Shown here one piece after another: positions 1 through 10,184 of a stretch of 10,184 bases of DNA. The notes beneath the pieces were generated by a model. That model worked only from the letters and a program-made list of their open reading frames with translations. It had not been told where the DNA came from and made no database searches. Each line of letters starts with the position of its first letter. Position 1 is the stretch's first letter. Origin of the DNA: Candidatus Zhuqueibacterota bacterium (GTDB taxonomy: Bacteria; SM23-31); assembly GCA_022562855.1 (NCBI GenBank), contig JADFON010000043.1, forward strand, positions 1 to 10,184. Direction: 5' to 3'. The position numbers and the translations under genes were made by a program.

Positions 1-120
1 GACGTAGAGATAACGGTTGAATTGATAACGCCGATAGCGATGGAGAAAGAGCTCCGTTTTGCGATCAGGGAAGGCGGCAGAACAGTCGGCGCCGGTGTCG
101 TAACCGAAGTCATAGAATAA
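1..120 (+). CDS. tuf: Elongation factor EF-Tu, C-terminal end (5' end outside window)
   Basis: The first 39 codons, read from base 1 and ending in TAA at 118-120, encode the end of EF-Tu domain 3. It includes the conserved stretch [17 protein letters not shown] near the terminus, preceded by [19 protein letters not shown]-Tu is the GTPase that brings aminoacyl-tRNA to the ribosomal A site in the cytoplasm. Domain 3 contacts the tRNA T-stem and EF-Ts. The G domain lies upstream and cannot be judged here. The gene sits 56 bases before rpsJ. This is the common str-S10 junction (fusA-tuf-rpsJ), and no terminator hairpin is visible between them, so read-through into the ribosomal cluster is likely. 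The identification is secure from the C-terminal motif alone. Confidence 0.96.
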
Positions 121-121
121 G

Positions 122-150
122 TTGATAAGTGTGTAAGTTATATTTAACAT
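122..150 (+). promoter_or_regulatory. Weak promoter-like element in the tuf-rpsJ spacer
   Basis: TTGATA (122-127, 5 of 6 to a sigma-70 -35 box) is followed after 17 bases by TAACAT (145-150, 4 of 6 to the -10 consensus). The spacer also holds the 8-bp palindrome AGTTAACT (156-163) just before the ribosome-binding region of rpsJ. Such matches are frequent in AT-rich DNA and the -10 is poor, so this is only a candidate for an internal promoter of the S10 group. The alternative is simple read-through from tuf. Confidence 0.25.
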
Positions 151-176
151 AACGTAGTTAACTAAAGAGATTAAAA

Positions 177-488
177 TTGGCTCAGAGACAAAAAATACGG
201 ATAAAGCTCAAAGCATACGATCATAAGTTGATTGACAAGTCCGCCGATAAAATTGTCCGAACAGCAAAATCTACGGGCGCGGTAATATCGGGACCAATTC
301 CATTGCCGACAAAAAGAACAGTATATACTGTTCTTCGATCTCCTTTTGTAGACAAAAAATCAAGAGAACAATTTGAAACACGGATTCATAAAAGGCTCAT
401 AGATATTGAGCATTCATCCTCGAAAACTATAGATGCGCTAATGAAACTCGAGCTGCCGGCTGGAGTCGATATCGAAATCAAGGTATAA
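177..488 (+). CDS. rpsJ: Small-subunit ribosomal protein S10 (NusE)
   Basis: A 103-residue protein, the usual length of bacterial S10. It opens with [18 protein letters not shown] and carries the family block from [17 protein letters not shown] (41-57) through [12 protein letters not shown]10 sits in the 30S head. It also acts as NusE, pairing with NusB and binding NusG to couple transcription and translation; the long loop around residues 45-65 is the part used for this. The start is TTG at 177, with AAAGAGA (164-170) as a modest ribosome-binding site; no ATG lies nearby in frame before the conserved N-terminus. It is the first gene of the S10 group and is separated from rplC by one base, so translational coupling is likely. 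Codons 46-53 contain a perfect 22-bp palindrome, listed separately. Confidence 0.97.
314..335. repeat. Perfect 22-bp palindrome inside rpsJ
   Basis: The left arm AAGAACAGTAT (314-324) is followed immediately by its exact reverse complement ATACTGTTCTT (325-335). As RNA it could fold into a 9-bp stem with an AUAU loop. As DNA it is a symmetric site of the kind bound by dimeric proteins. It lies in codons 46-53 of rpsJ (K-R-T-V-Y-T-V-L), in the segment encoding the NusB/NusG-contacting loop. The symmetry is directly visible; any function is unknown. Confidence 0.9.
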
Positions 489-489
489 A

Positions 490-1107
490 ATGAAGCTTCT
501 TGGAAAAAAACTATACATGACCTCTGTCTTTGATGAAAACCGAGTCCAGATACCGGTTACTGTCCTTGAGGTAGGACCATGCAAAATAACGCAAATAAAA
601 ACCAAAGAGAACGACGGTTATAAAGCGGTTCAAATAGGATATTCTGAAACAAGAGAAAAATTGTTGACAAAACCGAAACTCGGACATCTAAAGAAATCGG
701 GTGATTCATTGCTTTCAAAATTAGTGGAATTCCGTACCGACGAAGTTGATAATTTCAAATTAGGAGATACTCTGACGGTGGACCGGTTTTTCAAGGGGGA
801 GTTGATTGATATAACATCTCGATCAAAAGGAAGAGGTTTTACCGGAGTAGTAAAAAAGTTCAATTTTCGCGGAGGTCCCAAAACACATGGTCAGTCAGAT
901 AGGCTGAGGACGCCCGGTTCGGTCGGTGCATCTTCGTATCCGTCAAGAGTTATTAAAGGTAAAAAGATGCCGGGCCACTATGGTGATAGAAATGTGACTA
1001 TAAAAAATCTCGAAGTGATAAAAATAGATAACGAAAATAATTTACTGCTTGTCAAAGGATCAGTGCCCGGCAGCAGAAATTCATATGTTTTAGTGAGCAA
1101 AAGGTAG
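490..1107 (+). CDS. rplC: Large-subunit ribosomal protein L3
   Basis: A 205-residue L3, normal in length. L3 binds 23S rRNA early in 50S assembly and sends a loop toward the peptidyl-transferase centre. The family's central block is present at about 112-165: SKGRGFTGVVKKFNFRGGP, then THGQSDRLRTPGSVGASSYPSRV and IKGKKMPGHYGDRNVT. The C-terminal NLLLVKGSVPG (184-194) is also typical. By alignment from memory, the position of E. coli Gln150, which PrmB methylates, is occupied by Ser (GSVGASS), so that modification is not expected. ATG at 490 follows the rpsJ stop by one base, with AAGG at 480-483 as ribosome-binding site. The HGQSDRLR variant resembles sequences from FCB-type bacteria rather than Proteobacteria. 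Confidence 0.97.
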   Translation: MKLLGKKLYMTSVFDENRVQIPVTVLEVGPCKITQIKTKENDGYKAVQIGYSETREKLLTKPKLGHLKKSGDSLLSKLVEFRTDEVDNFKLGDTLTVDRFFKGELIDITSRSKGRGFTGVVKKFNFRGGPKTHGQSDRLRTPGSVGASSYPSRVIKGKKMPGHYGDRNVTIKNLEVIKIDNENNLLLVKGSVPGSRNSYVLVSKR

Positions 1108-1113
1108 CGAGAA

Positions 1114-1740
1114 ATGGAATTATCCGTACATAAAGCAGACGGCACCCCGGGGAGTGAAACCGTCGCGTTGAACGATGAAGTCTTTGGTGTTAAAGCAAAA
1201 CCCCATCTTGTCCATCTTGCGATATTGTCATACCAAGCGGCTAAAAGACAGGGTACGCATCTGGCAAGGAACAGGTCTATGGTTAAAGGAAGCGGCAAAA
1301 AACCTTATCGTCAAAAAGGTACCGGGCGTGCACGTGCCGGGACGGTAAAATCGAATATATGGCGTAGCGGTGGAAAATCGTTCGGTCCTAAACCTCATAG
1401 TTACAATGTGGGAATAAACAAGAAAGAGAAAAAGTTGGCGCGCCGGTCTGCATTATCATACAAAGCGAGCAATAAAGCAATAGTCTTAATAGAGGATTTC
1501 GTTTTTGATAAACCGGAAACGAGGCAAGTTGCAGACATTCTGAGAAAACTAAATATTGAGAACTCCAAGCGCACAATGCTTGTGATTAAAGACCATTCAT
1601 CAAATTTGTGGCAGTCGTGCCGTAACATTAAGAACCTTGGGTTAAGACCCGCCGCACAATTATCTACGTACGATATTGTCAGACAGGAGCGTCTTGTAAT
1701 ACAAAAAAGCGCCCTGGAACATATGAACGAGGTATTTTAA
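1114..1740 (+). CDS. rplD: Large-subunit ribosomal protein L4
   Basis: A 208-residue L4 of typical length. The globular part binds 23S rRNA domain I. An extended loop lines the nascent-peptide exit tunnel, and its signature is clear at about 57-98: VKGSGKKPYRQKGTGRARAG, then SNIWRSGGKSFGPKPHSY. The C-terminal half has the usual Rossmann-like pattern, including KAIVLIEDF and TMLVIKD, ending in LVIQKSALEHMNEVF. ATG at 1114 is 6 bases after rplC, with AAGG (1101-1104) within the end of rplC. In E. coli L4 also represses its own S10 operon through a leader hairpin. I see no such leader upstream of rpsJ in this window, so that mode of control cannot be assumed here. Confidence 0.97.
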   Translation: MELSVHKADGTPGSETVALNDEVFGVKAKPHLVHLAILSYQAAKRQGTHLARNRSMVKGSGKKPYRQKGTGRARAGTVKSNIWRSGGKSFGPKPHSYNVGINKKEKKLARRSALSYKASNKAIVLIEDFVFDKPETRQVADILRKLNIENSKRTMLVIKDHSSNLWQSCRNIKNLGLRPAAQLSTYDIVRQERLVIQKSALEHMNEVF

Positions 1741-1742
1741 CT

Positions 1743-2030
1743 GTGAATTCGCTTAATATCATAATCCGTCCTTTGGTTACAGAGAAGCTGACCAATCTCT
1801 CTGAATCAGCAAATCAATATGGATTTGTTGTGGACCGGCGTGCGAACAAGATAGAAATAAAACAGGCGGTTGAAAAGAAATTCGAGGTACGTGTTAAATC
1901 CGTGCGAACTATTAATGTAAGGGGTAAAATGAAAACCCTCGGCAGATTTACGGGGAGACGAAGCAGTTGGAAAAAGGCAGTTATTACTCTGGAAAAAGGA
2001 CATACTATCGCGCTCTTTGAAGGAGCATAA
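1743..2030 (+). CDS. rplW: Large-subunit ribosomal protein L23
   Basis: A 95-residue L23, the normal bacterial length. It opens with the hallmark [30 protein letters not shown] split over residues 6-35 and continues with the conserved [17 protein letters not shown] and RTINVRGK segments. The basic loop [19 protein letters not shown] (61-79) precedes the final strand. L23 sits at the rim of the polypeptide exit tunnel and is the docking point for trigger factor, SRP and the SecY channel. The start is GTG at 1743, two bases after the rplD stop, with GAGG at 1729-1732 inside rplD. The tight spacing suggests coupled translation with L4. Confidence 0.96.
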
Positions 2031-2035
2031 ATCTA

Positions 2036-2857
2036 ATGGCATTAAAAAAATACAATCCGAGCACTCCGGGTCAGAGATTTAAAACCGACATAATAAGGGA
2101 ATTTACCCGTGAGGAACCGGAAAAATCCCTTACGGTAACTATTTCAAAGACCGGTGGAAGAAATAACCGGGGAAGAGTGACAAGTCGCCATCGCGGAGGA
2201 GGACATAAAAGAAGATACCGTATTATAGATTTCAAGAGGGAAAAGAACAATATTCCGGCAAAAGTCTTTTCAATTGAGTATGATCCGAACAGAACCGCAT
2301 TTATAGCGCTTCTCCACTATAAAGATGGTGAGAAAAGATATATACTTTGTCCTGAAGGTTTAGGTGTAAATGATGTAGTTTTCTCTGGTCCCGAGTGCGA
2401 AATAAAAACAGGAAATGCCCTTCCTTTAGAAAAAATTCCACTTGGTACTGTTGTGCACAATGTGGAAATGCGGCCAAAAAAAGGAGGCCAGATAGCCAGA
2501 AGCGCAGGGTCTGCAGTACAGTTGATGGCAAAGGAAGGAAAATATGCAATTCTAAAAATGCCATCTGGGGAAATGCGGAAAGTGTTGTTGACCTGTTATG
2601 CCACTATCGGTCAAATAAGCAATCTCGACCATGAAAATGTAACACTTGGAAAGGCGGGGAGAAACAGGTGGTTAGGACGCCGTCCCTCGGTTAGAGGAGT
2701 AGCCATGAATCCACATGATCATCCGATGGGAGGGGGCGAAGGAAAATCATCAGGTGGGCGTCATCCTTGTACTCCATGGGGCAAACCGACAAAAGGATAT
2801 AAGACAAGAACCAAGAGAGCCGCAAAAAATAAATTGATATTGAAAAGGCGTAAATAA
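2036..2857 (+). CDS. rplB: Large-subunit ribosomal protein L2
   Basis: A 273-residue L2, the same length as the E. coli protein. L2 is a primary 23S rRNA binder near the peptidyl-transferase centre and takes part in subunit joining. Visible landmarks are [22 protein letters not shown] (41-62, N-terminal RNA-binding region), [17 protein letters not shown] (143-159), and the C-terminal loop [18 protein letters not shown] (224-241). The catalysis-associated His is retained as H229 in DHP. Residue 231 is Met instead of the more common His. From memory this DHPMGGGEG form is usual in Bacteroidota and relatives, so it is a useful lineage hint. ATG at 2036 has a strong ribosome-binding site, AAGGAG (2020-2025), in the end of rplW. 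The neighbours fit the canonical order. Confidence 0.98.
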
Positions 2858-2873
2858 CCGGAGAAAATAACGA

Positions 2874-3161
2874 ATGCCGAGGTCATTAAAAAAAGGTCCC
2901 TATATTGATGATAAACTATTAAAAAAGGTGACTGAATCTCAAAACAAAAGACAAAAGAAAGTAATTAAGTCGTGGTCCCGAAGATCGACTATCCCACCGG
3001 AATTTGTAGGCGTTACGATAGCGGTGCATAACGGTAATAAGTTTATTCCGGTATATATAACGGAAAATATGGTAGGGCATAAGTTAGGTGAATTTGCACC
3101 AACGAGGACTTACAGAGGGCATGGCGGCAGGATACTGGATCGTACTGCAGGGTTAAAATAA
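2874..3161 (+). CDS. rpsS: Small-subunit ribosomal protein S19
   Basis: A 95-residue S19 that matches the family over its whole length. It starts [19 protein letters not shown], has [15 protein letters not shown] (32-46) and [24 protein letters not shown] (51-74), and ends with the signature [10 protein letters not shown] (76-85). S19 lies in the 30S head, pairs with S13, and contributes to the bridge with 50S and to A-site tRNA contacts. ATG at 2874 is preceded by GGAGA (2860-2864), 16 bases after rplB. It is followed by the longest spacer between complete genes (51 bases, listed separately), which weakly hints at a regulatory or processing boundary before rplV. Confidence 0.97.
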
Positions 3162-3212
3162 ACTATAAATTAAATACTATAAACTGTTAAAAATAAAAAT
3201 TAAAAGATAGCT
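3162..3212 (+). other. AT-rich spacer between rpsS and rplV with a short direct repeat
   Basis: This 51-base gap has only seven G or C bases. ACTATAAA occurs at 3162-3169 and again at 3176-3183, a 14-base period. No Shine-Dalgarno sequence is visible before the rplV ATG at 3213. The sequence could be an unstructured ribosome-loading region or contain a weak -10-like element, but I see no paired -35/-10 I would defend. Confidence 0.55.
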
Positions 3213-3560
3213 ATGGAAGGTAAAGCACGGGCAAAGTTCATACGCTCCTCTCCTCGAAAATTGCGGCAGGTAATAGATCTTGTCAGGAATAAGCATGTAG
3301 AAGAGGCTATTGATACACTTCATTTCATGCCGAAAAAAGCAGCCCGTATCATTGAAAAAGCGTTGCGGTCGGCGGTGGCAAATTTAATGCATGTTGAAGG
3401 TTCGCGAAAGGTCGAAGTTGAAAACATCGTCGTAACAAAAGCCTTCGTCGACGGTGGTCCGATGGCGAAGAGATTTCGTCCTGGACCGATGGGAAGAGCA
3501 TCGCGTATTCGCAAGAGATTTAGTCACGTAACTGTCATTGTTGGAGAAGAGAAAGAATAG
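3213..3560 (+). CDS. rplV: Large-subunit ribosomal protein L22
   Basis: A 115-residue L22, a normal length. It begins with the family pattern KARAKFIRSSPRKLRQVIDLVRNKHVEEA (4-32), has the KKAARIIEKALRSAVANLMH helix (41-60), and a long basic hairpin DGGPMAKRFRPGPMGRASRIRKR (80-102). The protein folds on the 50S outer surface while that hairpin reaches into the exit tunnel near L4; mutations there affect macrolide action in well-studied bacteria. The last strand HVTVIVGE ends the domain. The ATG at 3213 lacks a recognisable Shine-Dalgarno sequence and follows an AT-rich spacer. The start is supported by the family N-terminus rather than by the upstream sequence. The gene end overlaps the ribosome-binding site of rpsC. 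Confidence 0.97.
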   Translation: MEGKARAKFIRSSPRKLRQVIDLVRNKHVEEAIDTLHFMPKKAARIIEKALRSAVANLMHVEGSRKVEVENIVVTKAFVDGGPMAKRFRPGPMGRASRIRKRFSHVTVIVGEEKE

Positions 3561-3563
3561 GAG
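3559..3563 (+). promoter_or_regulatory. Shine-Dalgarno sequence deciding the TTG start of rpsC
   Basis: AGGAG overlaps the rplV stop codon TAG (3558-3560) and lies six bases before TTG at 3570. It supports the non-ATG start and implies that ribosomes finishing rplV load directly onto rpsC. Confidence 0.85.
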
Positions 3564-3569
3564 AATAGT

Positions 3570-4205
3570 TTGGGACAGAAAACACATCCGATCGGTTTTC
3601 GGCTTGGAATAATCAAAACCTGGAATTCAAATTGGTTTGACGAAAAAACATTTGCGGATAAGCTGCAGGAAGACCTGATGCTGAGAAAATATATCCGTAA
3701 CAGATTGCGCAGGGCGGGGGTATCAAGAATTGAAATTGAAAGAACAGCAAAAAAAATAACATTGAATATAAAAACGGCTCGACCGGGTATTGTGATCGGA
3801 AGAAAAGGAGCCGAAGTAGATAAACTTAAAGAAGAACTAAAAAAAATTACGAAAAAAGATATTCAGCTTAACATTGAAGAAGTAAAACGACCCGAATTGG
3901 ATGCTTGCCTTGTCGCCTATAATATTGCAAGACAGCTTGAAGCAAAAATCTCTTTCAGGCGTGCTATGAAAAAGGCGATAGTGGCAACTATGCGTATGGG
4001 AGCCGAAGGAATCAAAATCAGGTGTGCGGGAAGGCTCGGAGGAGCTGAAATGGCGCGAAGTGAGGAATATAAAGAAGGTCGAATTCCTCTTCACACGCTG
4101 CGTGCTGAAATTGATTACGCACAGGATACGAGTTTTACAACGTATGGATGCATAGGAGTAAAAGTCTGGATTTTTACAGGTGAAGTCATCGGTACAAACA
4201 ATTAA
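3570..4205 (+). CDS. rpsC: Small-subunit ribosomal protein S3
   Basis: A 211-residue S3, within the family's range. The N-terminus [13 protein letters not shown] (2-14) is diagnostic. A KH-type RNA-binding domain follows, with its GxxG loop as GRKG (77-80) in [16 protein letters not shown]. The C-terminal domain carries [21 protein letters not shown] and the [10 protein letters not shown] signature, ending in the [11 protein letters not shown] strand. S3 forms part of the mRNA entry channel on the 30S head, with S4 and S5, where it has helicase-like activity on incoming mRNA. The start is TTG at 3570, backed by a strong AGGAG six bases upstream. No unusual insertions are seen. Confidence 0.97.
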
Positions 4206-4237
4206 TTGAATGAAACAATACATTAAGAGACAATAAG

Positions 4238-4651
4238 ATGTTAGCGCCCAAAAGGATAAAATACAGAAAACATCAACGCGGTGTCAACAAAGGCAAAGCC
4301 CAGAGAGGCAACAAGTTGAATTTCGGGAAATATGGTTTGAAATCACTTGATCCAGGTTGGTTGACAAGCCGTCAAATTGAAGCCGCGAGAGTTGCGATAA
4401 CACGGTATATTAAGCGCGGCGGGAAAGTTTGGATAAGAGTTTTTCCTCATAAACCTGTGACGGTAAAGCCTGCGGAAACAAGAATGGGAAAAGGAAAAGG
4501 ATCGCCGGAGTATTGGGTTGCTGTAGTAAAGCCCGGCAGTATCCTTTTCGAATTGGAAGGTGTTGACCTTGAAACAGCTAAAGAAGCGATCCGGTTGGCT
4601 TCACATAAGCTTCCTGTAAGAACAAAATTTGTCATGGAAGAGGCAGGCTGA
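4238..4651 (+). CDS. rplP: Large-subunit ribosomal protein L16
   Basis: A 137-residue L16, the standard length. The N-terminus [15 protein letters not shown] (1-15) is intact, followed by [25 protein letters not shown] and the [20 protein letters not shown] block (56-75). The loop [21 protein letters not shown] (80-100) holds Arg82, which appears to correspond to the arginine that is hydroxylated in E. coli L16. L16 joins late in 50S assembly near the peptidyl-transferase centre and contacts A-site tRNA. ATG at 4238 has AAGAGA (4225-4230) upstream after a 32-base spacer. Its last codons carry the ribosome-binding site of rpmC. Confidence 0.97.
4638..4643 (+). promoter_or_regulatory. Shine-Dalgarno sequence deciding the rpmC start
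   Basis: AAGAGG lies nine bases before ATG 4653 and inside the end of rplP. It favours ATG 4653 over the upstream in-frame TTG at 4629, which would add eight non-conserved residues and overlap rplP by 23 bases. Confidence 0.65.
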
Positions 4652-4652
4652 A

Positions 4653-4907
4653 ATGAAAATGCATGAAATAAATAACATGACTTACGAAGAAATTGAGAGA
4701 GAGCTCGAGGATTTGCTTGAAGCTTATTCTAATCTGAAATTTCAACAGGCTACGCATCAACTCGATAATCCTGTTAAGTTGAGATATATTAGAAAAGATA
4801 TTGCCAGGACAAAAACTGTGCTCCGGGAATTCGATATGGGTATTCGTGAACGTAAAAATATCGTAGAAAAAAAACCGAAAGCTGAAAACGAAACTGAAGC
4901 AAAGTGA
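4653..4907 (+). CDS. rpmC: Large-subunit ribosomal protein L29
   Basis: An 84-residue L29 with the usual two-helix coiled-coil shape: [52 protein letters not shown], read across residues 8-59. L29 lies beside L23 at the exit-tunnel opening. The family is usually about 60-70 residues. The excess is a charged tail rich in Lys and Glu from about residue 69 ([12 protein letters not shown]..., to 84), probably disordered. I start at ATG 4653, one base after the rplP stop, because of the AAGAGG upstream; ATG 4659 is a second possibility only two codons later. The close join to rplP suggests coupled translation. Confidence 0.94.
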
Positions 4908-4924
4908 CAAGAGGTCGTCAATAA

Positions 4925-5182
4925 ATGGAAAAAAGAAACCAACGTAAAGTTCGGACCGGTATCGTAGCAAGCGATAAAATGGACAAGACCATCGTCGTAA
5001 AGGTTGAACGTAAAATAAAACATCCGATGTATGGAAAATATATAAAAAGGACAAATAAATTTCGAGTTCATGACCAGGAGAACGCCTGTAATGTAGGAGA
5101 TTTCGTTAAAATTGCGGAAACAAGACCCTTGAGCAAATCTAAGCGCTGGCGGCTCGTTGAAATATTGGAAAAGGCAAAGTAG
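4925..5182 (+). CDS. rpsQ: Small-subunit ribosomal protein S17
   Basis: An 85-residue S17, a normal length, with an OB-fold. The conserved opening [23 protein letters not shown] (7-29) is followed by [18 protein letters not shown] (33-50) and the closing [26 protein letters not shown] (56-81). S17 is a primary 16S rRNA binder in the lower 30S body and is needed early in assembly. ATG at 4925 has GAGGT at 4911-4915, nine bases ahead. The spacer to rpmC is 17 bases. This gene opens the part conventionally called the S10/spc junction, but there is no gap or terminator here, so the two groups appear transcribed together. Confidence 0.97.
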
Positions 5183-5190
5183 GTAAAAAA

Positions 5191-5559
5191 ATGATTCGAG
5201 AAGAAACTAGATTGACAGTTGCCGATAATACCGGCGCAACAAAGGTGCTCTGTATTCGTCTTTTTGGCGGTACAAGAAAAAGATATGGCAGAATCGGTGA
5301 TATTATCAAAGTTACCGTGAAAAGCTCTATCCCGGGAGCTACGGTAAAAAAGGGCAATATGTCCCTTGCAGTAATTGTCAGGACAAAAAAAGAAATCAGG
5401 CGGAAAGACGGGTCATATATCCGTTTTGACGATAATGCCGCGGTATTGATCGATGAAAATAAGGAACCTGTAGGAACGAGAATCTTTGGTCCTGTGGCAA
5501 GAGAACTGCGTGAAATGCAATACATGAAAATCGTGTCGTTAGCCCCTGAGGTAATTTAA
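5191..5559 (+). CDS. rplN: Large-subunit ribosomal protein L14
   Basis: A 122-residue L14, exactly the usual length. It shows the near-universal pattern [16 protein letters not shown] (1-16), then [24 protein letters not shown] (21-44), [21 protein letters not shown] (48-68) and [25 protein letters not shown] at the end. L14 sits at the subunit interface, forms bridges to 16S rRNA, and is the binding site of the silencing factor RsfS in bacteria. ATG at 5191 has TAGGT (5180-5184) six bases upstream, overlapping the rpsQ stop. Eight bases separate the genes. No anomaly is seen. Confidence 0.98.
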
Positions 5560-5570
5560 TATACTATATT
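5558..5570. repeat. Small AT-only inverted repeat between rplN and rplX
   Basis: AATATA (5558-5563) and TATATT (5565-5570) flank a single C. They occupy half of the 25-base spacer, just ahead of the rplX ribosome-binding site GAAGAG (5571-5576). The stem is made only of A-T pairs with a one-base centre, so it would be unstable as RNA. It is visible symmetry with no demonstrated role. Confidence 0.5.
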
Positions 5571-5584
5571 GAAGAGCAAAGCTT

Positions 5585-5905
5585 ATGAACGTGGTAAAAG
5601 AAGACACCGTTTTGATCATATCCGGTAACGAACGGGGCAGACAAGGAAAAGTGCTCAAAACATTTCCCAAAACGGGCCGCATACTTGTTGAAGGAGTGAA
5701 TTTGATCAAAAGACATACAAGACCCTCTCAGCAGTCACCCCAGGGCGGTATAGTCGAAAAAGAAGCAACTATTAATGCATCAAACGTTATGGTAATATGC
5801 CCGAAATGCAATAATGCTACGCGTGTGAAACACAAATTACTGGAAAATAATAAAAGCGTTCGTGTTTGTCGAAATTGTGAAGAAATGCTAACTGCTGCGA
5901 ATTAG
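5585..5905 (+). CDS. rplX: Large-subunit ribosomal protein L24, cysteine-pair form
   Basis: A 106-residue L24. A KOW motif occupies the N-terminus: [35 protein letters not shown] (5-39), followed by the typical [32 protein letters not shown]24 is one of the first proteins to bind 23S rRNA and lies near the exit tunnel. The C-terminus carries two CxxC pairs, C72-C75 (CPKC) and C95-C98 (CRNC), a likely zinc ribbon that E. coli L24 lacks but many other bacteria have. ATG at 5585 has GAAGAG (5571-5576) eight bases ahead. In E. coli the S8 repressor site lies near the L24-L5 junction; the 22-base junction here shows no such hairpin. Confidence 0.96.
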
Positions 5906-5927
5906 AAATGAAATCAGAAGATTAAAA

Positions 5928-6794
5928 ATGACAGAAAAAGTAGAAAAAAAGAAAATCAAAGCAAAAAAGACTACAGAAACTCCATCAAAGGAGAATACCG
6001 GGTCAAAAACAAAAGCCGATAAACCGGGGAAAGATACTGAGCCGAAAAAGATGACTGCTAAACGTGTAAAAGAACCGGTGCCGGTGAAAGAGAGTCCTGA
6101 GAAAAAATCTGCAGCCGCAGTGAAGAAGAAATCTGTGAAAAAGGATGATTCCGGGTCAAAGAAAGAGTTAACCGGGTCCAAAGAAAAAGTGAAACCGGAA
6201 AAATCTCAGAAAAAAACGAAGAAAAAAGAATATGTACCAAGATTGCACAAAAAATATTTAGACGATATCGTTCCGCAAATGACAAAGCGGTTTGGCTATA
6301 CGAATAAATTTGAAGTTCCAAAGCTGACAAAAATTGTTTTGAATATCGGTATGGGTGAAGCGCTCCAGAATAAGAAGTTGCTTGAAGCTGCAGTCGTGGA
6401 TCTTTCTATCATAACGGGTCAGAAACCTATAATTACAAAAGCAAAAAAATCAGTATCCAATTTCAAATTACGGGAAGGAAATCCTATCGGATGTAAAGTT
6501 ACATTAAGAAATGAACGAATGTTCGATTTCCTTGACCGATATATTGCAATAGCCATACCACGCATCAGGGATTTTCGGGGGATGTCATTAAAATCTTTTG
6601 ACGGATTTGGAAATTACAGTGTGGGAGTTAAGGAACAGATTATTTTTCCGGAAATTGATTATGACAAAGTGGAATCGATTCATGGTCTGGACATCTGTAT
6701 TGTTACTACAGCAAAAAAAGATGAAGAAGCGTTGGCGCTTTTGAGGTTTTTTGGCATGCCTTTCGTTGAAACTCAAGAAGCGCTGGAAAGCTAA
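5928..6794 (+). CDS. rplE: Large-subunit ribosomal protein L5 with a long lysine-rich N-terminal extension
   Basis: A 288-residue protein; bacterial L5 is normally about 180. Residues 102-288 are a complete L5: [17 protein letters not shown] (102-118), [15 protein letters not shown] (131-145), [23 protein letters not shown] (162-184), [11 protein letters not shown] (210-220), [23 protein letters not shown] (224-246) and LRFFGMPF (272-279). L5 binds 5S rRNA in the central protuberance and touches P-site tRNA. Residues 1-101 are extra: 35 Lys in the first 100 residues, only 15 Asp+Glu, many Ser/Thr/Pro, few hydrophobic residues, and (T/S)GSK three times (24-27, 75-78, 82-85). This looks disordered and strongly basic. 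ATG 5928 has a weak AGAAG (5916-5920). In-frame TTG at residue 106 and GTG codons inside the extension have no convincing ribosome-binding site, so I favour the long form, though an internal start cannot be excluded. Confidence 0.93.
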
Positions 6795-6838
6795 TAAATT
6801 TGATCATAGTGATAAAATAATAAAAAATACGGGCTAAC

Positions 6839-7024
6839 GTGGCAAAAAAATCTTTAATAGTAAAGTCAAACAGAACGCCTAAGTTCGGTGTAAGAAAATA
6901 TAACCGTTGCGGTCGGTGCGGCAGACCTCGCGCATATATGAGAAAATTCGGTATATGCAGGATCTGTTTTCGGCAATTAGCGCTGCAGGGCGATATACCA
7001 GGAGTGGTTAAAGCCAGCTGGTAA
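6839..7024 (+). CDS. rpsZ: Small-subunit ribosomal protein S14, short zinc-binding type
   Basis: A 61-residue S14 of the short C+ type (often named rpsN or rpsZ; E. coli has a 101-residue form without the cysteines). It contains C24, C27, C40 and C43 in [24 protein letters not shown] split over 22-45, a four-cysteine zinc site. The C-terminal [17 protein letters not shown] is standard. S14 sits in the 30S head beside S3, S10 and S19. The start is GTG at 6839, followed directly by the conserved AKKSLI. The 44-base upstream spacer is AT-rich and shows no good Shine-Dalgarno sequence, only ACGGG shortly before. It stands between L5 and S8, the usual place in the spc order. Confidence 0.96.
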
Positions 7025-7053
7025 ATAAACATAAGAATTGCAGGAGTCAAAAA

Positions 7054-7449
7054 ATGGCGGTAACTGATCCGATTGCGGATTATTTGACGAGAATTCGAAA
7101 TGCTTTAAAAGCAAAAAAATCTATCGTCGATATTCCGGCTTCAAATCTAAAAAAAGCATTGTCAAAAATATTGATGGATGAACATTACATCAGTGATTAT
7201 TTTATCATAGATGATGGCTTACAGGGAGTTATTAGAATTAAACTGAAATACGACGATGATAAACCGGTAATAGAAGGATTGAAACGAGTTTCGAAACCGG
7301 GATTACGAAAGTATGTAGGAGTTCAGAATATTCCGCGAGTGTTGAACAATCTCGGAATGGCAATTTTGACTACGCCTATAGGGGTAATAACTAATAAAGA
7401 AGCCCGCAGACGTCATGTCGGCGGGGAAGTACTTTGTATTGTATGGTGA
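7054..7449 (+). CDS. rpsH: Small-subunit ribosomal protein S8
   Basis: A 131-residue S8 of normal length. The N-terminus [18 protein letters not shown] (5-22) is characteristic. The middle contains [31 protein letters not shown], and the end is [27 protein letters not shown] (105-131). S8 is a primary binder of the 16S rRNA central domain. In E. coli it also represses the spc genes by binding their mRNA. In the RNA-contact motif usually like STSKG or STPKG, this protein has TTPIG (106-110), with Ile for the basic residue. That is my reading from memory of the family and not a verified rarity. ATG at 7054 has a strong CAGGAG (7041-7046). Confidence 0.97.
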
Positions 7450-7469
7450 TTATTTAAAGGGAGTCTTTA

Positions 7470-8015
7470 GTGTCACGAGTTGGAAAACTACCTATTCCCA
7501 TCCCTGATGGTGTTTCATTTGATATGAAAGAAAGTCTGTTGAACATTAAGGGACCCAAAGGGGATCTCTCGCAGGATATTCCCCTTGAAATTAAGGTTAG
7601 GCAAAAAGAGAACAAAATACTTGTCGAATCAACCGGAGGATCAAAAAGACACCGGGCGTTTCATGGGTTGTTCAGGGCTTTAATAAACAATATGGTTATA
7701 GGTGTTTCGGAAGGTTTTAAACGCGACCTGGAAATTCAGGGTGTTGGCTATACTGCAGCGCTAAACGGGAAAAACCTTGTTCTCAATCTCGGCTTTTCTC
7801 ATCCGATACTTTTTAAACCGCCTGGTGAAGTAGAATTAGAAGTTCCATCTCGAACGGAAATATCAGTTAAGGGTATTAACAAACAGTTAGTTGGAGAAAT
7901 AGCCGCAAAAATTAGATCGTTCAAGCCCCCTGAACCTTATAAAGGCAAAGGAATTAGATATTTAGGTGAAGAAGTGCGCCGCAAAGTTGGAAAGACCGCC
8001 GGTGCAGCGAGTTAA
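7470..8015 (+). CDS. rplF: Large-subunit ribosomal protein L6
   Basis: A 181-residue L6 with the family's two repeated alpha/beta domains. Domain 1 opens with SRVGKLPIPIPDGVSF (2-17) and has the conserved IKGPKGDLSQ (26-35) and HRAFHGLFRALINNMVIGVSEGF (61-83). Domain 2 includes LEIQGVGYTAALNGKNLVLNLGFSHP (87-112) and the C-terminal signature PPEPYKGKGIRYLGEEVRRKVGK (153-175). L6 lies at the base of the L7/L12 stalk near the sarcin-ricin loop. The start is GTG at 7470, with a clear AGGGAG (7458-7463) six bases before it. The spacer to rpsH is 20 bases. No irregularity is seen. Confidence 0.97.
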   Translation: MSRVGKLPIPIPDGVSFDMKESLLNIKGPKGDLSQDIPLEIKVRQKENKILVESTGGSKRHRAFHGLFRALINNMVIGVSEGFKRDLEIQGVGYTAALNGKNLVLNLGFSHPILFKPPGEVELEVPSRTEISVKGINKQLVGEIAAKIRSFKPPEPYKGKGIRYLGEEVRRKVGKTAGAAS

Positions 8016-8034
8016 TAATTCGGGATATGCAGAT

Positions 8035-8409
8035 ATGAAGAACAGAGAAAAAGTAAAACAGAAATTACGTAAAAGAAAAAAACTGAGAATTCGTAGTAAA
8101 ATATCCGGGACCTCCCAAGTGCCACGATTAGTTGTAACCAGAGGTAATCGCAATATTGCGGCACAATTGGTCGATGACGATAAATCTAAAACTTTATGCA
8201 CGGTAACAAGTATCAGCGGATTTTATAAGAAATTAAAAAACACTTCAAATGGGAAAATGGAAATTAGCAAACAAATTGGGCTTGATATCGCGAAATTGGC
8301 TAAAGACAAGAAAATTAGCTCGGTAGTGTTTGATCGAAATGGTCGTAAATACCACGGTAGAATTAAAATGGTTGCTGAGGGAGCCCGGGAGGGGGGCTTA
8401 AAGTTTTAG
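8035..8409 (+). CDS. rplR: Large-subunit ribosomal protein L18
   Basis: A 124-residue L18 as started here. The basic N-terminus KNREKVKQKLRKRKKLRIRSKISGTSQVPRLVVTRGNRNIAAQLVDDD (2-49) and the closing SVVFDRNGRKYHGRIKMVAEGAREGGLKF (96-124) are family hallmarks. With L5, L18 binds 5S rRNA and anchors it in the central protuberance, so the partner of the unusual L5 is itself normal. The same frame stays open back to 7966 inside rplF, but ATG 8035 gives the usual length, lies 19 bases after rplF and has GGGAT (8022-8026) ahead. The ribosome-binding site is weak. The last codons are locally very G-rich (8379-8396), unlike the rest of the window. Confidence 0.95.
   Translation: MKNREKVKQKLRKRKKLRIRSKISGTSQVPRLVVTRGNRNIAAQLVDDDKSKTLCTVTSISGFYKKLKNTSNGKMEISKQIGLDIAKLAKDKKISSVVFDRNGRKYHGRIKMVAEGAREGGLKF
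8382..8398 (+). other. G-rich short hairpin at the end of rplR
   Basis: AGCCC (8382-8386) can pair with GGGCT (8394-8398) around a seven-base GGGAGGG loop. Just upstream is another GGG (8379-8381). The codons involved encode the conserved C-terminal GAREGGL, so protein constraint explains part of it. There is no U-tract after the stem (TAAAGTTTTAG follows), so I do not call a terminator. Confidence 0.35.
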
Positions 8410-8431
8410 AAAGGCACCTGTCTAATTACTT

Positions 8432-8436
8432 AGGAG
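8432..8436 (+). promoter_or_regulatory. Shine-Dalgarno sequence deciding the TTG start of rpsE
   Basis: AGGAG sits seven bases before TTG 8444, in the 34-base spacer after rplR. It fixes the non-ATG start of S5 and shows that this organism does use Shine-Dalgarno initiation. Confidence 0.85.
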
Positions 8437-8443
8437 AAATCTT

Positions 8444-8944
8444 TTGGAAATCAAAAATCCTGCAGAAATCGAATTAAAGGAAAAAGTTGTACAGATTAAC
8501 CGTGTCGCCAAAGTCGTAAAAGGCGGTAGAAGATTCAGCTTTAATGCAATCGTTGTCGTTGGGAATGGTGATGGAATAATCGGCGCAGGATTGGGCAAAG
8601 CGAACGAAGTCGTAAATGCTATAACCAAGGGTGTTGAGAATGCAAGAAAAACACTTTTTAAAGTCTCCATAATCAATGGTACTATTACTCATGATGTAAC
8701 GGGTAAATACGGTTCTGCAAACGTTTTTATGAAACCCGCGTCCCCGGGTACCGGTATTATCGCCGGCGGTCCCGTGAGAGCAATTATGGAATTAGCAGGA
8801 ATCCAAAATATTCTCACCAAATCGATCGGAACCTCAAATCCTCATAATGTTGTGAAGGCGACATTGGAAGGTCTTAAAAAATTACTCGATGCCTATTCGG
8901 TTGCACGTAAAAAAGGAATTCCGATCAATCAAATCTATCAATAA
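8444..8944 (+). CDS. rpsE: Small-subunit ribosomal protein S5
   Basis: A 166-residue S5, a typical length. The N-terminal double-stranded-RNA-binding-like domain is visible at 13-77: [21 protein letters not shown], then [22 protein letters not shown] and [15 protein letters not shown]. The C-terminal domain has [59 protein letters not shown] (86-144). S5 lies at the mRNA entry site with S3 and S4 and influences decoding accuracy. The start is TTG at 8444, supported by AGGAG (8432-8436). The glycine-rich loop of the N-terminal domain, where spectinomycin resistance arises in model bacteria, is unremarkable here. The gene ends 19 bases before the rpmD start. Confidence 0.97.
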
Positions 8945-8963
8945 ACGATCGAACATATATACA

Positions 8964-9167
8964 ATGCCAAAAAAATCCAAAAAAGATACCGGTACAATCA
9001 AGATAACACAGTTTAAAAGCGCTATCGGATATACTAAGAGACAAAAGCTGACTATTGAGGCGCTTGGAATTCGTCGGTTGGGTCAGGTAAAGGAGCATAA
9101 GGATACACCGGAAATTCGGGGGATGGTACGGAAAATATCGCACCTTGTAAGAATTATTGAAGGATAA
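8964..9167 (+). CDS. rpmD: Large-subunit ribosomal protein L30
   Basis: A 67-residue L30. A short basic lead (PKKSKKDTG) is followed by the conserved core: IKITQFKSAIGYTKRQKLTIEALGIRRLGQVKEHKDTPEIRGMVRKISHLVRII read across 12-65. L30 is a small 50S protein that binds 23S rRNA; some bacterial lineages have lost it, and here it is retained. ATG at 8964 gives the usual length. The frame stays open upstream to 8889 inside rpsE, but that would add 25 residues without family similarity. No Shine-Dalgarno sequence is visible in the 19-base spacer after rpsE. Initiation may therefore depend on ribosomes finishing S5 or on an unstructured AU-rich leader. Confidence 0.94.
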   Translation: MPKKSKKDTGTIKITQFKSAIGYTKRQKLTIEALGIRRLGQVKEHKDTPEIRGMVRKISHLVRIIEG

Positions 9168-9175
9168 CAAGAATT

Positions 9176-9616
9176 ATGAAATTAAATACTTTAGCGCCTG
9201 CACCAGGGTCTCGAAAAAAGAAAAAGAGAATCGGAAGGGGACCGGGATCCGGTACGGGAGGGACAGCAGGAAAAGGTCACAAAGGGCAGAAATCACGTTC
9301 AGGGGCTTCCATCCCTGTAGGGTTTGAGGGTGGACAGATGCCCTTGCAGCGAAGGGTCCCCAAATTTGGTTTTGTAAATATTTTCAGAAAAACGGTCAGC
9401 ATTGTGAATTTGGAGTCACTCAATAAATTTAAAGGCAAAAAGAAAATTGGTGTTGAAGAATTACGTGAAGCGGGTTTGGTAAAAAAATCCAGTGTTAAGG
9501 TAAAGGTTCTCGGCAGGGGTGAAATTGACTTTCCTCTTGAAATATCTGTTCATTCTGCGAGTAAATCAGCAACGGAAAAAATAACAAAAGCCGGTGGCGC
9601 TGTTCAATTGATATGA
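9176..9616 (+). CDS. rplO: Large-subunit ribosomal protein L15
   Basis: A 146-residue L15, a normal length. The N-terminus is the diagnostic MKLNTLAPAPGSRKKKKRIGRGPGSGTGGTAGKGHKGQKSRSG, read across residues 1-43, an extended Gly/Lys/Arg-rich segment that threads into 23S rRNA. GFEGGQMPLQRRVPKFGF (49-66) follows, and the folded C-terminal domain contains LREAGLVKKSSVKVKVLGRGEIDFPL (96-121) and ATEKITKAGGAVQLI at the end. L15 is a late-assembly protein bridging 23S domains. ATG at 9176 is 8 bases after rpmD with AAGGA at 9160-9164. Its stop overlaps the secY start as ATGA (9613-9616), the classical coupling arrangement. Confidence 0.97.
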   Translation: MKLNTLAPAPGSRKKKKRIGRGPGSGTGGTAGKGHKGQKSRSGASIPVGFEGGQMPLQRRVPKFGFVNIFRKTVSIVNLESLNKFKGKKKIGVEELREAGLVKKSSVKVKVLGRGEIDFPLEISVHSASKSATEKITKAGGAVQLI

Positions 9617-10184
9617 TTAAGAAGATACAGAGCATATTTAAAATACCAGAGTTGCGTAAAAGAATCATCTTCACGTTAGCAATTCTATTTATTTGCCGTG
9701 TCGGTGCGCATATACCAATCCCGGGAATTAACGCCGCAGCCCTGGGTGATTGGTTCGCCTCTGCATCAAATACTCTTTTTGGTCTGTTTGACATGTTTGT
9801 AGGTGGAGCATTCCAGAGGGCAACCATATTTTCTATGGGTATTATGCCTTATATAAGCGCCTCTATAATAATTCAGCTTATGGGCGCTGTTGTTCCATAT
9901 TTTCAGAAATTGCAAAAGGAAGGCGAAGAAGGCAGAAAGAAAATTACTCAAATGACGAGGTATGGTACGGTTGGGATTGCCGCGATGCAAGGCTATGGTG
10001 TAAGTGCATTTCTGAAATCATTAGGCCCGTCAAGTTCAGGTGTGTTTGTGGTTCCGCCTGACGCAGGTTTTGGTTTTACGTTGTATACTGTTTTAACGTT
10101 GGTAGCTGGAACAATATTTTTGATGTGGCTAGGCGAACAGATAACCGAACGGGGCATTGGAAACGGTATTTCACTTATCATAAT
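9613..10184 (+). CDS. secY: Protein translocase channel subunit SecY, N-terminal part (3' end outside window)
   Basis: The first 190 codons of SecY, still open at the right edge; the full protein is usually about 430-450 residues. It forms the plasma-membrane channel (with SecE and SecG) for secreted and membrane proteins. Visible are the N-terminal amphipathic region SIFKIPELRKR (7-17), TM1 (about 18-36) leading to GAHIPIPGIN, the plug/TM2 region TLFGLFDMFVGGAFQRATIFSMGIMPYISASIIIQLM (54-90), the charged cytosolic loop FQKLQKEGEEGRKKITQMTRYG (97-118), further membrane segments at about 120-135 and 154-173, and the conserved GEQITERGIGNGISLII at 174-190. ATG 9613 overlaps the rplO stop by four bases. 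There is no good ribosome-binding site, so translation is probably coupled to L15. Confidence 0.97.
   Translation, partial: MIKKIQSIFKIPELRKRIIFTLAILFICRVGAHIPIPGINAAALGDWFASASNTLFGLFDMFVGGAFQRATIFSMGIMPYISASIIIQLMGAVVPYFQKLQKEGEEGRKKITQMTRYGTVGIAAMQGYGVSAFLKSLGPSSSGVFVVPPDAGFGFTLYTVLTLVAGTIFLMWLGEQITERGIGNGISLII

Follow-up and report, generated by a model that had tools for sequence, protein, structure and literature searches.

A long lysine-rich N-terminal extension of ribosomal protein uL5 in the SM23-31 lineage, with counterparts in other bacteria

Ribosomal protein uL5 is among the most conserved ribosomal proteins and is located at the meeting point of 5S rRNA, P-site tRNA, and the 30S head; it holds 5S rRNA and touches H84, the P-site tRNA, and the 30S head. 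Fungal mitoribosomes without 5S rRNA have an extended uL5m. Lineage-specific disordered tails on ribosomal proteins are already well known, including histone H1-like, lysine-rich ones. In Cutibacterium acnes, a C-terminal tail of 31 residues on uL5 sits between H84 and H38, and other species-specific tails are found on uL4 (100 additional residues), uS9 (46 residues), and bS16 (65 additional residues) (PMC10085706). Mosquito RpL23a and RpS6 carry histone H1-like, lysine-rich extensions, as described by Hernandez and Fallon and cited in PMC11764897. The spinach chloroplast uL5c has extra N-terminal residues that are apparently flexible, 17 residues at the start of the mature protein being unbuilt in the map (PMC5071890). 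A search of the searchable open-access literature found no report of a lysine-rich N-terminal extension of uL5.

Such an extension is present in the uL5 (L5) encoded in the 10,184-nucleotide stretch of DNA analyzed here (the window), which belongs to a fragmented, about 80% complete assembly (G000; 2.5 Mb, 491 contigs) of the SM23-31 lineage. The rplE gene (5928–6794, forward strand) encodes 288 residues in a frame open from its ATG. It sits in the S10-spc operon, where uL5 is expected, with rplX (L24; 5585–5905, forward strand; of ordinary length by protein match and length comparison) adjoining it upstream and rpsN (type Z S14) following it. Residues 103–281 match positions 2–180 of the 181-position L5 model NF000585 (E = 1.9e-84), and the score of 281.9 bits, against a curated cut-off of 186, places the protein among the bacterial uL5 proteins; the Pfam matches (PF00281 and PF00673) cover residues 126–279. 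The conserved core, defined by these matches, spans residues 102–288 (6231–6791, forward strand). Since the NF000585 match starts only at residue 103, about 101 extra residues precede the core (residues 1–101; 5928–6230, forward strand), and they are delimited by their composition, open frame, and predicted lack of structure. An earlier note, made from the letters of this DNA, had counted 101 open codons between the ATG at 5928 and the L5 core, and the ORF and the NF000585 match bear this count out.

C. acnes resembles SM23-31 in having lineage-specific, largely disordered extensions (up to 100 residues) on uL5 and other ribosomal proteins, whereas its uL5 extension is C-terminal and short (31 residues) and that of SM23-31 is N-terminal, 101 residues long, and dominated by lysine. 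The mosquito tails are likewise long, lysine-rich, low in complexity, and independently evolved, but they belong to other, eukaryotic proteins without homology to the SM23-31 tail. The spinach extension shares the N-terminal position and the apparent flexibility, but is short and part of plastid remodelling.

A stop-free stretch with the length and composition of the extension is expected in only 0.2% of random sequences under mononucleotide shuffling and in 0.8% under a Markov model, and the remaining two forward frames across it contain nine and five stops. The window genome offers other in-frame starts, namely a TTG at residue 106 (6243) and, within the extension, one ATG and several GTG codons, which would suit an artefact of annotation or assembly, with the true L5 start near residue 100 (e.g., the TTG at 6243) or with a misassembled contig. 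The relatives argue against such an artefact. Both other sequenced genera of the SM23-31 family carry a lysine-rich L5 extension at the same position (96 residues in G001 and 122 residues in G002), and both have a counterpart of the window ATG (5928–5930, forward strand), which lies 22 nt past the rplX stop; the distance is 24–33 nt in G001 and G002 and thus 22–33 nt in all three family members. Neither G001 nor G002 has a single ATG, GTG, or TTG from the first ATG to the core, so that a start near residue 100 would lack a standard start codon in these genomes and is ruled out. In addition, three separate genome assemblies concur, and an untranslated gap of 325 nt would be unusual for a tightly packed operon. 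An artefact is therefore extremely improbable. How far the L5 core lies from the rplX stop, a measure independent of the choice of start codon, was determined in 58 genomes of the relatives panel; the values in the three family members (325, 399, and 312 nt) are the largest of the panel, the median of which is about 26 nt (n = 58). The earlier note had proposed a comparison with relatives, and this comparison revealed the extension across the family and neither a stop, a frameshift, nor a usable start near residue 100. From these comparisons of gene sequences, the L5 tail is almost certainly real, translated, and lineage-wide in the family.

Outside the family, class members have L5 extensions of 4, 15, and 35 residues (G003, G004, and G005, respectively); the length is thus variable in the class, and the extension probably grew within the SM23-31 phylum. 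When the extension was used as the query, no related protein was found beyond its own genome among seven genomes in all, including both family members. A MAFFT alignment placed few lysine positions of the family extensions in register, as expected for low-complexity sequence. The predicted extension keeps its composition and not its sequence. A 28-nt repeat occurs inside it as three diverged copies (5988–6015, 6141–6168, and 6162–6189, forward strand), and these weak repeats (71–75% identity) suggest that the extension may have grown by duplication. Near-neutral growth of low-complexity sequence is a serious rival to any functional reading, although we consider it somewhat unlikely: the N-terminus of uL5 would face the solvent and tolerate additions, and A-rich repeats would expand by slippage or duplication and be kept as harmless, disordered coding sequence. 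The unconserved sequence, the internal repeats, the range of 4 to 122 residues within one class, and the unbuilt residues of the spinach protein all agree with such growth, and the gain, growth, and loss of the tail are also compatible with no specific function. On the other hand, each of the three sequenced family genera has retained a tail of 96–122 residues in a gene for which high expression is expected.

The composition of the extension is distinctive. Residues 1–101 include 35 Lys, 1 Arg, and 16 Asp/Glu, 15 of the latter within the first 100 residues, and this recount reproduces the numbers of the earlier note (35 Lys, 1 Arg, and 15 acidic residues per first 100). Lysine accounts for 35% of the extension, compared with 9–18% of the L5 core and the other operon proteins counted, and hydrophobic residues account for 10%. 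Being lysine-rich, arginine-poor, and low in hydrophobicity, with Ala, Ser, Pro, and Thr present, the extension is histone H1-like in composition. It does not have the combined Arg, Gly, and Lys enrichment of the classic extensions that thread through rRNA; its contents of Arg (1%) and Gly (4%) are far under those of the classic extensions (15.9% and 13.7%, respectively; PMC2672003), so that tight rRNA binding is not implied.

At the nucleotide level, 149 of the 303 bases of the extension are A, and the stretch lies at the 5' end of rplE. In E. coli, S8 represses the spc operon at the rplX-rplE boundary. An A-rich stretch at this boundary might control translation at the mRNA level, with the peptide as a by-product. 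However, the lysine codons of the extension (26 AAA and 9 AAG; 74% AAA versus about 77% in the other operon genes) are chosen as in its operon neighbours, so that the extension resembles ordinary coding sequence, and its GC3 also agrees with that of the other operon genes. In addition, lysine is kept in GC-rich lineages, and no Rfam match to a regulatory RNA was found at the rplX-rplE junction. Such an mRNA-level effect is thus highly improbable.

AlphaFold2 was run on L5 with an alignment of 21 sequences that is nearly empty over the extension. The pLDDT values in ten-residue blocks were 50–57 for residues 1–90, 62 for residues 91–100, and 91–95 for the best core blocks, and no helix or strand was predicted ahead of residue 105. 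Because of the near-empty alignment, the low pLDDT of the extension would mainly reflect a failure to find structure and is weak evidence alone; the low hydrophobic content agrees with the disorder prediction. Taken together, the tail is very likely to be disordered. The extension has the features of lineage-specific disordered ribosomal-protein extensions, as it occurs in relatives, lies outside the consensus of the protein family, and has no predicted structure. The flexible, polycationic, H1-like tail proposed by the earlier note is thus supported by composition and predicted disorder.

Lysine-rich L5 extensions were also found outside the class, in 8 of the 53 panel genomes (30–59 residues). 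The longest extension found (159 residues, including 45 Lys) is that of a further genome, G128, which is unrelated at the phylum level; TTK repeats are seen near its start (L133/L198). The uL5 tails of the other bacteria (G012, G014, G017, G033, G035, G045, G058, G128, and others) resemble that of SM23-31 in position, in composition, and in starting in the rplX-rplE gap, but most are 20–60 residues long (159 in G128) and their sequences are unrelated, suggesting that they probably arose independently. The predicted lysine-rich extension is thus recurrent across phylum-level lineages and not unique to SM23-31. In G014 (L018), L5 has low-complexity tails at both termini (C-terminal ...PPAKPAGAKKAS). 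A scan of named genomes had also indicated L5 extensions in Sphingomonas and Clostridia, but the alignments continue upstream of the true start codons, and these proteins lack a lysine-rich extension.

The preference for lysine over arginine was examined in 11 lineages outside the class that were selected for a gap of at least about 90 nt, blind to composition. The K:R ratio was 96:21 in the extensions and 159:164 in the cores (Fisher p = 2.5e-10, a significance overstated because the test treats residues as independent). The safer measure is the count of lineages, 10 of the 11 showing the excess of Lys over Arg in the extension relative to the core. The exception is G053, whose long open frame ahead of L5 contains Arg and no Lys and probably begins at a spurious upstream ATG. 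In loci of at least 55% GC, the extensions had a K:R ratio of 116:20 and the cores one of 136:212; this set is biased because it was hand-picked and in part retrieved by resemblance to a query rich in lysine. The lysine of the predicted extensions in the GC-rich genomes is not explained by base composition alone, whereas a need for flexible positive charge would account for it. That Lys greatly exceeds Arg even where the genome is GC-rich and the L5 core Arg-rich also argues against near-neutral growth.

The earlier note had regarded the change as specific to L5. This holds inside the S10-spc operon, where the other proteins have ordinary lengths in the family, but not genome-wide. Outside the operon, tails were checked in bS16, bL17, uS2, and bL25 only. 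In the window genome, the C-terminal tail of bS16 (L218, G000:C69:7573-7749 and downstream) is acidic and runs to 188 residues or more, the locus ending inside the tail, with 56 D/E, 17 K, and 3 R; G002 has a similar acidic tail of 138 residues (L221, G002:C192). A charged C-terminal tail is also found on bL17, with 49 residues in the window genome and 49–67 residues in the family (L214, L215, and L216). Since bS16 and bL17 are also tailed, the growth of ribosomal-protein tails is a wider habit of the SM23-31 lineage. The long tails on other ribosomal proteins of the window genome fit near-neutral growth as well. They also bear on the idea that the L5 tail acts beyond a single ribosome, as a tether to other ribosomes, to DNA/RNP condensates, or to the membrane in the style of a histone H1 tail. 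The H1-like composition and the precedent of H1-like extensions on eukaryotic RpL23a and RpS6 (PMC11764897) speak for such a tether, and it is conceivable that the basic L5 tail pairs with the strongly acidic bS16 tail of the same genome. This pairing is not general, however, since G128, with the longest L5 tail, has bS16 without a tail. We regard a tether, argued here by analogy, as quite unlikely.

The reading that we prefer, to which we give about an even chance as a whole, is a translated, flexible, polycationic L5 tail with loose binding to the rRNA of the central protuberance region. We propose this rRNA as the principal partner of the tail only tentatively, by analogy, and give it somewhat less than an even chance. 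Basic extensions of ribosomal proteins neutralize rRNA and can be required for assembly, as in L20 (PMC2672003), and uL5 contacts H84 and moving tRNA (PMC11711686). The C. acnes uL5 tail between H84 and H38 offers a precedent for such rRNA partners. L5 translated from the ATG at 5928 would comprise a normal core for 5S rRNA and the P site, and a nearly Arg-free tail of about 101 residues. The tail would emerge from the central protuberance where the N-terminal helix of uL5 lies, and would make weak, multivalent contacts, not specific to sequence, with neighbouring rRNA phosphates of 5S rRNA and of H84 and H38 in 23S rRNA. Its main action would be to capture 5S rRNA and 23S RNA during assembly of the central protuberance. 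After assembly, the tail would form a mobile cloud of positive charge, which might also reach tRNAs as they pass. Since only composition is kept, the target of selection would be the charge, the lysine content, and the flexibility of the tail and not any motif.

Compensation by the tail for a missing 5S rRNA is ruled out for the family, because 5S rRNA is normal in G001 and G002. It is also normal in G004 and G128, and was not found in G000, the assembly of which is 80% complete. The tail would thus be an addition and not a replacement, as 5S rRNA is normal where found. Compensation for a loss of bL25 is likewise ruled out, bL25 being present in G000. A broader proposal is that polylysine-type tails of uL5 arose repeatedly in bacteria as a module with a function, under selection for the charge of lysine and for flexibility and not for sequence, that tunes the assembly of the 5S RNP and central protuberance or ribosome-ribosome contacts; SM23-31 would have one of the longest, alongside a bS16 tail of opposite charge. 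We consider this broader proposal rather doubtful. A long charged tail on uL5 that recurs in independent lineages, with Lys in large excess over Arg, provides a comparative handle on the purpose of disordered ribosomal-protein tails. It also calls for care in annotation and in phylogenies of ribosomal proteins from which such regions are trimmed. In the same window, the L30 ORF as listed (8889–9167) starts ahead of the likely start (MPKKSKK...), and its apparent N-terminal extension, which overlaps rpsE, is probably just a mechanical ORF start.
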